From Streptomyces sp. NBC_00190 (GTDB taxonomy: Bacteria; Actinomycetota; Actinomycetes; Streptomycetales; Streptomycetaceae), in assembly GCF_036203305.1 (NCBI RefSeq), contig NZ_CP108131.1, forward strand, positions 4,340,001 to 4,404,000: a stretch of 64,000 nt of DNA, written 5' to 3'. Shown here one piece after another: positions 1-64,000 of this stretch; the first letter of the stretch is position 1; each line of letters opens with the position of its first letter. The notes under the pieces are model-generated. The model was not told the origin of the DNA. It was given only the letters and a program-made list of their open reading frames with translations, and ran no database searches. The position numbers were made by a program, and so were the translations under genes.

Positions 1-1
1 C

Positions 2-808
2 GAGGCGCTGCTGCGGGAGGCGATCGCGCGCGGCGCGGACGTCGTCGGCGCCATCCCGCACTTCGAGGACACCCGCGAGGACGGCGTGGCCTCGCTGCGG
101 ACGGCCTTCGCGCTGGCCGAGGAGAACGGCCTGCGCGTGGACGCCCACTGCGACGAGATCGACGACGAGCAATCCCGTTTCGTGGAAGTACTGGCCACCC
201 TCGCGCTGCGTACGGGCCTGCGCGAGCGCGCCACGGCCTCCCACACGACGGCGATGGGCTCCTACAACGGCGCGTACAGCTTCAAACTCCAGCACCTGCT
301 CGCCCGTTCCGGCATCAACCTGGTCTCCAACCCCTTCGCCAACCTGGGCCTCCAGGGCCGCTTCGACGCCTATCCCAAGCGGCGCGGCCTCACCCAGGTC
401 AAGGAGATGCTGGCGGCGGGGGTCAATGTGGCCTTCGGCCACGACGACGTGATGGACCCGTGGAACGCGCTCGGCACCGGCAACCCGCTCCAGACCGCCC
501 TGGTCGGGCTGTACGCCGCCCAGCTCACCGGAGCGGACGAGATCCCGCTGGCCTTCTCGATGGTGACGGAGCGTGCGGCGCGGGTCCTGGGCCTGTCGGA
601 CGCGGAGTACGGCATCACTGAGGGCGCCCCCGCCTCCTTCGTCCTGCTCCCCGCCCCGACGCCCGAGGAGGCGATCCGCCGCCAGGTCCGCCCCCGGTAC
701 GTCGTCTCGCGCGGCACCGTCATCGCCGAGACCCCGCCCGCGCCGGCCCGGCTGTACTGGCCGGGGGAGCCCCCGTCGGACGTCGACTTCGCCCGGAGCC
801 TACGCTGA
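2..808 (+). CDS. codA: Cytosine deaminase, C-terminal part (5' end outside window)
   Basis: Amidohydrolase that deaminates cytosine to uracil in pyrimidine salvage, in the cytoplasm. The frame is open from base 2, so the gene starts before the window. Visible signatures are VDAHCDEIDDEQS (metal-ligand region), ASHTTAMGSYNG (histidine of the metal site), LQGRFDAYPKRRG and FGHDDVMDPW (catalytic/metal aspartate). These match the E. coli CodA family closely in order and wording. The C-terminus has the usual amidohydrolase beta-sandwich return (VRPRYVVSRGTVIAE). An HD-domain gene follows after 6 bases, so the two are probably co-transcribed. Confidence 0.93.
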   Translation, partial: EALLREAIARGADVVGAIPHFEDTREDGVASLRTAFALAEENGLRVDAHCDEIDDEQSRFVEVLATLALRTGLRERATASHTTAMGSYNGAYSFKLQHLLARSGINLVSNPFANLGLQGRFDAYPKRRGLTQVKEMLAAGVNVAFGHDDVMDPWNALGTGNPLQTALVGLYAAQLTGADEIPLAFSMVTERAARVLGLSDAEYGITEGAPASFVLLPAPTPEEAIRRQVRPRYVVSRGTVIAETPPAPARLYWPGEPPSDVDFARSLR

Positions 809-814
809 CGCCCC

Positions 815-1414
815 ATGACATGGACGCTCGACACCGATTCAGCCCGCGCCGCCCTGGAGATCGCGTCGGAGTACGCGGACGCGGACCTCCTCAACCACTC
901 GGTCCGCTCGTACGCCTTCGGCGCTCGGTACGCCGGCGTGCACGGCCTCGCGTACGACGCGGAGCTCTTCTACGTGTCGGCCCTCGTCCACGACCTGGGC
1001 CTGACCGCGCCGTTCGACAGCCACACCCTGCCCTTCGAGGAGGCGGGCGGCCATGTCGCGCGCGTGCTGACGGCGGGTCTGGGCTGGCCGGCGGCCCGCC
1101 GGGCCCGCGCCGAAGAGGTGATCGTCCTGCACATGCGGGACGACGTGAGCGCGGCCGAGGACGTGGAGAGCCACCTGCTCCAGGTCGGCACGAGCGCCGA
1201 CGTGTCGGGCCTGCGCGTCGGCGAGTTCGACCCGTCGTTCACGGCGGACCTGCTCGCCGCGTACCCCCGGGGCGACTTCGGCCCGTCCTTCCTCGCGCTC
1301 GTCGAGGACCAGGCGAAGCGCAAGCCCGAGTGCGCGGCGGCCGCCTACGTCGCGGGCGGCGCGGCCACCCGCATCGCGGCGAACCCGCTGGACCGGTTCG
1401 GCCGGCAGGGCTGA
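815..1414 (+). CDS. HD-domain protein, cyanamide-hydratase-like
   Basis: A 199-residue HD-fold metal-dependent protein. Likely metal ligands are His28 (LLNHSVRSYAFG) and His59-Asp60 (LVHDLGLT), with another histidine in VIVLHMRDD. The LNHSxRSY motif and the length fit the cyanamide hydratase / HD-domain family, whose members hydrate nitriles or act on small nucleotide-like substrates. The start ATG lies 6 bases after the codA stop, so translation is probably coupled. A TACGCT hexamer 8 bases upstream could also drive a leaderless transcript. Pairing with a cytosine deaminase suggests a role in base or nitrogen-compound metabolism (inference). The substrate cannot be told from sequence. Confidence 0.8.
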   Translation: MTWTLDTDSARAALEIASEYADADLLNHSVRSYAFGARYAGVHGLAYDAELFYVSALVHDLGLTAPFDSHTLPFEEAGGHVARVLTAGLGWPAARRARAEEVIVLHMRDDVSAAEDVESHLLQVGTSADVSGLRVGEFDPSFTADLLAAYPRGDFGPSFLALVEDQAKRKPECAAAAYVAGGAATRIAANPLDRFGRQG

Positions 1415-1424
1415 GAGCGGGCTG

Positions 1425-2099
1425 TCACAGCCCGCGCTCGATCATGCCGATCAGGTCCTGGCCGGCGTCGTGGGCCTGGGCCTCGGTGACGCCGCGGAGG
1501 GGGCCGTCGATCATCAGCACGGCCAGTCCGTGCACCGCCGACCAGGCGAGGAACTCCGCGCCCGGGCGGCGTTCGGCGGGCAGCAGGCCCGTCGCAACGA
1601 GGCCGTCCAGGGCGGCGCCCAGCAGCTCGAACGGGGTCAGTCCGCCTTCCCCGGCGGCGGTGGTGTCGGTGGCGTAGGCCATGTCGGCCGGGACGTGGAA
1701 CGCGGTGCGGAAGAGCCCGGGCTCGGTCACGGCGAAGCGGATGTAACCGGTCCCGACGGCGCGGAAGCGGGCGCGGGCGACGGCGGGGCCGTCCGCGTCG
1801 CCCGCGTGTGCCACGTCGGCGGTCGCCCGCGCGATCTCGTCCTCCATCGTGAGCGCCACCCGGGCCATGGCCGCCTGCGAGACCCCGTGCACCAGGGCCG
1901 CGCGGTCGGCGAAGTGCCGGTAGGCGGCGTTGGGCGAGACGCCGGCGCGCCGGGTGACCTCGCGCAGCGAGACGGCGTCGGGCCCGCCCTCGCGAGCGAG
2001 CTCCAGCGCCGCGTCGAGGAGGGCGTTGCGGAGGTTGCCGTGCCGGTAGGTGCTGCGCTTGCGCGGAGGCGGCTCGGCGGAGGGTGTCGTGGCGGACAT
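1425..2099 (-). CDS. TetR-family transcriptional regulator
   Basis: A 224-residue TetR repressor. The N-terminal helix-turn-helix is clear (residues about 16-62: LLDAALELAREGG, LREVTRRAGVSPNAAYRHF). A TetR_C-type ligand domain follows, with FRTAFHVPADMAY and a C-terminal WSAVHGLAVLMIDGP segment typical of the WHG-domain subgroup. I chose the ATG at 2099 because the residues encoded upstream of it run through the operator region. The gene is divergent from an alpha/beta hydrolase and separated from it by two palindromes that overlap candidate -35 boxes in both directions. It is therefore probably an autoregulator and the repressor of the hydrolase. Confidence 0.92.
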   Translation of the reverse strand: MSATTPSAEPPPRKRSTYRHGNLRNALLDAALELAREGGPDAVSLREVTRRAGVSPNAAYRHFADRAALVHGVSQAAMARVALTMEDEIARATADVAHAGDADGPAVARARFRAVGTGYIRFAVTEPGLFRTAFHVPADMAYATDTTAAGEGGLTPFELLGAALDGLVATGLLPAERRPGAEFLAWSAVHGLAVLMIDGPLRGVTEAQAHDAGQDLIGMIERGL

Positions 2100-2122
2100 G
2101 CGGGTCCTCTCCGGATTCAGAT

Positions 2123-2137
2123 GTGGACAGCGTTCAC
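2123..2137. promoter_or_regulatory. Probable TetR operator 1, overlapping hydrolase -35
   Basis: GTGGACAGCGTTCAC is an imperfect 15-base palindrome centred at 2130. It covers a candidate -35 (TGGACA, 2124-2129) of the rightward promoter, whose -10 would be TATAGC at 2146-2151 (16-base spacer). The sequence has the form commonly seen for TetR operators with a GTGGAC/GTTCAC pair. Confidence 0.75.
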
Positions 2138-2164
2138 TTTCCAGGTATAGCCTACGGGTGGGAA

Positions 2165-2179
2165 GTGGACGGCGTCCAC
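2165..2179. promoter_or_regulatory. Probable TetR operator 2, overlapping tetR-side -35
   Basis: GTGGACGGCGTCCAC is a near-perfect 15-base palindrome centred at 2172, 42 bases (about four helical turns) from the first site, with the same half-site. It overlaps TGGACG (minus strand, 2178-2173). With TAGGCT (2154-2149) this forms a plausible leftward promoter with an 18-base spacer, so each operator blocks one of the two divergent promoters. Confidence 0.75.
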
Positions 2180-2202
2180 ATGTGCATATGAGGGGGTTCG
2201 TG

Positions 2203-3009
2203 ATGCAGAAGGTCATATCCCGTGACGGAACCGTCATCGCCTGCGACTGGACCGGCGAGGGCCCTGCCCTCGTCCTCGTCGGCGGTGCCTTCCAGGTCCG
2301 CGACGACCCCAAGTGGGTCGAGCTCGCCCGCCTGCTCGGCGACCGCTTCACGGTGGTGACCTACGACCGCCGCGGCCGTGGCGACAGCGGTGACGGCGCC
2401 GCCTACGACGTGGCCCGCGAGTTCGAGGACCTGACGGCCGTCATCGAGGGGACGGCCACGCCCGACGGCCGCGCCTTCGTGATGGGCATGTCCTCGGGTG
2501 CGGTGCTTGCCCTGGAAGCGGCCGCCCACGGGGTCCCGATCTCCGCGCTCGCCCTGTACGAGCCCCCGTTCGTCCTCGACGACTCGCGGCCGCCGCTCCC
2601 CGCGGACTACCTCGACCGCCTGCACGCCGCGCTGGCGCGGGGCGACCGGGGCGCCGCCGTCGAGGTCTTCATGACCGCGGCCGTCGGCATCCCCGCCGCG
2701 TACCTCGCCCCCATGCGTGCCGACGCCGCCACCTGGGACCGGCTCTGCTCCGTGGCCCACACCCTCCCGTACGACGGCGCCGTCATGGGCGACACCATGT
2801 CCGGCCGCCCGCTCCCCGCGGACCGCTGGGCGTCGGTACGGATCCCCGTGCTGGCCGTCGGGGGCGGCGCGAGCGATCCTTCGCTGCAGGCGGGGGCCAA
2901 GGCCCTTGCCGAGCTGTTGCCGACCGCCCGGCACCGCACCCTGGAAGGGCAGACGCACGACGTCGACCCGGCCGCCCTGGCCCCGGCGCTGAGGGCGTTC
3001 TTCGCATGA
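2203..3009 (+). CDS. Alpha/beta-fold hydrolase
   Basis: A 268-residue cytoplasmic alpha/beta hydrolase. The nucleophile elbow is G-M-S-S-G with Ser97; the oxyanion/cap region starts at LVLVGGAFQ; YDRRGRGDSG is the strand-4 region; the catalytic histidine is in GQTHDVDP near the end. The start at 2203 is preceded by AGGGGG with a 6-base spacer; an in-frame ATG at 2188 lies next to operator 2. It is divergent from a TetR gene, so it is probably induced by a ligand that may be its substrate (inference). Its substrate is unknown. A strong hairpin follows the stop. Confidence 0.88.
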   Translation: MQKVISRDGTVIACDWTGEGPALVLVGGAFQVRDDPKWVELARLLGDRFTVVTYDRRGRGDSGDGAAYDVAREFEDLTAVIEGTATPDGRAFVMGMSSGAVLALEAAAHGVPISALALYEPPFVLDDSRPPLPADYLDRLHAALARGDRGAAVEVFMTAAVGIPAAYLAPMRADAATWDRLCSVAHTLPYDGAVMGDTMSGRPLPADRWASVRIPVLAVGGGASDPSLQAGAKALAELLPTARHRTLEGQTHDVDPAALAPALRAFFA

Positions 3010-3028
3010 GGGGGTGCCTAAGCGATGC

Positions 3029-3073
3029 CTAAGCGGCCTCGGGGAAGTAGGGCACGTCCCCGAGGCCGCTTAG
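3029..3073 (+). terminator. Stem-loop terminator after the hydrolase
   Basis: A perfect 17-base inverted repeat (3029-3045 with 3057-3073) around an 11-base loop, 19 bases after the hydrolase stop. It has no T-run, as is common in Streptomyces. Confidence 0.8.
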
Positions 3074-3123
3074 TCACGGGCACCGCCACCCCGCAGGTCA
3101 CCCACATCCGCGACCGCGTCGGA

Positions 3124-3129
3124 TAGCGT
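3124..3129 (+). promoter_or_regulatory. -10-like TAGCGT, leaderless start
   Basis: TAGCGT ends exactly 6 bases before the ATG at 3136 and no Shine-Dalgarno is present, which fits a transcript starting at or next to the start codon. Confidence 0.5.
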
Positions 3130-3135
3130 GCCCGC

Positions 3136-3657
3136 ATGTCGTGGGACGAGGACGGAACTCCGCACCCGCTCGCACTGCGCCGCTCCGGCCGCAGCGAACT
3201 GGAGCCGGACCGGCTGCCCGAGATCCGGGAGCTGGAGGCCCTCGGCTGGGAGCCGGCGCCCGAGGGGCTGCGCTGGGCGTTCCTCCCGTACGTATGGCCC
3301 CCGGCGGCCCGCACCTGGATCCCGGACCGCTCCACCCACTGGGCGGTGGAGACCTCGCTCGACGGCCACGGCCACATCACCGGCGTGGAATGCGCCCCGC
3401 TGCCCGAGGCCGACCTGCACGGCCTCGACGGCGAGACCGACACGGCCCTCGCCGCCCTCGGCCTCCCGCCCCGACCCCTCGGCCGCCTCTGGCTGCTGCG
3501 CCCGGTCGGCCCGTTCGCCACGGTCGCCGAGGTCCTCGCCCACCTCGACGCGACGGCCGCCGCCCGCGGTACGGACCCGGGCCTCACCACGGAGTTCCTC
3601 ACCCTGGCCGGTGCCGAACTCGCCACGCTCGGCGGTCCCCCGCCGCCCGGGGCCTAG
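3136..3657 (+). CDS. Conserved-looking hypothetical protein
   Basis: A 173-residue protein I do not recognise. It has no signal peptide or membrane segment and is acidic and proline-rich (ELEPDRLPEIRELEALGWEP). An aromatic core (AFLPYVWPPAARTWIPD, HWAVETSLDGHGHI) suggests a compact beta-rich fold. It is probably read from a leaderless transcript. Its stop overlaps the stop of the convergent antiporter gene by 4 bases. Confidence 0.65.
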   Translation: MSWDEDGTPHPLALRRSGRSELEPDRLPEIRELEALGWEPAPEGLRWAFLPYVWPPAARTWIPDRSTHWAVETSLDGHGHITGVECAPLPEADLHGLDGETDTALAALGLPPRPLGRLWLLRPVGPFATVAEVLAHLDATAAARGTDPGLTTEFLTLAGAELATLGGPPPPGA

Positions 3658-4895
3658 ACAGAGCCCGCGGGGGTGGCGACCCGGTCGCGGGGCGCGGGCG
3701 CCCCGGGCTGGAAACGGGACAGCAGCGGGCCGGTCATCATCGTGGTGACCACCGCCATGACCACCATCATCGAGTACAGGGATCCGTCCAGCAGGCCCAG
3801 CTTCAGTCCGACCCCGAGGATCACCAGCTCGGTGAATCCCCGGGTGTTCATCAGGGACGCCAAGGTCGCGGCGGAGCCGTGCGGGAGCTTCTGGGAGCGG
3901 GCGGCGAGATAGGTGCCGCCGAACTTGCCCCCGACGGCCACCAGCATGATCAGGGCGAGCTCCGCGAGCCCGGGCAGGCCGATGCCCCCCAGGTCCACCT
4001 GGAAGCCGGCGACCACGAAGTAGACGGGAAGCAGCAGCCCCGTGAGATGGCCCGTGCGTGCGTGGAGGTCCTCGCGCAGCGCCCGCGTCCCCTCCCGGGG
4101 CAGGACGAGGCCGAAGAGGAACGCGCCGAAGATGTGGTGCATGCCCATGGCCTCGGTGGCGGCGGCCGACAGCAGCGCCCCCGTCAGGACGACCGCGAAG
4201 CGCAGCGAGGTGAAGGGCTTCGCCTCGCCGCCGGGTGCCAGGTACCGGCGCAGCAGGGGCCGCACCGCGAACAGCATGACCAGCAGGTAGGGCGGTACGA
4301 GAAGGACCGGCCAGTGGCCGTCCCCGGCGCCGACGGAGGCGTTGACCCCGGCGAGCGCCGCCCACGCGACCACGTCGACGACGGCCGCCGTGGCCAGTGC
4401 GATCCCGCCCACCGCGGTCCGGCTCAGCCCCCGGTCGGTGAGGATGCGGGCGAGCACCGGAAACGCGGTGACCGAGACGGACAGTCCGATGAAGACGGCG
4501 AACGCCGCGGGATCGGTGCTCTCATGGCCGCGCATCAGGACGAAGGCGAGCCCGATGCCGAGGAGGAACGGCACGGCCGACGAGCCGAGGGCCGCCGCGG
4601 CGGTCACCCGGCCGTTGGCCCGGAGCGTGGCGCCGTCGATGTCCAGACCGACCGCGAACATGAACAGGGCGACGCCGAGATTGGCCATCCCGGCGAGCAC
4701 GGGACGTACCTCGGAGGGCAGCAGGGTCTCGCTCAGAGGGCCTCCGAGCAGCGTCGGGCCCAGCAGCACGCCGGCGATGATCTCCCCGATGACCGCGGGC
4801 TGGCCGGCCCGGGCCGCCAGGTGCCCGAGCCCCCGCGCCGCGGCGAGTATGAGTGCGATGTCGATGAAGAGGAACTGCAACTGATGACTGGTCAT
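3654..4895 (-). CDS. Cation:proton antiporter, CPA2 family
   Basis: A 413-residue membrane protein with about 12-13 hydrophobic segments. It belongs to the Na+/H+ exchanger (KefB/CPA2) family, which exchanges Na+ or K+ for protons across the plasma membrane. Recognisable parts are the N-terminal LGHLAARAGQPAVIGEIIAG helix, the broken-helix region VALFMFAVGLDID, the SVSVTAFPVLARIL segment and MNTRGFTELVIL near the C-terminus. There is no C-terminal TrkA-N domain. Upstream of the ATG is GGGGGAC. It lies on the same strand as a SulP gene that ends 96 bases upstream, so the two may be co-transcribed in ion or pH homeostasis (inference). Confidence 0.9.
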   Translation of the reverse strand: MTSHQLQFLFIDIALILAAARGLGHLAARAGQPAVIGEIIAGVLLGPTLLGGPLSETLLPSEVRPVLAGMANLGVALFMFAVGLDIDGATLRANGRVTAAAALGSSAVPFLLGIGLAFVLMRGHESTDPAAFAVFIGLSVSVTAFPVLARILTDRGLSRTAVGGIALATAAVVDVVAWAALAGVNASVGAGDGHWPVLLVPPYLLVMLFAVRPLLRRYLAPGGEAKPFTSLRFAVVLTGALLSAAATEAMGMHHIFGAFLFGLVLPREGTRALREDLHARTGHLTGLLLPVYFVVAGFQVDLGGIGLPGLAELALIMLVAVGGKFGGTYLAARSQKLPHGSAATLASLMNTRGFTELVILGVGLKLGLLDGSLYSMMVVMAVVTTMMTGPLLSRFQPGAPAPRDRVATPAGSV

Positions 4896-4991
4896 GTCCC
4901 CCGGCCCGTCGATCGGTGCGTGTGGCTGCCGGGGTGACGATGCCCGTCACTCCGCCGGTGTAGCGGAAAGACGGAGATGAGGATCTTGACC

Positions 4992-6494
4992 TCAGTGTCC
5001 GGGGGAGAGTTCGCCGCTCAGCGTGCGGTGGATGCGGGCGCTGTGCTCGTTCAGGCCGGTGATCTCGACGGTCTTGCCGCGCTGGGCGTACTTCGTCTCG
5101 ATGGCATCCAGGGCCGCGACGGTCGAGGCGTCCCAGATGTGGGCCGAGGACAGGTCGATGACGACCTTGTCCGGGTCTCCCGCGTAGTCGAACCGCGTCA
5201 CCAGGTCGTTGGAGGAGGCGAAGAACAGCTCTCCGGTGACCGAGTAGACGACGTGGGACCCGTCGGGGTCGGTGACCGAGGTGACGTCCGCCAGGTGCGC
5301 GACGCGCTTGGCGAATATGACCATCGCGGTCACCGATCCGGCGATCACGCCGACGGCCAGGTTGTGGGTCGCCACCACGCACGCCACCGTGATCATCATG
5401 ACGGTGATCTCACCGGCCGGCATCCGCTTCAGCGTCTTCGGCGCGATCGAGTGCCAGTCGAAGGTCGCGAAGCAGACCATCACCATGACGGCGACCAGCG
5501 CGGCCATCGGGATCTCGGAGACGACCGGCCCGAAGACGATGCACAGCACCATCAGCAGGACGCCCGAGAGGAAGGTCGACAGCCGGGTCCGGGCCCCCGA
5601 CACCTTCACGTTGATCATCGTCTGGCCGATCATCGCGCAGCCGCCCATGCCGCCGAAGAACCCGGTCACGATGTTCGCGATGCCCTGCCCGACGGACTCC
5701 CGTGTCTTGTTGGAGCGGGTGTCGGTGATCTCGTCGACGAGCGTCGCCGTCATCAGCGACTCCATCAGCCCGACCAGTGCCATGGCGAAGGCGTACGGGG
5801 CGATCGTCGTCAGCGTGTCCAGGGTGAACGGCACGTCCGGCAGCCCCGGCACCGGCAGCGCCGACGGCAGCGCCCCCTTGTCGCCGACCGTCGGCACGGC
5901 GATACCGGCGGCGACGGTGATGGTGGTGAGGATGGCGATGGACACGAGCGGCGCGGGGACCAGGGTGGTGACCTTCGGGAAGAACACCATCAGCGTCAGC
6001 CCGGCCGCGACGAGCGGGTACACGGCCCACGGCACGTCCCGGAGCTCGGGCACCTGCGCCAGGAAGACCAGGATGGCGAGGGCGTTGACGAAGCCGACCA
6101 TCACCGAGCGCGGCACGAAGCGCAGCAGCCGGGCCACGCCGAGCGCGCCGAGCACGATCTGGAAGACGCCCGCCAGGATGACGGCGGCGACCAGGTAGCC
6201 GAATCCGTGCTCCCGGTTCAGCGGGCCGATGACCAGCGCGACCGCGCCGGTCGCGGCGGAGATCATCGCCGGCCGCCCGCCGACGACCGCGATCGTCACG
6301 GCCATGGTGAACGAGGCGAACAGACCGATCGCCGGGTCCACCCCGGCGATGATCGAGAAGGAGATGGCCTCGGGTATCAGCGCGAGCGCGACCACGAGCC
6401 CGCCGAGCACCTCGGTCCGCAGCACCTTCGGCGAGAGCCAGGACGGACGACGGCGCGGGACGCGCGGCCACTGCGACGGGGTGTTGGCGAGCAT
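4992..6494 (-). CDS. SulP-family anion transporter with STAS domain
   Basis: A 500-residue SulP/SLC26-type transporter for sulfate, bicarbonate or other anions, in the plasma membrane. The N-terminal transmembrane core begins LSPKVLRTEVLGGLVVALAL and contains ALIPEAISFSIIAGVDP and the conserved NIVTGFFGGMGGCAMIGQ stretch. A cytoplasmic STAS domain occupies about the last 110 residues (VIDLSSAHIWDASTVAAL). The frame stays open upstream to 6662, but the ATG at 6494 is preferred because the preceding 56 residues are arginine/serine-rich and unlike the family. A second SulP gene, fused to carbonic anhydrase, lies at 33.7-36.1 kb. Confidence 0.93.
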   Translation of the reverse strand: MLANTPSQWPRVPRRRPSWLSPKVLRTEVLGGLVVALALIPEAISFSIIAGVDPAIGLFASFTMAVTIAVVGGRPAMISAATGAVALVIGPLNREHGFGYLVAAVILAGVFQIVLGALGVARLLRFVPRSVMVGFVNALAILVFLAQVPELRDVPWAVYPLVAAGLTLMVFFPKVTTLVPAPLVSIAILTTITVAAGIAVPTVGDKGALPSALPVPGLPDVPFTLDTLTTIAPYAFAMALVGLMESLMTATLVDEITDTRSNKTRESVGQGIANIVTGFFGGMGGCAMIGQTMINVKVSGARTRLSTFLSGVLLMVLCIVFGPVVSEIPMAALVAVMVMVCFATFDWHSIAPKTLKRMPAGEITVMMITVACVVATHNLAVGVIAGSVTAMVIFAKRVAHLADVTSVTDPDGSHVVYSVTGELFFASSNDLVTRFDYAGDPDKVVIDLSSAHIWDASTVAALDAIETKYAQRGKTVEITGLNEHSARIHRTLSGELSPGH

Positions 6495-6668
6495 GGCGGA
6501 GCGGACCTGTCCTGTCGTGAGTGCGCGGAGACCAACGGACCGCGCGCTTCGGGCGCTTGCCGACGGGAGGCAGCCCGGGGAAAGCCGACCGGAATCGTCT
6601 CCCGGATTCCTCCGAACGATCACCGAAGACGCAGGAAGGGCCTGACCCGCGATGCGGATCAAACCCTT

Positions 6669-6730
6669 GACCTGATCTTACTCTGTCGGGGTGGGGATTT
6701 GAACCCATGACCTCTCCATCCCGAATGAGG
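6669..6730. repeat. Distal attachment-site repeat (partial tRNA-Pro copy)
   Basis: This matches 13417-13480 over about 60 bases, starting in the tRNA 3' flank (CTTACTCTGTCGGGGTGG) and running through the T arm to the anticodon loop. It has a 2-base gap after GGGGTGG and several substitutions. The D arm and 5' acceptor strand are absent, so it is an att scar, not a tRNA gene. Confidence 0.8.
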
Positions 6731-7006
6731 TCCGGTCCAGGTCCAGACTTGGCGTGGGCCATATGTGCGCAGGTCACGACCTTGGTGTGCGTTGGTCTGG
6801 GCGAGCACTCGGACAACGTCGGGAGAAGATCTTCCCCCAGATTTCTCCCAGGGGCGCGTATCGTCCAGCAGCACCCCGACGAGGTGCTGCTGGACGGTCA
6901 GCCACCGCACCCGCCTGGTTGTCCCGCTCGCCGTCGCCCACACGGCGACTGGTCGGCCGTCGTCGGCTCTCCGCGGCAGGTGCGGGCGGCAGCTGGGGAA
7001 TCGGCT
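6731..7006. other. Non-coding stretch with a 14-bp hairpin
   Basis: I see no credible gene between the SulP start (6494) and 7006. Inside the element the main structure is a perfect 14-base inverted repeat (6862-6875 with 6883-6896) with a 7-base loop. It lies beyond the 3' end of the small membrane gene on the minus strand and may be its terminator. Confidence 0.5.
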
Positions 7007-7237
7007 TCAGCGGTTGAGGAGGCGAGTGGCCAGCACCTGGATGATGATGCCGCCGCCGGCGAAGGCGGCTCCCTTGAGGATCTGGATCACCAGCGTCCAG
7101 CGAAGGAAGCGAAGCCGGCGACGCGTCTTCTCCCACAGGGGACCGACGCGTCCCGCGCCGTCGGCGGCAGCGCGGAGCCGCAGGCAGACAGCCTTGATCT
7201 TCCTGGCCAGCCAGGCCAGGAGGGCCTTACTATTCAA
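7007..7237 (-). CDS. Small membrane protein, unknown
   Basis: A 76-residue protein starting with TTG at 7237, preceded by AGGAG with a 7-base spacer. The N-terminal 50 residues are rich in Arg/Lys (LWEKTRRRLRFLRW). One hydrophobic segment follows (VIQILKGAAFAGGGIIIQVL), so it is probably a positively charged, single-pass protein. Codon third positions are strongly G/C, supporting real coding. It lies at the far end of the integrative element, in the same direction as the HTH regulator. No function is assigned. Confidence 0.55.
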   Translation of the reverse strand: MNSKALLAWLARKIKAVCLRLRAAADGAGRVGPLWEKTRRRLRFLRWTLVIQILKGAAFAGGGIIIQVLATRLLNR

Positions 7238-7449
7238 GATGGAACTCCTAGTTGGTCATCGATCTAACGGGCGTTCCGGCAGGGGAGGTCTCGGTCGTGG
7301 TTTCCAGACCCTTAAGGCCGAGCCTTCCCTGCGCTGCCGGGGGGTGCGCGGCAGTGGCTATAAAGAGGGCGGGAGAACCCCTCGCACTTGTCACTGGACA
7401 TATGTGTTCCTTGTTCGTGGTTCGGGTGGGAGTCAAATCATTCGAGATG

Positions 7450-8109
7450 CTAGCGGAGTCTGCCGAGGATGATTGCGATTTCCGTCGAGTCCCTCCCGGC
7501 CGATTCTGCTGAACGGATCAGGACTTCCATTTCGGTCTTCATTCCTGCACGTGCAAGGATGTCGGCATATATGCCAACATCCCCTTCGCTCAGTGCCGCC
7601 ACCAGATTCTGCAGATGAGTCTTGCGATCGGCCTCCGTCATCGTCGCCAGGTGTGCGGGTAAATCCGGGTTCGGCGGCGCTGTGCTGTTGCGCCGGTCCC
7701 CCTTGTCGGCAGGGGTGCTGCAGGAACTGTTGCGCCGGTCCCCCTCGCTTCGCGTCCCGCTGCAGGTGCAGCCACCCGTGCATCGGCGGCAGATCGACCG
7801 CCGTGCGTCCTGGAGGAGTGACCCGAGTGCCGTGAACTCATGGACCAGTGCGGCAATATCTCGATCACCCGCCATCCCTCCCAGTGCCAACCCGGACAGC
7901 TCTTCTATGGCCGCCGGACGCGGAAGCCGCCGCCCGTTGAGCCAGTGAGAGAGGAGTGGCGGCGAGATGCGCAGCGCCTTCGCCTTCAGTGCCATCGTAT
8001 CGCCAGGGCGGACGTGGTGGATGAGGCGTTTGAGGGCGTTGGCAAATGCCTGAACCTCTTCCGTGGCCTCAGGTGCACAGGTGGTGCTAATCGATCCAAG
8101 TGATGGCAC
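7450..8109 (-). CDS. HTH (XRE-type) regulator of the element
   Basis: A 219-residue protein with an XRE-like helix-turn-helix near the N-terminus (MALKAKALRISPPLLSHWLN, then GRRLPRPAAIEEL). A cysteine cluster follows (CRRCTGGCTCSG) that could bind zinc, then a low-complexity linker with a repeated GDRRNS motif, and a helical C-terminal part. I prefer the GTG at 8109 because GGAAGGG lies 10 bases upstream. An in-frame GTG at 8178 would add 23 residues. It is divergent from the HNH-ParB-SNF2 operon, with a perfect inverted repeat in the shared control region, so it probably controls that operon (inference). Confidence 0.75.
   Translation of the reverse strand: MPSLGSISTTCAPEATEEVQAFANALKRLIHHVRPGDTMALKAKALRISPPLLSHWLNGRRLPRPAAIEELSGLALGGMAGDRDIAALVHEFTALGSLLQDARRSICRRCTGGCTCSGTRSEGDRRNSSCSTPADKGDRRNSTAPPNPDLPAHLATMTEADRKTHLQNLVAALSEGDVGIYADILARAGMKTEMEVLIRSAESAGRDSTEIAIILGRLR
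7685..7745. repeat. 19-base direct repeat inside the regulator gene
   Basis: CTGTTGCGCCGGTCCCCCT occurs at 7685-7703 and 7727-7745. It encodes the duplicated GDRRNS motif of the regulator's linker and indicates a recent internal duplication. Confidence 0.8.
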
Positions 8110-8235
8110 GCCAAACGAACCCTTCCGCTCGCCCGAGATTGCCCATGGAGAACCGGTGATCACCTGAAGCCTAGCCACTCACCAGCCCGGGGGTGCAAAA
8201 TTCCGCGCTTTTCCCTGACTACTTTTAGAGGAGTG

Positions 8236-8261
8236 ATTTGTCGCCTTTGATGCCGACAAAT
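8236..8261. promoter_or_regulatory. Candidate operator between regulator and three-gene operon
   Basis: ATTTGTCG (8236-8243) and CGACAAAT (8254-8261) form a perfect 8-base inverted repeat with a 10-base spacer. It sits in an A/T-rich divergent control region (8180-8345), as expected for a dimeric XRE-type regulator. Confidence 0.6.
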
Positions 8262-8435
8262 GGTGGCAAAACGGATCTTTACGGAGCCGCTTTCTTTCCT
8301 TGTTTGAGTAAAGATTGATAACCGCTGGAATAAGGGGGTGGGGTCGTGCTAGGAATGAAGGTCCCCAGTCCCCAGTCCCCTGCTCACCTGTGCCACCCAG
8401 GGCCTCCCGCCGGGAGGCCCGCGAATGGAGATGTC

Positions 8436-9113
8436 ATGCCGTCCTGGCAGGATGCCGGCCTCGGAACGATGAAGCGCGTGGCCCTTTGGCTGGTCTCTGA
8501 AGTGGGCGAAGGCAGCACCTTTACCAAGGAGGAGCTGCGAGCCGCCTTTCCCGGGGTGTCCCAAGTCGACCGCCGCATGCGAGACCTCCGGGATTTCGGT
8601 TGGCGCATCGACACCAGCAGGGAAGACGTGGGATTGGACTCTCACGAGCAGCGCTTTGTGAAGCCTGGTGACCCCGTCTGGGAGCCGGGTCGCGCGACCC
8701 GCAGGGCAGGCACGATCGCGATCGGCGCAGGGCGTCGGCGTGAGGTGCTGGCTAGGGACGGGTACATGTGCCGTTCCTGCGGTATCGCCCCCGGCGATAC
8801 CTACGCCGGCACCTACGAGGCAGCCCAGCTCGACATCGCGCGCAGAGAAGTAGTGAAGCCGGACGGCACCAAAGCCACGGAACTGGTCACCGAGTGCAAG
8901 CGGTGCAGGGTGGGAGGCAGGTCGCTCGCGGTGGATCTGGACAAGGTGCTCACGGCAGCCGCTTCCCTCGACTCAGCCGAGCGCGGCGTACTGTCCGACT
9001 GGGTGGCGGCCGACCAGCGGGAGTTCAGCCGCCTGGAGCAGATCTGGAGTGACTACCGCTCTCTGCCTGAGGAGTCACGAACGCAGTTCCGGGCGGAACT
9101 GGGACTCGACTGA
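8436..9113 (+). CDS. Winged-helix plus degenerate HNH/zinc-knuckle protein
   Basis: A 225-residue protein starting at ATG 8436, with GGAG 5 bases upstream. Residues about 10-80 look like a winged-helix or HTH module (EELRAAFPGVSQVDRRMRDL, then RDFGWRIDT). Residues about 100-165 form a treble-clef-like unit with Cys112/Cys115 (YMCRSCG) and Cys154/Cys157 (ECKRCR), the layout of HNH nucleases. The histidine normally expected in the DH(I/V) position is missing: the segment reads AQLDIARREVV with no histidine between the cysteine pairs. It may therefore bind DNA without cutting it, or use other residues. It is the first gene of a three-gene operon with ParB-like and SNF2 partners. Confidence 0.75.
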   Translation: MPSWQDAGLGTMKRVALWLVSEVGEGSTFTKEELRAAFPGVSQVDRRMRDLRDFGWRIDTSREDVGLDSHEQRFVKPGDPVWEPGRATRRAGTIAIGAGRRREVLARDGYMCRSCGIAPGDTYAGTYEAAQLDIARREVVKPDGTKATELVTECKRCRVGGRSLAVDLDKVLTAAASLDSAERGVLSDWVAADQREFSRLEQIWSDYRSLPEESRTQFRAELGLD

Positions 9114-9172
9114 GCATCCCGGTAGATCGGAACAACCCTTGTACGAACAAGCACGAAAGCAGGAGCGAGTAC

Positions 9173-10588
9173 ATGGCCAAGGGCTACGGTCTGCCGCCGG
9201 GTGCCGAAGAGAACCGCGCCCTCGTCCGGTCCCGGCTGGAGGAGATCGCGGCCGGCGGCAGCCCCCGCGAGACCTTCACTGTCGAGTGGAGGGGCGGCTC
9301 GGAGCACCTGGAGGTCATCCAGATGCCAGTGGGCAACCTCTACTACAACCCGGCAACCCACCGCATCCGCGCGCAGGCCGGCCACGACCCGAAGCAGGCG
9401 GAGGCACTCGCGGACGACCCTTGGAGCAGTGACAGCCAGGCATACCTGGACCGCCTCCTGCAAGTGCTCCCGGCAGACCCCGCCCGGACTGATCCTGAGT
9501 TCGACGAGCTGACAGCGAGTCTGAAGGAGTACGGGCAGACGGATCCCGGCCTGATTACTCACGAAGGCATCCTCGTCAACGGAAACACCCGGCGTGCTGC
9601 CCTGATGCAGCTCTACGGCCCTAACCACGCCATGCGTGTAGCCGTTCTGCCGCCTTCCTGCGACTGGCAAGACATCGCCGCAATCGAACTGTCGCTCCAG
9701 CTGCGCAAGGAGCACCGGCGGGATTACTCCTACATCAACCGGTTGCTCGCGGTTCAGGAGCTAGTGGATCAAGGCACGCCACTCGCCGTCATCGCGGCTA
9801 CCTTCCGTACGACCGCAGAGCGCTGCCGGCAGGACCAGTGGGTGCTGGCCTGCATCCAGTCACTCATCGAACGGAGCAAGACGGCAGGCGAGCAGCTGTC
9901 ATTGGTTGCTTTCGAGGATCATGCTGAGAAGTTCCGAGAACTGCAGCGTGCCTACGCCAAGCAGTATGCAGTGAACCCAGAGAAGGCCGAACTGCTGCTG
10001 GAGAACCGGCTGGCAGCCATGCTCCTGGGCTTCGCCAAGACCGACGTCCGCTTCATCGATCACGATTTCGCTGGCCTGTACCTCTCCAAGAAGTTGCCAG
10101 CCAGCCAAGTTCCAGCTGAGACTTCGGCGACTGTAGCCATCCCCGGTCTGGGGCGTGCGGTGAAGGGTCCGTCCGCCCCCCTTAGCGCGGCTAAGGCACT
10201 AACGGACTCCGTCCTGCACGCACGAGCTGTCAGCCAACCCGGCAGCGCGGCCCCGCCGGAGGCTGCGGCGCAGGCCCAAAATGAGATCAGCCGGCTGCGT
10301 GCGGCGATGGATGAGGCCATCGCCAACGTCGGGCGTGACGCGCGAATCAAGAAGCGCAAGCAGGCAGCACCTGCCCGCCTTGCCGACGCCGGCCGCGACA
10401 TCGAGCAGTGCGTCACCGATTTGGTCATGTCCCGCGCGCAGCGAAGCCTGGATGAGGAGTCGTTCGACGACGCCGTCGCTGACCTGAGGCAGAAGCTGGA
10501 GAAGCTTGCCATCGAGGCCAGGCGAACTGTGCAGCACCCCGGAGACGGCGTGGCCTGGCTCCTTGAGACGTTCGGGAAGGCGCGTTAA
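9173..10588 (+). CDS. ParB/sulfiredoxin-fold domain protein
   Basis: A 471-residue protein. Residues about 45-165 resemble the ParB N-terminal (sulfiredoxin-like) fold: VIQMPVGNLYYNPATHRIR, a long insert, LTASLKEYGQTDPGLITHEG, then VNGNTRRAAL (residues 135-144), equivalent to the GxRRxxA nucleotide-binding box. A helical DNA-binding-like part follows (RLLAVQELVDQGTPLAVIA). The C-terminal third is helical and charged, probably coiled coil (residues about 355-455). It sits 59 bases after the HNH-like gene and directly abuts the helicase gene. In other systems such domains act as CTPase/NTPase clamps or nucleases; which applies here is not known. It is not a chromosome-partition ParB, since no ParA partner is present. 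Confidence 0.75.
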   Translation: MAKGYGLPPGAEENRALVRSRLEEIAAGGSPRETFTVEWRGGSEHLEVIQMPVGNLYYNPATHRIRAQAGHDPKQAEALADDPWSSDSQAYLDRLLQVLPADPARTDPEFDELTASLKEYGQTDPGLITHEGILVNGNTRRAALMQLYGPNHAMRVAVLPPSCDWQDIAAIELSLQLRKEHRRDYSYINRLLAVQELVDQGTPLAVIAATFRTTAERCRQDQWVLACIQSLIERSKTAGEQLSLVAFEDHAEKFRELQRAYAKQYAVNPEKAELLLENRLAAMLLGFAKTDVRFIDHDFAGLYLSKKLPASQVPAETSATVAIPGLGRAVKGPSAPLSAAKALTDSVLHARAVSQPGSAAPPEAAAQAQNEISRLRAAMDEAIANVGRDARIKKRKQAAPARLADAGRDIEQCVTDLVMSRAQRSLDEESFDDAVADLRQKLEKLAIEARRTVQHPGDGVAWLLETFGKAR

Positions 10589-12409
10589 GTGGCCGAGGAG
10601 CCCAGTCTGACGATCGGCTTCGACGTTACCCGTACGCAGACTGCGCTGCGTACCGTGCCTGAGTGCCGCGGCGCGCTCGGGCAGCTGGTTGCCAGTTTCC
10701 CCAACGGCCGTATGACCGACAGGCTCTCTGCGACTGTCCCTATCGACAGCTTCCTCGCAAGCCTCAGCGCTCTCGGGACCTGGCCCCGGCCGGACACTGT
10801 CATCTGGGAAGACGACTTCCGCCTCCTAGCCACCGAGATGCTTGACACGGCTGACACTGCGGAACGGCTCCTCAGCGGTTCGCCCGACGAGGACACCGTC
10901 GAGCCGGAATCGGTTCCGGCTCTGCTGGGCGACGACTGGACCGGCCCTCTCACCCCGTTCCAGCTCCGCGACGTAGCTCGACTGCTCTCGGTCGGCCACG
11001 GAGCCAACTTCAGTGTGCCGGGCGCCGGCAAGACCCGTGTCTCCCTCGCTGCCTTCTCTGCGCTCCAAAGGCGCGGAGTGGTGGCTCGCATGCTTGTGGT
11101 GAGTCCCAAGTCCGCCTACGAGGCGTGGCAGGAGGAAGCCAAGCAGTGCTTCTCCACTCCGCTCGACGTGCAGGTGCTCGGCAAGTCGGTGCCGGCCTCG
11201 GCGGACATCCTCCTTGTCAACTACGAGCGCTTGGACCGGGCTCTGGCCGGGTTGTCCCAATGGTTGAGGGCGGCTCCTGTGATGCTCATCCTCGATGAGG
11301 CGCACCGCATGAAGCTCGGCGGTGCGGGAGTGTACGGTGCCGCATGCATGGCGCTGGGCCCCCTCAGCCGAGTCCGGATGATTCTCAGCGGCACCCCTGC
11401 ACCCAATGGCGCCAAGGATCTGGAGAACCTGTTCTCCTTCGTCTGGCCGGGGCATGGGCGGCGTGTGGTGACACAGGCTGTCGACGGCGGCGATCTCGCC
11501 CATGCCAGCCAGGTACTGCGCCCCATGTATACGCGGACGACCAAGGATGAGCTGGGACTCCCCCCAGTGGAGACACGGGTGCGCCGCATTCCGATGCCGC
11601 CGCTGCACCGCGAAATCTATGACGCGCTCATGGGCCAGTTCTCGGCCAGGGCGATGGCCGACAGGGCTGACTTCGAGGCACTCGGCAAGTCGGCGCTGCG
11701 CCTGCTGATGGCAGCGACCAGCCCAGCCCTGCTCGTGGCTGGCTCAACACGCCATGAGCCGCTGCACTTCCGCGTCCCACCGCTGGAGGCGGCCGAAGGA
11801 GACTCGCTCACCATGCTTCTCCGGAAGCTCCCTGACTACGAGCTGCCGCCCAAGTACCAAGAGGCTCTCTCCATCGTTTCTGCTAATGCCTCCGCTGGGC
11901 GCAAGACCCTGGTGTGGACGAGTTTCGTCCGCAGCATTACTTCACTCCAAGCTCTACTGGCCCCGTTCCAGCCAGCGGCCGTGCACGGCGGAACACCAGA
12001 TCGGGAAGCTGAGCTCCGCCGCTTCCGGGAAGATCCGGACTGCACGGTCTTGATCTCTAATCCGGCGACCCTTGGCGAGGGCATCAGCCTCCATCAGGTC
12101 TGTCATGACGCGGTTTACGTCGATCGTGACTTCCAGGCGGGCCGGTTCCTGCAGAGTCTGGACCGCATCCACCGCCTCGGCCTCGATCCGGGCACGCAGA
12201 CGCGGGTCACAGTGCTCGCGGCCGAGGGGAGTGTCGATGACGTGGTCGCACTTCGGTTGGCGGAGAAGCTGGACTTCATGGGGCGAATCCTCGATGACCC
12301 GGAGGTGCAGCAACTCGGCGATCCCGAAGAAGAGGTGCCGCTTGCCGCGGGGATGGACGCTGCCGACGTGCGAGCACTCCTGGAGTACCTCGGCACAGGG
12401 GTGGTCTAG
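10589..12409 (+). CDS. SNF2-type DEAD/DEAH helicase-translocase
   Basis: A 606-residue superfamily 2 ATPase. Walker A is VPGAGKTR (Lys148), motif II is DEAH (Asp236 onward), motif III is LSGTPAPNG, and motif VI is QSLDRIHRLG (residues 522-531). These signatures and the two RecA lobes fit SNF2/Rad54-like dsDNA translocases. The first 120 residues are a family-specific extension. The GTG start follows the ParB-like stop with no gap (TAAGTG), so translation is tightly coupled. With the two upstream genes it probably forms one DNA-acting complex. No methyltransferase or classical nuclease is encoded beside it. Confidence 0.85.
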   Translation: MAEEPSLTIGFDVTRTQTALRTVPECRGALGQLVASFPNGRMTDRLSATVPIDSFLASLSALGTWPRPDTVIWEDDFRLLATEMLDTADTAERLLSGSPDEDTVEPESVPALLGDDWTGPLTPFQLRDVARLLSVGHGANFSVPGAGKTRVSLAAFSALQRRGVVARMLVVSPKSAYEAWQEEAKQCFSTPLDVQVLGKSVPASADILLVNYERLDRALAGLSQWLRAAPVMLILDEAHRMKLGGAGVYGAACMALGPLSRVRMILSGTPAPNGAKDLENLFSFVWPGHGRRVVTQAVDGGDLAHASQVLRPMYTRTTKDELGLPPVETRVRRIPMPPLHREIYDALMGQFSARAMADRADFEALGKSALRLLMAATSPALLVAGSTRHEPLHFRVPPLEAAEGDSLTMLLRKLPDYELPPKYQEALSIVSANASAGRKTLVWTSFVRSITSLQALLAPFQPAAVHGGTPDREAELRRFREDPDCTVLISNPATLGEGISLHQVCHDAVYVDRDFQAGRFLQSLDRIHRLGLDPGTQTRVTVLAAEGSVDDVVALRLAEKLDFMGRILDDPEVQQLGDPEEEVPLAAGMDAADVRALLEYLGTGVV

Positions 12410-12473
12410 TCTCGGTTAGACATCGACTCAGAGGCCCGTCTCGCAGCAGTGCCTCGGCGGCGTCCGCTTATCC

Positions 12474-13356
12474 ATGGCCATGGCGTGCATGGTTCCCATG
12501 TCAGCTTCGCTGCACGCTTGGCTTTGGCCGACGTGGACAGGAGCGCCAGCCGACCAACTGAGCGGGGAGGACGTCGACAAGTGGCTCGCCGAGAAGGCCA
12601 AGACGCTCAGCACCCGCACCCTCCGGGCGATCCACTCCTGCCTGAACCGCGCCGTGAGTCGGCCGTGGTGCGGGACAAGGTGAAGCGGAACATCGTGGAG
12701 CTGTGCTCCATCCCCACCGGCCAGCCTGGCCGCCCGTCGAAGGCGCTCCGGCTGGCCGAGGCCGAAGCGGTGCTCAAGGCCGCCGAGGGTACGTCCGCCT
12801 ACGCGTACATCGTGGTGGCCCTGCTGACCGGCGCCCGGATCGAAGAGATGCGGGCGCTCACCTGGGACCACGTCTTCCTGAAGGGGGACCCTACTGCGGT
12901 GCCGCCCGTGCCGCCGCACATCGCGGCGTGGCGGTCGGTTCGCTCCACCGGGGACACCAAGACCAAGAAGTCGCGCCGGACGATCGCCCTACCGGCCAGG
13001 TGCGTGGATGCCCTGTGGCAGCAGTTCGAAGATCAAGGGTGGGACCGGCTGGCCGCTGGTGATCAGTGGACGGAGAAGGGGCTCGTCTTCTCCTCCGCCA
13101 CGGGGTCCGAGCTCGACTCGACCAACGTCCGGCGCGCCTTCCGGCAGGCGATCACCGGTGCCGAGGGGGTCGACGCGAAGGAGTGGACCCCGCGGGAGCA
13201 GCTTCGTCTCGTTGCTCTCCGACAAGGGGGTTCCGCTCGAAGAGATCTCCCGGCTCGTCGGGCACCGAGGCGGTCTACCGGAAGCAGATCCGGCCCGTGA
13301 TCCAGACCGGGGCCACGGCCATGGACGAGATCTTCAAGAACGCTCGGAAGCCGTAG
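12474..13356 (+). pseudogene. int: Tyrosine integrase, truncated and frameshifted
   Basis: Remains of a phage/AICE tyrosine recombinase that would have integrated the element at tRNA-Pro. The N-terminal domain is gone. Core-binding residues (DVDKWLAEKAKTLSTRTLR) are in frame 3. After a 1-base loss near 12662 the catalytic domain continues in frame 2 (VALLTGARIEEMRALTWDHV, containing the first catalytic Arg). Near 13198 about 8 bases are missing, removing the HxxR arginine box. SFVSLLSDKGVPLEEISRLV then reads in frame 3. A further loss near 13265 puts the catalytic-tyrosine region EAVYRKQIRPVI in frame 1. It is adjacent to the att repeat, as in functional elements. Confidence 0.88.
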
Positions 13357-13385
13357 TCACTCAGTTAGTCACCCAGACGCAGGAA

Positions 13386-13415
13386 GAGCCGGTGCAGATT
13401 GCTCTGCACCGGCTC
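13386..13415 (+). terminator. Terminator-like hairpin between integrase relic and tRNA
   Basis: A perfect 13-base stem (13386-13398 with 13403-13415) with a TTGC loop. It could end transcription from either side. Confidence 0.65.
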
Positions 13416-13416
13416 T

Positions 13417-13480
13417 CACCTGGTCTTACTCTGTCGGGGTGGCGGGATTTGAACCCACGACCTCTTCGTCCCGAACGAAG
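13417..13480. repeat. tRNA-proximal attachment-site repeat
   Basis: This is the copy of the element's direct repeat that overlaps the 3' half of the intact tRNA-Pro gene and its 3' flank. It pairs with 6669-6730. Confidence 0.8.
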
Positions 13481-13507
13481 CGCGCTGCCAAGCTGCGCTA
13501 CACCCCG
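13434..13507 (-). tRNA. tRNA-Pro, anticodon CGG
   Basis: A complete 74-base cloverleaf on the minus strand. The acceptor strands CGGGGTG and CACCCCG pair, with A as discriminator. The D arm is GCGC/GCGC. The anticodon arm is CTTCG-TTCGGGA-CGAAG, giving anticodon CGG (reads CCG codons). The T arm contains GTTCAAATC. No CCA is encoded. The gene is intact although the element is inserted at its 3' end. Confidence 0.95.
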
Positions 13508-13641
13508 ATCGTCGCCCTAGCGGCGCTTGCTGCCCTGGCGACATCGATTACTTTAGCGGACCCTCGGCCGGAGACGAAATCCGGTTTTCGCGGAGGGGTC
13601 GCCGGGGGCGCGGAAGGCCGCCGGGACGACCTCGCCCACCC

Positions 13642-14586
13642 TCACCCCTGGGACTTCGGTGTCAGCGTCAGGAGGGTCGCCTCCGGCGGACACGCGAAGC
13701 GGACCGGGGTGAACCGGTTGGTGCCGCAGCCGGCCGAGACGTGGAGGTACGCGCGGTGGCCGCCCGCCTCGTGCGTGGAGAGGCCCTTCACCCGCTTCGT
13801 GTCCAGGTCGCAGTTGGTGACGAGCGCGCCGTAGAAGGGGATGCACAGCTGTCCGCCGTGCGTGTGGCCCGCCAGGATCAGCGGGTAGCCGTCCGCCGTG
13901 AAGGACTCCAGCGTCCGCAGGTACGGGGCGTGCACCACGGCCAGCGAGAAGTCCGCGTCCCTCTCCGGGCCGCCCGCCACCTGCTCGTAGCGGTCCCGCT
14001 TGATGTGCGGGTCGTCCAGCCCGGTGAAGGCGAGCTCCAGGCCGTCGAGCTTCAGCCGTGCCCGGGCGTTGGTGAGGTTCAGCCAGCCCGCCGTGTCGAA
14101 GGCGTCCCGCAGTTCCTCCCACGGGTTGTGCACGGCGCCGACGACCGGCTTGTTGCCGTTCAGCCCGTGCCGCCCCTGGACCTTCTCGATCAGGTAGCGC
14201 CCGGGGTTGCGCAGCCGCGGCCCGTAGTAGTCGTTCGACCCGAAGACGTACACGCCGGGGAAGTCCATCAGGGGGCCCAGGGCGTCGAGCACCTCCGGGA
14301 CCCCCTCGGTGTCGGAGAGGTTGTCGCCGGTGTTCACGACGAAGTCGGGGCGCAGACCGGCCAGCGACTGCAGCCAGGCGCGCTTCTTGCGCTGCCCGCC
14401 GACCATGTGGATGTCCGAGACCTGGAGCACGCGCAGCGGGCGCATCCCCCGGGGCAGGACGGGCACCGTGACACGGCGCAGGCGGAAGGACCGCGCCTCG
14501 AAACCGGCGGCGTAGGCCACACCCGCGGCCCCCACCGCGGCGATTCCGGCAGCTGCCTTCAGGGGGACTCCGTAACGCGCACGCAT
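13642..14586 (-). CDS. Calcineurin-like metallophosphoesterase, membrane-anchored
   Basis: A 314-residue metallophosphoesterase of the YkuE-like group. The N-terminus has an Arg-rich start and a hydrophobic segment (residues about 8-28, LKAAAGIAAVGAAGVAYAAG), so the catalytic domain is probably outside or on the membrane. Metal-site motifs are SDIHMV (DxH), NTGDNLSD (GD), GSNDYYG (in place of GNHD) and LAGHTHGGQL (GHxH). The ATG at 14586 is chosen; the upstream extension is unlike the family, and a GACGAT hexamer ends 6 bases before it (leaderless candidate). The substrate is unknown; relatives act on phospholipids or phosphodiesters. Confidence 0.9.
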   Translation of the reverse strand: MRARYGVPLKAAAGIAAVGAAGVAYAAGFEARSFRLRRVTVPVLPRGMRPLRVLQVSDIHMVGGQRKKRAWLQSLAGLRPDFVVNTGDNLSDTEGVPEVLDALGPLMDFPGVYVFGSNDYYGPRLRNPGRYLIEKVQGRHGLNGNKPVVGAVHNPWEELRDAFDTAGWLNLTNARARLKLDGLELAFTGLDDPHIKRDRYEQVAGGPERDADFSLAVVHAPYLRTLESFTADGYPLILAGHTHGGQLCIPFYGALVTNCDLDTKRVKGLSTHEAGGHRAYLHVSAGCGTNRFTPVRFACPPEATLLTLTPKSQG

Positions 14587-14641
14587 GGCCCCATCGTCGC
14601 AGACCCGGAAAACCAACGGGCGCCACCGCCCCAGCACCTGG

Positions 14642-14647
14642 CAGACT
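14642..14647 (+). promoter_or_regulatory. -10-like CAGACT, leaderless start
   Basis: CAGACT ends 6 bases before the yqeY-like ATG at 14654, with no Shine-Dalgarno in between. Confidence 0.45.
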
Positions 14648-14653
14648 CAGGTC

Positions 14654-15115
14654 ATGACCACGCTCAAGGCCAGGCTCCAGGAAGACCTCACGACCGCCAT
14701 CAGGGAGCGGAACGAGCTGCACTCGTCCACCCTGCGACTGACCCTCTCCGCCATCACCAACCAGGAGGTCGCGGGCAAGGAAGCACGCGTGCTCTCCGAC
14801 GAGGAAGTCCTCAAGGTGATCGCCAAGGAGGCGAAGAAGCGCCGCGAGGCCTCCGAGGCCTTCGCCCAGGGCGGCCGTCCCGAGCAGGCCGCGCGGGAGA
14901 CCGCGGAGGGCGAGTTCCTCGACACGTACCTGCCCAAGCAGCTCACCGACGACGAGCTCGTCGCGATCGTGGCGCAGGCCGTCGCCGAGGCCAGGGCCGC
15001 GGGCGCCGAGGGGCCGCGGGCCATGGGCGCCGTCATGAAGATCGTGAACCCGAAGGTCGCCGGGCTGGCCGAGGGCGGGCGCGTCGCCGCGGTCGTCAAG
15101 CAGCAGCTTTCCTGA
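14654..15115 (+). CDS. GatB/YqeY-domain protein
   Basis: A 153-residue YqeY family protein. It is related to the tail domain of the GatB subunit of tRNA amidotransferase and may interact with tRNA. Typical features are MTTLKARLQEDLTTAIRERN at the start, the IAKEAKKRREASEAF helix, FLDTYLPKQLTDDEL and GPRAMGAVMKIVNPKVAG. Length is normal for the family. It is divergent from the phosphoesterase gene. A long palindromic terminator separates it from the convergent PBP gene. Confidence 0.92.
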   Translation: MTTLKARLQEDLTTAIRERNELHSSTLRLTLSAITNQEVAGKEARVLSDEEVLKVIAKEAKKRREASEAFAQGGRPEQAARETAEGEFLDTYLPKQLTDDELVAIVAQAVAEARAAGAEGPRAMGAVMKIVNPKVAGLAEGGRVAAVVKQQLS

Positions 15116-15133
15116 GCCCGCACGGGAAGCGCG

Positions 15134-15167
15134 GAGGGGCCCCAGCCGGATCCGGCTGGGGCCCCTC
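15134..15167. terminator. Bidirectional palindromic terminator
   Basis: A perfect 34-base palindrome (arms 15134-15150 and 15151-15167) between the convergent yqeY-like and PBP genes. It is symmetric and could serve both. Confidence 0.85.
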
Positions 15168-15181
15168 GCGCGTGTCAGCGC

Positions 15182-17464
15182 CTACTGGGTGTCGCGTCCG
15201 CCGATCAGGCCCGGCGGGATCGTGATCCCGGGGAACGGGTTGGTCGGATCGCTACCGCCCGTGGGCCCGCCGGTCGTCTGCCCGCCGGGCCGGCCGCCGG
15301 GCTTGCCGTCGCCCGGCTTGCCGGGCTTGTTCGGGTTCGTCGGGGAAGTGGGTGGCTTGTTGCCGCGGGGACCGCCGGTCGGAGGCAGCGGTTCCGGGAT
15401 GCTGACCGTGGTGAAGGAGAGGGCCTCGCGCCCGGACAGCGCGCCCGTGACCGCGTCCTTCCAGATCGGGCCGGGCAGGCCGCCGCCGAAGACCTTCTCG
15501 TACGGCTTGCCGCCGATCACGATGTCCTCCATCGTGATCTTCTTCGCGCCGCCCGAGCCGACCCACACCGCGCTCGAGATGTTCGGGGTGTAGCCGACGA
15601 ACCAGGCGTTGTACCGGGAGTCCGTCGTACCGGTCTTGCCGGCGCTGTCGCGGTCGGTCAGACCGGCCCGCTCACCCGTACCGGAGTCGACCACTCCGCG
15701 CAGCAGGGTGTTGATGGTGTCGGCCGTGTCCTGCTCCATGGCCCGGTCGCACTTGGACTTCGGCACCGCCAGCGCCTTGCCGTGGGAGTCGGTGATCGAC
15801 TCGATGGCGACCGGGGTGCAGTAGATGCCCCGGTTGGCGAAGGTCGCGTACGCGTTGGCCATGGTCAGCGGGGAGAGCTCGGCGGAGCCCAGCGCGATCG
15901 ACGGGGCCTCCGGCAGCTTCGAGCCGTCGGCCGGGGTCACGCCGAGCTTCTGCGTCATCTCCGTCACCGGGCAGAGGCCGATCTCGCCGATCATCTCGAC
16001 GAAGTACGTGTTGATGGACTTCTCCATCGCCGTCTTCAGCGCGTACGGACCGATCTCGTCCTCGGTCTCGTTCTTGGCCGTCTGGATCTTGCCGTTGATG
16101 GGCAGGTTCAGCCACTGCGACCCGTCGCACTTCTGGATCGGCGTCGGGTAGTCGATCTTGTTCGGCGCCTGGTACACCTTCGTCGGCGGCACGCCCCGCT
16201 CCAGGGCGGCCGCCGCGATGAACGGCTTGAAGGTCGAGCCCACCTGGAAGCCGAAGTTCGAGCCGCCCATCCGCTTGTCCACGGAGAAGTTGATCTGCGT
16301 CTCGTTCTTCCCGAAGCCGTACGGCTTGGACTGGCCCATCGCCAGCACCCGTCCGGTGCCCGGCTGGACCATGGTCACAGCCGTCGCGATCGCGTCCTCC
16401 TGGTAGACGTGGTCCTTGATCGACTCGTTGGCCGCGTCCTGCGACTGCGGGTCCAGGGTCGTCCGTACGGTCAGGCCGCCCTGGTTCCAGATCTTCGCCC
16501 GCTCCTCGCGCGTCTTGCCGAAGACCGCGTCGGTCAGGAAGGTGTTGCGCACGTAGTCGCAGAAGAAGCCCGCGCCCTTGACCGCGGTGATGCAGCCGTT
16601 CTTGGGCCGGGTCACCTTCAGCGTGACCGGCTTCGCCTTCGCCGCGTCGGCCTCCGCCTGGGAGACGTCCTTGATGTCGGCCATCCGCTGGAGGACGATG
16701 TTGCGGCGCTTGAGCGCCTCCTGCGCGTCGTTCACCGGGTCGTACCGGCTCGGCGACTGGACGACGCCCGCGAGCAGCGCGGACTCGTCCAGGGTCAGGT
16801 CCTTGGCCGGCTTGCTGAAGTAGCGCTGGGCGGCGGATTCGATTCCGTAGGCCTGCTGGCCGAAGTACGTGATGTTGAGGTAGTTCTCGAGGATCTTCTT
16901 CTTCCCGAGCTCCTCCTCGACCTGGATCGCGTACTTCAGCTCGCGGATCTTGCGGCCGAGGCTCTTCTCCTGGGCCTCGCGCACCTTTGTCTCGTCGTCG
17001 CCGGCCTCTTCGACGAACACGTTCTTCACGTACTGCTGGGTGAGCGTGGATGCGCCCTGAGCGGCGCCGCCCTCCTGCGCGTTGCGGTTGACCGCGCGCA
17101 GGATGCCCTTCATGTCGACCGCGCCGTGCTCGTAGAAACGCGAGTCCTCGATGGCGACGATCGCCTTCTGCATGTACGGGGAGATCGCCGTGAGCGGGAC
17201 CACCTGCCGGTCGCGCGAATAGACAGTGGCGATCAAGCCACCCTCGGCGTCCAGAATCGTGGTCCGCTGACTCAGCGGCGGAGTCTTGAGATTGGCCGGG
17301 ATCTCGTCGAATCCCTCGACCGTGCCCTTGGCCGCGAGTCCCAGGGCGCCTGCCGCCGGAATCGCCATGCCGGCCAGCACAACTCCGGAGAGAACGGACA
17401 CCCCGAGGAACTTGGCGGCCTGCTGGCTCCCCGTGAGCCCGCCGCCCGAGCGCTTCTTTCCCAT
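15182..17464 (-). CDS. Class A penicillin-binding protein (transglycosylase/transpeptidase)
   Basis: A 760-residue bifunctional PBP that polymerises and crosslinks peptidoglycan at the outer face of the membrane. There is a short basic N-terminus and a TM segment at about 17-42. The GT51 domain has catalytic Glu106 in VAIEDSRFYEHGAVD. The transpeptidase domain has SxxK at Ser410 (GSTFKPF), SxN at 483-485 (KSINTY) and KTG at 610-612 (AGKTGTTD). The C-terminal 65 residues are a Gly/Pro/Thr/Lys-rich low-complexity tail. It is the neighbour of wblA, as the ponA2-whiB4 pair is in mycobacteria (from memory). The convergent yqeY-like gene ends just beyond its stop. Confidence 0.95.
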   Translation of the reverse strand: MGKKRSGGGLTGSQQAAKFLGVSVLSGVVLAGMAIPAAGALGLAAKGTVEGFDEIPANLKTPPLSQRTTILDAEGGLIATVYSRDRQVVPLTAISPYMQKAIVAIEDSRFYEHGAVDMKGILRAVNRNAQEGGAAQGASTLTQQYVKNVFVEEAGDDETKVREAQEKSLGRKIRELKYAIQVEEELGKKKILENYLNITYFGQQAYGIESAAQRYFSKPAKDLTLDESALLAGVVQSPSRYDPVNDAQEALKRRNIVLQRMADIKDVSQAEADAAKAKPVTLKVTRPKNGCITAVKGAGFFCDYVRNTFLTDAVFGKTREERAKIWNQGGLTVRTTLDPQSQDAANESIKDHVYQEDAIATAVTMVQPGTGRVLAMGQSKPYGFGKNETQINFSVDKRMGGSNFGFQVGSTFKPFIAAAALERGVPPTKVYQAPNKIDYPTPIQKCDGSQWLNLPINGKIQTAKNETEDEIGPYALKTAMEKSINTYFVEMIGEIGLCPVTEMTQKLGVTPADGSKLPEAPSIALGSAELSPLTMANAYATFANRGIYCTPVAIESITDSHGKALAVPKSKCDRAMEQDTADTINTLLRGVVDSGTGERAGLTDRDSAGKTGTTDSRYNAWFVGYTPNISSAVWVGSGGAKKITMEDIVIGGKPYEKVFGGGLPGPIWKDAVTGALSGREALSFTTVSIPEPLPPTGGPRGNKPPTSPTNPNKPGKPGDGKPGGRPGGQTTGGPTGGSDPTNPFPGITIPPGLIGGRDTQ

Positions 17465-17861
17465 GGGGGGCAGCCTACGTTCTCATTCGCCGGACACATG
17501 CGAATGCCTTGGCCTAAGCTGTCCTCAACTGTCACAGCAGTGCGGTGCGACATCAACCCCTCGGCTTGATTTTCACCCTTCCCGAATGGGGTGGACGCAT
17601 GTCCGAATATCGCCGTCCGCGCAGGGGGTACTCGTCCGGCGACTCGGTGATTTCACCCGAATCGCCGGAATGGTCGGGCATGTCGTCCGATCACTCCGTC
17701 GGGTGATCTGCCGCTTACCCATAGTCCGTTCGGACCATTCAAGATTGGGCCCGTCGGGGGTGTTGCACTGTGCCCGCCTTCCGTAACGTCCTCAACTGGC
17801 AGCGGTGAATATGCCGCTGCCGCCGTGGGGGAGCCTCGATTCGGGAGAGGACGGCGCCGGG
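17465..17861. promoter_or_regulatory. wblA / PBP divergent control region
   Basis: About 400 bases without a convincing gene. It contains short palindromes that may be operators: GGTGATTTCACC (17646-17657) and GTCCGTTCGGAC (17724-17735). In-frame ATGs at 17805 and 17811 could extend WblA but encode an unlikely MNMPLPPWGSLD leader. The length suggests complex regulation of the developmental gene wblA. Confidence 0.5.
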
Positions 17862-18212
17862 ATGGGCTGGGTTACCGACTGGAGTGCGCAGGCAGCCTGC
17901 CGCACTACCGATCCGGATGAACTGTTCGTTCAAGGAGCGGCACAGAACAGGGCCAAGGCGGTGTGCACCGGATGTCCGGTGCGGACCGAGTGCCTGGCCG
18001 ACGCGCTCGATAATCGTGTCGAGTTCGGCGTGTGGGGCGGAATGACCGAGCGGGAACGGCGTGCGCTGCTGCGCCGGCGTCCCACCGTCACCTCGTGGCG
18101 ACGGCTGCTCGAAACCGCTCGCACGGAGTACGAGCGCAGTACAGGCATCCTGACCATGGATGCCGACGAGGAGATCGACGTTTCGTACGAGACGTACGCC
18201 GCGGCCGGGTAG
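17862..18212 (+). CDS. wblA: WhiB-like iron-sulfur regulator WblA
   Basis: A 116-residue WhiB-family protein that binds a [4Fe-4S] cluster. Cysteines 13, 35, 38 and 44 form the ligand set (C-x21-C-x2-C-x5-C). The GVWGG turn is at 56-60, followed by a basic C-terminal helix (ERERRALLRRRP) for DNA or sigma-factor interaction. The start MGWVTDWSAQAACRTTD matches streptomycete WblA as I recall it. In S. coelicolor WblA is a pleiotropic regulator that represses antibiotic production and is needed for sporulation; its mycobacterial counterpart is the redox sensor WhiB4. The tail MDADEEIDVSYETYAAAG is strain-variable. Confidence 0.96.
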   Translation: MGWVTDWSAQAACRTTDPDELFVQGAAQNRAKAVCTGCPVRTECLADALDNRVEFGVWGGMTERERRALLRRRPTVTSWRRLLETARTEYERSTGILTMDADEEIDVSYETYAAAG

Positions 18213-18248
18213 ATCACCCGGACTCGTACGTACGCTACGAACGAACGC

Positions 18249-19484
18249 CTACGCTCCGGCCGGAACCCCGGCCGCGAGTCGCTCTCCGATGGCCCGCAGC
18301 CCGGCGAGGTCGTGCACATCGCCGGGCAGGGCGGCCACTTCGGCCACCGCCACCTCGGGGTGCAGTGAGGTGAAGCGATCGCGTGTGCGCCGCTCACGCG
18401 CGATCACCTGCATCCGTTCGGCATGCAGGCGCAGCAGTCCAGCCGTGATCTCGTCCACGTCGGGGGAGCCGTCGTCGGCGGCGTCACGAAGTCCAGCTTT
18501 CCCGGACTCCTGATCGACAATGCCGCCTTCTTCAAGATTCTCTGCAGCGGCCAGCGCCCGTGCAGCGGACAGCTGGTCGGCGCCACTGCCGTGCACCCGG
18601 TTCAGTACCAGACCGGCCAGCGGCATGTTCTCCGCGGCCAGCCGCTCCACGAAGTACGCCGCCTCGCGCAGGGCGTCCGGTTCGGGCGCGGCGACCACCA
18701 GGAAGGCCGTACCGGGAGCCTGGAGGAGCCGGAAAGTGGCGTCCGCGCGGGTGCGGAAGCCGCCGAACATGGTGTCCATCGCGGCCACGAAGGTCTGTAC
18801 GTCCTTCAGCAGCGAGGCCCCCATCAGCTTGCTGAGCGTGCCCGTCATCATCGACATGCCGACATTGAGGAACTTCATCCCGGCCCGGCCGCCCACCTTC
18901 GCCGGAGCCATCAGCACCCGGATGAACTTCCCGTCCAGGAAGGACCCGAGCCGCTTCGGCGCGTCCAGGAAGTCCAGCGCGGACCGGCTCGGCGGGGTGT
19001 CGACGATGATCAGGTCCCAGTCGTCCCGGGCCCGCAGCTGCCCCAGCTTCTCCATCGCCATGTATTCCTGCGTGCCCGCGAAACCGGCCGACAGGGACTG
19101 GTAGAAGGGGTTGGCGAGGATGGCCTGGGCCCGCTCGCCGTCCGCGTGCGCCTCGACGATCTCGTCGAAGGTCCGCTTCATGTCCAGCATCATGGCGTGC
19201 AGTTCGCCGTCGCCCGCCCCTACGGTCGCGACCCTGCGCGGGGTGTTGTCCAGCGAGTCGATCCCCATCGACTGCGCGAGCCGCCGCGCCGGGTCGATGG
19301 TGAGCACGACCGCCTTGCGCCCGCGCCCGGCCGCCCGTACGCCGAGGGCCGCGGCCGTGGTGGTCTTGCCGACCCCGCCCGCCCCGCAGCACACGATGAT
19401 CCGGGTCTTCGGGTCGTCCAACAGCCGGTCAACCGCCAGCCGCGGCGGAGTGTCCAGGCCCACGGTGTCCACCCCCTCGCTCAT
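18249..19484 (-). CDS. ArsA/GET3-like ATPase, second of pair
   Basis: A 411-residue ArsA-type ATPase. It has a P-loop with the deviant GKT form (CCGAGGVGKTTTAAALG, residues about 33-49), a switch region TIDPARRLAQ, and IIVDTPPSRSALDFLD. It has no cysteine metal site typical of arsenite pumps, so an arsenite role is not supported. Its ATG overlaps the stop of the preceding ArsA-like gene by 4 bases, indicating coupled translation and probably a heterodimer. The pair sits beside wblA in Streptomyces and beside whiB4 in mycobacteria (recalled synteny). Confidence 0.9.
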   Translation of the reverse strand: MSEGVDTVGLDTPPRLAVDRLLDDPKTRIIVCCGAGGVGKTTTAAALGVRAAGRGRKAVVLTIDPARRLAQSMGIDSLDNTPRRVATVGAGDGELHAMMLDMKRTFDEIVEAHADGERAQAILANPFYQSLSAGFAGTQEYMAMEKLGQLRARDDWDLIIVDTPPSRSALDFLDAPKRLGSFLDGKFIRVLMAPAKVGGRAGMKFLNVGMSMMTGTLSKLMGASLLKDVQTFVAAMDTMFGGFRTRADATFRLLQAPGTAFLVVAAPEPDALREAAYFVERLAAENMPLAGLVLNRVHGSGADQLSAARALAAAENLEEGGIVDQESGKAGLRDAADDGSPDVDEITAGLLRLHAERMQVIARERRTRDRFTSLHPEVAVAEVAALPGDVHDLAGLRAIGERLAAGVPAGA

Positions 19485-20476
19485 TCGGCCACCGACTGCT
19501 TCCGCAGTTCCTTGGCCAGGCCGTACAGCCTGGCCAGATCCATCCCCGCGCCGAGCAGCGGGAGTTCGTACGTCGGCACGCTCAGCTCGGCCAGTACGGC
19601 ACGCTGCGCGCGCTCCAGCTCCACCCGGCCCGCGTGCTCGGCGGCCTGCGCGAGCAGCGGGTCCACCAGCCGCTCGGCCGCCGCGCCGCGGCGCGCGCCG
19701 CCCAGGCCCGCCCGGGACAGCGCCTTGGCCACCTCGGCGCGGTGCTCGCCGGCCGCGGCCCGCAGGGTGTCCTCGTCCAGATGGTGCGGGCGCACCATGT
19801 TGACGACGACGCGGCCCACCGGAAGCCCGGCTTCCCGGAGTTCGGCGATGCCGTCCGCGGTCTCCTGGACGGGCATCTCCTCCAGGAGGGTGACCAGGTG
19901 CACGGCCGTCTCGGGGGACTTGAGCACCTTCATGACGGCCTGCGCCTGGTTGTGGATCGGCCCGAACCGGGCCAGGCCCGCCACCTCGTCGTTGACGTTC
20001 AGGAACCGGGTGATCCGCCCGGTCGGCGGCGCGTCCATGATCACGTGGTCGTAGACGAACCGGCCGGACTTGTCCTTGCGCCGCACCGCCTCGCAGGCCT
20101 TGCCGGTCAGCAGCACGTCGCGCAGCCCGGGGGCGATGGTCGTGGCGAAGTCGATGGCGCCGAGCTTCTTGAGCGCGCGGCCGGCCGAGCCGAGCTTGTA
20201 GAACATCTGGAGGTAGTCCAGCAGTGCCCGTTCGGCGTCGATGGCGAGCGCGAAGACCTCGCCTCCGGCCTCGCCGCCCCCGCCGGGCGCGACGGCGATC
20301 TTCCGCTCCTCGTACGGGAGCGCCTCGGAGCCGAAGAGCTGCGCGAGCCCCTGCCTGCCCTCGACCTCCACCAGAAGAGTCCGCTTGCCCTCGCGTGCGA
20401 GGGCAAGCGCGAGTGCCGCGGCGACCGTGGTCTTGCCGGTGCCGCCCTTGCCGCTGACCACCTGGAGCCTGCTCAC
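19481..20476 (-). CDS. ArsA/GET3-like ATPase, first of pair
   Basis: A 331-residue ArsA-type ATPase. The P-loop is at the very start (VVSGKGGTGKTTVAAALALA, residues 5-24), followed by LLVEVEGRQGLAQLFG and HVIMDAPPTGRITRFLNV. The GTG at 20476 is chosen because the P-loop normally begins within ten residues of the start; the upstream reading is not family-like. TAGGCT lies 8 bases upstream and there is no Shine-Dalgarno, so the message is probably leaderless. It overlaps the next ArsA-like gene by 4 bases. Confidence 0.9.
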   Translation of the reverse strand: MSRLQVVSGKGGTGKTTVAAALALALAREGKRTLLVEVEGRQGLAQLFGSEALPYEERKIAVAPGGGGEAGGEVFALAIDAERALLDYLQMFYKLGSAGRALKKLGAIDFATTIAPGLRDVLLTGKACEAVRRKDKSGRFVYDHVIMDAPPTGRITRFLNVNDEVAGLARFGPIHNQAQAVMKVLKSPETAVHLVTLLEEMPVQETADGIAELREAGLPVGRVVVNMVRPHHLDEDTLRAAAGEHRAEVAKALSRAGLGGARRGAAAERLVDPLLAQAAEHAGRVELERAQRAVLAELSVPTYELPLLGAGMDLARLYGLAKELRKQSVAE

Positions 20477-20484
20477 AGCGTCCG

Positions 20485-20490
20485 AGCCTA
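20485..20490 (-). promoter_or_regulatory. -10-like TAGGCT, leaderless start of ArsA pair
   Basis: TAGGCT on the minus strand ends 8 bases before the GTG at 20476; no ribosome-binding site is visible. Confidence 0.5.
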
Positions 20491-20535
20491 ACGACTCGGA
20501 TCCCGGGGCGCGCATGAGCCCCGTAGGACAGGCAC

Positions 20536-20541
20536 TACCCT
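20536..20541 (+). promoter_or_regulatory. -10-like TACCCT before the DUF4177-like gene
   Basis: TACCCT ends 7 bases before the ATG at 20549, without a Shine-Dalgarno. The divergent ArsA promoter is only about 50 bases away. Confidence 0.4.
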
Positions 20542-20548
20542 CGCTCCC

Positions 20549-20710
20549 ATGACCAAGAAGTTCGAATACGCGACGGTCCCGCTGCTGGTCCACGCCACCA
20601 AGCAGATCCTGGACACCTGGGGCGAGGACGGCTGGGAGCTCGTCCAGGTCGTGCCCGGGCCGAACAACCCCGAGCAGCTCGTGGCCTACCTCAAGCGGGA
20701 GAAGGCATGA
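20549..20710 (+). CDS. Small DUF4177-like protein
   Basis: A 53-residue protein that is easily missed because of its size. It begins MTKKFEYATVPLL and has the motif DTWGEDGWELVQVVPG, typical of DUF4177-type small proteins (EYxxxP ... GWELV). The stop overlaps the RidA start by 4 bases (ATGA), so it is translated together with RidA. Function is unknown. Conserved order with RidA is recalled for Streptomyces and would support a shared role. Confidence 0.85.
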   Translation: MTKKFEYATVPLLVHATKQILDTWGEDGWELVQVVPGPNNPEQLVAYLKREKA

Positions 20711-21180
20711 GCGGCGTTGTCGACGCGAAGCTGGCCGAGCTCGGCCTGACCCTGCCCGAGGTCGTCCCGCCGCTGGCCACCTACCAGCCGGCCGTGCGGT
20801 CGGGCGCGTACGTGTACACCGCGGGCCAGCTCCCGATGGTCAAGGGCAGCATGCCGGTCACCGGCAAGGTCGGCGCCGAGGTCTCGCCGGAGCAGGCCAA
20901 GGAGCTGGCCGCCACCTGCGCGCTGAACGCCCTGGCCGCGGTCAAGTCGGTCGTCGGCGACCTCGACAAGATCGCGCGTGTCGTGAAGGTCGTCGGCTTC
21001 GTCGCCTCGGCCCCCGACTTCACGGGCCAGCCGGGTGTGCTGAACGGTGCGAGTGAGCTCCTGGGCGCCGTACTCGGCGACAAGGGCGTCCACGCCCGCA
21101 GCGCGGTCGGCGTGGCGGTCCTCCCGCTGGACGCCCCGGTCGAGGTCGAGATCCAGGTCGAACTGGTCGCCGGAGCCTGA
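20707..21180 (+). CDS. RidA family (YjgF/YER057c/UK114) protein
   Basis: A 157-residue RidA-like protein of the longer actinobacterial subgroup. RidA enzymes hydrolyse reactive enamine/imine intermediates; some subgroup members lack that activity. Seen are VRSGAYVYTAGQLPMVKGSM, VGDLDKIARVVKVVGFV and the C-terminal VAVLPLDAPVEVEIQVELVA. The conserved Arg of the active RidA motif (RSAVGV replacing xCRxxV) is in KGVHARSAVGV. It overlaps the DUF4177-like gene by 4 bases. A strong hairpin follows. Confidence 0.88.
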   Translation: MSGVVDAKLAELGLTLPEVVPPLATYQPAVRSGAYVYTAGQLPMVKGSMPVTGKVGAEVSPEQAKELAATCALNALAAVKSVVGDLDKIARVVKVVGFVASAPDFTGQPGVLNGASELLGAVLGDKGVHARSAVGVAVLPLDAPVEVEIQVELVAGA

Positions 21181-21200
21181 GCCCTCCCGAGCCGTACCGG

Positions 21201-21237
21201 CGGGGGCTGGATTGCCCGCAGCGCAATCCAGCCCCCG
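21201..21237 (+). terminator. Stem-loop terminator after RidA gene
   Basis: A perfect 15-base stem (21201-21215 with 21223-21237) and a 7-base loop, 20 bases after the stop. Confidence 0.8.
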
Positions 21238-21287
21238 CCCACGGCCGAGTCGGGCCGGGTGCCCTCGAACATCGGCCCGGATGGCCG

Positions 21288-21293
21288 TAGCAT
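21288..21293 (+). promoter_or_regulatory. -10-like TAGCAT, leaderless start of NUDIX gene
   Basis: TAGCAT ends 6 bases before the ATG at 21300. No Shine-Dalgarno lies between. Confidence 0.45.
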
Positions 21294-21299
21294 CCGGCC

Positions 21300-22202
21300 A
21301 TGCCGAATGGTCAGCAGCAGCCCCAGGCCCAGCCCTCCGCCGGAGGCCAGTGGTACCCGCCGGAGTGGCCCGCCCGTATCCGCGCGCTCGCGGAGGGCTC
21401 GCTCACCCCGGTGGACCCGCGGCGCGCCGCCACCGTGATGCTGCTCCGCGACACCCCCGCGGGGCCCGTCGTGCACATGCTGCGCAGGCGCGCCTCCATG
21501 GCCTTCGCCGGAGGCGCGTACGCCTATCCCGGCGGCGGGGTCGACCCCCGCGACGAGGAACACCAGGTGGGCTGGGCCGGCCCGAGCCGGGACGACTGGG
21601 CCCGCCGCCTGGGCACGGACACCCGTACCGCCCAGGCCATCGTGTGCGGCGCCGTCCGGGAGACCTTCGAGGAGGCGGGCGTCCTGCTCGCCGGGCAGAC
21701 CCCGGACACCGTCGTCGGCGACACCACCGGCGACGACTGGGAGGCCGACCGGCAGGCCCTGGTGGCGCGGGAGCTGTCCTTCGCGGAGTTCCTGGACCGC
21801 CGCGGCCTGCGGCTGCGCTCCGACCTGCTGGGGGCGTGGGCGCGCTGGATCACCCCGGAGTTCGAGCCGCGCCGCTACGACACCTGGTTCTTCGTCGCGG
21901 CCCTCCCCGAGGGCCAGCGCACCCGCAACGCCTCCACCGAGGCCGACCGGACCGTCTGGATCCGGCCCGCCGACGCGGCCGCCGGGTACGACAAGGGCGA
22001 GCTGCTGATGATGCCGCCCACCATCTCCACCCTGCGCTCCCTGGAGCCGTACGGGAGCGCCGCCGACGCGCTCGCCGCGGCCGACGCGCAGGACCTGGCC
22101 CCCGTACTGGCCCAGGCCACGCTGGAGGACGGCGAGCTGGTGCTCAGCTGGCCGGGCCATGACGAGTTCACGAAGCGAGTGCGTCCCGGAGGCCCCGCAT
22201 GA
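21300..22202 (+). CDS. NUDIX hydrolase, NUDT8/19-like with split box
   Basis: A 300-residue NUDIX protein. The NUDIX signature is interrupted: GGAYAYPGGGVDPRDEE starts it, about 35 residues intervene, then AVRETFEEAGVLL completes the RExxEExG helix. This arrangement is known in larger NUDT19-type hydrolases acting on CoA derivatives. The N-terminal 20 residues are Gln/Pro-rich. The stop overlaps the next gene by 4 bases, making a three-gene coupled set with a metallo-beta-lactamase-fold enzyme and a small L7/L12-like membrane protein. The substrate is not known. Confidence 0.88.
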   Translation: MPNGQQQPQAQPSAGGQWYPPEWPARIRALAEGSLTPVDPRRAATVMLLRDTPAGPVVHMLRRRASMAFAGGAYAYPGGGVDPRDEEHQVGWAGPSRDDWARRLGTDTRTAQAIVCGAVRETFEEAGVLLAGQTPDTVVGDTTGDDWEADRQALVARELSFAEFLDRRGLRLRSDLLGAWARWITPEFEPRRYDTWFFVAALPEGQRTRNASTEADRTVWIRPADAAAGYDKGELLMMPPTISTLRSLEPYGSAADALAAADAQDLAPVLAQATLEDGELVLSWPGHDEFTKRVRPGGPA

Positions 22203-23044
22203 CCGACGCCGCGGCACTGCCCGGACAGCCCCGCGGGGTCGTCACCTCCGGCCCCGCCACCGCCCGCGCGGTCAACGTCCTGGCCCCCAACGCTTCCGCG
22301 ATGACCCTGGACGGCACCAACACCTGGCTGCTGTCCGAGCCCGGGTCCGCCCTGGCCGTCGTCGTCGACCCCGGCCCGCTGGACGAGGCGCACCTGCGCG
22401 CGGTCGTCGACACCGCCGAGCGGGCCGGCAAGCGGATCGCCCTGACCCTGCTCACCCACGGCCACCCCGACCACGCCGAGGGGGCCGGCCGGTTCGCCGA
22501 GCTCACCGGCACCAAGGTCCGCGCCCTGGACCCGGCCCTGCGCCTGGGCGACGAGGGCCTGGCCGCCGGGGACGTGATCCGCACCGGAGGTCTGGAGCTG
22601 CGCGTGGTCCCGACCCCGGGCCACACCAGCGATTCGCTCTGCTTCCACCTGCCCGCCGACCAGGCCGTCCTGACGGGCGACACGATCCTCGGCCGCGGCA
22701 CCACCGTCGTCGCGCACCCCGACGGCCGCCTGGGCGACTACCTGGACTCGCTGCGCCGCCTGCGCTCGCTCACGGTCGACGACGGCGTGCACACCGTCCT
22801 GCCGGGCCACGGGCCGGTCCTGGAGGACGCCCAGGGCGTCGTCGAGTACTACCTGGCCCACCGCGCGCACCGCCTCGCCCAGGTCGAGACCGCCGTCGAG
22901 GACGGCTTCGTCACCCCGGAGCAGGTCGTCGCCCACGTCTACGCGGATGTGGACCGCTCGCTGTGGCCGGCCGCGGAGTGGTCCGTCCGGGCGCAGCTGG
23001 AGTACCTTCAAGATCACGGACTGATCCCTGGAGGGCCCGAATGA
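22199..23044 (+). CDS. Metallo-beta-lactamase-fold hydrolase (LACTB2-like)
   Basis: A 281-residue MBL-fold protein. The zinc motif HxHxDH is in LLTHGHPDHAEG. Further ligands are in VPTPGHTSDSLCFHL and the TGDTILGRG aspartate, and the last histidine in VLPGHGPVLED. A C-terminal helical domain (VVEYYLAHRAHRLAQVE) is typical of LACTB2/RNase-like MBL proteins. It overlaps both neighbours by 4 bases. Hydrolase of a thioester or RNA substrate is possible; sequence does not decide. Confidence 0.9.
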   Translation: MTDAAALPGQPRGVVTSGPATARAVNVLAPNASAMTLDGTNTWLLSEPGSALAVVVDPGPLDEAHLRAVVDTAERAGKRIALTLLTHGHPDHAEGAGRFAELTGTKVRALDPALRLGDEGLAAGDVIRTGGLELRVVPTPGHTSDSLCFHLPADQAVLTGDTILGRGTTVVAHPDGRLGDYLDSLRRLRSLTVDDGVHTVLPGHGPVLEDAQGVVEYYLAHRAHRLAQVETAVEDGFVTPEQVVAHVYADVDRSLWPAAEWSVRAQLEYLQDHGLIPGGPE

Positions 23045-23340
23045 ACACCGTGTTCTTGCTGGTCATGCTGATTGCCACGGCCGGTTGGATCACCTCGACT
23101 GTGACCCTCCGCGTGCAGAGCCTGCAGCTCAAGGTGGACCGCACGGAGCGTCGCCTGGCCTTGGTGCTGGACCACTTCGGCATCGAGGAGCCGGAGCCGG
23201 CCGGGATGGACGAGGTGCGGGCCCATCTGATGGCCGACCGCAAGATTTCGGCCATCAAGACCTACCGCCGGATCACCGGCGCGGGCCTGGCGGAGGCCAA
23301 GACGGCCGTCGAAGCCCTCGTGGTCGACGAGAAGCCCTGA
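23041..23340 (+). CDS. Small membrane protein with L7/L12 C-terminal-like domain
   Basis: A 99-residue protein with an N-terminal TM segment (VFLLVMLIATAGWITSTVTL), a short coiled coil (LQLKVDRTERRLALVLDHF), and a C-terminal domain (AIKTYRRITGAGLAEAKTAV) resembling the ribosomal L7/L12 C-terminal fold. The ATG at 23041 overlaps the preceding stop by 4 bases (ATGA) and is preceded by GGAGGG. Such L7/L12-like proteins are common in actinomycetes; they are not ribosomal, and their role is unknown. Confidence 0.88.
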   Translation: MNTVFLLVMLIATAGWITSTVTLRVQSLQLKVDRTERRLALVLDHFGIEEPEPAGMDEVRAHLMADRKISAIKTYRRITGAGLAEAKTAVEALVVDEKP

Positions 23341-23361
23341 GGCTGCCCCACGGGAGAGCCC

Positions 23362-24171
23362 TCAGCTCCCGTCGCGAGGCGTCTTCGTACCGTGCCGGGA
23401 CGTGTACTCGTCCGCGAGCCACGGCCCGAGGTCCTCGATGAAGCCGCGCAGCACGGCCGGGTCCGCGACCGGGTCGAGCGCCACGGCGGCCGCGGCCCGC
23501 ATCTGGGCGGCGCGCTGCGGGTAGTACGCGCCGAAGACTTCCGCGGACTCGGTGAGATCGCTGGTCCAGCCGCCCCACCGCGGCATGACCAGGGTGAATC
23601 CGGTGCGCACCAGACGTCGTGCGAAGACCCGGGCGAGGGCCCGGTACTCGTCCGGGCCGGATGCCGCCTGCGCCTTCGCCCGCCAGGCGGGCAGTAGCTC
23701 GGCCAGGTCGCCGTTGGTCTCCCGGGCGAGCAGGCTGTCCGGGCGGTAGCGGGGCAGGTGCTCGGCCAGGTCGGCGCCGAGCAGCGGGGTGCACAGGCAG
23801 GCGAGGAACCAGCCCAGGTCGAATCGTTCCTGCTCGCTCAGCAGGGTGTTCTTCCCGTACAGCAGGACGGCGGCGCCGTCGATCTCGGGGAAGTCCTCGT
23901 CGAGCCCCCGCGCCAGCACCTCGGCGGCGTCCCGGTCCTCGTCGGCGGGCTCGTGGTGCAGGGCGAGCAGCAGGTCGAGGTCGGACCGCCCGGGCCGCGC
24001 CGTCCCGCGCGGCACGGACCCGTACAGGTACGCGCTGTGCAGCCGCCGCCCGTACGCCTCGGAGATCCGCTCGCGCGCGGCGGCGACGACCCCCTTGAAC
24101 TCGGCCCGCACCTGCCCGAGCGATCCCTCCCGCTCGAAGTACCCGTACGCGTCGAGACCTCTGTGCTCCAT
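23362..24171 (-). CDS. Nucleotidyltransferase-domain protein
   Basis: A 269-residue protein with the minimal nucleotidyltransferase signature GSVPRGTARPGRSDLDLLL (the GS-x-RG-x-SDxD pattern with both metal-binding aspartates) at about residues 52-70. A helical C-terminal half follows (KNTLLSEQERFDLGWFLAC). This resembles DNA polymerase beta superfamily nucleotidyltransferases of the aminoglycoside-modifying or MNT type, but no partner gene is present. The ATG at 24171 is preferred; a CACAGT hexamer ends 6 bases before it, consistent with a leaderless message. It converges with the L7/L12-like gene. Confidence 0.8.
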   Translation of the reverse strand: MEHRGLDAYGYFEREGSLGQVRAEFKGVVAAARERISEAYGRRLHSAYLYGSVPRGTARPGRSDLDLLLALHHEPADEDRDAAEVLARGLDEDFPEIDGAAVLLYGKNTLLSEQERFDLGWFLACLCTPLLGADLAEHLPRYRPDSLLARETNGDLAELLPAWRAKAQAASGPDEYRALARVFARRLVRTGFTLVMPRWGGWTSDLTESAEVFGAYYPQRAAQMRAAAAVALDPVADPAVLRGFIEDLGPWLADEYTSRHGTKTPRDGS

Positions 24172-24177
24172 ACCTCC

Positions 24178-24183
24178 ACTGTG
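24178..24183 (-). promoter_or_regulatory. -10-like CACAGT, leaderless start
   Basis: Minus-strand CACAGT followed by 6 bases and the ATG of the nucleotidyltransferase gene. The intervening GGAGGT is too close to act as a ribosome-binding site. Confidence 0.4.
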
Positions 24184-24240
24184 CACGGTCCCCGGGCGAA
24201 TCCGGCCCCGTCCGGGCACGGCGGCGCACCCGGGAAACGC

Positions 24241-24275
24241 GAAGGGCCCCGCCCGAGGTACAGGCGAGGCCCTTC
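24241..24275 (-). terminator. Stem-loop terminator after crp
   Basis: GAAGGGCC (24241-24248) pairs with GGCCCTTC (24268-24275), with additional imperfect pairing inside. It begins 15 bases after the crp stop on the minus strand. Confidence 0.65.
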
Positions 24276-24289
24276 ACGAAGCCGGGGCG

Positions 24290-24964
24290 TCAGCGCGAAC
24301 GCTTCGCGAGGCGCTCCACGTCCAGCAGGATCACCGCACGCGCCTCCAGGCGGAGCCACCCACGGCCCGCGAAGTCGGCCAGAGCCTTGTTCACGGTCTC
24401 GCGAGAGGCGCCGACGAGCTGCGCGAGCTCCTCCTGCGTGAGGTCGTGCACCACGTGGATGCCCTCCTCCGACTGCACGCCGAAGCGGCGCGACAGGTCG
24501 AGGAGGGCCCGCGCCACACGGCCGGGAACGTCGGAGAAGACCAGGTCGGACATCTGGTCGTTGGTCTTGCGCAGGCGCCGCGCGACGGCGCGCAGCAGCG
24601 CGGTCGCGACCTCGGGCCGGGCGTTCAGCCAGGGCTGCAGGTCGCCGTGGCCCAGGCCGAGGAGCTTGACCTCGGTCAGCGCGGTCGCGGTGGCGGTGCG
24701 CGGGCCCGGGTCGAACAGCGACAGCTCGCCGATCAGCTCGCCGGGACCGAGGACGGCCAGCATGTTCTCGCGGCCGTCGGGGGAGGTGCGGTGGAGCTTC
24801 ACCTTGCCCTCGGTCACGACATACAGCCGGTCGCCGGGATCGCCCTCGTGGAACAGGGCGTCACCGCGTGCGAGGGTCACCTCGCCCATGGAGGCGCGGA
24901 GCTCCGCGGCCTGCTCGTCATCGAGCGCCGCGAAGAGCGGGGCGCGCCGCAGAACGTCGTCCAC
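24290..24964 (-). CDS. crp: Crp/Fnr-family regulator Crp
   Basis: A 224-residue cAMP-receptor-protein homologue. The N-terminal cyclic-nucleotide-binding barrel contains GDALFHEGDPGDRLYVVTEG and LGPGELIGELSLFDPGPRTA (phosphate-binding cassette). The C-terminal winged helix has LTQEELAQLVGASRETVNKA as the HTH. The GTG at 24964 is chosen: AGGAGAG sits 6 bases upstream, and the family usually starts VDDVLRRAPLF. In S. coelicolor Crp governs germination and antibiotic production. It is followed by a hairpin terminator and is divergent from nth. Confidence 0.96.
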   Translation of the reverse strand: MDDVLRRAPLFAALDDEQAAELRASMGEVTLARGDALFHEGDPGDRLYVVTEGKVKLHRTSPDGRENMLAVLGPGELIGELSLFDPGPRTATATALTEVKLLGLGHGDLQPWLNARPEVATALLRAVARRLRKTNDQMSDLVFSDVPGRVARALLDLSRRFGVQSEEGIHVVHDLTQEELAQLVGASRETVNKALADFAGRGWLRLEARAVILLDVERLAKRSR

Positions 24965-25137
24965 GAGTCTCTCTCCTATGTCGACCAGCTCAGGGGACCG
25001 GTCTCCCATTTTGCCGGACGGCTCAAACAGTGCGATCAATCACTACCTAGGATGCCGGACATACGGGCGTGCTGTGCGGTGGGAGACCAATCGGGGTGGT
25101 GTTACCTGAGGTCCGGGCGGGTGTCAGCGGCCGGCCT

Positions 25138-25143
25138 TAGGCT
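25138..25143 (+). promoter_or_regulatory. -10-like TAGGCT, leaderless start of nth
   Basis: TAGGCT ends 6 bases before the GTG at 25150; no Shine-Dalgarno is present. Confidence 0.55.
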
Positions 25144-25149
25144 GGCCGG

Positions 25150-26079
25150 GTGTCCAACAAGCCGGTGAGAGCACAGGCCAAGGGGTCTGCGGGAGTGACC
25201 GCCACCCAAAATTCAGCCGTGGGCGAACAAGCCCCCTCGAAGGTGTCCGCGAAGGCCCAGTCCGCCCCTCAGGGCAAAGGTTCGGCCAAGAAACCGTCCG
25301 TGGCCAAGCCCGAATCCCGTCTGGCCATGGTCCGCCGGGCCCGCCGCATCAACCGTGAGCTGGCCGAGATCTATCCGTACGCCCATCCGGAGCTCGACTT
25401 CCGCAATCCCTTCGAGCTGCTCGTCGCGACGGTGCTGTCCGCGCAGACCACCGATCTGCGGGTGAACCAGACGACCCCGGCCCTCTTCGCCGCCTACCCC
25501 ACCCCCGAGGACATGGCGGCGGCGGCTCCCGAGCACCTGGAGGAGCTGATCAAGCCGACCGGGTTCTTCCGCGCGAAGTCCCGGTCCCTGCTCGGCCTCT
25601 CGCAGGCCCTGCGGGACAACTTCGGCGGGGAGGTGCCGGGCCGGATCGAGGACCTGGTGACCCTGCCCGGCGTCGGCCGCAAGACCGCGAACGTGGTCCT
25701 CGGCAACGCGTTCGGTGTTCCGGGGATCACCGTCGACACCCACTTCGGCCGGCTGGTGCGCCGCTGGAAGTGGACCGAGCAGGAGGATCCGGAGAAGGTC
25801 GAGGCGGAGATCTGCGCGATCTTCCCGAAGAGCGAGTGGACGATGCTCTCGCACCGCGTCGTCTTCCACGGCCGCCGGATCTGCCACGCCCGCAAGCCCG
25901 CCTGCGGGGCCTGCCCGATCGCCCCGCTCTGCCCGGCGTACGGGGAGGGCGAGACCGACCCGGAGAAGGCGCGCAAGCTGCTCAAGTACGAGAAGGGCGG
26001 CCAGCCGGGGCAGCGCCTGAGCCCGCCCCCGGACTACCCGGGCCTCCCGGCCCCGCCGCTGGGCACTCCGGCGCCCTGA
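25150..26079 (+). CDS. nth: Endonuclease III
   Basis: A 309-residue bifunctional DNA glycosylase / AP lyase that removes oxidised pyrimidines. The helix-hairpin-helix [18 protein letters not shown] carries catalytic Lys178; Asp196 is in [12 protein letters not shown]. The [4Fe-4S] site is C-x6-C-x2-C-x5-C ([20 protein letters not shown]). The first ~60 residues are a Lys/Ser/Ala-rich extension absent from E. coli Nth; an in-frame start at 25327 would remove it. The GTG at 25150 is supported by the TAGGCT motif 6 bases upstream. The C-terminal tail is proline-rich. Confidence 0.95.
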
Positions 26080-26168
26080 CGGGCGGCGACAGGAACGAAT
26101 CGGTACCCGGACCGCGTTTGGCGGTGTGGGACACGGTGTTGACGGCAAGGACGCGGACAGGGGTGCCT

Positions 26169-26924
26169 ATGACGCGCGGTACACGGGACGAGACGACGGC
26201 GGGAGCCCGTGATGTGGGCGGGGCCCGCGACGCCGGCGAGGCAGGGGAGGGCCGCGACGCGATCGAGGTCACCACGGACGGCCTGCCGGGCTGGCTCGAC
26301 CCCGTCGTCGAGGCCGTGCGCACGGTGCGCCCGACCCAGCTGAGCCGGTTCCTGCCGCCCGAGGACGGCCGGGGCCGGCAGTCCGCCGTGCTCGTCCTGT
26401 TCGGCGAAGGCCCCCGCGGGCCCGAGCTGCTCCTCATGGAGCGGGCAGGCACCCTGCGCTCGCACGCGGGCCAGCCGTCCTTCCCAGGGGGCGCCCTGGA
26501 CCCGGAGGACGGCGATCCGCACACCACCGGCCCGCTGCGCGCCGCGCTGCGCGAGGCCGAGGAGGAGACAGGGCTCGACCCCTCCGGTGTCCAGCTCTTC
26601 GGGGTGCTGCCCCGCCTGTACATCCCGGTCAGCGAGTTCGTCGTGACCCCGGTCCTCGGCTGGTGGCGCGCCCCGAGCCCGGTCGGCGCCGTGGACCCGG
26701 CCGAGACGGCCCGCGTCTTCACGGTCCCGGTGGCCGATCTCACGGATCCCGGGCACCGGGTCATGACCGCCCATCCCAGCGGCCACCTGGGCCCGGGATT
26801 CACCGTCGAATCGGCTCTGGTCTGGGGTTTCACCGCCGGGGTGATCGACCGGATCCTGCACTTCGCGGGCTGGGAGCGACCGTGGGACCGCTCACGTCAC
26901 GTCCCGCTCGACTGGCGCGCATGA
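26169..26924 (+). CDS. NUDIX hydrolase, CoA pyrophosphatase-type
   Basis: A 251-residue NUDIX enzyme. The box runs from SFPGGALDPEDGDPH to AALREAEEETGLDPSGV, and the CoA-type signature ERAGTLRSHAGQPSFPGG precedes it. CoA/ADP-ribose pyrophosphatases (YeaB/NUDT7 group) show this combination. The ATG at 26169 is preferred. The ~30 residues after it are Gly/Asp/Arg-rich and probably disordered, and an upstream in-frame reading is unlike the family. The next gene, the membrane serine protease, starts 4 bases after its stop. Confidence 0.9.
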   Translation: MTRGTRDETTAGARDVGGARDAGEAGEGRDAIEVTTDGLPGWLDPVVEAVRTVRPTQLSRFLPPEDGRGRQSAVLVLFGEGPRGPELLLMERAGTLRSHAGQPSFPGGALDPEDGDPHTTGPLRAALREAEEETGLDPSGVQLFGVLPRLYIPVSEFVVTPVLGWWRAPSPVGAVDPAETARVFTVPVADLTDPGHRVMTAHPSGHLGPGFTVESALVWGFTAGVIDRILHFAGWERPWDRSRHVPLDWRA

Positions 26925-26928
26925 GACG

Positions 26929-28140
26929 GTGGCCCACGTGAACGTGCTGGACATCCTGTTGCTGCTCGCCGCCGTATGGTTCGCGATCATCGGCTACCGC
27001 CAAGGCTTCGTCGTCGGCATCCTGTCGGTGATCGGCTTCCTCGGCGGTGGTCTCGTCGCGATGTCCTTGATCCCGCTGATCTGGGACCGGGTGACGGACA
27101 ACGGCACCCAGGTGTCCACCACGGTCGTCGTCATCGTCGTCGTCGTGATCATCGTCTGTGCCTCGATCGGCCAGGCCCTGACCACCCACCTGGGGAGCCG
27201 GCTCCGCCGCCACATCACCTGGTCACCGGCGCGGGTGCTGGACGCGACCGGCGGCGCCCTGGTCAACGTCGTCGCGATGCTGCTGGTGGCCTGGCTGATC
27301 GGATCAGCGCTCGCCGGTACGTCACTTCCCACGCTGGGCAAGGAAGTCCGCAACTCCAAGGTGCTCCTGGGCGTGTCGCGGGTGCTGCCCGCCCAGGCGA
27401 ACACCTGGTTCTCGGACTTCAGTTCGACCCTGGCGCAGAACGGCTTCCCGCAGGTCTTCAGCCCGTTCTCCAACGAGCCCATCGCCGAGGTGAAGGCGCC
27501 CGATCCGGCGCTCGCGCACAGTCCCGTCACCGAGCAGGCCAAGCGCTCGATCGTGAAGGTCGTCGGCACCGCACCCAGCTGCAGCAAGGTGCTGGAGGGT
27601 ACGGGCTTCGTCTTCGCGCCCGGCAAGGTGATGACCAACGCGCACGTCGTCGGCGGAGTCGGCGAGCCGACCGTGCAGATCGGCGGCGAGGGCAAGCTGT
27701 ATGACGGCAAGGTCGTGCTCTACGACTGGGAGCGCGACATCGCCGTCCTGGACGTGCCCAAGCTGAAGGCCCCGGCGCTGGAGTTCACCGACAGGGACGC
27801 GTCGAGCAGCAGCGACGCGATCGTCGCCGGCTTCCCGGAGAACGGCGCGTACGACGTCCGCTCCGCCCGCGTCCGCGGCCGGATCAACGCCAACGGCCCG
27901 GATATCTACCACCGGGGCACCGTCCGGCGCGACGTCTACTCGCTGTACGCGACGGTCCGCCAGGGCAACTCCGGCGGCCCGCTGCTGACGCCCGACGGCA
28001 AGGTGTACGGGGTCGTCTTCGCGAAGTCCCTCGACGACCCGAACACCGGCTACGCGCTGACGGCAGACGAGATCCGCGACGACATCCGCATCGGCCGGAT
28101 CGCCGAGCAGCGGGTCGACAGCCAGGGCTGCGCCCTCTGA
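26929..28140 (+). CDS. marP: MarP-like membrane serine protease
   Basis: A 403-residue protein with four N-terminal TM segments of the CvpA type (LLLLAAVWFAIIGYRQG, SVIGFLGGGLVAM, VVVIVVVVIIVCASIG, ALVNVVAMLLVAWLIG) and an extracytoplasmic chymotrypsin-like domain. The catalytic triad is His239 (TNAHVVGG), Asp270 (DWERDIAVLDV) and Ser348 (RQGNSGGPLL). Cysteines in APSCSKVLEG and the C-terminal SQGCAL could form the disulfide that in M. tuberculosis MarP links termini and controls activity. MarP maintains pH homeostasis in acid; the same role here is inferred. GTG 26938 is an alternative start. Confidence 0.92.
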   Translation: MAHVNVLDILLLLAAVWFAIIGYRQGFVVGILSVIGFLGGGLVAMSLIPLIWDRVTDNGTQVSTTVVVIVVVVIIVCASIGQALTTHLGSRLRRHITWSPARVLDATGGALVNVVAMLLVAWLIGSALAGTSLPTLGKEVRNSKVLLGVSRVLPAQANTWFSDFSSTLAQNGFPQVFSPFSNEPIAEVKAPDPALAHSPVTEQAKRSIVKVVGTAPSCSKVLEGTGFVFAPGKVMTNAHVVGGVGEPTVQIGGEGKLYDGKVVLYDWERDIAVLDVPKLKAPALEFTDRDASSSSDAIVAGFPENGAYDVRSARVRGRINANGPDIYHRGTVRRDVYSLYATVRQGNSGGPLLTPDGKVYGVVFAKSLDDPNTGYALTADEIRDDIRIGRIAEQRVDSQGCAL

Positions 28141-28464
28141 CGCGCTGAGGCCGAGGTGCGGGGCCCCGGCGCCGAGGCGCGGGCCCCGCAGGTGTCTCTA
28201 CGTCCGCGGATGACGCAGCCGCGCCGAGACCCACAGGGCCCGGCGGCGCAGGATGCGTGGAATCCCGAGTCGGAGGTCGTGGCCGTGGCGGCCGGCCCTC
28301 TCGTAGCTGCCCGGCGTCGCTGCCGAGCGGCGTTCGTGTGCGGTGTCACTGTAGTCGTGCGTCCAGCCCATACTCCGAGCTGTGCCCGTGCCCCAAGGTC
28401 GGTAACCCCGTCCGGGGCGGCCAATTGGCCTATGCGCCGGGCAATTGAATGCTTGTCATATCGC
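28141..28464. other. Convergent intergenic region with terminator hairpin
   Basis: About 320 bases between convergent genes. TGCGGGGCCC (28157-28166) and GGGCCCCGCA (28181-28190) form a strong terminator stem for the marP-like gene. A 12-base palindrome, GGCCAATTGGCC, lies at 28419-28430. I see no gene. Confidence 0.6.
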
Positions 28465-29433
28465 TCAGCGGTCCGGCTCGGGGTCCTTGAGCCAGTTCAC
28501 CAGCTCGGTGGAGAAGGCCACCGGGTCCTCCTCGTGCGGGAAGTGCCCGAGACCGTCGAACAGCCGCCACCGGTACGGGGCTTCGACGTACTGGCCGGAG
28601 CCGGCCGCGCTCCGCGTCCGCATCACGGGGTCGAGCGATCCGTGCAGGTGCAGCGTCGGCACCCGTACCGGCCGCTTCATCCGTCGGTTGAACTGGAGCC
28701 CGTCGGGCCGGGCCATGGACCGCATCATCCAGCGGTAGGGCTCGATCGAGCAGTGCGCGGTGGACGGGATGCACATCGCCCGCCGGTAGACCGCGATGTC
28801 CTCGTCGGTCAGGTCCTCCTGGAGCCGCGGCCCGGACCAGTCCCTGATCAGCTGCCCGACGAGGGCCCCGTCGTCGGCGACGAGCTGCCGCTCGGGCACG
28901 AACGGCCGCTGGAAGCCCCAGATGTGCGAACTCGCCCGGGTCTGACCGAAGTCCGACAGCATCGCCGAGCGCCAGCGCCGAGGATGCGGCATGGACGAGA
29001 CGACGAGCCGGCGCACGAGCTTGGGCCGCATCACGGCCGCCGTCCAGGCGAGGTAGCCGCCCAGGTCGTGCCCCACGAGCGCGGCGTCCGGCTCGCCGAG
29101 GGACCGTACGACCCCGGTGATGTCGAGCGCCAGGTTGGCGGGGTCGTAGCCGCGCGGGGTGCGGTCACTGCCGCCCACGCCGCGCAGGTCCATCGCGACC
29201 GCGCGGTAGCCCGCCTCGGCGAGCGCCACCATCTGGTGCCGCCAGGTCCACCAGAACTGCGGGAAGCCGTGCAGGAGCAGCACGAGCGGTCCGTCACCGA
29301 GCTCGGCGACGTGGAAGCGGGCGCCGTTGGCGGCGACGTCCCGGTGCGTCACCGCTTTCCCGCCGGGGAGGTCGAGCCGTACCGCCGTGGCAGCAGTGGG
29401 GGGAGTGCTGGGGTCCGGCGAAGGCGCTGTCAT
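28465..29433 (-). CDS. Epoxide hydrolase-like alpha/beta hydrolase
   Basis: A 322-residue alpha/beta hydrolase. The oxyanion motif is LLLHGFPQFWWTWRHQM and the nucleophile position is Asp123 in LVGHDLGGYLAW. That is an aspartate instead of serine, as in epoxide hydrolases and haloalkane dehalogenases. The catalytic histidine is in DGLGHFPHEEDP. It is probably cytoplasmic. It overlaps the holin-X-like gene by 4 bases and is translated with it. The physiological substrate is unknown. Confidence 0.9.
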   Translation of the reverse strand: MTAPSPDPSTPPTAATAVRLDLPGGKAVTHRDVAANGARFHVAELGDGPLVLLLHGFPQFWWTWRHQMVALAEAGYRAVAMDLRGVGGSDRTPRGYDPANLALDITGVVRSLGEPDAALVGHDLGGYLAWTAAVMRPKLVRRLVVSSMPHPRRWRSAMLSDFGQTRASSHIWGFQRPFVPERQLVADDGALVGQLIRDWSGPRLQEDLTDEDIAVYRRAMCIPSTAHCSIEPYRWMMRSMARPDGLQFNRRMKRPVRVPTLHLHGSLDPVMRTRSAAGSGQYVEAPYRWRLFDGLGHFPHEEDPVAFSTELVNWLKDPEPDR

Positions 29434-29888
29434 GAGGACGAGCGTGCCACACCCACGGCCTTGTCACTCAACGGCCGCTCGTGGGGCTTGACGGTCCCGA
29501 CGAGCGCGGCGGTCTGCTTGACCGCTTCGATGGTCTTCACCGGCGGCTTGACCTTCTTGAACTTCGCGTAGGCGATCAGCCCGACCAGGCCCGCGAGCAG
29601 CCAGAACGCGACGCCGACGATGAGGAAGGACCAGGCGAGCCCGAGCCCGAGGTTATGGATCCCGTAGGCCGCGGCGAAACTCAGTACGGGGAGGGAGAAG
29701 AGCAGGAGCACGCCCGCGACGATCGCGGCACCGCTGCCGATGCCCGCGCGCTTGACGTCCTGCTTGATCTCCACCTTGGCGAGGGCGATCTCGTCGTGCA
29801 CCAGGGCGGACATCTCGGCGGTGGCCGAGGCGACCAGCTGGCCGAGCGTGCGCTCGGCTCCTTGCGCCCCTTGGTCCACTGCGCTCAT
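29430..29888 (-). CDS. Phage-holin-X/DUF1469-like membrane protein
   Basis: A 152-residue protein with an N-terminal amphipathic helix (LGQLVASATAEMSALVHDEI), the signature EIALAKVEIKQDVKRAGIGS, and two TM segments (AAIVAGVLLLFSLPVLSFAA and WSFLIVGVAFWLLAGLVGLI). It belongs to the actinobacterial holin-X superfamily, which despite the name is usually chromosomal and not lytic. It is coupled to the epoxide-hydrolase-like gene by a 4-base overlap and may anchor or serve it (inference). Confidence 0.88.
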   Translation of the reverse strand: MSAVDQGAQGAERTLGQLVASATAEMSALVHDEIALAKVEIKQDVKRAGIGSGAAIVAGVLLLFSLPVLSFAAAYGIHNLGLGLAWSFLIVGVAFWLLAGLVGLIAYAKFKKVKPPVKTIEAVKQTAALVGTVKPHERPLSDKAVGVARSSS

Positions 29889-29948
29889 CGCTCTCTCCCT
29901 CTGTCGTCAGCTGCCGGCGGCTGTCCTGCGCCGCCGGTCCCAGTCAGA

Positions 29949-31358
29949 TCATGCCGGACCGTCGCCCTCGATGCTGGACCCGGCCGCCGCTTCGGCCTTG
30001 CGGCGGTGTTCCGCGGCCTTCTCGTCGTAGATCTTCGCCATCCGCAGGTGGTACGCGGGATTGTGCTCCTCGTAGATGTCCGGGATGCCGTCGAGGTCGT
30101 CGTCGCGATCCTCGGCCTCGGTGAGCGCCCTGTACTTGCGGTCGCGCAGCTTGAGCAGGACACAGGCGACGATCGCGGCGATCAGGGAACCGATCAGGAC
30201 GGCGGCCTTGATCTCGTACATGAGGGTCCGGTCGTCGGTGAAGGCGAGTTCGCCGATCAGCAGCGAGACCGTGAATCCGATGCCGGCGAGCGAGGCGACG
30301 GCGAGCACGTCCGGCCAGGCGAGGTCCTCGTTCAGCTCCGCCTTGGTGAAGCGCGCGGCCAGCCAGGTGCCGCCGAAGATGCCGACGGCCTTGCCGACGA
30401 CCAGGCCGAGGACGACGCCGAGGGTCTCCGGCCGGGTGAAGACCTGGGCGATGGCCTCGTCGGAGAGCGAGACCCCGGCCGAGAAGAGCGCGAAGAGCGG
30501 TACGGCGAGCCCGGCCGAGATGGGCCGTACGAGGTGCTCGATGTGCTCGCCGGGGGACTGCTCCTCGCCCTCCTCGCGGTGGCAGCGCAGCATCAGGCCC
30601 ATGGCGACACCGGCGATGGTGGCGTGGACCCCGCTGTTGTACATCAGGTCCCAGATGACCAGGGCGAGCGGGACGTAGACGTACCAGCCGCGGACACCTC
30701 GGCGCAGCAGGAACCAGAACAGCGCGAGGCCCACGACGGCGCCGCCGAGGGCCAGGAAGTCGATCTCGCTGGTGAAGAACACCGCGATGATGACGATCGC
30801 GAAGAGGTCGTCGACGACGGCGAGGGTCAGCAGGAACGCGCGCAGGGCGGAGGGCAGCGAGGTGCCGATGACCGCGAGGACGGCGAGCGCGAAGGCGATG
30901 TCGGTGGCGGTCGGGACCGCCCAGCCGGCCAGTGAGCCGTCGCCGAGCACGTTGACGAGGGCGTAGACCACCGCCGGGGCGGCCATGCCGCAGATGGCGG
31001 CGATGACCGGGAGGGCGGCGGCCTTGCGGTCGCGCAGATCGCCCGCGACCAGCTCGCGCTTGAGCTCGATGCCGGCGACGAAGAAGAAGATGGCGAGCAG
31101 GCCGTCGGCCGCCCAGTGCTGTATGGACAGGTCCAGGCCGATGGCGGCGGGGCCGATGTGGAAGTCGCTGACGGTCTGGTAGCTGGCCGCCAGGGCAGGG
31201 GTGTTCGCCCAGACCAGGGCGCAGATCGTGGCCACGAGCAGCAGCACACCGCCGACCGTCTCGGCGCGCAGGGCATCGGCCACGAAGCGGCGCTCGGGCA
31301 GCGAGAGCCGGCCGAGGAACTTGCGGCGCTGGGGTTCGGTCGGGTTGGGCGTGGCCAC
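29949..31358 (-). CDS. nhaA: Na+/H+ antiporter NhaA
   Basis: A 469-residue NhaA-type electrogenic sodium/proton antiporter. TM I begins AETVGGVLLLVATICALVWA; the conserved ADGLLAIFFFVAGIELKREL region follows. The ion site aspartates are in GWAVPTATDIAFALAVLAVI and LLTLAVVDDLFAIVIIAVFF. The C-terminus has a ~70-residue cytoplasmic extension (AEDRDDDLDGIPDIYEEHNP, charged, helical). The GTG at 31358 is chosen because GGAGGT lies 8 bases upstream; an ATG at 31388 would add 10 residues. Confidence 0.95.
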   Translation of the reverse strand: MATPNPTEPQRRKFLGRLSLPERRFVADALRAETVGGVLLLVATICALVWANTPALAASYQTVSDFHIGPAAIGLDLSIQHWAADGLLAIFFFVAGIELKRELVAGDLRDRKAAALPVIAAICGMAAPAVVYALVNVLGDGSLAGWAVPTATDIAFALAVLAVIGTSLPSALRAFLLTLAVVDDLFAIVIIAVFFTSEIDFLALGGAVVGLALFWFLLRRGVRGWYVYVPLALVIWDLMYNSGVHATIAGVAMGLMLRCHREEGEEQSPGEHIEHLVRPISAGLAVPLFALFSAGVSLSDEAIAQVFTRPETLGVVLGLVVGKAVGIFGGTWLAARFTKAELNEDLAWPDVLAVASLAGIGFTVSLLIGELAFTDDRTLMYEIKAAVLIGSLIAAIVACVLLKLRDRKYRALTEAEDRDDDLDGIPDIYEEHNPAYHLRMAKIYDEKAAEHRRKAEAAAGSSIEGDGPA

Positions 31359-31506
31359 GGAAGGGGACCTCCGGTTGGTCGACGGCATGACGAATGCAGT
31401 TGCCGACCAGACTTCCCGGCTCACCCTGTGGACTTTCTTGACGCTTTCAATATTTTACAGGGTGTAGCCAAGGGCGTATCCGGCGATCATCACTTTATGC
31501 GCGAAA

Positions 31507-31539
31507 AGGGCGTCCGGCGCGTTGCGCACCGGACGCCCT
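31507..31539 (-). terminator. Stem-loop terminator after acsA
   Basis: AGGGCGTCCGG (31507-31517) pairs perfectly with CCGGACGCCCT (31529-31539). It lies 30 bases past the acsA stop on the minus strand and ahead of nhaA. Confidence 0.8.
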
Positions 31540-31568
31540 CCCGAGCCCGATCGGCCCGTCGGCCCGTG

Positions 31569-33524
31569 TCAGTCCTCGCTGGAAGCGCCCGGCAGCTTGG
31601 ACTGGATCAGGTCCATGACCGAGGAGTCGGCGAGCGTGGTGACGTCACCGACCGCGCGGTTCTCCGCCACGTCGCGCAGCAGGCGGCGCATGATCTTGCC
31701 CGAGCGGGTCTTCGGCAGCTCTTGGACCGGCAGGATCCGCTTCGGCTTGGCGATCGGGCCGAGGGTGGCGCCCACGTGGTTGCGCAGGTCCGCGACCAGG
31801 TTCTCGGTCTCGGAGGCGCTGCCGCGCAGGATCACGAAGGCCACGATGGCCTGGCCGGTGGTCTCGTCGTTCGCGCCGACCACGGCCGCCTCGGCGACCG
31901 AGGGGTGGGAGACGAGCGCCGACTCGACCTCGGTGGTCGAGATGTTGTGCCCGGACACCAGCATCACGTCGTCCACCCGGCCCAGCAGCCAGATGTCGCC
32001 GTCCTCGTCCTTCTTGGCGCCGTCGCCCGCGAAGTACTTGCCTTCGAAGCGCGACCAGTAGGTGTCGATGAACCGCTGGTCGTCGCCCCAGATGGTGCGC
32101 AGCATCGACGGCCACGGCTCGGTGAGAACGAGGTAGCCGCCTCCGCCGTTCGGGACCTCGTTGGCCTCGTCGTCCACGACGGTGGCGGAGATTCCGGGCA
32201 GTGCGCGCTGCGCCGAGCCCGGCTTGGTCTCCGTGATGCCCGGCAGCGGGGAGATCATCATCGCGCCGGTCTCGGTCTGCCACCAGGTGTCCACGATCGG
32301 GCAGCGGTCGCCGCCGATGTGCTTGCGGTACCAGATCCAGGCCTCGGGGTTGATCGGCTCGCCGACCGAGCCCAGCACGCGCAGGCTCGACAGGTCGAAC
32401 TTCGCGGGGATGTCGTCGCCCCACTTCATGAAGGTACGGATGGCCGTGGGCGCCGTGTAGAGGATGGTGACGCCGTACTTCTGCACGACCTCCCAGAACC
32501 GGCCCTGGTGCGGGGTGTCCGGCGTGCCCTCGTACATCACCTGGGTGGCGCCGTTCGCGAGCGGCCCGTAGACGATGTACGAGTGCCCGGTCACCCAGCC
32601 GATGTCGGCGGTGCACCAGTAGACGTCGGTCTCCGGCTTCAGGTCGAAGACCGCGTGGTGGGTGTACGCGGCCTGCGTGAGGTAGCCGCCCGAGGTGTGC
32701 AGGATGCCCTTCGGCTTACCCGTGGTCCCCGAGGTGTAGAGGATGAACAGCGGGTGCTCGGCGTCGAAGGCCTGCGGCGTGTGCTCGGCGGACTGGCGGC
32801 CGACCACGTCGTGCCACCAGACGTCGCGGCCCTCGGTGAAGGCGGTGTCCTGGCCGGTGCGCCGTACGACGAGCACGTGCTCGACCTGCGGACACTTGCC
32901 GACGGCCTCGTCGATGGCGGGCTTCAGGGCGCTGGGCTTGCCGCGGCGGTAGCCGCCGTCGGCGGTGATGACCAGCTTGGCGTCGGCGTCCTGGATGCGG
33001 GAGGCGACGGCGTCGGCGGAGAAGCCGCCGAAGACCACGGAGTGAGCGGCGCCGATGCGGGCGCACGCGAGCATCGCGACGACCGCCTCGGGGATCATCG
33101 GCAGGTAGACGGCGACGCGGTCGCCGGCCTGCACGCCCAGCTCGGTCAGGGCGTTCGCGGCCTTGGAGACCTCGTCCTTGAGCTCGGCGTAGGTGATCGC
33201 GCGGCTGTCGCCGGGCTCGCCCTCGAAGTGGATGGCGACGCGGTCGCCGTTGCCGGCCTCGACGTGCCGGTCCACGCAGTTGTACGCGACGTTCAGCTTG
33301 CCGTCCGCGAACCACTTCGCGAAGGGCGGGTTCGTCCAGTCGAGCGTCTCGGTCGGCTCCGTGGCCCAGGTCAGCCGCCGGGCCTGCTCGGCCCAGAAGC
33401 CCAGCCGGTCCGCGTCGGCCTGTGTGTACGCAGCCTGTGTCACATTGGCGGCGGCGGCCAGATCGGCAGGCGGTGTGAACCGCCGCTCCTCCTTGAGCAG
33501 ATTGGCCAGGCTTTCATTGCTCAC
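31569..33524 (-). CDS. acsA: Acetyl-CoA synthetase
   Basis: A 651-residue AMP-forming acetate-CoA ligase that activates acetate through acetyl-AMP. The adenylate-forming P-loop-like motif is [39 protein letters not shown] is the family signature, and [16 protein letters not shown] is motif A5. The C-terminal [15 protein letters not shown] has Lys610, the lysine controlled by reversible acetylation. The GTG at 33524 is chosen: it is preceded by GGGAGA and gives the usual family length. Transcription is probably monocistronic, with hairpins on both sides. Confidence 0.96.
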
Positions 33525-33646
33525 GACATCTCCCTTTCCCAGGGTGTCCGTTGTGTCCCCGGGCATAGCTCATCAGTCAGCGGCCCACGTGACAAGGGGT
33601 AGCCGGAAATTGGTTTAGACCTATAGCACGTCCGGACCCATGCGAC

Positions 33647-33680
33647 GGCCCCTTCCCGCTGCAGGGCGCGGGAAGGGGCC
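33647..33680 (-). terminator. Stem-loop terminator after SulP-CA fusion gene
   Basis: A perfect 13-base stem (33647-33659 with 33668-33680) between the fusion gene stop (33729, minus strand) and the acsA start. Confidence 0.8.
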
Positions 33681-33728
33681 ACAGGATTGCACGGATAGGT
33701 GAGGCTATCGGTTCATCAACACTGAGGT

Positions 33729-36119
33729 TCAGGCGTGCTGTCCGACGGTGTCGAAGACCCGGCAGTCGAAGAAGTCCTCGCCTTCGGACAGCAGGTAGGC
33801 CTGCGCCTCGCCCACATGGAAGTACATCCCGTGCAGCTCCAGCGTGCCCTCGGCGAGCCGCCTCGCCACCGCTTCGTGGGCCCGCAGGTGCTCCAGCTGC
33901 TGCACCACGTTGGTCAGGCACAGCTGCTCCACGGCGTCGGCCGGGAGCCGGCCCGAGATCCGGGCCCAGGCGTGGTGACGGCTGGCCATCCGCTCAAGGC
34001 TGGGCAGTCCGTGCCGCAGCCAGCGGCGCAGCGGGGTGATCGGGGCGCCGGGGGAGGAGCTGAGGAGCGCCTGCATGGCCCCGCAGCCCGAGTGGCCGCA
34101 CACCGTGATGCTGTCCACCTTGAGCACGTCCACCGCGTACTCGATGGCGGCCGCGACCGAGTCGTCGGTGGACTCGGCGCCCGGCAGCGGGACCAGGTTG
34201 CCGACGTTGCGGACCGTGAACAGGTCGCCCGGTCCGCTGGCCGTGATCATGCTGGTCACCAGGCGGGAGTCCGCGCAGGTGAGGAAGAGCTGGGAGGGCC
34301 GCTGCCCCTCGCGGGCCAGCCGGGCCAGCTCGTCCCGCACGTGGGGCGCGGTGTCGCGCTGGAAGGCGCTGATCCCGTTGGCCAGCTGACCGGCGCCGCG
34401 CCGGCGGGGAGCGGGCGCCGGGGCGGCCGCGGCCGCCGATGCCGCTGACGTGGGAGCTCCCGCCGCGACAGGGCCGTCCGTGACCGCGGCCTCCGCCGTG
34501 TCCGTACGGGTGTCCGTGGCGCGGTGGTCGCAGTGGTTCTGCCACGGCGTCCAGGGGCGGCAGCACTGGTGGCCCCCGCGTTGCGGTGCGCGCCGGGCCG
34601 GGTCGGAGAAATGCGCCCCGTCGGCGCGGCGGCCGGTGACCTCCACCGATCCGCCGTGGGCGCGATGGGAGTCCTGCCAGTCCTGCAGCGTCTCGTAGGC
34701 CGCGTGGTCCATGAACGAGCCGTCCAGCTCGATCACGGCGCGCCCGTCGTGCGGGATCTGGTTCAGTACCCGGGTCAGCCGCGGCACGGCGAGGAAGGTC
34801 AACTGGCCGCGCGCCCACACCCGGTGGACCCCGGTCTCCAGCTGTTCCACCGTGATCCGGGTCCTCGCCAGCCGGTGCAGGGCGAGCGCGACCGCCACGG
34901 CGATGCCGATGGCCACGCCCTCGAGGACCCCGCCGAGGATCACTCCCACGATGGTCGTGCCGTAGACCACGATCTCGCGGTGCCGGGTGACGGTACGCAG
35001 GTGCGTGGCGCTCACCATCCGCACGCCCACCGCCATCACCAGCGCGGCCAGCGCGGCCAGTGGGATCAGGTCGAGGGCGGGGACGAGCAGTCCCGCCGCG
35101 AGCACCACCCAGAAGCCGTGCAGCATGACCGACCGCCGGCTGGCGGCACCGGACTTGACGTTGGCCACGCTGCGCATGGCCCCGCCCGCGACGGGCAGCC
35201 CGCCCAGCGCGCCGGAGACGATGTTCGCCGCGCCCTGTCCCCGCAGTTCCCGGTTGAGGTCGGCGCGCGGCGGGCGGTTGCCCGTACCGCGCTCGGAGGC
35301 GATCAGCTTGTCGGTCGCGACGGCGGAGAGCAGGGACTCGACGCTGCCGACCAGGGTGACGGTCAGGACGGCGGCGATGATGCCGAGGACCGGGCCCTCG
35401 GGGAGCTCGGGCAGGGCGTGGCTGCGCCAGGACGGCAGGTCCACCCGGGGCAGGCTGAGGCCGGTCAGGGCGGCGAACGCGGTGGCCGTCGCCACGGCGG
35501 CGAGCGCCGCCGGCACCTTGCGCAGGGCGTGGCCGGTCCGCCCGGGCAGCCTCGGCCAGCTGAACAGGACGAGGAGCGTCAGCACGCTCACCCCGAGCGC
35601 GACCGGGTGCAGATCGGCCAACTGGTTCGGGAGGCCGAGGACGTTGGCGACGGCGGAGCTCTGCGGGGTGCCGCCGAGCACGATGTGCAGCTGGGCCAGC
35701 GCGATGGTCACGCCGATGCCGGCGAGCATGCCGTGCACGATGGCCGGGCTGACCATGAGCGCCGACCGGGCGGTGCGCAGCAGGGCGAGGCCGAGCTGGC
35801 AGGCGCCGGCGAGCACGGTGACGGCGCAGGTGGTACGCCACCCGTAGTGCTGGATCAATTCGGCGCTGACGACCGTGAGTCCGGCGGCGGGTCCGCTCAC
35901 CTGGAGGGGTGCTCCGCCGAGCCGTCCGGCGACGATCCCGCCGACGGCCGCGGCGACCAGCCCGGCCTGGAGCGGGGCGCCGGTGGCCAGGGCGATGCCG
36001 AGGGAGAACGGCAGGGCGATCAGGAAGACGGCGATGGAGGCGGAGAGGTCCGCGGGAAGGTCCTTGCGGCTCTGCCGGCGGAGCTTTTTGTTCGTCGGTG
36101 TGGGGGAAGTGGCTGTCAT
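33729..36119 (-). CDS. SulP transporter-carbonic anhydrase fusion
   Basis: A 796-residue fusion. Residues about 20-430 form the SulP membrane core (LPADLSASIAVFLIALPFSL, then GAANIVSGALGGLPVAGGAM). A STAS domain follows (VIELDGSFMDHAAYETLQDW). After a Pro/Ala/Thr-rich linker comes a beta-class carbonic anhydrase: Cys615-x-Asp617-x-Arg619 (LTCADSRL) and His676-x2-Cys679 (CGHSGCGAM) supply zinc and the Asp-Arg dyad. Such fusions are thought to couple bicarbonate movement to CO2/HCO3- interconversion. The ATG at 36119 is preceded by GGAGACGGGACC. It neighbours acsA but probably has its own promoter in the A/T-rich region 36120-36290. Confidence 0.94.
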   Translation of the reverse strand: MTATSPTPTNKKLRRQSRKDLPADLSASIAVFLIALPFSLGIALATGAPLQAGLVAAAVGGIVAGRLGGAPLQVSGPAAGLTVVSAELIQHYGWRTTCAVTVLAGACQLGLALLRTARSALMVSPAIVHGMLAGIGVTIALAQLHIVLGGTPQSSAVANVLGLPNQLADLHPVALGVSVLTLLVLFSWPRLPGRTGHALRKVPAALAAVATATAFAALTGLSLPRVDLPSWRSHALPELPEGPVLGIIAAVLTVTLVGSVESLLSAVATDKLIASERGTGNRPPRADLNRELRGQGAANIVSGALGGLPVAGGAMRSVANVKSGAASRRSVMLHGFWVVLAAGLLVPALDLIPLAALAALVMAVGVRMVSATHLRTVTRHREIVVYGTTIVGVILGGVLEGVAIGIAVAVALALHRLARTRITVEQLETGVHRVWARGQLTFLAVPRLTRVLNQIPHDGRAVIELDGSFMDHAAYETLQDWQDSHRAHGGSVEVTGRRADGAHFSDPARRAPQRGGHQCCRPWTPWQNHCDHRATDTRTDTAEAAVTDGPVAAGAPTSAASAAAAAPAPAPRRRGAGQLANGISAFQRDTAPHVRDELARLAREGQRPSQLFLTCADSRLVTSMITASGPGDLFTVRNVGNLVPLPGAESTDDSVAAAIEYAVDVLKVDSITVCGHSGCGAMQALLSSSPGAPITPLRRWLRHGLPSLERMASRHHAWARISGRLPADAVEQLCLTNVVQQLEHLRAHEAVARRLAEGTLELHGMYFHVGEAQAYLLSEGEDFFDCRVFDTVGQHA

Positions 36120-36353
36120 AAGGTCCCGTCTCCTCTGGGGGAGGGATGAAGCGGCGGGAGTCTCAACACTCGGTAAATGGATGGTAATGGAGAGTAAAGA
36201 GTGGTGGTAGTGAATAGGGGCAAATGGCCTATAAATTAACCCTCCAGGATGATTAAGCATTTTGTACGGCTTGTCACATCTTCCTCATATCGGATCGCGT
36301 GGGACGTTGCGGCCCGGAAGTCCTGCGATGAACTGCGAGGGAGAGGTGGGCGG
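36120..36353. promoter_or_regulatory. A/T-rich divergent promoter region
   Basis: The stretch 36170-36290 is much richer in A/T than the surroundings (for example CTATAAATTAACC). It separates the divergent SulP-CA gene and the lipoprotein gene and very likely holds both promoters. No specific boxes are assigned. Confidence 0.45.
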
Positions 36354-37664
36354 ATGATCGCCGCCACGAAGAAGATCGCCGGCGGCCTGGCCGCCACGGC
36401 GCTGGTCCTGGGAGTCGCCGGGTGCGGCTCCTCGGAACACGCCAAGACCCCGGCGTCCGGAGGCCAGAACGCCCGCAAGGGCGCCGCCGCCCCCGAGGCG
36501 CCCGGCAGCGTCAACCGGCTTATCGGCGACGGTTCGACCGCCTACACCGGCACGCAGCCGAACGTGCGGAAGGCGCAGAAGCTGAAGCCCGGCGAAAAGC
36601 CGCCGCAGTTCGTCGTGTTCTCGTGGGACGGGGCCGGCGAGGACAGCCAGAAGCTCTTCTCGTACTTCCGCGAGGTCGGCAAGAAGTACAGCGCCCGGAT
36701 GACGTACTTCCTGAGCGGCGTGTACATGCTCCCGGAGGAGAAGCGTTCCCTCTACACGGCTCCGCAGCACGAGTCCGGCCGCTCCGACATCGGCTTCGGC
36801 GACCTCCAGGGCATCAAGGACACCGCCACCCAGGTCCGCGGGGCGTGGCTGGAGGGCAACGAGATCGGCACCCACTTCAACGGACACTTCTGCGGTCCCG
36901 ACGGCGGCGTCGGCACATGGTCCGTGGACGAGTGGAAGAGCGAGATCAACCAGGCCAAGTCGTTCGTCAAGAACTGGAAGACCAACGCGGGCCTGAAGGA
37001 CATGCAGGCGCTCCCGTTCGACTACGACAAGGAGCTCGTCGGGGCCCGTACCCCCTGCCTCGAAGGCCAGAAGAACTTCATGCTGGCAGCGAAGGACATG
37101 GGATTCCGCTACGACTCCAGCGGCATCAGCAAGCAGATCTGGCCCAAGAAGACGGACGGGCTCTGGGACATCCCGCTGCAGCTGGTGCCCGTGCCGGGCC
37201 GCGCTTTCGAGACCCTGAGCATGGACTACAACTTCATGACGAACCAGTCCGGGTCGACCTCCCAGGGCGACCCCTCGCAGCATGCGTACTGGGGCGACCA
37301 GATGCGCGACGGCCTGCGCCAGGCTTTCGACCGGGCCTACGAGGGCAACCGCGCACCGCTGATCATCGGCAACCACTTCGAATCCTGGAACGGCGGCACC
37401 TACATGCGCGCCGTCGAGGAGTCCATCAAGGACATGTGCACCCAGAAGGAGGTCCGCTGCGTTCCGTTCCGCGAGCTGGCGGACTGGCTGGACGCCCAGG
37501 ACCCCAAGACCCTGGAGTGGATGCGCACCCTCGACGTCGGCGAGACGCCGAAGGGCGGCTGGGCGAAGTTCCTGACCGCGGGGCCGCCGGCCGCACCTCC
37601 GACGGCCCCCGCCGGGGTCAAGCCGGCTGCGGAGCCGGCTGGTGCCGGTGCGGACGAGGACTGA
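36354..37664 (+). CDS. Lipoprotein, polysaccharide-deacetylase-like
   Basis: A 436-residue lipoprotein. The signal peptide MIAATKKIAGGLAATALVLG ends in a lipobox (VAGCGSS), with Cys23 as the lipidated residue. The mature part has features of the NodB/polysaccharide deacetylase barrel: FVVFSWDGAGED near the start, a HFNGHFC metal-like histidine pair, and LIIGNHFESWNGGTYMRA near the end. The canonical TFDD motif is replaced by FSWDGAG, so activity is uncertain. The C-terminal tail is Pro/Ala-rich. The ATG at 36354 is preceded by GAGAGGTGGGCGG. The 3' end overlaps the convergent ATPase gene by 47 bases. Confidence 0.75.
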   Translation: MIAATKKIAGGLAATALVLGVAGCGSSEHAKTPASGGQNARKGAAAPEAPGSVNRLIGDGSTAYTGTQPNVRKAQKLKPGEKPPQFVVFSWDGAGEDSQKLFSYFREVGKKYSARMTYFLSGVYMLPEEKRSLYTAPQHESGRSDIGFGDLQGIKDTATQVRGAWLEGNEIGTHFNGHFCGPDGGVGTWSVDEWKSEINQAKSFVKNWKTNAGLKDMQALPFDYDKELVGARTPCLEGQKNFMLAAKDMGFRYDSSGISKQIWPKKTDGLWDIPLQLVPVPGRAFETLSMDYNFMTNQSGSTSQGDPSQHAYWGDQMRDGLRQAFDRAYEGNRAPLIIGNHFESWNGGTYMRAVEESIKDMCTQKEVRCVPFRELADWLDAQDPKTLEWMRTLDVGETPKGGWAKFLTAGPPAAPPTAPAGVKPAAEPAGAGADED

Positions 37665-38676
37665 CGAGAGCGTCCGGATCCGCTGTCTCCTCGACCCGTT
37701 CGGCGCACCCGAGGCCCTCGCGCAGGACGAACTCGGGGTCGACCTGGCCCGCCAGGTCGACCCCGGTCTTGGCGTTGCCCCAGCTTTCCGCGTTCTTCAG
37801 GTGGAAGCGCACCATCTGCTCGGTGTACCGCTCCCAGTCGCGGTGCGCGTACGAGTCGTCGGCCGCGTCCTGGAGGGCCTGGAGGGCCAGCCGGTTGGTC
37901 GCCTCCAGCAGCTCGAAGGCGGCCGGCCGGCCCTTCTCCATCGCCCGTACCCAGTCGGAGTGCCCGACGGTGACCAGCAGGTCCTCGCCCACCTCGTCCT
38001 GGAGGAACTCGATGTCCTCCGGGCCCTGCACCTTGTTGCCGATGACCTTGAGCGAGACCCCGAAGTCCCGCGCGTAGTCCTTGTACTGGCGGTAGACGGA
38101 GACGCCCTTGCGGGTCGGCTCGGCGACCAGGAACGTCATGTCGAAGCGGGTGAACATGCCCGAGGCGAAGGAGTCCGATCCGGCGGTCATGTCGACGACG
38201 ACGTACTCGTCGGGTCCGTCGACGAGGTGGTTGAGGCACAGCTCGACCGCCCCGACCTTGGAGTGGTAGCAGGCCACGCCCAGATCGGCCTCGGTGAACG
38301 GCCCGGTGGCCATGAGCCGTACGGGCTCCCCGTCGAGCAGGAGCGTGCGCGCGCAGGCCTCGTACACCGGGTTGTCCTCGGTGACCCGCAGCAGGCGCGA
38401 ACCCCGGCCGGGCGGAGTCGTCTTGATCATCGTGTCGGCGGACGCGATGCGCGGGTTGGAGCCCCGCAGGTACTCCTTGATCAGGGGCAGATGCGCGCCG
38501 AGGGCGGGCATCGCGGCGGTCGCGCCGTCGTCGAGTCCGAGCGCGGCGCCCAGGTGCTGGTTGATGTCGGCGTCCACCGCGACGACAGGGACCTCATTGG
38601 CGGCGAGGTGGCGGATGAAGAGGGAGGACAGCGTCGTCTTGCCGCTGCCGCCCTTTCCCACGAAAGCGATCTTCAT
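37618..38676 (-). CDS. MinD/CooC-like P-loop ATPase
   Basis: A 352-residue ATPase of the MinD/ParA/CooC group. The deviant Walker A is at the very start (MKIAFVGKGGSGKTTLSSLF), followed by VVAVDADINQHLGAALGL, YVVVDMTAGSDSFASGM (switch II) and FLVAEPTRKGVSVYRQYKDY. CooC-like members mature metalloenzymes; others have unknown roles. The ATG at 38676 is chosen, with TACGCT 8 bases upstream. The C-terminal tail is His/Pro-rich (PRPHRHQPAPQPA) and is encoded in the region overlapping the convergent lipoprotein gene. Confidence 0.88.
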   Translation of the reverse strand: MKIAFVGKGGSGKTTLSSLFIRHLAANEVPVVAVDADINQHLGAALGLDDGATAAMPALGAHLPLIKEYLRGSNPRIASADTMIKTTPPGRGSRLLRVTEDNPVYEACARTLLLDGEPVRLMATGPFTEADLGVACYHSKVGAVELCLNHLVDGPDEYVVVDMTAGSDSFASGMFTRFDMTFLVAEPTRKGVSVYRQYKDYARDFGVSLKVIGNKVQGPEDIEFLQDEVGEDLLVTVGHSDWVRAMEKGRPAAFELLEATNRLALQALQDAADDSYAHRDWERYTEQMVRFHLKNAESWGNAKTGVDLAGQVDPEFVLREGLGCAERVEETADPDALVSPRPHRHQPAPQPA

Positions 38677-38771
38677 GTTCACCAAGCGTAGCGGGTTGAC
38701 CGCACTGCGTGGTCAGGGTGAGTGAAGAAGACCACTCCAAGGAGGGGTCGGTGCTACGGGTGCGCAGTGCG

Positions 38772-38777
38772 TAGGCT
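38772..38777 (+). promoter_or_regulatory. -10-like TAGGCT, leaderless start
   Basis: TAGGCT ends 8 bases before the ATG at 38786. Confidence 0.5.
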
Positions 38778-38785
38778 CCCTACTT

Positions 38786-39607
38786 ATGAGTAGCGCTTTT
38801 GACCCGTTGGCCGCCCTGTCCGGGCTGCCGGGTGTCGCCGATTCCGTGGATTCCGTACGCAAAGCCGTGGACCGGGTCTACGGGCACCGGGTGATGCGCC
38901 GCCGCAGCGGCGAGATCACCTCGGAGGCCGCGCTGCGCGGCGCCCGCGGGAGCGCGGCGCTGTCCGGTGCGGACTGGGCGCTGGAGGAGGTGCGCCGCCG
39001 GACCGACTTCGGGTCGGAGCCGGAGGCGCTGACGGTGGGCGCCGCGCTGCGGCTCACCGCCGAGGCCGGCCAGCTGCTGAGCATCTGGCGCCAGTCGCCG
39101 CTCCGCGTGCTGGCGCGGCTCCACCTCGTGGCGTCGGGGTCGACGGAGGACGGGGACGTGGTGGGCCGCCCCCGGCTGGCGGGCGAGCCGGTGGACGAAC
39201 CGCTGGTCGAGCTCCCGCTGCCGAGCGCGGAGGAGGTCGCGGGCCGGCTGGACGGACTCTCCCGCCTGATCATCGCGGGTGGCTCCGCCCCGGCGCTGAT
39301 CACGGCGGCGGTCGTGCACGGCGAGCTGCTGGCCCTGCGCCCCTTCGCCACGTACAACGGCCTGGTCGCGCGGGCGGCCGAGCGCATCGTCCTGATCAAC
39401 AGCGGGCTGGACCCGAAGGCGATCTGCCCGGCGGAGGTCGGCCACGCGGAGCAGGGCCGGGAGGCCTATCTGGCCGCTTTCGAGGGGTACGTCTCCGGTA
39501 CCCCGGAGGGGATGGCCGCCTGGATCGCCCACTGCGGCCGCGCGATCGAGCTCGGGGTGCGCGAGTCGACGGCGGTGTGCGAGGCGCTGCAGCGCGGCGC
39601 GGCCTGA
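38786..39607 (+). CDS. Fic-like protein with altered active-site motif
   Basis: A 273-residue, mostly helical protein. The segment HGELLALRPFATYNGLVARA (about residues 180-199) resembles the Fic signature HPFxxGNGRxxR, but the catalytic His-Pro start reads Arg-Pro and GNGR reads YNGL. AMP-transfer by the usual mechanism is therefore unlikely. The N-terminal half (SEAALRGARGSAALSGADWA) has the helical SxALxG-like stretch that often precedes Fic cores. It is commonly annotated as oxidoreductase in streptomycetes, for which I see no support. A GATC hairpin follows the stop. Confidence 0.7.
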   Translation: MSSAFDPLAALSGLPGVADSVDSVRKAVDRVYGHRVMRRRSGEITSEAALRGARGSAALSGADWALEEVRRRTDFGSEPEALTVGAALRLTAEAGQLLSIWRQSPLRVLARLHLVASGSTEDGDVVGRPRLAGEPVDEPLVELPLPSAEEVAGRLDGLSRLIIAGGSAPALITAAVVHGELLALRPFATYNGLVARAAERIVLINSGLDPKAICPAEVGHAEQGREAYLAAFEGYVSGTPEGMAAWIAHCGRAIELGVRESTAVCEALQRGAA

Positions 39608-40049
39608 GATCTTCCGGCCGGTCCCGGCGGGATCCGGCGAACGCCGGATCCGGCGAACAGGGCCGGACATGGGTTGCGGCGACACCGTCTTGCTTTGGTG
39701 TCGCCGCTGGCACTTACGCCCAGTTACCAAGCGTCCTCGAAGGTTGCCCATCAGGTCGGGAACTTTGCCCGTCACCTGGTGCGGCTGGCCCGTAATCGAC
39801 GGGTCGACGTCGCGTGGGTGCTCGGCGTTCATGCTTCGGTCCGTGGGCCTTACTGCGTTTTAAAGATGATCCTCTCGGATGTTCTTTGGTCTCGCGGGCC
39901 GTTGCTTTATTTGTACTCCGCTTGGGAGCCATGCGAAACCCCTGGCTCCACTTTTTACCTACCGGGATGACCTCGGGCGAATCGGACAGTCCGTATCGCC
40001 CCAGGTCAGGACATTCGCCCCGGCGTGCCTCAGTCGGACGTGGCGGGCG
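39608..40049. other. 440-base intergenic region with two hairpins and an A/T-rich patch
   Basis: GATCCGGC (39631-39638) pairs with GCCGGATC (39643-39650), a likely terminator for the Fic-like gene. GCGGCGACACC (39676-39686) pairs with GGTGTCGCCGC (39697-39707), an 11-base stem with a T-rich loop. From about 39855 to 39960 the sequence is unusually A/T-rich for this genome. Short reading frames here have no coding-like third-position bias and are not called genes. Confidence 0.55.
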
Positions 40050-40901
40050 TCAGGCGGACGCGGCGGCGGCCAGTGCGCGGTTGCGGCGCCGGCTCGCGTA
40101 CCAGACCAGCCCGGCGGTGACGGCGGCCGCGCCCACGGCCGCGGCGGCGACCAGCGCCGGCCGCGCGGGCATCGACAGTCCGGGCAGCCGCTGCTTCAGC
40201 CGCACCGGGCGGTTGAACACGAGCACCGGCCACTCCCGCGCCAAGGCCTCCTTGCGCAGGGCCCGGTCGGGATTGACGGCGTGCGGGTGCCCGACGGCCT
40301 CCAGCATCGGGATGTCGGTGGCCGAGTCGCTGTAGGCGTAGCAGCGGGCGAGGTCGTACCCCTCGGACTCCGCGAGCTCGCGGACGGCTTCCGCCTTCGT
40401 GGGTCCGTAGGCGTAGTACTCGATCTCGCCGGTGAAGCAGCCGTCCTCGCCCACGACCATGCGCGTGGCGACGACCCGGTCGGCGCCGAGCATCTCGCCG
40501 ATCGGCTCGACCACTTCCGCGCCGGAGGTCGACACGATCACCACGTCGCGGCCGGCGGTGTGATGGGCCTCGATGAGGGACGCGGCCTCGTCGTAGATGA
40601 TCGGGTCGATGAGGTCGTGCAGGGCTTCCGCGACGATCTCCCGCACCTGCTGCACGTTCCACCCCTTGCAGAGGGCGGAGAGGTACTCGCGCATCCGTTC
40701 CATCTGGTCGTGGTCGGCGCCGCCGGCCAGGAAGATGAACTGCGTGTACGCGGTGCGCAGCACGGCGCGCCGGTTGATCAGGCCGCCCCGGTAGAAGGAC
40801 TTGCTGAACGTCAGGGTGCTCGACTTCGCAATGACCGTCTTGTCCAGGTCGAAGAAGGCTGCGGTGCGAGGCGAGGAGTGCTGCAAGGGCTGATTTTCCA
40901 C
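40050..40901 (-). CDS. HAD-IB family phosphatase (differentiation-inhibitor-like)
   Basis: A 283-residue SerB-like HAD hydrolase. Motif I is AFFDLDKTVIAKS, motif II is VIVSTSGAEV, and motif IV is CYAYSDSATDIPMLEAVG. It ends with a TM segment (PALVAAAAVGAAAVTAGLVW) and an Arg-rich tail, so it is tail-anchored with the phosphatase in the cytoplasm. Streptomycete homologues are named inhibition of morphological differentiation protein. The GTG at 40901 is chosen, with TATGCT 6 bases upstream. M. tuberculosis has a similar gene next to the ssd/tad cluster (recalled). Confidence 0.88.
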   Translation of the reverse strand: MENQPLQHSSPRTAAFFDLDKTVIAKSSTLTFSKSFYRGGLINRRAVLRTAYTQFIFLAGGADHDQMERMREYLSALCKGWNVQQVREIVAEALHDLIDPIIYDEAASLIEAHHTAGRDVVIVSTSGAEVVEPIGEMLGADRVVATRMVVGEDGCFTGEIEYYAYGPTKAEAVRELAESEGYDLARCYAYSDSATDIPMLEAVGHPHAVNPDRALRKEALAREWPVLVFNRPVRLKQRLPGLSMPARPALVAAAAVGAAAVTAGLVWYASRRRNRALAAAASA

Positions 40902-41377
40902 GCCCCGAGCATATGCGCCCACCATTCGGCGTAAGGTGTGGCGCGTGGGTTTGCCTGAGAGGGCTCTCGGGTACACCATGGAAGTCACGGATCGTTCGCG
41001 ACCGTGCTAACCCGGTCTGGCTCCTCCCCCCCCGAGTCGGACCGTGGGGACGACCCCCGCTCTCCCCCCCGGCGGGGGTCGTCGCATGTCCGGACGCGGT
41101 TTGCGTCCCTGCCTTCGGCCCCAAGTGACCATTCCTACGGCCCTCCTGTCGTACGAGGCCTCCACGGCGAAGGCGCCTCACCCTCCCTGACTCGTAACGC
41201 TGCGTAGTGGTTCCGCCGCGCTCCGGAACTCACCGGTGAGGGTGACCGGGTTATTCACAATCGGCTCGGTGTCCACAGTTTTCGAGCAAGATCCACTTCT
41301 TTTTCCCGATCGCTGCACGGTGATTCCAGCCGCGAAGTCCGCGGTGCTGGATTTGCCGGGAGAAGGGGGCGGAGATC
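40902..41377. other. 476-base intergenic region upstream of the Tad operon
   Basis: The region holds the divergent promoters of the HAD gene and the Tad operon. A perfect 12-base stem (41049-41060 with 41072-41083, C-rich loop) lies in the middle and looks like a terminator, implying a short transcript ending there. No protein gene is credible. Confidence 0.5.
40908..40913 (-). promoter_or_regulatory. -10-like TATGCT, leaderless start of HAD gene
   Basis: Minus-strand TATGCT ends 6 bases before the GTG at 40901. Confidence 0.4.
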
Positions 41378-42541
41378 GTGGCTCGATCGAAGTCGTGCGA
41401 AACGCCGGAGTCCGTGGTGGGCGGGGCCGGGAGCGCTGTCGTGGGTGCGGTCGTCGGCGGGCGTCCGCTGATCATCACCGAGGATCCCCTGCTGCTCGAC
41501 GATCTGCTGCGGCTGTGCGCCGCCGCGGGTGCCGAGCCGCACGTGCACCACGAGGTGCCGGAGCCGGGCGGGGCGGGCGGGCCTGGCGGGAGCGTCGGAT
41601 GGGAGTCCGCGCCCCTGGTGCTGGTCGGGGACGACGCGGCCAGGCGGGTGCGCGGGGCGCCGCGCAGGGATGGCGTGTTCCTCGTCGGCCGGGACCTGGA
41701 CGACCCCGTCGTGTGGCAGCGGGCGGTGGAGATCGGCGCCGAGGAGGTGCTGAGGCTCCCGGACGCCGAGAGCCGTCTCGTCGACCGCATCGCCGATGTG
41801 GTGGAAGGAGCCGGGCGGCCCGCGCTCGCCATCGGGGTGATCGGCGGCAGCGGCGGGGCCGGGGCCTCCACCCTCGCCTGCGCGCTCGCCGTCCGCGCCG
41901 CGCGCACCGGGGAGCGGACGATCCTCATCGACGGAGACCCGCTCGGAGGGGGCATGGACGTCCTGCTCGGAGGCGAGGGCGCGGAAGGGCTGCGCTGGCC
42001 CGACTTCGCGGGCTCGCGTGGACGGGTGGGCGCCGGAGCCCTGGAGGAGTCCCTGCCCGAACTGCACGACCTGCGGGTGCTCAGCTGGGACCGCGGGGAC
42101 CGGGTGGTGGTACCGCCCGCCGCGATGCGGTCGGTGGTGTCGGCCGCGCGCCGCCGGGGCGGGGTCGTCGTGGTCGACCTCCCGCGGAGGGTCGACGAAG
42201 CCGTGGCGGAGGCACTGGCCCAGCTCGACCTGGTGCTGATGGTGGTGCCGGGCGAGCTGCGGGCGGTGGCGGCCGCGGGCCGGGTCGCGGCCGGGGTGCG
42301 GATGGTGGCCCGGGACGTACGCGTCGTCGTACGGGGCCGCTGCCCGGGCGGTCTCGACCCGGAGGCGGTGGCCGCACTGCTGGGGGTGCCGCTGGCCGGT
42401 GAGGTGCCGGTCGAAGTGGGACTTCCCGGGCGCGTGGCCGAGGGGGAGGCGCCGGGGGCGCAGGGGCGGGGCGCGCTGTCCCGCTTCTGCGACGGCTTCT
42501 GGCAGCGGGCGCTCGGCTCCGCCCAGGGGGTGCCGGCATGA
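41378..42541 (+). CDS. ssd: Ssd/CpaE-like protein of the Tad locus
   Basis: A 387-residue protein of the MinD/CpaE superfamily, corresponding to septum-site-determining protein Ssd (Rv3660c type). The N-terminal receiver-like part is about residues 30-125 (RPLIITEDPLLLDDLLRLCA). An ATPase-like domain follows with IGGSGGAGASTLACALAV. The Walker A lysine is missing (GAST where MinD has GKT), as known for this subfamily, so ATP hydrolysis is doubtful. The GTG at 41378 is preceded by AAGGGGG. It is the first gene of the Tad operon and overlaps cpaF by 4 bases. Confidence 0.9.
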   Translation: MARSKSCETPESVVGGAGSAVVGAVVGGRPLIITEDPLLLDDLLRLCAAAGAEPHVHHEVPEPGGAGGPGGSVGWESAPLVLVGDDAARRVRGAPRRDGVFLVGRDLDDPVVWQRAVEIGAEEVLRLPDAESRLVDRIADVVEGAGRPALAIGVIGGSGGAGASTLACALAVRAARTGERTILIDGDPLGGGMDVLLGGEGAEGLRWPDFAGSRGRVGAGALEESLPELHDLRVLSWDRGDRVVVPPAAMRSVVSAARRRGGVVVVDLPRRVDEAVAEALAQLDLVLMVVPGELRAVAAAGRVAAGVRMVARDVRVVVRGRCPGGLDPEAVAALLGVPLAGEVPVEVGLPGRVAEGEAPGAQGRGALSRFCDGFWQRALGSAQGVPA

Positions 42542-43686
42542 GCACGTTGCTTCTGGACGCGGTGCGCCGTCAGCTCGCCGAGAGCGGGGCGGAACCGACC
42601 CCGGCGCGGGTCGCGGCGGCCCTGCGGTCCCAGGGCCGGCTGCTGGGCGACGCGGAAGTGCTCGGCGTCGCCGCCGAGTTACGGTCCGAGCTGGTCGGTG
42701 CGGGCCCCTTGGAACCCCTGCTCGCCGACCCGGAGGTCACCGATGTACTGGTGGCGGCCCCGGACCGGGTGTGGGTGGACCGGGGCGGAGGGCTGGAGCT
42801 GACGGGGGTGACCTTCACTGACCAGGGGGCCGTGCGCCGGCTCGCCCAGCGGCTGGCCGCCGTCGCGGGGCGCCGGCTGGACGACGCCCGGCCCTGGGTG
42901 GACGCCCGGATGCCCGACGGTACCCGGCTGCACGCGGTGCTGCCGCCGGTGGCGGTCGGGTCGGCCTGCCTCTCCTTGCGGGTGGTGCGGCCGCGGGCGT
43001 TCACGCTGGAGGAACTGGTCGCGGCGGGGACGCTGCCGCCCGGCGGGCACCGGCTGCTGCGGGAGATGATCGAGGCCAGGCTGTCCTTCCTCGTCTCCGG
43101 CGGCACCGGAACCGGTAAGACCACTTTGCTCAGCGCCCTGTTGGGGCTGGTCGGCCCCGGTGAGCGGATCGTACTGGCCGAGGATTCGGCCGAGCTGCGC
43201 CCCGACCATCCGCATGTGGTGCGGCTCGAAACCAGGCCCGCCAACCAGGAGGGCGCGGGCCTGGTCACGCTGGCGGACCTCGTCCGCCAGGCGCTGCGGA
43301 TGCGGCCCGACCGCCTGGTCGTCGGTGAGGTCCGGGGAGCGGAGGTCGCAGACCTGCTCGCTGCTCTGAACACTGGTCACGAAGGGGGCTGTGGCACGGT
43401 CCATGCCAATGCCGCCGCCCATGTCCCGGCCCGGCTGGAGGCCCTGGGGACGGCAGCCGGGCTCGACCGGGCCGCCCTGCACAGCCAGTTGGCGGCCGCG
43501 CTGACGCTGGTGGTGCACCTGGTGCGGGACCGGGAAGGGCGGCGCCGGGTGGCCGAGGTGCACGTGCTGGAGCGGGACGCCGCAGGTCTGGTGGTCACCG
43601 TGCCGGCGCTGCGCTGGGCCGCGCAGGGCTTCGTGCGGGAGCGGGGCTGGGAGCGGCTGCGCCCGATGCTGCGGGGTGCCCGGTGA
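42538..43686 (+). CDS. tadA: CpaF/TadA-type pilus assembly ATPase
   Basis: A 382-residue type II/IV secretion ATPase that powers Tad pilus assembly at the membrane. Walker A is VSGGTGTGKTTLLSALLG, the Asp box is IVLAEDSAELRPDHP, Walker B is RPDRLVVGEVRGAEVADLLA, and the His box is TGHEGGCGTVHANAA. The length is standard. It overlaps ssd and tadB by 4 bases each. Confidence 0.94.
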   Translation: MSTLLLDAVRRQLAESGAEPTPARVAAALRSQGRLLGDAEVLGVAAELRSELVGAGPLEPLLADPEVTDVLVAAPDRVWVDRGGGLELTGVTFTDQGAVRRLAQRLAAVAGRRLDDARPWVDARMPDGTRLHAVLPPVAVGSACLSLRVVRPRAFTLEELVAAGTLPPGGHRLLREMIEARLSFLVSGGTGTGKTTLLSALLGLVGPGERIVLAEDSAELRPDHPHVVRLETRPANQEGAGLVTLADLVRQALRMRPDRLVVGEVRGAEVADLLAALNTGHEGGCGTVHANAAAHVPARLEALGTAAGLDRAALHSQLAAALTLVVHLVRDREGRRRVAEVHVLERDAAGLVVTVPALRWAAQGFVRERGWERLRPMLRGAR

Positions 43687-44570
43687 GCGCCGTGGCGGCG
43701 CTGCCGGTGCCGGTGTTCGCGGGTGTGCTGTGCGCCGGGGCGGCCGCCTGGGGCCTGACCGGCGGCGACCGGGTGTTCCGCAGGGCCCGGGCGGTGGTGT
43801 CGGCCCGGGGCGCTCCGGAGGCGCCGCGCGCGCCGGTGCGCCCGGATCGGCTGCTTGCGGCCGTGCGGGTGCGGGCGGGGCGGCGGCGGGAGTGGGGCTG
43901 CCTCGCCGCCGGGCTGGCGGTCGCCGTGCTCGGCACATCGGTGATCCCCCTGCTGGCCGGGGCGGCCGCGGTGCCGCTGGTGCGGCGGTGGCTGCGGACA
44001 CGGGCGCGGGAGCGGGCCAGGGTGGCGCGGGCGGCCGAGGTGGTGGCTCTGTGCGGTGCGGCGGTGGGGGAGTTGCGGGCGGGAGCGCAGTCCGGTCAGG
44101 CCCTGACCGCGGCGATACGGCGGACGGCGCCCCTCCCCGGCGGTCCGGGCGCCATGGAGGCGGGTGTGCTGGCCGCCGCGGCGTTCGGCGGGGACGTGCC
44201 CGGGGCGCTGCGCCAGGCGGCGCGGGAGCCCGGCGCGGAAGGGCTGGCCGGGATGGCCGCCTGCTGGCGGGTGTCGGTGGACGGCGGTGCGGGCCTGGCC
44301 GCCGGGCTGGACCGGCTGGAAGGGGCTCTGCGGGCCGAGAGGGACCAGCAGGAGTCGCTGAGGGCCCAGTTGGCGGGGGCGCGGTCCACGACGGTGGTGC
44401 TGGCCCTGCTGCCCTTGGTGGGCCTCTTGATCGGCACCGGGCTGGGAGCGGATCCGCTGCGGGTGCTGCTGCACACCCCGATGGGGTGGGGCTGTCTGGT
44501 CGCGGGCGGGGTGCTGGAGGCGCTGGGGCTGCTCTGGTGCCGGCGGATCGTACGGACGGGGGAGCGGTGA
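43683..44570 (+). CDS. tadB: TadB-type pilus assembly membrane protein
   Basis: A 295-residue inner-membrane platform protein of the GspF/TadB family. There are hydrophobic segments at the N-terminus (VAALPVPVFAGVLCAGAAAW) and around 80-105, a cytoplasmic T2SSF-like domain (GLAGMAACWRVSVDGGAGLA, then LDRLEGALRAERDQQESLRA), and two C-terminal TM segments. It starts GTG within ATGA/GTGA-type overlaps with tadA and reads straight into tadC. Confidence 0.85.
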   Translation: MSAVAALPVPVFAGVLCAGAAAWGLTGGDRVFRRARAVVSARGAPEAPRAPVRPDRLLAAVRVRAGRRREWGCLAAGLAVAVLGTSVIPLLAGAAAVPLVRRWLRTRARERARVARAAEVVALCGAAVGELRAGAQSGQALTAAIRRTAPLPGGPGAMEAGVLAAAAFGGDVPGALRQAAREPGAEGLAGMAACWRVSVDGGAGLAAGLDRLEGALRAERDQQESLRAQLAGARSTTVVLALLPLVGLLIGTGLGADPLRVLLHTPMGWGCLVAGGVLEALGLLWCRRIVRTGER

Positions 44571-45346
44571 TGGGCGGCTTCGTGATCCACAGGCTGGGGA
44601 TCGCGCTGTGTCTGGCGGTGGCTGCACTGTCGGTGGTGTCGGTGGTGTCGGCGCGGCTCCGGGCGCGGCGGGCCCGGAGCAGGCTCGGGGCCCTGCTGGG
44701 CGTGCGACCGGGCCCGAGGGGACCGGTACCGGGTGCGCGGCTGCGCCGTGTGGTGGCCGCCTGGGGCGGGCCGGCCGGGGCGCTGCTGGCGGGCTGGGTG
44801 CTCATCGGCGGGGTGGCCGGTGTGGCCGTCGGCGTCGTGGCTGCGCTCGGGGCGCGGCGGTGGCAGGGCAGGGCGCGGCCTGCGGCCGGGGTGGACCTGC
44901 GGGAGGCGGAGCGTCAGCTGCCGTTCGCGGCCGACCTGTTGGCCGCCTGCCTGGCGGCCGGGGCCGGTCCGGTGGAGGCCGCCGAGGTGGTGGGTGAGTC
45001 GCTGGGCGGCCCGGTGGGCGAGCGGCTGGCGCGGGCCGGGGCTGAGCTGCGGCTCGGCGGCGAACCCGGCGCGGCGTGGGGGAGGTTGGCGGAGATACCG
45101 GGCGCCCGGGCCCTCGCGGAGTGCCTGGAGCGGGCCGCTCGGACGGGCGCTCCCGCGGCGGAACCCGTCTCCCGGCTCGCGTCGGCCCTCCGGGAGGACC
45201 GGACCCGGCAGGCGGGTGCCAGGGCGCAGCGGGCGGCAGTGCTCGTCACCGCGCCGGTGGGGCTGTGTTTTCTCCCCGCTTTTCTCGCGATCGGGGTGGC
45301 ACCGGTGGTGATCGGAATGGCCTCGGCTCTCCTCACCAACACCTGA
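44570..45346 (+). CDS. tadC: TadC-type pilus assembly membrane protein
   Basis: A 258-residue GspF-like membrane protein, the partner of TadB. It has an N-terminal TM segment, a pair in the middle (GALLAGWVLIGGVAGVAVGV), a T2SSF domain (LPFAADLLAACLAAGAGPVE, SLGGPVGERLARAGAELRLG) and a C-terminal TM (FLPAFLAIGVAPVVIGMAS). The ATG overlaps the tadB stop (TGATG). A GTG one codon earlier is an alternative. The downstream pilin gene has its own strong ribosome-binding site. Confidence 0.85.
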   Translation: MGGFVIHRLGIALCLAVAALSVVSVVSARLRARRARSRLGALLGVRPGPRGPVPGARLRRVVAAWGGPAGALLAGWVLIGGVAGVAVGVVAALGARRWQGRARPAAGVDLREAERQLPFAADLLAACLAAGAGPVEAAEVVGESLGGPVGERLARAGAELRLGGEPGAAWGRLAEIPGARALAECLERAARTGAPAAEPVSRLASALREDRTRQAGARAQRAAVLVTAPVGLCFLPAFLAIGVAPVVIGMASALLTNT

Positions 45347-45395
45347 CGCCACATTAATCACGTACATCAGCAAGGAATATCAACGGGAGGTTGCC

Positions 45396-45593
45396 ATGAG
45401 GATCATCTGGTTTCGTGTGCGGACGGCACTGCGAGGTCGCGGGAGCGACGCGGGGATGTCCACCTCGGAATACGCCATGGGCACGATCGCGGCCTGTGCG
45501 TTCGCGGCTGTTCTGTACAAGGTGGTGACGAGCGAAGTGGTCGCCACCGCCCTTCAGTCGACCATCGGGAAGGCGCTCGATGTGCCGTTCTGA
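45396..45593 (+). CDS. Flp-type pilin-like protein (DUF4244)
   Basis: A 65-residue protein with a basic N-terminus (MRIIWFRVRTALRGRG), then GMSTSEYAMGTIAACAFAAV. The Gly followed by a Ser-Thr-Ser-Glu-Tyr core is the Flp prepilin processing and assembly motif (G / xxxxEY). The hydrophobic helix continues to the C-terminus (VLYKVVTSEVV). GGGAGGT 5 bases upstream of the ATG is one of the strongest ribosome-binding sites in the operon, fitting a major structural subunit made in excess. Confidence 0.9.
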   Translation: MRIIWFRVRTALRGRGSDAGMSTSEYAMGTIAACAFAAVLYKVVTSEVVATALQSTIGKALDVPF

Positions 45594-45966
45594 GAGAAAT
45601 CCCGGGGGAATCCGGGGAATGGGCGACCGGGGATATGTGACGGCGGAGGCCGCCCTGGTGATCCCGGCGCTGGTGCTCTTCGCGGCGCTGCTGGTGTGGG
45701 CGCTGATGGCGGCCGCCGCCCAGATCCGGTGTGTGGACGCGGCCCGGGCCGGCGCCCGGGCGGCGGCCCGGTCGGAGCCCGCCGAAGTGGCGGTGGCGGC
45801 GGCCCGGGCGGCCGCGCCGTCGGGGGCGCGGGTGGAGCTGGAGCGCGAGGGGGATCTGTGGCGGGTGCGGGTGGCGGCCCCGGCGCCGGGGCCGGGCGGA
45901 CTGCCGGTGCGGCTCGGGGCGCGGGCGGTGGCGTTGGCGGAGGACAGCGTGGGGCCGCCGCCGTGA
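45580..45966 (+). CDS. TadE-like minor pilin
   Basis: A 128-residue TadE family protein. The prepilin-like segment is GYVTAEAALVIPALVLFAAL, with Glu five residues after the Gly, followed by a pseudopilin-like domain. The ATG at 45580 overlaps the pilin gene by 14 bases and has GGGAAGG 5 bases before it. An in-frame ATG at 45619 would give a shorter start MGDRGYVTAEA. It overlaps the next TadE-like gene by 4 bases. Confidence 0.85.
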   Translation: MCRSERNPGGIRGMGDRGYVTAEAALVIPALVLFAALLVWALMAAAAQIRCVDAARAGARAAARSEPAEVAVAAARAAAPSGARVELEREGDLWRVRVAAPAPGPGGLPVRLGARAVALAEDSVGPPP

Positions 45967-46463
45967 GCCGGGACCGGGGTTCGGCGACGGTGTGGGCGGC
46001 GCTGGTGGCGACGGTGCTGGGAGCCGTGTTCGGCGGTGTGCTGCTGCTCGGGCAGGCGGTCGTGGCCCGGCACCGGGCGGCGGCGGCCGCGGACCTGGCG
46101 GCGCTCGCGGCGGCGGCCACCTGGGCCCACGGACCGGAGACCGCCTGCGCCACGGCTCGCCGGGTCGCCCGGGCGCAGGGCGCGTCCCTGGGTGCCTGCA
46201 CCCTCCGGGGCGAGGTGGCCGAGGTGACGGCCCGCCCCGCCACGGGACCCTTCGCCCCGACGATCACGGCCCGCGCGGGCCCTCCGGCCGAGGCCATCGG
46301 GGTCGGCGGTCGCGGGGGCGCGGCGGACTCCGGCCCGTCCCGGAAACCGTCTGGACCCGGTCCTGGTTCAGGTCCAGGCCCGGGTCCCGGGGAGGGGAGA
46401 GCCGGGCCGGCTACGGCGGTGGGGCCTGCTGGGCCTGTGGAGCCTCGGACAGGAGGCGGGTGA
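45963..46463 (+). CDS. Second TadE-like (Rv3654c-type) protein
   Basis: A 166-residue protein starting with GTG inside the previous stop (GTGA). It has RGSATVWAALVATVLGAVFG as a TadE/TadG-like helix lacking the canonical Glu-Tyr, then HRAAAAADLAALAAAATWAH, the signature of Rv3654c-like helicase/secretion-neighbourhood proteins. The last 50 residues are Gly/Pro/Ser low complexity and overlap the 3' end of the convergent helicase gene by 53 bases. It is the last gene of the Tad operon. Confidence 0.85.
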   Translation: MSRDRGSATVWAALVATVLGAVFGGVLLLGQAVVARHRAAAAADLAALAAAATWAHGPETACATARRVARAQGASLGACTLRGEVAEVTARPATGPFAPTITARAGPPAEAIGVGGRGGAADSGPSRKPSGPGPGSGPGPGPGEGRAGPATAVGPAGPVEPRTGGG

Positions 46464-48885
46464 GGAGGCGGATGGCGCCGCGCTTGTGGAGGGGATCGTT
46501 GCCGTTGCCGCACTTCGGGGACTGGATGCAGGAAGGGCAGCCGGCCTCGCACTCGCAGGCCGCGATCGCGTCGCGGGTCGCCGTCAGCCAGGCGCGGGCC
46601 GTGTGGAAGGCCCGCTCCGAGAATCCGGCGCCGCCGGGGTGGCCGTCGTAGACGAAGACCGTCGGGAGGCGGGTGTCGGGATGCAGCGGCACCGAGACGC
46701 CGCCGATGTCCCAGCGGTCGCAGGTGGCGAACAGCGGGAGCAGACCGATGGAGGCGTGCTCGGCGGCGTGCAGGGCGCCGCCGAGGATCTCCGGGTTGAT
46801 CCGGGCCTCGTCGAGCTGGTCCTCGGTGACCGTCCACCACACGGCCCGGGTGCGCAGGGTGCGGGGCGGCAGGTCCAGCTTGGCCTCGCCCAGCACCTCG
46901 CCGGTGATCAGTTTGCGCCGCAGATAGGAGACGACCTGGTTGGTGACCTCGACCGAGCCGTAGCAGAGCCGGGCCTTGCCCCACGGGATCTCGGACTCGG
47001 TCTCCAGGACCGAGATGGAGGTGGTGTCGCGGGCGGTGGTGGAGAAGGGCGGATCGGCCTCCTCGACGAGGGCGGCGGCATCCTCCAGATCCAGCCGCTT
47101 CACGAGGTACGTGCGGCCCTGGTGCAGGTGGACGGCCCCCTCGTGGACGGCGGTGTGGGCGGCCGACTCGTCGACCGTGCCCAGCAGCCGGCCGGTCGAG
47201 GCCTCGACGATCTGCACCGGGCGGCCGCCGCCGCCCCGGATGTCGGTCAGGTCCGAGGCCCGTTCCCGGCGGGTCCAGTGCCAGGCCGTGGCCCGCCGCC
47301 GGAGCAGCTTCGCCGCCTCCAGCTGGGGGATGAGCTCGTGGGTGGCCGGGCCGAAGAGCTCCAGGTCGGCCTCGGTCAGCGGCAGCTCCGCCGCCGCCGC
47401 GCACAGGTGGGGGGCCAGGACGTACGGGTTGTCCGGGTCCAGGACGGTGGCTTCCACCGGCTGGCGGAACAGCGCCTCGGGATGGTGGACGAGGTAGGTG
47501 TCGAGCGGGTCGTCGCGGGCGATCAGCACGGCCAGGGCGCCCTGGCCCGAGCGCCCGGCCCGGCCCGCCTGCTGCCACAGGGAGGCCCGGGTGCCCGGGT
47601 AGCCGGTGATCAGGACCGCGTCCAGGCCGGAGACGTCCACGCCCAGCTCGAGGGCGGTCGTGGCGGCCAGGCCCAGCAGCTCGCCGGAGTGCAGGGCCCG
47701 CTCCAGGGCCCGGCGCTCCTCGGGCAGGTATCCGCCACGGTAGGCGGCAACCCGCCGCACCAGCGAGCGGTCCACCTCCGCGAGCCGCTCCCGGGCGATC
47801 ACGGAGATCAGCTCGGCGCCGCGCCGGGAGCGGACGAAGGCCACCGTGCGGACCCCCTGCACGACAAGGTCCGTCAGCAGGTCGGCGGTCTCGGCCGTGG
47901 CCGTACGGCGGACGGGCGCGCCCTTTTCGCCCCGCAGCTCGGTGAGGAGCGGCGGTTCCCAGAGGGCGAAGACCACCTCGCCGCGCGGGGAGGCGTCGTC
48001 GGTGATCTCGATGACGCGGACCCCGGTCAGCCGGGACGCCGCTTTCGCCGGGTCGCTGGCGGTGGCGGAGGCCAGCAGGAACACCGGGTCGGAGCCGTAG
48101 CGGGCGCACAGCCGCCGCAGCCGGCGCAGTACCTGGGCCACGTGGGAGCCGAAGACCCCGCGGTAGGTGTGGCACTCGTCGATCACGACGTAGCGCAGGG
48201 CCCGCAGGAAGGAGGACCAGCGCGGGTGGGCCGGGAGGATGCCGCGGTGCAGCATGTCGGGGTTGGTGAGGACGTAATTGGCGTACTGGCGCACCCATTC
48301 GCGTTCTTCTACCGGCGTGTCGCCGTCGTAGACGGCGGGCCGGATCGCGTTGCCCAGCGGGGCGGCCAGTTCCCGTACGGCGCGGCGCTGATCGGCCGCC
48401 AGGGCCTTGGTGGGGGCCAGGTACAGGGCGGTCGCGCCGCGTCCGTTCGGGGCCTCGGCGCCGTCCGCGAGGGCGGAGAGCACCGGGGCCAGGTAGGCCA
48501 GCGACTTGCCCGAGGCGGTACCGGTGGCGACGACCACGGATTCGCCGTCCAGGGCGTGCTCGGCGGCCGAGGCCTGGTGTTCCCACGGATGGTCGATCCC
48601 GGCGGCCTGAATTGCGGCTACGACATTCGTTCGGATGCGGTCGGGCCAGACCGCATGACGACCCTCCCGAGGGGGCAAGTGCTCCGTATGGGTGATGCGC
48701 GCAGCCCGGGAAGGCCCCCGTGACAGCCGGTCCAGGACCGTTCCGGGGGTGGTTCGAACGTCCGCGGGTGGCGTGGGCCGACCGGGGCGGTGAGTATTGG
48801 CCATTGGAACCGAGTGTGTCACTGGCGTGCGGGACAATGGTCCCAAGGCGTCGTGCGCGCCTGCCGGTAAGTGATTGAATGCCAT
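46411..48885 (-). CDS. MrfA-like DEAD/DEAH DNA-repair helicase
   Basis: An 824-residue SF2 helicase of the YprA/MrfA (Hrq1-like) group. The Q-like/Walker A region is ESVVVATGTASGKSLAYLAP, motif II is VIDECHTYRGVFGSHV (DECH), and motif VI is QQAGRAGRSGQGALAVLIAR. The C-terminal DUF1998-type region has a four-cysteine site (CECEAGCPSCIQSPKCGNG). In Bacillus MrfA repairs mitomycin C lesions. The ATG at 48885 is preferred from recalled homologues; an ATG at 48804 is possible. It is divergent from bldG. Confidence 0.9.
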   Translation of the reverse strand: MAFNHLPAGAHDALGPLSRTPVTHSVPMANTHRPGRPTPPADVRTTPGTVLDRLSRGPSRAARITHTEHLPPREGRHAVWPDRIRTNVVAAIQAAGIDHPWEHQASAAEHALDGESVVVATGTASGKSLAYLAPVLSALADGAEAPNGRGATALYLAPTKALAADQRRAVRELAAPLGNAIRPAVYDGDTPVEEREWVRQYANYVLTNPDMLHRGILPAHPRWSSFLRALRYVVIDECHTYRGVFGSHVAQVLRRLRRLCARYGSDPVFLLASATASDPAKAASRLTGVRVIEITDDASPRGEVVFALWEPPLLTELRGEKGAPVRRTATAETADLLTDLVVQGVRTVAFVRSRRGAELISVIARERLAEVDRSLVRRVAAYRGGYLPEERRALERALHSGELLGLAATTALELGVDVSGLDAVLITGYPGTRASLWQQAGRAGRSGQGALAVLIARDDPLDTYLVHHPEALFRQPVEATVLDPDNPYVLAPHLCAAAAELPLTEADLELFGPATHELIPQLEAAKLLRRRATAWHWTRRERASDLTDIRGGGGRPVQIVEASTGRLLGTVDESAAHTAVHEGAVHLHQGRTYLVKRLDLEDAAALVEEADPPFSTTARDTTSISVLETESEIPWGKARLCYGSVEVTNQVVSYLRRKLITGEVLGEAKLDLPPRTLRTRAVWWTVTEDQLDEARINPEILGGALHAAEHASIGLLPLFATCDRWDIGGVSVPLHPDTRLPTVFVYDGHPGGAGFSERAFHTARAWLTATRDAIAACECEAGCPSCIQSPKCGNGNDPLHKRGAIRLLTRLLSEAPQAQQAPPP

Positions 48886-48966
48886 TGCGGCAGCCAATCC
48901 CTCACCTACCTTCGGGTGGGGAGGCCCCTGGGGGGCGCCGCTCGATAGCAAGGTGCTGGAGGATCC

Positions 48967-49308
48967 GTGGACCTGTCCCTGTCGACTCGCACTGTCGGCG
49001 ACCGTACGGTCGTAGAGGTCGGTGGCGAGATTGATGTGTATACCGCGCCCAAGCTGCGCGAGCAGTTGGTCGAGTTGGTGAACGACGGCAGCTACCACCT
49101 GGTTGTCGACATGGAGCGAGTGGACTTCCTCGACTCCACCGGGCTTGGTGTGCTCGTGGGAGGCCTCAAGCGCGTCCGCGCGCACGAGGGTTCGCTGCGT
49201 CTGGTGTGCAACCAGGAGCGCATCCTGAAGATCTTCCGCATCACCGGTCTGACCAAGGTTTTCCCGATCCACACCACGGTGGAAGACGCCGTCGCCGCCA
49301 CCGACTGA
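48967..49308 (+). CDS. bldG: Anti-sigma factor antagonist BldG
   Basis: A 113-residue STAS-domain protein. The phosphorylatable serine is Ser57 in [15 protein letters not shown]. In S. coelicolor BldG is needed for aerial mycelium and antibiotic production, and phosphorylation of this serine is essential. It starts GTG with GGAGG 4 bases upstream. An anti-sigma-like gene follows after 101 bases and is known to be partly co-transcribed with bldG in S. coelicolor. The 81 bases before it are the shared control region with the helicase gene. Confidence 0.97.
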
Positions 49309-49409
49309 CGGCTCCGTACGGCGAGGAGCCGAAGACGAGAGCGGGGGTACCGGGCCACGGTTGGCCCGGGCCCCTGTCAAGGCACGCCCGTAGTCCGAGG
49401 GGGACGCGC

Positions 49410-49850
49410 ATGGCCACCGTTGAACTCCGCTTCAGCGCCCAGCCCGAACACGTCCGTACGGCCCGCCTGGTCGCGGCCGCCGTGGCGCGCCGGGCGGGTG
49501 TGGAGGAAGCCGTCCTCGACGAGGTCCGCCTCGCCGTGGGCGAGGCCTGCTCGCGTGCCGTCGGACTGCATCGCAGCATCGGACTGACCGCGCCCGTCCG
49601 GGTGGTCCTGACCGAGGAGGAGAAGGTCTTCTCCATCGAGGTCGGCGACGGGGTTCCCGGACCGGGCGGCGGCCCGGGCGATGCCGTGTCGGGCATCGAC
49701 GCCGTCCTGGACCCCGACATCGAGGGCGAGGACGAGATGGGCCTCGCCGTGATCAGCGGGCTCGTCGACGACGTCGAGGTGACCAGTGGGGAATCGGGCG
49801 GGACCATCCGGATGAGCTGGCCGGTCTCGGGAGCCTCCGAGTCACCGTAG
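49410..49850 (+). CDS. GHKL anti-sigma-factor-like protein (BldG partner)
   Basis: A 146-residue RsbW/SpoIIAB-type protein. The G1 box is EVGDGVPGPGGG and the G2-like segment is DEMGLAVISGLVDDVEV. The N-box reads LAVGEACSRAVGLHR. The Asn that coordinates Mg-ATP in kinases of this family (xEAxxNAV) is replaced by Arg, so kinase activity may be weak or absent. In S. coelicolor the neighbour of bldG encodes its cognate anti-sigma factor. It is followed by a true T-tract terminator. Confidence 0.88.
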   Translation: MATVELRFSAQPEHVRTARLVAAAVARRAGVEEAVLDEVRLAVGEACSRAVGLHRSIGLTAPVRVVLTEEEKVFSIEVGDGVPGPGGGPGDAVSGIDAVLDPDIEGEDEMGLAVISGLVDDVEVTSGESGGTIRMSWPVSGASESP

Positions 49851-49893
49851 ATCCACTGCGTCGCGCATTCCTTCGTATCTTCCGATCTTTATC

Positions 49894-49919
49894 AAGGCCC
49901 TGCTGAGCAGGGCCTTTTT
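49894..49919 (+). terminator. Rho-independent terminator of the bldG operon
   Basis: AAGGCCCTG pairs with CAGGGCCTT, followed by TTT; one of the few hairpins in the window with a T-tract. Confidence 0.9.
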
Positions 49920-50107
49920 CATTTCCCTAGATCAATGACCGGGCGTCAATGCTTTTGCCCCATTACCACTTTCGAGGGTAATGGAGTGACGCGATCTATT
50001 GCTGAGGAGCAGGAGCACGCCAATTCCGTTTCCTGCGCACTGTTTTGATCGGGGCGCGCTCCCTACAATCCGTCCACATCTTGAGCTCATCACGTCAAGG
50101 AGGACGA

Positions 50108-52510
50108 ATGACGGGGCTCTTCACCCCTATCGCGCCGGATCGCACCTCTGATCTGGCAGCCGCAGTACTCACCGATGACAACCGGCTCATCGTGATCGTC
50201 ATCGCGGCCGTGGCACTGGCCGCACTCGTCGTCGCGCAGATCCTGGTCCGCCAGGTCCTCGCCGCCGACGAGGGAACCGACAGCATGAAGAAGATCGCCG
50301 CAGCCGTTCAGGAAGGCGCCAACGCCTATCTGGGCCGCCAGCTGCGCACCCTCGGCGTCTTCGCCGTCGTGGTCTTCTTCCTGCTCTTCCTGCTGCCCGC
50401 CGACACCTGGTCCCAGCGGGCGGGACGGTCCGCCTTCTTCCTCGTCGGCGCCCTCTTCTCGGCGGCGACCGGCTACATCGGCATGCGCCTCGCGGTCCGC
50501 GCCAACGTCCGCGTCGCCGCCGCCGCGAGAGAGGCCACCCCCGCCGAGGGCGAGCCCGCCAAGGACCTGACCGAGGTCTCCCACAAGGCGATGAAGATCG
50601 CCTTCCGTACGGGCGGCGTGGTCGGCATGTTCACCGTCGGCCTCGGCCTCCTCGGCGCCTCCTGCGTCGTCCTGGTCTACGCGGCCGACGCGCCGAAGGT
50701 CCTGGAGGGCTTCGGCCTCGGCGCCGCGCTGATCGCGATGTTCATGCGCGTCGGCGGCGGCATCTTCACCAAGGCCGCCGACGTCGGCGCCGACCTGGTC
50801 GGCAAGGTCGAGCAGGGCATTCCGGAGGACGATCCGCGCAATGCCGCGACCATCGCCGACAACGTGGGCGACAACGTCGGAGACTGCGCCGGAATGGCCG
50901 CCGACCTCTTCGAGTCGTACGCCGTCACCCTGGTGGCCGCACTCATCCTCGGCAAGGCCGCCTTCGGCGACCTGGGCCTGGCCTTCCCGCTGATCGTCCC
51001 CGCGATCGGCGTCATCACCGCCATGATCGGCATCTTCGCGGTCTCCCCGCGCCGCAGCGACCGCAGCGGCATGACGGCGATCAACCGCGGCTTCTTCATC
51101 TCCGCCGTGATCTCCCTGGGGCTGGTCGGCATCGCCGTCTACGCCTACCTGCCGGCCACCTACAAGGAGCTCGTCGGCGTCGAGAACCCGGCGATCACCA
51201 ACCACTCCGGGGACCCGCGCGTCCTGGCGGTCGTCGCCGTCGCGATCGGCATCGTGCTCGCGGCGCTGATCCAGCAGCTGACCGGCTACTTCACCGAGAC
51301 CAACCGCCGTCCCGTCCGGGACATCGGCAAGTCCTCCCTGACCGGCGCGGCCACCGTCATCCTCGCCGGCATCTCCGTCGGCCTGGAGTCCGCCGTCTAC
51401 ACGGCGCTGCTCATCGGCCTCGGCGTCTACGGAGCGTTCCTGCTCGGCGGTACGTCGATCATGCTCGCGCTCTTCGCGGTGGCCCTGGCCGGCACCGGCC
51501 TGCTCACCACGGTCGGCGTCATCGTCGCCATGGACACCTTCGGGCCCGTCTCCGACAACGCCCAGGGCATCGCCGAGATGTCGGGCGACGTCGAGGGCGC
51601 CGGGGCGCAGGTCCTGACCGACCTGGACGCGGTGGGCAACACCACCAAGGCCATCACCAAGGGCATCGCCATCGCCACGGCCGTGCTCGCCGCCGCCGCG
51701 CTGTTCGGCTCGTACAACGACGCGATCGCCGGCGCGGTCAAGGAAGTCGGTGCCAAAGCCGGGGAGATGAACCTCAGCCTGGACATCGCCCAGCCCAACA
51801 ACCTGGTCGGGCTGATCCTCGGCGCGGCCGTGGTGTTCCTGTTCTCCGGCCTCGCCATCAACGCGGTCTCCCGCTCCGCGGGTGCCGTGGTCTACGAGGT
51901 GCGCCGCCAGTTCCGCGAGCACCCCGGGATCATGGACTACTCCGAGAAGCCCGAGTACGGGCGCGTCGTGGACATCTGCACCAAGGACGCGCTGCGCGAG
52001 CTCGCCACGCCCGGCCTGCTCGCCGTCCTCACCCCGATCGCCGTCGGCTTCAGCCTCGGCGTCGGCGCGCTCGGCTCCTTCCTCGCGGGTGCCATCGGCA
52101 CGGGCACGCTGATGGCGGTCTTCCTCGCCAACTCCGGCGGCGCGTGGGACAACGCGAAGAAGCTCGTCGAGGACGGCCACCACGGCGGCAAGGGCAGTGA
52201 GGCCCACGCCGCGGTCGTCATCGGGGACACGGTCGGCGACCCGTTCAAGGACACGGCCGGTCCCGCGATCAACCCGCTGCTGAAGGTGATGAACCTGGTG
52301 GCGCTGCTGATCGCCCCGGCCGTCGTGCAGTTCAGCTTCGGCCCGGACACCAGCCCCGTGGTCCGGGCGGTCGTCGCGGCCCTCGCGATCGCCGTCATCA
52401 TCGGCGCGGTGTACATCTCCAAGCGCCGCGGCATCGCGGTCGGCGACGAGACCGAGGGCGGAGCCGCCGAGCGGGTGGCCCAGCCGGCCGACCCCGCCAC
52501 GGTCTCCTGA
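50108..52510 (+). CDS. hppA: Membrane-bound proton pyrophosphatase
   Basis: An 800-residue H+-translocating pyrophosphatase that couples pyrophosphate hydrolysis to proton pumping. It has about 16-17 TM segments. The catalytic loop is DVGADLVGKVEQGIPEDDPR, then NAATIADNVGDNVGDCAGMA. C-terminal acidic motifs are NSGGAWDNAKKLVEDG and VIGDTVGDPFKDTAGP. The segment GNTTKAITKG carries Lys where K+-dependent enzymes have Ala, so this is the K+-independent type. AAGGAGG sits 4 bases before the ATG. It is flanked by terminators, so monocistronic. Confidence 0.96.
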   Translation: MTGLFTPIAPDRTSDLAAAVLTDDNRLIVIVIAAVALAALVVAQILVRQVLAADEGTDSMKKIAAAVQEGANAYLGRQLRTLGVFAVVVFFLLFLLPADTWSQRAGRSAFFLVGALFSAATGYIGMRLAVRANVRVAAAAREATPAEGEPAKDLTEVSHKAMKIAFRTGGVVGMFTVGLGLLGASCVVLVYAADAPKVLEGFGLGAALIAMFMRVGGGIFTKAADVGADLVGKVEQGIPEDDPRNAATIADNVGDNVGDCAGMAADLFESYAVTLVAALILGKAAFGDLGLAFPLIVPAIGVITAMIGIFAVSPRRSDRSGMTAINRGFFISAVISLGLVGIAVYAYLPATYKELVGVENPAITNHSGDPRVLAVVAVAIGIVLAALIQQLTGYFTETNRRPVRDIGKSSLTGAATVILAGISVGLESAVYTALLIGLGVYGAFLLGGTSIMLALFAVALAGTGLLTTVGVIVAMDTFGPVSDNAQGIAEMSGDVEGAGAQVLTDLDAVGNTTKAITKGIAIATAVLAAAALFGSYNDAIAGAVKEVGAKAGEMNLSLDIAQPNNLVGLILGAAVVFLFSGLAINAVSRSAGAVVYEVRRQFREHPGIMDYSEKPEYGRVVDICTKDALRELATPGLLAVLTPIAVGFSLGVGALGSFLAGAIGTGTLMAVFLANSGGAWDNAKKLVEDGHHGGKGSEAHAAVVIGDTVGDPFKDTAGPAINPLLKVMNLVALLIAPAVVQFSFGPDTSPVVRAVVAALAIAVIIGAVYISKRRGIAVGDETEGGAAERVAQPADPATVS

Positions 52511-52562
52511 CCCGAGGCCTCATCGGTACGGGCAGAGCCGGGCAGGGCCGGCCGTGCGCCCG

Positions 52563-52608
52563 AAAGGCGGACAGGCGGCGCGGACTGACGCGCCGTCTGT
52601 CCGCCTTT
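52563..52608 (+). terminator. Stem-loop terminator after hppA
   Basis: A 20-base stem with one mismatch (52563-52582 with 52589-52608) and a 6-base loop, flanked by A-run and T-run; it works in either direction. Confidence 0.88.
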
Positions 52609-52670
52609 GTGCGTCCCCGGATGGCAGCCGTGTATCTTCCGGGCCGAGAGCCTTCGAAGGGACCAATCCG

Positions 52671-53237
52671 GTGAACAAGAAGCTTGCGGCCGCGTTGTCG
52701 GGCAGTGCGGTACTGATGCTCGTCCTGTCCGGCTGCGGCGGGGACGACAGCGATGGGAAGGCCAACGCCTGGGCCAAGAAGGTCTGCGACCAGTGGCAGC
52801 CCGAACTCACGAAGATCGAGGCGGCCAACGCCGAGATCAAGCGCGTGGCGACGGAGAGCAGCAAGCCCGAGGAGGTCCAGAAGACCGACTCGGCGGCGTT
52901 CGCGACCATGTCCGAGTCGTACAAGACGATGGGGACCGCCCTGCAGCAGGCGGGAAGTCCGCCGGTCAAGGACGGCGCCGCGACCCAGGAGGCCGCCGCC
53001 AAGGGCTTCGAGGCGACCTCCAAGGGTTATGCCGACCTGAAGGTCAAGATGGACGCCCTGGACCCCAAGGACCAGACGAAGTTCGCCGACGGCCTCAAGG
53101 AAGTGGCCGGCGGCCTCCAGGAGGCGACGAAGGGCGGCAAGGACGCACTCGCGCAGCTCAACGCGGGCGGTCTGGACAAGGCCATCAACAGCCAGAAGGG
53201 CTGCCAGGTGGCGGCGACGTCGCCGTCGCCCAAGTAG
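52671..53237 (+). CDS. Lipoprotein, helical, unknown function
   Basis: A 188-residue lipoprotein. The signal peptide MNKKLAAALSGSAVLMLVLS runs into the lipobox LVLSGCGG. The mature part is alpha-helical and rich in Ala/Lys/Glu (WQPELTKIEAANAEIKRVAT), suggesting a helical bundle. Cysteines in KKVCDQW and QKGCQVA could form a disulfide. The GTG start is preceded by GAAGGGACC. No enzyme motif is visible. It stands alone between two hairpin terminators. Confidence 0.85.
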   Translation: MNKKLAAALSGSAVLMLVLSGCGGDDSDGKANAWAKKVCDQWQPELTKIEAANAEIKRVATESSKPEEVQKTDSAAFATMSESYKTMGTALQQAGSPPVKDGAATQEAAAKGFEATSKGYADLKVKMDALDPKDQTKFADGLKEVAGGLQEATKGGKDALAQLNAGGLDKAINSQKGCQVAATSPSPK

Positions 53238-53273
53238 TGCTCCGGGCGGTGCGATGAGCTGACATCCGATGGT

Positions 53274-53312
53274 CAGGGCGGCCGGGTCCCGGAAGGGGCC
53301 GTGGCCGCCCTG
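53274..53312 (+). terminator. Stem-loop terminator after lipoprotein gene
   Basis: CAGGGCGGCC (53274-53283) pairs with GGCCGCCCTG (53303-53312). Confidence 0.7.
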
Positions 53313-53391
53313 TCGCACGTTCCGCCCCGTGGCCCGCCCCGGTGGCCCACGCCGACGCCCGTGCTCCGCACGGATTGCCGGACCCAACCGC

Positions 53392-53397
53392 CACAAT
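53392..53397 (+). promoter_or_regulatory. -10-like CACAAT, leaderless start
   Basis: CACAAT ends 6 bases before the GTG at 53404; the intervening GGTGGG is too close to serve as a ribosome-binding site. Confidence 0.4.
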
Positions 53398-53403
53398 GGT
53401 GGG

Positions 53404-54945
53404 GTGAGTACCACCAGCCTCCCCTCGCCCGATCACACCGCCGAGCTCCGCACCGCCATGCTCGCCGCCGGTTTCACCGCAGACGGCCTGCTCGACCTGC
53501 TCGGCGCCCCCGCCTACGCCGCACTGGCCCGCAGCGAGACGGTTCCCGCCCTGCGCGCCACCCGCGGCGGTGGTGACGGCCCGCTCGCGAGCCTGGTGCG
53601 GCTGTTCCTGCTCCAGCAGCCCGTTCCGTACGCGCAGGCCGCGGCCGCGCTGCCCGCCGAGGCGGCCCTGGCCGATGGCTGGCTGCGCCGCGAGGATGCC
53701 GCCGACGGCGAGGACACGGTGCGCGCCACCGTCGACGTGCGGCCGTACGGAGGTCCGGACGGCGAGGACTGGTTCATCGTCTCCGACCTCGGCTGCGCCG
53801 TCGGCGGGGCCGGCGGGATCGGCAGCCGGGGCCGTCAGGCGGATACGGCCGTGGTCCTCGGGGTGGGAGGCGCCTCCACCACCCTGGCCGGGATCACCGT
53901 CCGGATCCCGGCGGGTTCCGCGCTGGACCTCGGTACCGGCTCGGGCCTCCAGGCGCTGCACGCGGCCCAGCACGCCACCCGGGTCACGGCCACCGACGTC
54001 AACCCCCGGGCCCTGGAATTCACCCGTCTGACGCTGGCGCTGTCCGGCGCCCCGGAGGCCGAGCTGCTCACCGGGTCGCTCTTCGAACCGGTCGGGGACG
54101 CCACCTACGACCTGATCGTGTCGAACCCGCCGTTCGTGATCTCGCCCGGCGCCCGCCTCACGTACCGGGACGGCGGTATGGGCGGGGACGACCTGTGCCG
54201 GACGCTGGTCCAGGAGGCGGGCGCGCACCTCAACCCCGGCGGGTACGCGCAGTTCCTCGGTAACTGGCAGCACGTGGAGGGCGAGGACTGGCACGACCGG
54301 GTCCGTTCCTGGGTGCCGCGCGGCTGCGACGCCTGGATCGTGCAGCGTGACGTGCAGGACGTGACGCAGTACGCGGAGCTGTGGCTGCGCGACGCGGGCG
54401 ACCACCGCACCGACCCCGCCGAGTACGCGCGGCGGTACGAGGCCTGGCTGGACGAGTTCGAAGCCCGCAAGACGAAGTCCGTCGGCTTCGGGTGGATCAC
54501 CTTGCGCCGGTCGGACGCGGCCGAGCCCTCGATCGTGGTCGAGGAGTGGCCGCACTCGGTGGAGCAGCCGCTCGGCGAGACCGTCCTCGCCCACTTCGCC
54601 CGCCAGGACTACCTGCGCCAGCACGACGACGCCTCCCTGCTGGAGGGTTACTTCGTACTGGCCGGCGAGGTGGTGCAGGAGCAGGTCGGCGCGCCCGGCG
54701 CGGAGGACCCGGAGCACGTGGTGCTCCGGCAGAACCGCGGGATGCGGCGCGCCACCAAGGTCGACACGGTCGGGGCGGGCTTCGCCGGAGTGTGTGACGG
54801 CTCACTGACCGCGGGCCGGATCCTGGACGCCATCGCGCAACTGGTGCAGGAGGATCCGGTTGTCCTGCGGGACCGGACCCCGGAGGCCATCCGGATGCTG
54901 GTCGAGCAGGGCTTCCTGGAGCCGGTGACGGGCCCCGCTCGGTAG
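53404..54945 (+). CDS. Class I methyltransferase with NPPF motif
   Basis: A 513-residue SAM-dependent methyltransferase. The N-terminal ~150 residues (LLDLLGAPAYAALARSETVP) are a family-specific domain of the DUF7059 type. The SAM-binding motif is SALDLGTGSGLQALHAAQ, and the catalytic motif is LIVSNPPFVISPG (residues about 238-250). NPPF marks methylation of an amide or exocyclic nitrogen, as in release-factor glutamine or rRNA adenine/guanine methylases. A C-terminal extension follows (about residues 360-513). The GTG start has a -10-like CACAAT 6 bases upstream. The target is not known. Confidence 0.88.
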   Translation: MSTTSLPSPDHTAELRTAMLAAGFTADGLLDLLGAPAYAALARSETVPALRATRGGGDGPLASLVRLFLLQQPVPYAQAAAALPAEAALADGWLRREDAADGEDTVRATVDVRPYGGPDGEDWFIVSDLGCAVGGAGGIGSRGRQADTAVVLGVGGASTTLAGITVRIPAGSALDLGTGSGLQALHAAQHATRVTATDVNPRALEFTRLTLALSGAPEAELLTGSLFEPVGDATYDLIVSNPPFVISPGARLTYRDGGMGGDDLCRTLVQEAGAHLNPGGYAQFLGNWQHVEGEDWHDRVRSWVPRGCDAWIVQRDVQDVTQYAELWLRDAGDHRTDPAEYARRYEAWLDEFEARKTKSVGFGWITLRRSDAAEPSIVVEEWPHSVEQPLGETVLAHFARQDYLRQHDDASLLEGYFVLAGEVVQEQVGAPGAEDPEHVVLRQNRGMRRATKVDTVGAGFAGVCDGSLTAGRILDAIAQLVQEDPVVLRDRTPEAIRMLVEQGFLEPVTGPAR

Positions 54946-55058
54946 TCGGCACCGGGATGTAACCCTGGGTTCGCCCGCCGTTCCCGAGTGGCTGGAAGGC
55001 TCCTGACCAGCGGGATCCGGGGGGATCCCGGGAGCGGCCCAGGGGTAGGGGGAGCGGC

Positions 55059-55256
55059 ATGGAGAACGGCCCGGCGATCTTCGCGGGGACCGTGTTCCTG
55101 CTGTTCGGGGCTGCTCTGCTGGCCTGGACGGGGGCGCGCGCACTGCACCGCGCGCCGGTGGCTGAGGGCGTGCGCCCCGTCGTGGCCGTACCGCTGGCCC
55201 TGCTCGCCGGCGGGACGTCGCTGGCGGTCGGGGTGTGGTGCCTCGCACGGCTCTGA
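55059..55256 (+). CDS. Small two-helix membrane protein
   Basis: A 65-residue protein with two TM segments (AIFAGTVFLLFGAALLAW and VAVPLALLAGGTSLAVGVW) separated by an Arg-containing loop. The ATG is preceded by AGGGGGAGCGGC. It lies between the methyltransferase gene and topA; I recall a similar small gene at this place in S. coelicolor. Function is unknown. Confidence 0.75.
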   Translation: MENGPAIFAGTVFLLFGAALLAWTGARALHRAPVAEGVRPVVAVPLALLAGGTSLAVGVWCLARL

Positions 55257-55521
55257 GGCGGGGGCGCGACCGGCCCGGATCCCTGAAAGAAGCCGACGTG
55301 GGACGGGGTGCGGGAGCGCGGCCAGACGGCCCCCCGGGCACCCGGCACGGTGATCGGGAAGGGTCCGGCGCGGCATCCGGGCGGCAGAAACGGCACTTGT
55401 CGGGTTACCGTTCGAGTGGCCGTTGCGGGCTTGTGCCGTTTGACACGGGGGCGGGTTGTACCGTCACACTCCGCAGCGTCGCCGTACTGCGACCGAGTGC
55501 CGACCGGAGAGAAGAGCCAAG

Positions 55522-58362
55522 TTGTCCCCGACTAGCGAGACCGCAAAGGGCGGCCGCCGACTCGTCATTGTCGAGTCCCCTGCCAAGGCGAAGACGATCA
55601 AGGGCTACCTCGGCCCGGGATACGTCGTCGAGGCGAGCGTCGGGCACATTCGCGACCTCCCGAACGGCGCCGCGGAGGTCCCCGACAAGTACACGGGCGA
55701 GGTCCGTCGCCTCGGTGTGGACGTCGAGCACGACTTCCAGCCGATCTACGTCGTCAACGCCGACAAGAAGTCGCAGGTCAGGAAGCTCAAGGAGCTGCTG
55801 GCCGACTCCGACGAACTCTTCCTCGCCACCGATGAGGACCGCGAGGGCGAAGCCATCGCGTGGCACCTGCAGGAAGTCCTCAAGCCCAAGGTTCCCGTCC
55901 ACCGGATGGTCTTCCACGAGATCACCAAGGACGCGATCCGCGACGCCGTCGCCAACCCGCGCGAGCTCAACCAGCGCATGGTCGACGCACAGGAGACCCG
56001 GCGCATCCTCGACCGTCTCTACGGCTACGAGGTCTCGCCGGTCCTGTGGAAGAAGGTCATGCCCCGGCTGTCGGCCGGACGCGTCCAGTCCGTGGCCACC
56101 CGCCTCGTCGTCGAGCGGGAGCGCGAGCGCATCGCCTTCCGCTCCGCCGAGTACTGGGACCTGACCGGGACCTTCTCCACCGGCCGCGCCGGGGACGCCT
56201 CGGACCCGTCCACGCTGGTCGCCCGCCTGAACACGGTGGACGGCAAGCGCGTCGCGCAGGGCCGCGACTTCGGCTCGAACGGGCAGCTCAAGAGCGAGGT
56301 GCTGCACCTCGACGAGGCGAACGCCCGGGCGCTTGCCGCCGCGCTGGAAGGCGCCTCGTTCGCCGTCCGCTCGGTCGAGTCCAAGCCGTACCGCCGCTCC
56401 CCGTACGCCCCGTTCCGTACGACGACGCTCCAGCAGGAGGCCTCGCGCAAGCTGGGCTTCGGTGCGAAGGCGACCATGCAGGTGGCGCAGAAGCTGTACG
56501 AGAACGGCTTCATCACCTACATGCGTACGGACTCCACCACGCTCTCCGACACCGCGGTGTCGGCGGCGCGGGCGCAGGTCACGCAGCTCTACGGGGCCGA
56601 CTACCTGCCGGAGAAGCCGCGCGTCTACGCCGGCAAGGTCAAGAACGCGCAGGAGGCGCACGAGGCGATCCGCCCCTCGGGTGATCGTTTCCGCACTCCG
56701 GCCGAGACCGGCCTGTCCGGCGACCAGTTCCGTCTCTACGAGCTGATCTGGAAGCGGACCGTCGCCTCCCAGATGAAGGACGCGGTCGGCAACTCGGTGA
56801 CCGTGAAGATCGGCGGCCGGGCCTCGGACGGGCGCGACGCCGAATTCAGCGCCTCCGGCAAGACGATCACCTTCCACGGCTTCATGAAGGCGTACGTCGA
56901 GGGCGCTGACGACCCGAACGCCGAGCTCGACGACCGCGAGAAGCGCCTTCCGCAGGTCGCGGAGGGCGACGCGCTCGCCGCCGAGGAGATCACGGCGGAC
57001 GGCCACTCGACCAAGCCGCCGGCCCGCTACACCGAGGCCTCGCTGGTCAAGGAGCTCGAAGAGCGCGAGATCGGCCGCCCGTCGACGTACGCGTCGATCA
57101 TCGGCACGATCCTGGACCGCGGCTACGTCTTCAAGAAGGGCACGGCGCTCGTGCCGTCCTTCCTGTCCTTCGCCGTGGTCAACCTGCTGGAGACGCACTT
57201 CGGCCGGCTCGTCGACTACGACTTCACCGCGAAGATGGAGGACGATCTCGACCGCATCGCGCGGGGCGAGGCCCAGTCCGTGCCGTGGCTGAAGCGGTTC
57301 TACTTCGGTGCCGAGGACGCCTCGGAGGTCGTACCGGCCGACGGTGACGCGCTCGGCGGCCTGAAGGAGCTGGTCACGGACCTGGGCGCGATCGACGCCC
57401 GGGAGATCTCCTCCTTCCCCGTGGGCGAGGGCATCGTGCTGCGGGTCGGCCGCTACGGGCCGTACGTCGAGCGGGGCGAGAAGGACGCAGAGGGCCACCA
57501 GCGCGCCGACGTACCGGACGACATGGCTCCGGACGAGCTGACGGTCGAGTACGCGGAGGAGCTGTTCGCCAAGCCGAGCGGCGAGTTCGAGCTGGGCAAG
57601 GACCCGGTCTCCGGGAACGAGATCTTCGCGAAGGACGGCCGCTACGGGCCGTACGTGACGGAGATCCTGCCCGAGGGCACGCCGAAGACGGGCAAGAACG
57701 CGGTCAAGGCGCGGACGGCCTCGCTCTTCAAGTCGATGTCCCTGGACACGGTCACGCTGGACGACGCGCTGAAGCTGATGTCGCTGCCGCGCGTGGTCGG
57801 CGTGGACGCGGAGGGCGTGGAGATCACGGCCCAGAACGGCCGCTACGGCCCGTACCTGAAGAAGGGCACGGACTCGCGGTCGCTGGAGACCGAGGACCAG
57901 CTGTTCTCGATCACGCTGGACGAGGCGCTGGCCATCTACGCGCAGCCGAAGCAGCGGGGCCGCGCGGCGGCCAAGCCGCCGCTGAAGGAGCTGGGCACCG
58001 ACCCGGTCAGCGAGAAGCCGGTGGTGGTCAAGGACGGCCGCTTCGGGCCGTACGTGACGGACGGCGAGACGAACGCGACGCTGCGGCGGGACGACGACGT
58101 CGAGACGATCACGCCGGAGCGGGGCTACGAGCTGCTCGCCGAGAAGCGGGCGAAGGGCCCGGCCAAGAAGGTGGCGAAGAAGGCCCCCGCCAAGAAGGCC
58201 CCGGCGAAGAAGGCCCCGGCCAAGAAGGCGACGGCGACGAAGACCGCTGCCGCGAAGAAGACGACGGCTGCCAAGAAGACCACTGCCGCGGCAGCCGCCA
58301 AGAAGACGACGGCGAAGAAGACGGTGACGAAGAAGATCGCTGCCGCCCCGGCGGACGAGTAG
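55522..58362 (+). CDS. topA: DNA topoisomerase I
   Basis: A 946-residue type IA topoisomerase that relaxes negative supercoils. TOPRIM residues are VIVESPAKAKTIKGYLGPG and FLATDEDREGEAIAWHL (DxDxE-type). Active-site Tyr333 is in NGFITYMRTDSTTLS. Four C-terminal TopA repeat units (each with RYGPY or RFGPY) replace zinc fingers. The last ~65 residues are a Lys/Ala-rich tail built on repeated KKAPA units, known in Streptomyces to raise processivity. TTG at 55522 is the preferred start, preceded by GGAGAGAAGAG; upstream in-frame residues are not family-like. Confidence 0.96.
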   Translation: MSPTSETAKGGRRLVIVESPAKAKTIKGYLGPGYVVEASVGHIRDLPNGAAEVPDKYTGEVRRLGVDVEHDFQPIYVVNADKKSQVRKLKELLADSDELFLATDEDREGEAIAWHLQEVLKPKVPVHRMVFHEITKDAIRDAVANPRELNQRMVDAQETRRILDRLYGYEVSPVLWKKVMPRLSAGRVQSVATRLVVERERERIAFRSAEYWDLTGTFSTGRAGDASDPSTLVARLNTVDGKRVAQGRDFGSNGQLKSEVLHLDEANARALAAALEGASFAVRSVESKPYRRSPYAPFRTTTLQQEASRKLGFGAKATMQVAQKLYENGFITYMRTDSTTLSDTAVSAARAQVTQLYGADYLPEKPRVYAGKVKNAQEAHEAIRPSGDRFRTPAETGLSGDQFRLYELIWKRTVASQMKDAVGNSVTVKIGGRASDGRDAEFSASGKTITFHGFMKAYVEGADDPNAELDDREKRLPQVAEGDALAAEEITADGHSTKPPARYTEASLVKELEEREIGRPSTYASIIGTILDRGYVFKKGTALVPSFLSFAVVNLLETHFGRLVDYDFTAKMEDDLDRIARGEAQSVPWLKRFYFGAEDASEVVPADGDALGGLKELVTDLGAIDAREISSFPVGEGIVLRVGRYGPYVERGEKDAEGHQRADVPDDMAPDELTVEYAEELFAKPSGEFELGKDPVSGNEIFAKDGRYGPYVTEILPEGTPKTGKNAVKARTASLFKSMSLDTVTLDDALKLMSLPRVVGVDAEGVEITAQNGRYGPYLKKGTDSRSLETEDQLFSITLDEALAIYAQPKQRGRAAAKPPLKELGTDPVSEKPVVVKDGRFGPYVTDGETNATLRRDDDVETITPERGYELLAEKRAKGPAKKVAKKAPAKKAPAKKAPAKKATATKTAAAKKTTAAKKTTAAAAAKKTTAKKTVTKKIAAAPADE

Positions 58363-58397
58363 CCGCCGCGGCCGCGGTCTCCCGCTCCGCCTGCCCC

Positions 58398-58425
58398 GGG
58401 CCCCTGTGCGACCGCACGGGGGCCC
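58398..58425 (+). terminator. Stem-loop terminator after topA
   Basis: GGGCCCC (58398-58404) pairs with GGGGCCC (58419-58425), and GTGC with GCAC inside. Confidence 0.7.
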
Positions 58426-58558
58426 GCGGCGTTTCCGGCGGGACGGGCGGGATCGGCGGGACGGGTCGGTCGGGCGGGGCGGGCGGAGCCCCGGAAGGTG
58501 GGTGCGGGGTCACACCGCACCTTGTCCACAGGCCTCCGCAATGGCGAAGCGCAGCGGA

Positions 58559-58564
58559 TAGGCT
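58559..58564 (+). promoter_or_regulatory. -10-like TAGGCT, leaderless start of tmk fusion
   Basis: TAGGCT ends 6 bases before the ATG at 58571. Confidence 0.55.
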
Positions 58565-58570
58565 GGGCGG

Positions 58571-61500
58571 ATGACGCGAGCCGAGCAGCCAGCGGTCGTG
58601 ACCGCCCCGGCGAACCCCACCTACGACGAAGCCCTAGCCGCGGATTCCCGCGAGCGTGCGGTGCGCGCACTGCTGCGCACCCCCAGGCTGCGCCGGCTGT
58701 GGAGCGCCCAGCTGGTGAGCGGCATCGGTGACGCCCTCGCCCTGCTGGTGCTGGTGCTGCTGGCCCTTCAGGCGGCCGTCTCCGAAGGAGCCTTCGGCGA
58801 CGGCTACCGCGGCGCGGCCCTGGCCGTCGCCGTCGTCTTCGGAGTCAGGATCCTCGCCACCCTGTTCTTCGGCGCGGTCCTGCTGGGCCCGCTGGCCGGG
58901 CTCGTCGCCCCCGGCGGCAAGCTGGACCGCCGCTGGACGATGATCGGCGCCGACGGGGTCCGCCTCGGGCTCTTCGTCGTCGCCCCGCTGTGGCTCGACT
59001 GGATCCCGGCCCACGCGCTCACCGCGCTGCTGGCCACCGTCTTCGTCGCCGGCGCCGCCGAGCGGCTGTGGACGCTGGCCAAGGACAGCGCCGCTCCCGC
59101 CCTGCTGCCGACGCCGCCGCCGGAGGGCGCGACCGTACGGCCGCTCCCGGACCACCTGGACGCGCTGCGGCGGCTGAACCTGCGTACGTCCTTCGCGGCG
59201 CTCCCGATCGCAGCGGCCGCGCTGCTGGGCGCGACCCTGGTCGGCAAGGCCCTCGGCCTCGGCGTGGACTGGTTCGCCGAGAACCAGGCCGCCCTCGGCT
59301 CGTACGTGGCCTCCGGTCTCTTCGCGGCTTCGGTCTCGCTGCTGCTGCCGCTGGTGCTGCCCGGGGCGAAGACCCCGCGCCCCCGCTCGCCGCTGGAGGG
59401 CCTGCGCGCCCCCAAGGCGGGTGACCGGCCCGACAAGGGCCGTACCGGCGCCGTCCCGCTGCTGGTCCTGGCCTGCGCCGCAGTCGCCGGAGCCGTGTCC
59501 AGCGCCGTCGCCGTGTCGGTACTGCACGCCTTCGACCTGGGCGGCGGCCCGGCCGCTTTCGCGCTGCTCGTCCTCGCGCTGGTCGGCGGCACCGCCGCCG
59601 GCATCCGCGCCACCCAGGCCGGCAAGGTACTGCCCGGCCTGTCGCGGCGCCGTCTGCTGGCCCTCGCCATAGCGGTCGCCGGGCTGGCGCTGCTGCTCGC
59701 AGGGCTGGTCCCGGACACGGCGACCGTGCTCTTCCTGTCGCTGTTCGCCGGCACCGCTGCGGGCGTCGCGGCCAACACGGGCCACACCTTGCTGGACCAG
59801 GAGACCGAGGAGTTCCGCCGGGCGCGGGTCACCGAGCACCTCCAGGCGGTCGTACGGGTGGCCGTGGCCCTCGGGGCGGTCCTCGCCCCGGTGCTGGCCG
59901 CGGTGATCGGCCCGCACCGGCTGACCGGCGCCGAGGTCGTCCTCGCGCACGGCGGCGCCGCTTTCACCCTGATGCTGGTCGGCGCGCTGCTGCTGCCGGT
60001 CGCCGCGGTGGTCCTCGCCAAGCTCGACGACCGCAGCGGCGTGCCTCTGCGGCGCGACCTGCGCGAGGCGCTGCGCGGCGGCGAGCCGGTGCAGGCCGCC
60101 TCCGGCACCGGATTCTTCATCGCCCTGGAGGGCGGCGACGGAGCCGGCAAGTCCACCCAGGTGGAGGCGCTGGCCGACTGGATACGGGGCAAGGGCCACG
60201 AGGTGGTCGTGACGCGTGAGCCGGGGGCCACCCCGGTCGGCAAGCGGCTCCGCTCGATCCTGCTCGACATCTCCTCCGCAGGGCTGTCGAACCGCGCCGA
60301 GGCGCTGCTGTACGCCGCCGACCGCGCGGAGCACGTGGACACGGTGGTGCGCCCGGCCCTGGAGCGCGGCGCGGTCGTCATCTCGGACCGCTACATCGAC
60401 TCCTCGGTGGCCTACCAGGGCGCCGGCCGCGACCTCTCCCCGACGGAGATCGCCCGGATCTCGCGCTGGGCCACCGACGGACTCGTGCCGAACCTGACCG
60501 TGCTGCTCGACGTATCGCCGGAGGCGGCGCGGGAGCGGTTCACGGAGGCCCCGGACCGGCTGGAGTCGGAGCCGGCGGAGTTCCACCAGCGGGTGCGGTC
60601 CGGGTTCCTGACGCTGGCCGCGGCCGACCCGGGGCGCTACCTGGTGGTCGACGCGGGCCAGGACCCGGACTCGGTGACCACCGTCGTACGGCACCGCCTG
60701 GACCGGATGCTCCCGCTCTCCGAGGCCGAGGTGGCCGCCCAGGCCGAGGCCCGGCGCCTCGCCGAGGAAGAGGCCCGGCGCAAGGCCGAGGAAGAGGCGG
60801 CACGCAAGGCGCAGGAAGCCCGCCTGAAGGCCGAGGAAGAGGCCCGGCTGGCCCGCGAGGCCGAGGCGGCACGGATCAAGGCCGAGGCGGAAGCCGCCCG
60901 CAAGGCGGAGGAAGCCCGGCTGAAGGCCGAGGAAGAGGCAAGGGCCCGGGCCGAGGCCGAGCGGCTGCGCGCCGAGGCCGAGGAGAAGGCGCGCGCGGCG
61001 GAGGCGGAGCGGCTGCGCAAGCAGGCCGAGGAGGAGGCCCGGCTGCGGGCCGAGGCCGAGGAGCGGCGGCTGGAGAAGCAGCGGCGGGCCGAGGAGGCCC
61101 TGCTGAAGGCCGAGGAGGCGCGCCGACTGGCGGCGGCCGAGGCGGCTGAGGCCGCGGCGAGGGCTGCGGCTGCCGCGGCGGCGGCGGAAGCCGCGTCGGC
61201 GGCTCCTTCGGCGCCGGTTTCGGACGGTCCGCATCCGGACGATGCCGTGACGCTCGAGACCCCGGCGCTCAGCCGAGTCGTCCGGCCGGACGACGTGACC
61301 CAGACCGTCCCGGTGCCCAAGGCCGATCTGTCGAAGCCGCCGGTCCGCCCGACCGATGAGACGGCTGTTCTGCCGCCGGTCCGCCCGGCCGACGAGACGG
61401 CCGTACTGCCGCCGGTCCGCCCGGACGCCGGTGCGCCCGGCCCGGCCGGCTCGTCCGGCCAGGCCCGGTCCGCCTCGCGGCCCACGGCCCGGCGCCCCGA

Positions 61501-61735
61501 GGGGAACCCGGCCGACCGGGTTCCGCCGGGCATCTTCCGGGACGGCGGCAGCGACCGGACGCGGGAGCTCCCGGCCCTCGGTGACGACGGTCGCCCGCGC
61601 CGCCCTCGCCCGGACTGGGCCGAGGAGACCCCGCTGGACGACCTGCCGACGCTGGCGGACGAACTGCTGGGCCGCCGCCGGGACGACGAGTACGGGGACG
61701 GCGACGACGAGCGGGGTCCGCGCCGCCGCGGCTGA
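58571..61735 (+). CDS. tmk: MFS-like membrane domain fused to thymidylate kinase
   Basis: A 1054-residue three-part protein. Residues about 30-500 are an MFS-like membrane domain (RLRRLWSAQLVSGIGDALAL; about 12 segments). Residues about 512-715 are thymidylate kinase, with P-loop GGDGAGKST at 521-529, the DR motif VVISDRYIDSSVAYQGAGRD and a TREPGATPVG loop; it makes dTDP. Residues about 715-880 are a long Glu/Ala/Arg coiled coil of repeated AEEEAR units. The rest is a Pro/Arg/Asp-rich disordered tail. This large fusion is characteristic of Streptomyces. Why dTMP phosphorylation is tied to the membrane is not known. Confidence 0.94.
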   Translation: MTRAEQPAVVTAPANPTYDEALAADSRERAVRALLRTPRLRRLWSAQLVSGIGDALALLVLVLLALQAAVSEGAFGDGYRGAALAVAVVFGVRILATLFFGAVLLGPLAGLVAPGGKLDRRWTMIGADGVRLGLFVVAPLWLDWIPAHALTALLATVFVAGAAERLWTLAKDSAAPALLPTPPPEGATVRPLPDHLDALRRLNLRTSFAALPIAAAALLGATLVGKALGLGVDWFAENQAALGSYVASGLFAASVSLLLPLVLPGAKTPRPRSPLEGLRAPKAGDRPDKGRTGAVPLLVLACAAVAGAVSSAVAVSVLHAFDLGGGPAAFALLVLALVGGTAAGIRATQAGKVLPGLSRRRLLALAIAVAGLALLLAGLVPDTATVLFLSLFAGTAAGVAANTGHTLLDQETEEFRRARVTEHLQAVVRVAVALGAVLAPVLAAVIGPHRLTGAEVVLAHGGAAFTLMLVGALLLPVAAVVLAKLDDRSGVPLRRDLREALRGGEPVQAASGTGFFIALEGGDGAGKSTQVEALADWIRGKGHEVVVTREPGATPVGKRLRSILLDISSAGLSNRAEALLYAADRAEHVDTVVRPALERGAVVISDRYIDSSVAYQGAGRDLSPTEIARISRWATDGLVPNLTVLLDVSPEAARERFTEAPDRLESEPAEFHQRVRSGFLTLAAADPGRYLVVDAGQDPDSVTTVVRHRLDRMLPLSEAEVAAQAEARRLAEEEARRKAEEEAARKAQEARLKAEEEARLAREAEAARIKAEAEAARKAEEARLKAEEEARARAEAERLRAEAEEKARAAEAERLRKQAEEEARLRAEAEERRLEKQRRAEEALLKAEEARRLAAAEAAEAAARAAAAAAAAEAASAAPSAPVSDGPHPDDAVTLETPALSRVVRPDDVTQTVPVPKADLSKPPVRPTDETAVLPPVRPADETAVLPPVRPDAGAPGPAGSSGQARSASRPTARRPEGNPADRVPPGIFRDGGSDRTRELPALGDDGRPRRPRPDWAEETPLDDLPTLADELLGRRRDDEYGDGDDERGPRRRG

Positions 61736-61838
61736 GCGCGGCGTGACCGGTGGCCGGGCCGGGCGGGACCGGGCCGGGCCGGATTGTCAGTGGCGCGCGC
61801 CACAATGGGTGCACGGAGAGTGAAAGGCGGTGGGCGGG

Positions 61839-63050
61839 ATGCCCGTATGGGACGACCTGGTGGGACAGGAGCGGGTCCAGGCGCAGCTGGCCGCCGCCGC
61901 TCGTGATGCCGATGCCCTGGTCACCGCCGTCTCGGACGGGACGCCGCCGCCCGCCGCGAACAAGATGACCCACGCCTGGCTGTTCACCGGGCCGCCCGGC
62001 TCCGGGCGGTCCACCGCCGCCCGTGCCTTCGCGGCCGCCCTGCAGTGCACCAGCCCCGACCGGACCCTCGGAGGCCAGCCCGGCTGCGGGTTCTGCGACG
62101 GCTGCCACACCACTGTGGTCGGCACGCACGCCGATGTGGAGATCGTCCGTACGGATCTGCTGTCCATCGGTGTGAAGGAGACCCGCGACCTGGTCCGCCG
62201 GGCGCAGCTCTCCCCGGCCGTCGGCCGCTGGCAGGTCATCGTCCTGGAGGACGCCGACCGCCTCACCGAGGGCGCGGGCAACGTGCTCCTCAAGGCCGTG
62301 GAGGAGCCCGCTCCGCGGACGGTGTGGCTGCTGTGCGCGCCCTCGCTGGAGGACGTGCTGCCCACGATCCGGTCCCGTTGCCGACACCTGACGCTGCGCA
62401 CCCCGCCCGTCGACGCCGTCGCCGAGGTGCTGGTCCGGCGCGACGGCATCGAGCCCGCCGCCGCGGCGGCCGCCGCCCGCGTGACCCAGGGGCACATCGG
62501 CCGGGCCCGCAGGCTCGCCACTGACGAGGCCGCCCGTTCCCGTCGGGCCGCCGTGCTCAGGCTCCCGCTCCGAGTCGACGATGTCGGCGGCTGCCTCAAG
62601 GCGGCGCAGGAGCTGGTCGACGCCGCCGCCGAGGACGCGAAGCAGGTCGCGGAGGAGGTCGACACGAAGGAGACCGAGGAGCTGAGGGCCGCGCTCGGCG
62701 CCGGAGCGGGCGCGGGCAGCCGGATGCCGCGCGGCACGGCGGGCGTGATGAAGGAGCTGGAGGACCGGCAGAAGCGGCGTCGCACCCGCACCCAGCGCGA
62801 CAGCCTCGACCTCGCGCTGACCGACCTCACTGGCTTCTACCGGGATGTGCTGGCCCTGCAGCTCGGCTCGTCCGTGGCCATCGCCAACGAGGAGATACGC
62901 CACGACCTCGACCGGATCGCCCGCGCCTCGGGTCCCGAGCGGACGCTGCGCCGGATCGAGGCGATCATCGCCTGCCGGGACGCCCTGGACCGCAATGTGG
63001 CTCCCCTCCTCGCGGTCGAGGCGATGACGATGTCGCTGCGCGCGGGCTGA
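61839..63050 (+). CDS. holB: DNA polymerase III subunit delta'
   Basis: A 403-residue clamp-loader subunit. The N-terminus is MPVWDDLVGQERVQAQLAAA. The nucleotide-site loop is TGPPGSGRSTAARAFAAAL, where Lys of Walker A is Arg, consistent with a non-ATPase delta' subunit. A zinc module follows (CTSPDRT, CGFCDGC). VIVLEDADRLTEGAGNVLLK is the Walker B-like region, and the sensor segment is LPTIRSRCRHL (SRC). ATG 61839 is preferred; GTG 61830 is the alternative. It is in the same direction as tmk, 103 bases downstream, as often seen for tmk-holB pairs. Confidence 0.94.
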   Translation: MPVWDDLVGQERVQAQLAAAARDADALVTAVSDGTPPPAANKMTHAWLFTGPPGSGRSTAARAFAAALQCTSPDRTLGGQPGCGFCDGCHTTVVGTHADVEIVRTDLLSIGVKETRDLVRRAQLSPAVGRWQVIVLEDADRLTEGAGNVLLKAVEEPAPRTVWLLCAPSLEDVLPTIRSRCRHLTLRTPPVDAVAEVLVRRDGIEPAAAAAAARVTQGHIGRARRLATDEAARSRRAAVLRLPLRVDDVGGCLKAAQELVDAAAEDAKQVAEEVDTKETEELRAALGAGAGAGSRMPRGTAGVMKELEDRQKRRRTRTQRDSLDLALTDLTGFYRDVLALQLGSSVAIANEEIRHDLDRIARASGPERTLRRIEAIIACRDALDRNVAPLLAVEAMTMSLRAG

Positions 63051-63310
63051 CCGCTGATCCGACAACCTGCCGTGACCGCTGGTCCGACCCTGCTCCGGCC
63101 CTGCTCTGACCAGCGGAGCGGGCACCGGAGCGCCGCGCCCGGTCCACGTCCGGTTGACCGGCTCACCCGTACGGGCGGACCGGCCGCCGACGGCGGGACG
63201 CACCCGGCCGGTGCCTGGCCCGCGCGGGCCACGGAAGGCGCGCCACCGTCCGGGGCCGGACGGCGGCGGACCACCTCCTGGCCCGGGCCGGCAGCACGTA
63301 GGCTCCAAGG
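63051..63310. other. Intergenic region with a long-loop inverted repeat
   Basis: CCGCTGGTC (63076-63084) and GACCAGCGG (63108-63116) could form a stem with a 23-base loop downstream of holB. No gene is seen. Confidence 0.4.
63299..63304 (+). promoter_or_regulatory. -10-like TAGGCT before the secreted hydrolase
   Basis: TAGGCT ends 6 bases before the ATG at 63311. The intervening bases include AAGG, too close for a normal ribosome-binding site. Confidence 0.5.
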
Positions 63311-64000
63311 ATGGACACCAGTCGCCTGCTGCGTACCACTGGGATCGTGATCGCGGCCGCCGGGCTGCTGCTTTCCGGATGCACCTCGGGCGGGTCGGGG
63401 GAACCCCGGGCCGTCGCGTCCTCCGAGGCGGTCTCCGGTTCGCCGTCCGCCCGGCCGTCCCCCGATGCGGCGGCGCTGCGCCCGTACTACGAGCAGAAGC
63501 TGACCTGGCGCGACTGCGGTGTGCCCGGGTTCCAGTGCGCCACCATGAAGGCGCCGCTCGACTACGCGAACGCCGGCTCCGGCCAGGACGTCGACATCGC
63601 GGTGGCCCGCCGGCAGGCCACGGGCCCGGGCAAGCGGCTCGGCTCCCTGGTGGTCAACCCGGGCGGCCCGGGCGGCTCCGGCATCGGGTACCTGCAGGCG
63701 TACGCGGGAATCGGCTATCCCGCGGCCGTCCGCGCCCGGTACGACATGGTCTCCTTCGACCCGCGCGGGGTGGCCCGCAGCAGTCCGGTGGAGTGCATGA
63801 CCGGCCCGCAGATGGACAAGTTCACGCAGGTGGACCAGACGCCGGACGACGCGGCCGAGCGGGCCCGGCTGGTGGCCGCGTTCAAGGAGTTCGCCGTCGG
63901 CTGCCAGGAGCGTTCGCAGAAGGTCCTTCCGCACGTCTCCACCGTCGACGCCGCCCGGGACATGGACCTGCTCCGCGGGGTGCTCGGCGACGAGAAGCTC
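63311..64000 (+). CDS. Secreted lipoprotein alpha/beta hydrolase (tripeptidyl aminopeptidase-like), 3' end outside window
   Basis: The first 230 residues of a lipoprotein hydrolase. The signal peptide is MDTSRLLRTTGIVIAAAGLL, with lipobox LLSGCTS. The mature N-terminus is Ser/Pro-rich, followed by LTWRDCGVPGFQCATMKAPL and the oxyanion segment LVVNPGGPGGSGIGYL. FDPRGVARSSPVECMT is the strand-4 region. These are signatures of Streptomyces SlpD/E and tripeptidyl aminopeptidase-like secreted proteases (peptidase S33). The nucleophile serine lies beyond the window. The frame is open to the last base. Confidence 0.92.
   Translation, partial: MDTSRLLRTTGIVIAAAGLLLSGCTSGGSGEPRAVASSEAVSGSPSARPSPDAAALRPYYEQKLTWRDCGVPGFQCATMKAPLDYANAGSGQDVDIAVARRQATGPGKRLGSLVVNPGGPGGSGIGYLQAYAGIGYPAAVRARYDMVSFDPRGVARSSPVECMTGPQMDKFTQVDQTPDDAAERARLVAAFKEFAVGCQERSQKVLPHVSTVDAARDMDLLRGVLGDEKL

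Follow-up and report, generated by a model that had tools for sequence, protein, structure and literature searches.

A ParB-fold and SNF2 gene trio in a Streptomyces tRNA-Pro island, probably the working half of a methylase-linked restriction system

The island and its genes

The window, that is, the whole 64,000-nucleotide stretch of Streptomyces sp. NBC_00190 that was analysed, contains an integrative island at a tRNA-Pro gene with the following features:

6670–6728: left attachment-type repeat, a partial tRNA-Pro copy, 54/61 identical to 13418–13478
7007–7237, minus strand: small ORF 3' of the HTH gene, 76 residues, basic, with a hydrophobic C-terminal segment
7450–8178, minus strand: divergent HTH regulator gene, 242 residues; weak HTH_31/HTH_3 matches under the Pfam cut-offs
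8436–9113, plus strand: slot-1 HNH-like gene, ATG start, 225 residues; winged helix (about 6–77) and degenerate HNH/treble-clef domain (about 94–171)
9173–10588, plus strand: ParB/Srx-fold gene, 471 residues; N domain, HTH domain and long C-terminal helices
10589–12409, plus strand: SNF2-family ATPase/translocase gene, GTG start, 606 residues; motor motifs intact
12449–13300, plus strand: broken tyrosine integrase remnant with a partial PF00589 match
13418–13478: right attachment-type repeat, overlapping the tRNA-Pro gene
13433–13507, minus strand: tRNA-Pro (cgg), the integration site

The HNH-like, ParB-fold and SNF2 genes (the trio) run in one direction with gaps of 59 bases (HNH-like/ParB) and 0 bases (ParB/SNF2), exactly as an earlier note on this DNA had reported. 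Its account of the surroundings was also confirmed, in that the trio diverges from its own HTH regulator and lies in a tRNA-Pro island delimited by the direct repeats and by GC3, which is 0.66–0.78 in the six called island ORFs versus 0.93–0.95 in five flanking ORFs. The integrase is decayed, as had been claimed: the PF00589 match spans profile positions 3–129 of 172 only, and the N- and C-terminal parts were found by eye in other frames. ORFs were called with a home-made caller that sometimes picked antisense ORFs; the partner counts given below come instead from tblastn.

The HTH gene was matched in all 13 clade relatives. By clustering, this window-type family (f8) occurs in 16/57 loci and a different HTH family (f4) in 31/57. 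The small ORF gave tblastn matches in 11 of the 13 relatives (42–86% identity) and none in L010 or L079; judging from its sequence, the product is possibly a further component and a membrane protein, the latter by eye. In S. phytophilus (L007) the trio occupies the corresponding tRNA-Pro and the genes on the tRNA side match those of the window, but there, unlike in the window, NaeI, Vsr and Dcm genes come after the trio.

Predicted folds and conserved motifs of the three proteins

The start codon of the HNH-like gene was placed at 8436 as most relatives start at or near MPSW, and the longer ORF from 8346 was unsupported. The AlphaFold2 model of its product (pLDDT 84) features a winged helix and a treble-clef/HNH-like fold. 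Foldseek returned no match to this model at E 0.001 or better, and VIA-align Z for the HNH-like domain was at most 6.0 (Cap5), no higher than for unrelated rows, so the fold call rests on topology and the cysteine pattern. Pfam gave zero families at E up to 1, and PDB sequence searches identified no convincing relative. All four cysteines are invariant across 58 aligned rows, as is the Arg136-Arg137 pair located where the HNH catalytic histidine would stand; this equivalence to the HNH motif was set by eye. The catalytic histidine of the beta-beta-alpha motif is missing in the whole family (58 rows), which makes a nuclease role for the slot-1 protein unlikely on sequence grounds. The description "HNH-like" in the earlier note is modestly supported by the model as a fold.

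The ParB-fold protein has the ParB-type arrangement of a ParB/Srx N domain followed by an HTH domain (model pLDDT 87.5). The best Foldseek and VIA matches of the model are ParB-family chains, with ParB, Noc and KorB closest and Foldseek E no better than 1.3e-3. Pfam again gave zero families at E up to 1, PF02195 included, and no convincing relative emerged from PDB sequence searches. Residues N59, P60, R64, Q122, G137, R140, E172 and R178 are invariant (64 rows), a pattern compatible with CTP binding and clamp closure, and the modelled fold makes this protein a candidate NTP-gated DNA clamp. Compared by eye, the ParB motif GERR reads GNTR in the window protein, so nucleotide hydrolysis may differ from that of ParB. 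Homologues are often annotated as "transcriptional regulator" in source databases.

The third protein was assigned to the SNF2 family by Pfam (E 7e-16) and carries the motifs of an SNF2 translocase, namely Walker A GAGKT, DEAHR and motif VI QSLDRIHRLG, which are kept in ≥95% of the 50 members aligned. Among solved structures, eukaryotic remodellers are nearest to it by sequence. Where DUF3883 is present, it comes directly after SNF2.

Distribution of the trio and its linked genes

Our ParB search covered 295 Streptomyces genomes and matched 46, of which 42 were strong (43 places, window included) and four weak; a 1.8e-4 match in G013 lay outside the loci examined. A separate genome scan contributed 14 further loci, which brought the total with a strong ParB match to 57, or 54 distinct places after the duplicate loci L005/L076, L007/L077 and L013/L081 were dropped; L011 stops at a contig edge. 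The HNH-like and SNF2 genes adjoin the ParB gene in 57/57 of these loci, which answers positively the co-occurrence check proposed in the earlier note. In six of them (L052–L057) the HNH-like gene is reversed relative to ParB-SNF2, and in five of these six it lies on the Dcm strand, 133–207 bases from Dcm. In a phylum sample scored for four candidates per genome, the trio family was found in 3/396 genomes, all Streptomyces, and protein searches also identified relatives in Kribbella, Amycolatopsis, Kitasatospora, Nocardia and Saccharothrix. A viral-contig scan yielded 53 pattern matches and zero relatives, and phage records contained two weak ParB matches.

By tblastn, a C5 methyltransferase lies beside the trio in 42/43 genus-sample places and 50/54 distinct places; PF00145 was confirmed on one representative. 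The second proposed check, whether methylase or Vsr genes join the trio elsewhere, was therefore strongly positive, and the statement that no methyltransferase is present holds for the window and not as a family trait. NaeI (PF09126) accompanies the trio, Dcm and Vsr in 22/54 distinct places, NaeI counts taking in three loci at 31% identity. At L047 the Vsr scored as missing sits just past the examined stretch. NaeI occurs in 45/295 Streptomyces genomes and 29 of the 45 have no strong trio, so the NaeI R-M system does not need the trio. One genome (L098) has a second C5-methylase, distant from the trio-linked family and with phage-like neighbours by eye.

Thirteen minimal loci comprise the trio and Dcm and lack all three restriction partners for which we tested. 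Their 43 neighbours of at least 90 residues within 2.5 kb were scanned, clusters f4, f5, f8, f9, f10 and f12 excepted; the 25 listed of 45 matching Pfam families include a PIN-domain protein (L074) and no other restriction family. Because the trio has no recognisable nuclease active site, DNA cleavage in these 13 loci is without explanation. PADLOC matches near minimal loci (L045–L088) were mad2 (3), viperin pVip (2), PDC-S07 (1) and dGTPase (1).

Partial co-variation with Dcm is weak for the HNH-like protein (0.19, 5 of 500 permutations) and similar for the ParB-fold protein (0.16, 7 of 500), and therefore decides nothing; for slot 1 it is also confounded because whole cassettes descend together.

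More distant cassettes, with weak ParB relatives (25–30%) and SNF2 at 41–45%, were identified at three Streptomyces loci and on alphaproteobacterial plasmids. They follow the order X-ParB-SNF2-DUF3883, X being present in 7/7 (L058–L060, L091, L117–L119) and representing an unnamed slot-1 family of about 280–320 residues in 410 protein clusters. The 120 listed of its 410 matches carried no informative name, and four alphaproteobacterial members tried matched no Pfam family. X is not homologous to the HNH-like protein by hhalign profile comparison. Dcm and Vsr lie near 6/7 X-type cassettes, and L118 has neither in 11 kb. The Dcm proteins of these six loci form a clade apart from HNH-type Dcm (support 100/99), in a tree whose HNH-type side comprised 21 hand-picked of 53 members and the trans Dcm of the window genome. 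ParB-SNF2 near Dcm, but with no X gene, was also found on a plasmid of Lactiplantibacillus and in a Streptococcus phage, where the gene before the pair is similar to those of BanI/DpnII restriction enzymes. A Streptomyces plasmid (L090) with ParB-SNF2-DUF3883 is a counter-example to methylase linkage, as 25 kb of it gave no match to Dcm, Vsr, the HNH-like protein or X.

Neither a methylase nor a Vsr or REase gene adjoins the window trio, a condition shared with L001 and L006. All three genomes with such trios encode a trio-type Dcm elsewhere, that of the window strain lying at about 3.184 Mb (C1): G000 and G295 have a trio-less NaeI locus and G296 a second complete locus. Three genomes are too small a number to judge pairing in trans by, the more so as NaeI is present in 45/295 Streptomyces genomes in any case. 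Values of dN/dS were 0.07–0.13 between two methylase-less copies and 0.12–0.16 between the window and L006, about as low as for linked pairs, and the methylase-less copies compared contain no stops in the trio. These low values support the earlier suggestion that the host keeps the genes. The window copy is probably a secondary, methylase-less form in which the trio was kept after local methylase loss; with effector and methylase naturally separated in this way, action in trans can be tested directly. In L006, a low-GC3 ORF (15338–16456, minus strand) that appears DUF262-like by eye lies some 2 kb from the trio.

Proposed function and relation to known systems

Because a DNA-methylating enzyme adjoins the trio in nearly all close relatives, we conclude that the trio probably supplies the effector half of a restriction (anti-phage) system of bacteria. 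The earlier note, whose interpretation as a whole is partly supported, had proposed a DNA-defence or DNA-processing complex, which co-occurrence and the methylase/Vsr linkage support by association; its "not R-M" is unsupported, because the trio family is an R-M partner of which the window holds a secondary, methylase-less copy. We lean towards a mechanism in which the slot-1 protein would be a site reader, the ParB-fold protein a nucleotide-gated DNA clamp and SNF2 a motor translocating on DNA, with a nuclease as an optional addition and C5 methylation as the gate. From linkage, conservation, predicted folds and motifs we infer the loading, translocation, gating and defence that this mechanism would entail. 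If this is correct, 42/295 sampled Streptomyces genomes carry one half, recurrent but unnamed, of a 5-methylcytosine R-M locus, and ParB clamps, known chiefly for their part in chromosome segregation, would be linked to restriction.

A bolder version, which we hold only tentatively, is restriction without a nuclease: the reader would load a ParB-type sliding clamp and SNF2 would drive it over unmethylated DNA, which would be blocked or stripped, and nucleases would be optional plug-ins. The cassette would be separable and could serve a methylase in trans, as it would in this strain, and its first gene would be a reader swapped together with the methylase family. The Dcm clade split matches this swappable-reader prediction, and whole-cassette descent accounts for the split equally well.

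The trio might instead be a non-restricting accessory that moderates C5 R-M by acting on the host chromosome as a chromatin remodeller would, clearing or remodelling it, for example by taking R-M enzymes off newly replicated unmethylated sites. The lack of a recognised nuclease site in the trio, the many NaeI R-M loci without it, the eukaryotic remodellers nearest to its SNF2 and the regulator annotation of ParB-fold homologues are in keeping with such a role. We nevertheless consider it unlikely, as the 13 loci of trio and Dcm contain none of the tested restriction partners and no other restriction family among the listed matches of their neighbours, so that there would be nothing to moderate, and DUF3883, when present, lies directly 3' of SNF2.

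Still less probable is a type IV-like activity, in which the trio would attack foreign-modified DNA as does GmrSD, where a ParB-fold protein is paired with an HNH protein (PMC10952713, accessible text). That fold pairing is similar, and a linked methylase would be unneeded, which fits the window, L001 and L006; against this, DUF262 and DUF1524 are unmatched in the trio, the catalytic histidine is missing and linkage to a host C5-methylase is near-constant.

It is very improbable that the trio serves integrative elements as a ParB-type module for partition or stabilisation: the fold is closest to ParB, Noc and KorB and the trio occurs on an island and on plasmids, but what recurs beside it is a C5-methylase gene with Vsr, the scanned representatives of recurring neighbour families included no recognised ParA, and the trio is conserved despite integrase decay. 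We give as little credence to a window trio functionless since methylase loss, which the missing linked partner and the broken integrase would suit, given the low dN/dS and absence of stops; at L003 SNF2 is broken while NaeI, Vsr and Dcm remain, so decay may occur, although the HTH gene and small ORF match in two frames there and the break may be a sequencing error.

In agreement with the earlier note, the trio matches no named defence system: PADLOC, NCBIfam, Pfam and PHROGs returned generic SNF2, ParB-like or weak HNH matches only. Our search of open-access literature, coverage that excludes most subscription journals and REBASE, found no recognisable paper on it, and it is undescribed in the accessible text of PMC10853773, PMC12839542, PMC5512222, PMC3710099, PMC2292703, PMC8011034, PMC4260502, PMC10952713 and PMC3459991. 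DISARM, Zorya, Dpd and Hachiman helicases share the SNF2/SF2 ATPase region only (E down to 3.6e-14), and the other marker genes of DISARM, Zorya, Dpd and BREX are unmatched by the HNH-like and ParB-fold proteins. GmrSD and BrxU (DUF262 + DUF1524) likewise pair ParB/Srx-type with HNH-type domains, whereas the two trio proteins match no Pfam family at E up to 1, these two included, lack the catalytic histidine and are joined by an SNF2 motor and usually a methylase. From the CTP clamps ParB, Noc and KorB the ParB-fold protein of the trio differs in having no Pfam ParB match, GNTR for GERR and an SNF2 partner. To the NaeI type II R-M system with Vsr, which it often adjoins, the trio is an extra, and many trios occur without NaeI.

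Type II R-M neighbourhoods with paraMORC/TCS-like elements (PMC8011034) share ParBc, there listed among nuclease domains, HNH, Vsr and C5-methylase with the trio loci; the accessible text does not describe a ParB-SNF2 pair or the trio, whose ParB-fold protein has no PF02195 match. The nearest published relative, as far as the accessible text extends, is the SNF2/MORC-type R-M neighbourhood with SWI2/SNF2 helicase, HNH or EcoRII-like nuclease, C5-methylase, Vsr and MORC (Iyer et al, 2008; PMC2292703). Trio loci have in common with it the SNF2 helicase, an HNH-type protein, the cytosine methylase and Vsr, but their HNH-like protein is degenerate, a MORC-like gene is adjacent in only 10/42 loci, and ParB, with 0 occurrences in that text, forms with SNF2 their constant pair.
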